Shown here piece by piece: positions 1-5,829 of a stretch of 5,829 nt of DNA. Position 1 is the stretch's first letter; each line of letters starts with the position of its first letter. The position numbers were made by a program, and so were the translations under genes. Origin of the DNA: a bacterium (GTDB lineage: Bacteria; UBA9089; CG2-30-40-21; SBAY01); contig JBFLYA010000234.1 of NCBI GenBank assembly GCA_040757115.1, positions 1 to 5,829 of the forward strand. The letters are read 5' to 3'. The notes beneath the pieces are model-generated. The model saw nothing but the letters and a program-made list of their open reading frames with translations. It was not told the origin of the DNA and did no database searches.

Positions 1-132
1 ATTTGTTGTTTTCCACAATCAATTTCTACCTATTTCTATAAATTTCAATCTATTTCTATTATCTTATCTCCATATCACTCTTATCTCCTTATCCCCTTTC
101 TTACACTTTTGATATATAGCCTGAACAGTTAC
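1..132 (+). repeat. 237-bp MITE-like element, copy A (right 132 bp; left part off window)
   Basis: This stretch matches positions 1045-1176 of the complete copy base for base, except for one change in the terminal repeat (CCTGAACAGTTAC here, CCTGAACGGTTAC there). The left 105 bp should lie outside the window. It ends at 132, two bases before the stem of the riboswitch terminator, so it appears to sit in the A-run (T-run of the leftward transcript) of that terminator. It has no coding capacity. If the 8-bp target duplication seen for copy B is the rule, the missing left flank should read AAAAAACC. Confidence 0.9.
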
Positions 133-134
133 AA

Positions 135-178
135 AAAACCCAACCTTCGCAATGATAAGATTGGGTTTTAATTTTTTC
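135..178 (-). terminator. Intrinsic terminator behind the cobalamin riboswitch (bidirectional)
   Basis: AAAACCCAA (135-143) pairs with TTGGGTTTT (161-169), and an inner CTT/AAG adds three more pairs. On the minus strand the hairpin is followed by a T-run (TTGGGTTTTTTG). On the plus strand it is followed by TTTTAATTTTTTC, so it can work both ways. Its place directly downstream of the leftward cobalamin aptamer makes it the likely expression platform, stopping transcription when B12 is bound. It may equally stop rightward transcription arriving from the left. Confidence 0.75.
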
Positions 179-181
179 TTT

Positions 182-307
182 CTTTCCCGCGAAAGTAATG
201 CTCCATAATAGGTAATCGACCGGACTCATCATTTTTTAAATGATATTACCGTTGCGGGGCAGTGCCTTGAATCTCACAAGGACTTCCTTTACCTATCTGA
301 CTATTTT
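182..307 (-). promoter_or_regulatory. Cobalamin (B12) riboswitch, read leftward
   Basis: Read on the minus strand, the stretch shows the conserved core of the cobalamin aptamer in order. It starts with AGGTAAAGGAAGTCC, then a CCTTG/CAAGG stem around GTGAGATT, then the B12-box-like TGCCCCGCAACGGTAA (CCCCGC at 259-254). An ATCATTT/AAATGAT hairpin follows, then GAGTCCGGTCGATTACCTAT. The ends pair perfectly: ATAGGTAA (208-215) with TTACCTAT (289-296). A small CTTTC-GCGG-GAAAG hairpin (195-182), whose loop could make the regulatory kissing contact, precedes the terminator. Riboswitches of this class normally repress B12 biosynthesis or uptake genes. The regulated gene would lie left of position 1, but copy A of the repeat now lies between. 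I recognised it by motif, not by a covariance model. Confidence 0.85.
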
Positions 308-313
308 CTATTA

Positions 314-342
314 TTTATAGCATATCACTCATTGTTTGTCAA
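314..342 (-). promoter_or_regulatory. Promoter of the riboswitch transcript
   Basis: On the minus strand there is a perfect -35 TTGACA (342-337), a 17-bp spacer, and the -10 TATAAA (319-314) preceded by TGC (extended -10). The predicted start near 307 is just upstream of the aptamer, which supports both calls. Confidence 0.8.
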
Positions 343-369
343 CTAAAATTTTTAAATTTTTGTTGACAA
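336..369. promoter_or_regulatory. 34-bp palindrome covering both divergent -35 boxes (candidate operator)
   Basis: The half-sites TTGTCAAC (336-343) and GTTGACAA (362-369) are exact inverted repeats. The AT-rich middle continues the symmetry, with one mismatched pair (344/361) and a mismatched centre (352/353). Each half contains the -35 hexamer of one divergent promoter. HicAB systems are commonly autoregulated through palindromes at the promoter, so this is a candidate operator. The HicB here shows no obvious DNA-binding domain, so the binding protein is open. The symmetry may partly arise because two perfect TTGACA boxes face each other. Confidence 0.55.
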
Positions 370-391
370 GTTAGTTTATTTATGTTACCAT
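363..391 (+). promoter_or_regulatory. Promoter of hicAB
   Basis: Perfect -35 TTGACA (363-368), a 17-bp spacer, and the -10 TACCAT (386-391) preceded by TGT, an extended -10. Predicted start is near 398, giving a leader of about 60 nt before hicA. Confidence 0.75.
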
Positions 392-456
392 TTGGTCGAA
401 GTAAAATAAAACTGCTAATAGGCAAGATAATCTAAGGTTAGGCAAAAGGATAGAAA

Positions 457-654
457 ATGCCAAGGAAGATTAGGGAGCTCATAAGAGATTTACAAAAAGC
501 AGGTTTTGTTGACAGAGGTGGCAAAGGAGATCATCGTAACTTTACTCATCCAAATGTCACGAAGCCGATTACTATTTCAGGGAAAGAAGGCGATGACGCA
601 AAGCACTATCAAGAAAAAGCTGTCCGCCTTGCCATAGAGGAGGCTAAGAAATGA
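457..654 (+). CDS. hicA: HicA family toxin (mRNA interferase)
   Basis: This 65-residue protein is full length for HicA, a small toxin with a double-stranded-RNA-binding-like fold that cleaves mRNA and halts translation until neutralised by HicB. An N-terminal helix (residues 3-15) is followed by AGFVDRGGKGDHRNFTHP (15-32). That is the family's G-K-G-S-H-R-x-F motif, with Asp for the usual Ser; His26 is the expected catalytic residue. A basic strand (VTKPITISGK) and a C-terminal helix containing HYQEKAVRLAIEEA follow. AAAGGA six bases upstream supports the ATG. The stop overlaps the hicB start by 4 bp (ATGA), so the two are translationally coupled, toxin first, as usual for hicAB. Expression should come from the extended -10 promoter at 363-391, possibly controlled at the 336-369 palindrome. 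Confidence 0.92.
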   Translation: MPRKIRELIRDLQKAGFVDRGGKGDHRNFTHPNVTKPITISGKEGDDAKHYQEKAVRLAIEEAKK

Positions 655-890
655 ATGAAGAATCTAGATATGTAAAGATTGTGGAGTGGTCTGATGAAGA
701 TGGGTGCTTCATAGGCAGTTGTCCAGAGCTTTTCTACGGAGGGTGCCATGGAGATAATGAATACAGGGTTTTCGACGAGTTATGCCAGATTGTAGCAGAA
801 ACGATAAGAATTTATCGACAGGATGGTAAACCGCTACCTTCTCCACTTTCTGGTAGAGAGTTGGTGAATACACTCCAGAAGGTTGCCTAA
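651..890 (+). CDS. hicB: HicB family antitoxin
   Basis: This 79-residue protein has the layout of HicB, the antitoxin that binds and masks HicA. Residues 6-35 (RYVKIVEWSDEDGCFIGSCPEL and on) form the beta strands of the degenerate RNase H-like fold. The helix IVAETIRIYRQDGKPLPSP follows, as in the family. The C-terminal tail (GRELVNTLQKVA) is short, and I see no clear ribbon-helix-helix or helix-turn-helix domain, so this looks like the short HicB type and direct operator binding is uncertain. AGGAGG (638-643) lies 7 bp upstream of the ATG inside hicA, and the genes overlap by 4 bp. The gene ends in GCCTAAC, the start of a cassette-tail-like stretch. A 237-bp repeat begins 50 bp after the stop. 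Confidence 0.9.
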   Translation: MNEESRYVKIVEWSDEDGCFIGSCPELFYGGCHGDNEYRVFDELCQIVAETIRIYRQDGKPLPSPLSGRELVNTLQKVA

Positions 891-931
891 CCAGGCGTTG
901 CAGTGGACAGCGGGGAACTGTGCCCTGATTG
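885..931 (+). other. Possible integron attC-like / cassette-tail remnant after hicB
   Basis: GCCTAAC (885-891) fits the RYYYAAC end of attC sites and overlaps the hicB stop, as cassette tails often do. GGCGTTGCAGTGGAC follows, which resembles tails I have seen behind toxin-antitoxin cassettes. CAGTGGACAG and CTGTGCCCTG can form a stem with two mismatches around CGGGGAA. The matching GTTRRRY end is not visible, and the repeat at 940 begins soon after. This is weak and rests on resemblance. Confidence 0.25.
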
Positions 932-939
932 AAAGTTTT

Positions 940-1176
940 GTAAGCGTTCAGGTGGTGTAACAAAAGGAGATGTGGAGATTAAGGAGATAGGGAGATATTA
1001 TTAAAAAAATTGAAATTAATAGAAACTAATAGAAATTTATGGAAATTTGTTGTTTTCCACAATCAATTTCTACCTATTTCTATAAATTTCAATCTATTTC
1101 TATTATCTTATCTCCATATCACTCTTATCTCCTTATCCCCTTTCTTACACTTTTGATATATAGCCTGAACGGTTAC
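940..1176 (+). mobile_element. 237-bp MITE-like element, copy B (complete, with target duplication)
   Basis: The element begins GTAAGCGTTCAGG and ends CCTGAACGGTTAC, 13-bp terminal inverted repeats with one mismatch. It is flanked by exact 8-bp direct repeats AAAGTTTT (932-939 and 1177-1184), the mark of transposition. The interior has no open frame of note. It is an imperfect foldback: purine-rich GGAGAT units on the left face their complements (ATCTCC) on the right. Between these lie arrays of GAAAT-type units spaced exactly 10 bp apart, in opposite orientation in the two halves. It appears identical to the reverse complement of 4853-5089. No transposase is encoded nearby, so it is presumably moved in trans. 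Confidence 0.93.
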
Positions 1177-1205
1177 AAAGTTTTGTAGTATTTCAATGGG
1201 TAATT

Positions 1206-1501
1206 ATGCTTACAAAGTTTATTGGATTATCACAGCCTACATTGCCAGAAGGCTGGCGGAAAGAGAAATCAATACGAAAAGATTTGTTTGAACTACCGCT
1301 CAAGGCAGATATGCATCTTGTGGGTCATAACCCATAATTGATCGTTAAGATAAGAATCTCAGGCAGGAAAGAGTCTATAGAGATGGCTCTGGCGCGTTGT
1401 ATCAGCTGTTTCATGTGAGGCAGGATTGCACGCAGGAGCCATTTGGACAAGATATTGTAGTGTTGAGTAAGTTTTGCACGGCGTATCATCAGATTTCATA
1501 A
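1206..1501 (+). pseudogene. Unrecognised decayed coding remnant (low confidence)
   Basis: No intact gene is seen between the repeat ending at 1176 and the palindrome starting at 1513. Two adjoining stretches read like protein. The first is a 43-codon frame from ATG 1206 to the stop at 1335-1337 (MLTKFIGLSQPTLPEGWRKE and on). The second is a frame open from 1349 to the stop at 1499-1501 without a start codon; it contains RVYRDGSGALYQLFHV and ends ILS-less in AYHQIS. They lie in different frames, so a frameshifted, interrupted gene is possible. I do not recognise a family. No ribosome binding site or promoter is evident. This may simply be noncoding. Confidence 0.2.
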
Positions 1502-1512
1502 CCTGCAAACGG

Positions 1513-1781
1513 ATAATTGGTAACTGGTAATTGGTTAAATAGTTTCGTCCTGAGCTCAGCCGGTAATTCCTCAGTTATCAGTGATAAAAACTAAATAGAA
1601 ATTTTCTCTCGCAAAGACGCAAAGTTCGCAAAGATTATAATTTATTCCTTTGCGTTCTTTGCGCCTTAGCGAGAAATTTAATCTTTATGCCTTTCTCCCA
1701 TCAATAACTGTCCGATTACCTCAGCCGAACGGTATTTAATTACCAGTTACCAATTACCAGTTACCAATCACCAGTTACCAG
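1513..1781. repeat. Nested palindromic repeat with heptamer-unit arms
   Basis: TAATTGGTAACTGGTAATT (1514-1532) and its exact complement AATTACCAGTTACCAATTA (1738-1756) form a 19-bp inverted repeat. Both arms are made of 7-bp units (GGTAACT/GGTAATT and TTACCAG/TTACCAA); the right side carries about six units to 1781. Further in, GGTAAT..CAGTTAT blocks (around 1562-1580 and 1703-1720) are imperfectly inverted. At the core is a hairpin of CGCAAAGA-type units (1600-1679). It has no coding capacity. The right arm runs straight into the truncated GxxExxY gene. Confidence 0.85.
1600..1679. repeat. Core hairpin of CGCAAAGA octamer units
   Basis: The left arm (1600-1633) holds TTTCTCTCGCAAAGACGCAA and on; the right arm (1648-1679) holds CTTTGCGTTCTTTGCGCC and GCGAGAAATTT. 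The arms are imperfectly complementary over about 32 bp around a 14-nt AT-rich loop. Units of CGCAAAG recur every 8-9 bp. I know this motif type from many environmental bacterial genomes. It is nested inside the heptamer palindrome. Confidence 0.85.
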
Positions 1782-1792
1782 AATCGAATTCC

Positions 1793-2128
1793 GTGCGTTA
1801 TTTGTTCAACACGACATTAGGACCTGGTTTTCTGGAGAGCATCTATCACAATGCCTTGAAGGTTGAGTTTGCAAGACAGAACATCATCTTTGAATCAGAA
1901 AAAGAAGTCAAGATATTCTATCAAGGTGTTGAGGTTGGGGTTCATAGACTTGATCTTTTTGTTGAAGATGAGATTGTGGTAGAGATTAAAACTGTTGAGG
2001 AGATAAGTGGGAAGTATTATAATCAGGTTAGAGCATACATTAGAGCAGTGGATAAAGAAATAGGGTTACTGGTAAATTTCGCAGACTCTAGGATTGATGT
2101 CCGAAGGCTAGAGCAAGAAAAAGTTTGA
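1793..2128 (+). CDS. GxxExxY family protein (PD-(D/E)XK nuclease-like), 5'-truncated
   Basis: The product matches the GxxExxY family, small proteins of the PD-(D/E)XK nuclease superfamily with no settled function. The signature LGPGFLESIYHNAL gives G-x-x-E-x-x-Y (G12-Y18). A core with the expected acidic residues follows: HRLDLFVEDEIVVEIKTVEE has the Asp of the second strand and the E-x-K pair. YNQVRAYIRA and GLLVNFADSRIDVRRL complete the usual C-terminus. Family members normally have about 15-25 more residues before LGPGF. Here the frame upstream is open to 1682 but holds no ATG and reads through TTACCAG repeat units, so the native 5' end has been replaced. GTG at 1793 is the only plausible start and has no ribosome binding site. 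It is probably a broken gene, though the catalytic core is intact. Confidence 0.8.
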   Translation: MRYLFNTTLGPGFLESIYHNALKVEFARQNIIFESEKEVKIFYQGVEVGVHRLDLFVEDEIVVEIKTVEEISGKYYNQVRAYIRAVDKEIGLLVNFADSRIDVRRLEQEKV

Positions 2129-2129
2129 G

Positions 2130-2201
2130 CCATTTCTCCAATTCTCCTTTTTCCCCATTTCTCCTTGTTTACACTTCTAATGTATAGCCCTGAACGGTTA
2201 C
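2130..2201 (+). repeat. Diverged right end of a 237-bp-type element
   Basis: The stretch ends TATAGCCCTGAACGGTTAC (terminal repeat 2189-2201), preceded by TTTACACTTCTAATG. This parallels TTACACTTTTGATATATAGCC of the intact copies. The part before it is CTCC/CCCC-rich, like their right arm, but differs in sequence. No left end is visible. It starts right after the GxxExxY stop codon. Confidence 0.7.
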
Positions 2202-2204
2202 CAG

Positions 2205-2270
2205 GTTGAATTATTACAAAGGATTAAAAATCAGTGTTTCATCCGTGTTTATCTGTGGCTGAATAATTAC
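2205..2270 (+). repeat. Partial CACGGAT-type repeat (right half)
   Basis: ATCAGTGTTTCATCCGTGTT and CTGTGGCTGAATAATTAC (to 2270) match the right half of the nested element at 4738-4777, with a few substitutions. The expected left half with CACGGAT units is missing. Instead GTTGAATTATTAC (2205-2217) looks like another end of the same kind. The fragment lies just upstream of comEC and may have replaced its native upstream region. Confidence 0.75.
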
Positions 2271-2296
2271 GCGTAGTTTCACTGGACATTGAACAA

Positions 2297-4627
2297 ATGA
2301 CTCCATTAACCCAACTTACTTGCTTCTATATCCTGGGCATAATAATTGGGAACTTCATCGATATTCCTCTTTTTATTATTTTTATCGGGATAACTATCAC
2401 TTTTCTCCTCACTTCCATCTTCTTTATAAAAAAATTCCATTTCCCAACCAATATCTTTCTCCTTTTAAGCATAATATCGATAGGAGTATTGCTTCATGAG
2501 GGACATTCAAGATTTTTGTATTCTAACTCCCTGAATAAGTATGTTGGACATAAAGTAGTTTTAATTGGCGATGTTGCACAACCAGTAGAAATAACCGAAG
2601 ATAGGATAAATTTAATTATCCATACAGAAAAAGTTATAACGGATAAGGTGCTAAAAGTCAATGGGCTTGTTTTAGTAAATATTAAAAAAGAAAAGAAATG
2701 TAAATTTGAGTATGGCGATAAAGTCCAATTCAGGGGTAAATTAAAATTGTCCACTGGACTGCGAAATCCTTGTGGATTTGATTACCAGAAATATTTAGCC
2801 CGAAAGAAAATACACATAGTTGTCTGGATTTATGAGCAGAAAGAGATTGTCAAATTAGGGCGAGGGAAATTTAATCCTATTTTTATGTTTGCCTACAAAA
2901 TCAGAGATAAGGCAAGCAGTGTCATTTATAAAATTTTACCTGATAAACCGTTTGCCTGCGCCTCTCTTTTAGATGGTGTTTTATTAGGAAAACGCTCCCA
3001 GTTACCTGATGAAGTTGAAGGTTGGTTCAGGGATACAGGAACAATTCATATCTTAGCCATATCTGGTTTCAATGTGGGATTAATTGGATTAATATTCTTT
3101 TTTATTTTTCATCGGTTGATTTGTTTGCCAAAACGCACATCGTCAATTTTTACGCTCTTTGTGCTCATTATTTTTGCTATTGTGACCGGGGCAAGTCCCT
3201 CGGTTGTCCGCGCCGTGATTATGGCTGGAACAATCATCATTGGTTTAATTATCGACCGGGAAACAAATATTTACCATAACCTCGCTTTAGCGGCATTACT
3301 TGTTTTATTACATAATCCCTTGACATTATTTGACATAGGATTCCAATTGTCTTTTGTTGCAGTTTTTAGTTTATTCTATTTTACCCCTTTTATTGAGCCA
3401 AAATTATGGTTTCTGCCAAAATATTTAGCCAAACTTATCGCTACCTCTGTTGCCGTCCAGATTGGTCTATCTCCTATCCTTATATTTTATTTTAATAAAC
3501 TATCATTAATCACTGTTTTAGCCAACATAATTGTTGTCCCGTTAGTCAGCATCATATTAATTCTTGGTCTGGCAATAGCCTTTATCGGAATGATATTCAT
3601 TCCGCTGGCTAATTTGATTGGCATAGCTACTTCCTACATCATTACAAGTTTGTTGGTCTGTGTCTTTTTCTTTGCCCGGATACCCTATGCTTATATTTAT
3701 CTTGCTACCCCAACCTTTTTCGATATTGGTAGTTATTACCTTATCTTATGGGCAATAACCAGGCATAAAAGGATTGGGACAACAAAGGTTATTATTGGGA
3801 TTTTAATCTTAATTAACATATTTTTATGGACCGGCGGGGTAGTAAAAAACTCATCCAGGATAATGAAGGTTACATTTCTGGATGTAGGTCAAGGAGATGC
3901 GATTTTCCTGGAGTTTCCTGAAGGCAGTAATATGCTCATAGATGGAGGACCATCGGGATTTTTTGATGCAGGCGAAAGGATTATTTTACCTTTCCTCACA
4001 AGTAAAGGGATATTAAATTTAGATGTCGTCATTGTCAGTCATAATGACATTGACCATTATGGTGGCTTATTGTCGGTACTCAAGAATTTTAAAGTCAGAA
4101 AGTTTGTTCTGAGTAATGGCATTGAAAACCAGGAATTATCCCGGATAATTAAAGAAAAAGGCATTTGTCATAAAGTGGTTAAAAGAGGTGACAAAATTAG
4201 CGGTTATCCAGGAATAGAAATTTATATCCTGCATCCTTCGGACATTATGGCTGAAAGTTCAGATAATAATAATTCAGTAGTAGTAAAAATATTGTTCAAT
4301 AAAATAAGTTTTTTGTTTGCAGGAGATATTGAAAAAGAAGCACAAAAAAAATTATTGCCTTTTAAAGAAATGCTTTCTGCAATGGTATTGAAAATACCTC
4401 ATCATGGAAGCAGAAATGCTTATTACTCAGAATTTATCACGGAAGTCAATCCAGAAATAGGCATAATACAGGTAGGTAGAGATAATAGATTTAATTTTCC
4501 CCATAAAGAAGTTATAGCAGGTTATGAAAAAATAGGAACTAAAATTTATCAAACAGATATTCATGGGGCGGTAACTGTTAAGACCGATGGGGAAAAAATT
4601 TGGGTAAAAACAATATATTTCCAGTAA
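2297..4627 (+). CDS. comEC: ComEC/Rec2 family DNA internalisation protein
   Basis: At 776 residues this is a full-length ComEC, the inner-membrane channel that brings single-stranded DNA into the cytoplasm during natural transformation. Residues 7-65 hold N-terminal membrane segments. Residues 70-185 are the soluble DUF4131/OB-like region. Residues 215-515 are the multi-pass Competence domain, with HILAISGFNVGLIG (251-264; many homologues have SGLH here) and GASPSVVRAVIMA (298-310). Residues 523-770 are a metallo-beta-lactamase-like domain with FLDVGQGD (527-534), HNDIDH (582-587, complete HxDxDH), FAGD (674-677) and PHHGS (701-705), so the metal site looks intact. No strong Shine-Dalgarno precedes the ATG, and repeats occupy the upstream 170 bp. 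The stop codon TAA lies within the terminal repeat of the element starting at 4624. No other competence gene is visible. Confidence 0.95.
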   Translation: MTPLTQLTCFYILGIIIGNFIDIPLFIIFIGITITFLLTSIFFIKKFHFPTNIFLLLSIISIGVLLHEGHSRFLYSNSLNKYVGHKVVLIGDVAQPVEITEDRINLIIHTEKVITDKVLKVNGLVLVNIKKEKKCKFEYGDKVQFRGKLKLSTGLRNPCGFDYQKYLARKKIHIVVWIYEQKEIVKLGRGKFNPIFMFAYKIRDKASSVIYKILPDKPFACASLLDGVLLGKRSQLPDEVEGWFRDTGTIHILAISGFNVGLIGLIFFFIFHRLICLPKRTSSIFTLFVLIIFAIVTGASPSVVRAVIMAGTIIIGLIIDRETNIYHNLALAALLVLLHNPLTLFDIGFQLSFVAVFSLFYFTPFIEPKLWFLPKYLAKLIATSVAVQIGLSPILIFYFNKLSLITVLANIIVVPLVSIILILGLAIAFIGMIFIPLANLIGIATSYIITSLLVCVFFFARIPYAYIYLATPTFFDIGSYYLILWAITRHKRIGTTKVIIGILILINIFLWTGGVVKNSSRIMKVTFLDVGQGDAIFLEFPEGSNMLIDGGPSGFFDAGERIILPFLTSKGILNLDVVIVSHNDIDHYGGLLSVLKNFKVRKFVLSNGIENQELSRIIKEKGICHKVVKRGDKISGYPGIEIYILHPSDIMAESSDNNNSVVVKILFNKISFLFAGDIEKEAQKKLLPFKEMLSAMVLKIPHHGSRNAYYSEFITEVNPEIGIIQVGRDNRFNFPHKEVIAGYEKIGTKIYQTDIHGAVTVKTDGEKIWVKTIYFQ

Positions 4628-4832
4628 CCGTTCAGGTGGTAACTTACCGCAGAGACGCAGAGGAACAGAGAAGACATAGAAATAAAGTAACTATTCAGCC
4701 ACTGATTAACACGGATTAGCACGGATAAAAAATAAAATCAGTGTTTCATCTGTGTCCATCTGTGGCTGAATAGTTATCAATAAATTTTAATTTTCTTCTC
4801 TGCGTCTCTGTGTCTCTGCGGTGAACGGTTAC
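4624..4832. repeat. 209-bp element with CGCAGAGA octamer arms, overlapping the comEC stop
   Basis: It begins GTAACCGTTCAGG (4624-4636) and ends GTGAACGGTTAC (4821-4832), giving an 11-bp perfect terminal inverted repeat. Inside, CCGCAGAGACGCAGAGG (4647-4663) faces CTCTGCGTCTCTGTGTCTCT (from 4798 to GCGG at 4821). The right arm carries one extra 8-bp unit. The left end GTTCAGGTGGT also matches the left end of the 237-bp element, so a chimera is possible. No target duplication is seen (TATTTCCA against CACTTATT). A second element is nested within it. Confidence 0.85.
4687..4777. repeat. 91-bp nested element with CACGGAT 10-bp units
   Basis: GTAACTATTCAGCCA (4687-4701) and TGGCTGAATAGTTAT (4763-4777) are inverted repeats with one terminal mismatch. 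The left arm has CACTGATTAA, CACGGATTAG and CACGGATAAA, a clean 10-bp period; the right arm carries the complement (CATCTGTGTC, CATCTGTGGC). AATAAA on both sides (4681-4686, 4779-4784) could be a short target duplication, but the surroundings are AT-rich. It lies inside the octamer element, so it may be the younger insertion. Confidence 0.85.
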
Positions 4833-4852
4833 CACTTATTAATCGAAATTTG

Positions 4853-5089
4853 GTAACCGTTCAGGCTATATATCAAAAGTGTAAGAAAGGGGATAAGGAG
4901 ATAAGAGTGATATGGAGATAAGATAATAGAAATAGATTGAAATTTATAGAAATAGGTAGAAATTGATTGTGGAAAACAACAAATTTCCATAAATTTCTAT
5001 TAGTTTCTATTAATTTCAATTTTTTTAATAATATCTCCCTATCTCCTTAATCTCCACATCTCCTTTTGTTACACCACCTGAACGCTTAC
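4853..5089 (-). mobile_element. 237-bp MITE-like element, copy C (complete, inverted)
   Basis: Read on the minus strand it begins GTAAGCGTTCAGG (5089) and ends CCTGAACGGTTAC (4853), the same length as copy B. By eye it shows no base difference from it over 237 bp. The flanks (GAAATTTG left, CTTTTTTC right) are not a target duplication, unlike copy B, so this copy may have arrived by recombination or lost one flank. Its left-type end is 8 bp beyond the stop of the convergent membrane-protein gene. With copy B it forms a perfect inverted pair enclosing about 3.7 kb that contains comEC. Confidence 0.93.
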
Positions 5090-5097
5090 CTTTTTTC

Positions 5098-5358
5098 TTA
5101 CTGGGCTTTGCTAAACTTATTGTATAACCAACCACATACCCAGAGGGTAATAAACCCATTTACAAACCCGTAGGCAAGACCAATGAGACTGCCAGGCCAA
5201 TTAACACAGTATCCAATGTAGAACTTGCCTAACAATTCAAGATGGTTACCTCCAGCAGGTGGCGGGGAGATAAGTAAAACCCAGATGGTGGCGATAAAAA
5301 CTGTTAGTCCCCATACGATACCGCCTGCTAATCCTAAGGCTACTTTATTTAGCTTCAT
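5098..5358 (-). CDS. Small holin-like two-segment membrane protein
   Basis: The 86-residue product has a hydrophobic segment at about 8-30 (LGLAGGIVWGLTVFIATIWV within it). A short loop follows with SPPPAGG and GKFYIGYCVNWPGSLIG, then a second segment at about 56-79 ending in WLYNKF. The GxxWG.....W, Y.GY....GSLIGL..GF..GF and WLYN pattern matches small proteins annotated as bacteriophage holin in many environmental bacteria. That name rests on family resemblance; no endolysin or phage gene is nearby, and the function is unproven. I chose the ATG at 5358 over the in-frame ATG at 5442. AGGAGGTG (5374-5367) lies 8 bp upstream, and the predicted transcript start near 5389 is downstream of 5442. 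It faces comEC tail to tail across a block of repeats and is divergent from alaS. Confidence 0.8.
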   Translation of the reverse strand: MKLNKVALGLAGGIVWGLTVFIATIWVLLISPPPAGGNHLELLGKFYIGYCVNWPGSLIGLAYGFVNGFITLWVCGWLYNKFSKAQ

Positions 5359-5395
5359 TTTTTTCTCACCTCCTTTTTGCGACTGCATCATTTTT

Positions 5396-5424
5396 ACATT
5401 ACCACAATTCTTCAATAATGTCAA
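5396..5424 (-). promoter_or_regulatory. Promoter of the holin-like gene
   Basis: On the minus strand there is a perfect -35 TTGACA (5424-5419), a 17-bp spacer and a weak -10 TAATGT (5401-5396) with TGG just before it. The start would be near 5389, leaving about 30 nt to the ATG and ruling out the longer reading frame. Confidence 0.6.
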
Positions 5425-5436
5425 CTTATTTTTTTC

Positions 5437-5465
5437 TTGCAATAATTTTATATGTGTGCTATACT
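5437..5465 (+). promoter_or_regulatory. Promoter of alaS
   Basis: -35 TTGCAA (5437-5442), a 17-bp spacer, and -10 TATACT (5460-5465) preceded by TGC, an extended -10. The start would be near 5472, so the alaS leader is about 225 nt. It is back to back with the holin-like promoter, the two -35 boxes 12 bp apart. Confidence 0.6.
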
Positions 5466-5490
5466 ACAAAGGAAGATGAAAATTAAGGGG

Positions 5491-5528
5491 CTCGGGACTC
5501 GGGAATAAAAGAATCCCCGAGTCCCGAG
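5491..5528. repeat. Perfect hairpin of CTCGGGA heptamer units in the alaS leader
   Basis: CTCGGGACTCGGG (5491-5503) and CCCGAGTCCCGAG (5516-5528) form a perfect 13-bp, GC-rich stem with a 12-nt loop. Both arms repeat a 7-bp unit, and one further TCCCGA unit follows to 5534. It stands out sharply from the AT-rich surroundings. Only TTTT follows it (5535-5538), so it is a poor terminator as written. It lies in the predicted alaS 5' leader. Confidence 0.85.
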
Positions 5529-5585
5529 TCCCGATTTTCAGGGGAAACGCTCATGAACCGTGGGTTCACAAACGAGGATGAAAAT

Positions 5586-5676
5586 AGTAGGTAGGAGATA
5601 GAAGGGGGGAAGGAGATAGGCGTGAGGAGTGATGTTTTCTTTACTTTCTACTTTCTACTCTCTACTTTCTACTTCC
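5586..5676. repeat. Purine block facing a TTTCTAC heptamer array, before alaS
   Basis: A purine-rich block (GTAGGTAGGAGATAGAAGG and on, to about 5630) is followed by the pyrimidine array TTTCTAC, TTTCTAC, TCTCTAC, TTTCTAC (5645-5672), a strict 7-bp period. The two halves are only loosely complementary. The array ends nine bases before the alaS ribosome binding site. Confidence 0.7.
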
Positions 5677-5696
5677 TTATTTTCAGGAGAGAATAA

Positions 5697-5829
5697 ATGA
5701 CTGGAACAGAAATTCGCACAAAATTCTTAGATTATTTTAGCGCACTTGACCATACGATTAAAACAAGTGCCTCGCTGGTGCCGACTGACCCAACGGTTTT
5801 ATTTACAATTGCCGGGATGGTACCGTTTA
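5697..5829 (+). CDS. alaS: Alanyl-tRNA synthetase, N-terminal 44 residues (cut by window edge)
   Basis: AlaRS attaches alanine to tRNA-Ala in the cytoplasm, an essential translation enzyme normally of about 870-900 residues. The visible start [20 protein letters not shown] is followed by [21 protein letters not shown]. This is the class II motif 1 region typical of AlaRS (R-x-x-F-L-x-(F/Y)-F, then SASLVP, LFT-x-AGM). The Ile in FTIAGM replaces the common Asn of FTNAGM, a variant I believe also occurs in other bacteria. AGGAGA (5685-5690) lies 6 bp before the ATG. The leader is unusually long and full of repeats. The rest of the gene lies beyond the right edge. Confidence 0.95.

Follow-up and report, generated by a model that had tools for sequence, protein, structure and literature searches.

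Miniature transposons with IS66-type ends, recently active and present in about 140 copies in a bacterial draft genome

RESULTS

Genes and repeats of the window

The window analysed here is a whole contig (C234) of 5,829 bp, belonging to a draft MAG genome of 4.3 Mb in 462 contigs. It carries comEC and a truncated gene for a GxxExxY protein, set among several repeated elements (Table 1). An earlier note, made from the sequence alone, had described two apparently identical 237-bp elements in inverted orientation around comEC, a third partial copy differing at one base, an 8-bp duplication around one copy and the absence of a transposase. All of these readings held: copies B and C aligned at 100% in opposite orientations, the single difference of copy A was recovered and sits in the terminal repeat (GTAACTGTTCAGG), copy B lies between two occurrences of the same 8-mer, and no transposase was recognised in the 5,829-bp window. 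The flanks of copy C are unrelated 8-mers with no target duplication, and this copy is absent from the comEC-alaS gap of the sister species (G005).

Other features were observed in the window. A HicA toxin-like gene (457-654) is followed by an unnamed 79-aa ORF (to 890) at the place where a HicB-type antitoxin would sit. A gene for a holin-like protein (5098-5442, minus strand; NF037947, just below the cut-off) adjoins copy C; the sister species lacks it and has an element end directly joined to the region upstream of alaS. More repeats and palindromes, made of short-period units (GGTAACTGGTAATTGG, CTCGGGACTCGGGA, TTCTACTTTCTACT), lie at 1503-1781, 5487-5532 and 5585-5690.

Table 1. Positions of the mobile-element features in the window
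Feature	Positions	Strand	Remarks
Copy A of the 237-bp element	1-132	+	third copy, of which the contig start leaves only the right part; one difference
Target duplication of copy B, left	932-939	.	AAAGTTTT
Copy B of the 237-bp element	940-1176	+	100% identical to C and 27 other genomic copies
Target duplication of copy B, right	1177-1184	.	AAAGTTTT
GxxExxY cassette, right part	1793-2201	+	truncated GxxExxY gene, 1793-2128
Right IS66-type end of the cassette	2189-2201		GTAACCGTTCAGG read inward
Second non-autonomous element	4624-4832	.	ends GTAACCGTTCAGG / GTAACCGTTCACC; arms of inverted CGCAGAGACGCAGAG tandem repeats
Tandem CRCRRAG arm of the second element	4646-4674	+	inverted partner 4794-4822
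Nested element inside the second element	4687-4777		
Copy C of the 237-bp element	4853-5089	-	237/237 bp identical to B

Copy number and type of the element ends

The 13-mer at the end of the element, GTAANCGTTCAGG, has 526 occurrences in the genome (4.3 Mb), whereas the reversed control has one, so the repeats are not due to chance. The sister species has 483 occurrences of this 13-mer, and other genomes of the phylum between 0 and about 110. Counting the ends of the element itself genome-wide gave about 141 left and about 140 right ends, and in many contigs the element is interrupted by contig breaks. Identity was about 100% in 32 of the 39 copies sampled, against a difference of about 2% between the flanking DNA and that of the sister species.

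The ends have the form GTAA[G/C]CGTTCAGG and are of the IS66 type, since ends starting with GTAA and 8-bp duplications are both traits of that family. Indeed, published IS66 ends read GTAAGCGTCCGG... / GTAAGCGTCCGGCG... and GTAACCGTCCGGGCA (PMC12888890), and 8-bp repeats are listed for IS66 members (PMC3281130). Being short, bounded by terminal inverted repeats (GTAAGCGTTCAGG/GTAACCGTTCAGG) and devoid of a transposase gene, the 237-bp element is a miniature inverted-repeat element (MITE), and it shares with this class also the target duplication and the many near-identical gene-less copies. It differs from typical MITEs in that about half of its intact copies have no duplication, and in that some of its sites hold other elements with the same ends in the sister species.

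Target duplications and empty sites

The flanks of all exact element ends were read genome-wide. Among the 50 uninterrupted copies for which both flanks were read, 23 showed an exact 8-bp duplication, which is expected by chance in about 2e-4 per copy. Split copies served as an independent check: 22 of the 66 orphan left ends could be re-paired with an orphan right end by a shared 8-mer, against 0-1 pairs when the compared stretch was shifted. Intact and re-paired split copies thus agree on a target duplication of fixed length, 8 bp, and such shared duplications can be used for joining contigs broken inside repeats. The remaining 27 of the 50 uninterrupted copies have no duplication. Taken literally, this is the situation that the earlier note had named as contrary to its reading (most copies lacking duplications), while split-copy pairing and the sister-species comparison account for at least part of it. 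The lack of duplications is therefore explained, at least in part, without abandoning transposition.

For the comparison, about 0.97 Mb of this genome was set against 1.36 Mb of sister sequence. In the latter, two copies (C16:397-633 and C202:1246-1482) have clean empty sites, where one 8-mer stands alone and the element is lacking. A third such site matches a copy split between contigs C292 and C214, one of the pairs matched by their 8-mer, whose flanks are joined in the sister species by a single 8-mer without the element. Together with the duplications, the empty sites indicate that transposition of the element generates 8-bp duplications and has taken place since the two species split, provided that they reflect insertion and not precise loss; insertion is favoured because the filled sites carry the flanking duplication. 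The earlier note had left the choice between recent movement and gene conversion. Homogenisation of old insertions by gene conversion would also produce many copies that are almost perfectly identical, but the three clean single-8-mer sites in the sister species make it very improbable, and recent movement is the part of that proposal that stands.

Copies without a duplication

Only three of the 27 copies lacking a duplication (L016, L019 and L026) could be compared cleanly on both sides with the sister species. In each case one contig of the sister species holds both flanks, correctly ordered and a short distance apart, with another GTAA-ended element there at the identical nucleotide: a 241-bp element at L016 and a CGCAGAG element at L019, each in place of the 237-bp element. 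A comparable junction occurs at the 3' end of comEC, where ...TTTCCA|GTAACCGTTCAG is followed by a different element in each species. In the window (4611-4636), the TAA stop codon of comEC is provided by the GTAA tip of the adjoining element; this junction is conserved in the sister species, where the element is another one.

These sites suggest that copies without a duplication probably arose by insertion into or beside an older element, followed by deletion between the like ends; other such copies may derive from recombination between distant copies or from misassembly. Bacterial IS elements are known to recombine through their terminal repeats (PMC3004938).

Assembler chimeras within identical repeats, or homologous recombination between distant copies, could also have produced the copies without a duplication, an explanation that competes with the swap of junctions only and that we consider rather unlikely. 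Contigs often end within the element, and in a draft MAG some joins inside identical 237-bp repeats may be wrong. Furthermore, synteny with the sister species is lost precisely where the cassette ends (window 2201/2202). In the window, comEC is preceded by the cassette, copy B and the HicA-like gene; in the sister species, it is preceded by a sequence that we take to be rpoZ-like from our own reading of its translation. A few flanks of the copies without a duplication have an orphan counterpart elsewhere. Against this explanation, an exact mate was found for only 8 of 54 such flanks, and the ordered, closely spaced flanks of L016, L019 and L026, with another GTAA-ended element at the same nucleotide, also speak against it.

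A transposase partner with the same ends

The earlier note had predicted a longer element with the same ends enclosing a transposase elsewhere in the genome. Such an element exists, as a single copy: C277:3061-4623 is a full IS66 element of 1,563 bp between GTAACCGTTCAGG and its inverse, with GTAA ends at both sides and without a target duplication. Its 472-residue TnpC matches Pfam DDE_Tnp_IS66 (PF03050) with an E value of 5.9e-39 over profile positions 3-282 of 284. The tnpC gene is interrupted by two in-frame stops (codons 229 and 350), which speak against this copy being active. Neither the five PF03050 matches in the genome nor the compared stretches of the sister species included an intact TnpC with these ends; an intact copy may be extinct or unassembled. 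The prediction is thus borne out as to the element, its transposase being broken, and it needs correction in that, in several related elements with these ends, a GxxExxY gene takes the place of a transposase.

The likeness to single-ORF (TnpC-only) members of the IS66 family lies in the GTAA-starting ends, the 8-bp duplications and the DDE_Tnp_IS66 transposase of the partner, while the 237-bp repeats themselves have no transposase and the sole partner copy seen is broken. The IS66 transposase gene contains an exact GTAAGCGTTCAGG (L076, 3441-3453).

Cassettes carrying GxxExxY genes

The GxxExxY family (TIGR04256) has 68 matches in the genome, 45 of them above the cut-off. Several of these genes lie in cassettes with the same ends as the 237-bp element and with exact 8-bp duplications: on contig C16, 496 bp containing GxxExxY lie between two copies of TTATACAC, and the cassettes on C7 and C144 are flanked by GATAGGTG and AATTTTTT, respectively. 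Three loci (L097, L100 and L102) combine, as mobile insertion cassettes (MICs) do, a GxxExxY passenger, IS ends and 8-bp duplications with the lack of a transposase. Passenger genes are known in IS66 elements (PMC12888890), and our cassettes resemble both MICs (no transposase) and tIS66 (transposase present) in having a passenger framed by ends of the IS type. Their difference is the passenger itself, a GxxExxY nuclease gene that elsewhere is framed by its own inverted arms.

A cassette in which GxxExxY is split by an inserted sequence occurs in three places, including the window, and in one of them it has the duplication AATTTTTT; the GxxExxY gene is thus not needed in cis. The insertion that breaks the gene in these three cassettes (seen at L102, within 1395-2098) carries ends of the TGTCGT type, with a CTAA repeat on either side.

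The right ends of the 237-bp element and of the cassette are homologous for more than 50 bp past the 13-mer (alignment score 36, against a maximum of 26 in 300 shuffles). Past the 13-mer of the left ends, only a purine-rich pattern is in common, and homology is not clear. On this comparison, the 237-bp element looks like a gene-less relative of the GxxExxY cassettes, probably an internally deleted descendant.

Proposed mechanism of spread

We propose that an IS66-family TnpC recognises the GTAA[G/C]CGTTCAGG ends and moves the MITE in trans, duplicating 8 bp of AT-rich target on insertion. The MITE would have derived by internal deletion from a GxxExxY cassette with the same ends, a descent to which the right ends point and the left ends do not clearly. 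An element landing in or beside an older one could then lose the stretch between like ends, by recombination or by slippage across the 13-bp repeats, which would leave copies without a duplication. We give this reading as a whole a probability of about 0.8. That the mover was the TnpC lineage represented by the broken copy is what we infer. IS66-type ends have recently spread short repeats, nuclease cassettes and hairpins in this genome, with sites passing between elements.

The GxxExxY protein and its CRCRRAG-armed units

The GxxExxY protein of the window belongs to TIGR04256 / PF13366 PDDEXK_3 and is not a Y1 transposase of the kind found in RAYT/REP systems. The structure of a GxxExxY protein was predicted with confidence (pLDDT 95.5), and residues D67, E77 and K79 are invariant. 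The best fold matches of the model, all weak (E about 0.003-0.01), were PD-(D/E)XK nucleases, SSO0001 and lambda exonuclease; a sequence search returned no solved structures of GxxExxY relatives. The model thus suggests a nuclease-like protein of the PD-(D/E)XK kind.

Judging from its arms, the second non-autonomous element of the window looks like a GxxExxY unit without the gene. In 872 kb of this genome we counted 54 inverted CRCRRAG units, 20 with GxxExxY sequence and 34 without, and 23 of the 54 have IS66-type tips at both sides.

We also examined GxxExxY loci from 80 other genomes of many phyla, picked by similarity to one GxxExxY subfamily. Tandem CRCRRAG (ACCACAGAGACACAGAG, ACCACGAAGGACACGAAG etc.) lies directly upstream of GxxExxY in 58/80 loci, against 15/240 control genes, and the inverse array sits directly downstream; both arms are present in 48/80 loci, and the density of the motif elsewhere is 0.16 per kb. 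Within a locus, left and right arms match at 15.25 of 18 bases, compared with 10.7 when the pairing is shuffled (maximum 12.3) and 5.5 outside the arms. A motif-free test of inverted arms was positive in 52/77 against 21/384. By autocorrelation, generic tandem-repeat strength upstream of GxxExxY is only mildly raised; it is the specific motif that stands out. In an independent plasmid set, searched with the pre-set motif, at least one arm was found in 2/7 and a strong inverted pair in 2/7; being present in a minority there, the CRCRRAG arms characterise a GxxExxY subfamily.

Among the 80 loci of other phyla, none has IS66-type ends bounding the GxxExxY gene, and no target duplication was found directly outside the CRCRRAG arms. 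In two Bacteroidota loci (L121, 2266-2963; L123, 2266-2962), the element that carries GxxExxY is about 698 bp long, ends differently, in GCTACTCTTT, and is flanked by exact 8-bp duplications (TGCCCCCG and CCCGGGGA). No GxxExxY gene was confirmed in viral contigs.

Could the GxxExxY nuclease, and not an IS66 transposase, move the cassettes and the gene-less repeats, as a RAYT serves REP palindromes? The inverted arrays bounding GxxExxY genes across phyla, the excess of gene-less over gene-bearing units (34/54 in 872 kb of this genome), the conserved D-E-K residues and the confident PD-(D/E)XK-like model are all coherent with such a role. Conversely, the 8-bp duplications and GTAA ends indicate a DDE transposase of the IS66 kind, the units of other phyla have neither IS66-type ends nor duplications beside their arms, and a cassette with a broken GxxExxY gene has still spread, though help in trans is possible. 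We therefore regard this role as improbable and retain TnpC as the candidate mover. The units recall REP/REPIN and RAYT in pairing a small gene with palindromic repeats, in gene-bearing and gene-less forms; GxxExxY being of the PD-(D/E)XK type and not a Y1 (IS200-like) transposase, the likeness is an analogy only.

A broader reading, which we offer as tentative and somewhat less probable than its opposite, is that GxxExxY forms, across bacteria and some archaea, a compact unit (mostly 410-750 bp) in which a PD-(D/E)XK gene lies between subtype-matched inverted CRCRRAG arrays. Such a unit would be mobile or self-maintaining, with gene-less palindromic offspring, and in the lineage of the window it would have gained ends of the IS66 type and been dispersed in the form of cassettes and MITEs. 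From the arms found across phyla one would predict binding or cleavage of CRCRRAG arrays by the GxxExxY protein, and the findings link a widespread, uncharacterised family to mobile DNA. In the open literature (subscription papers being outside the search), we found no description of a CRCRRAG-framed GxxExxY unit, and mentions of GxxExxY were incidental only. On a Sphingomonas plasmid (L359, 1161-1626), a GxxExxY gene lies between fabD and fabG in the orientation of the operon, as if inserted into a fatty-acid operon.
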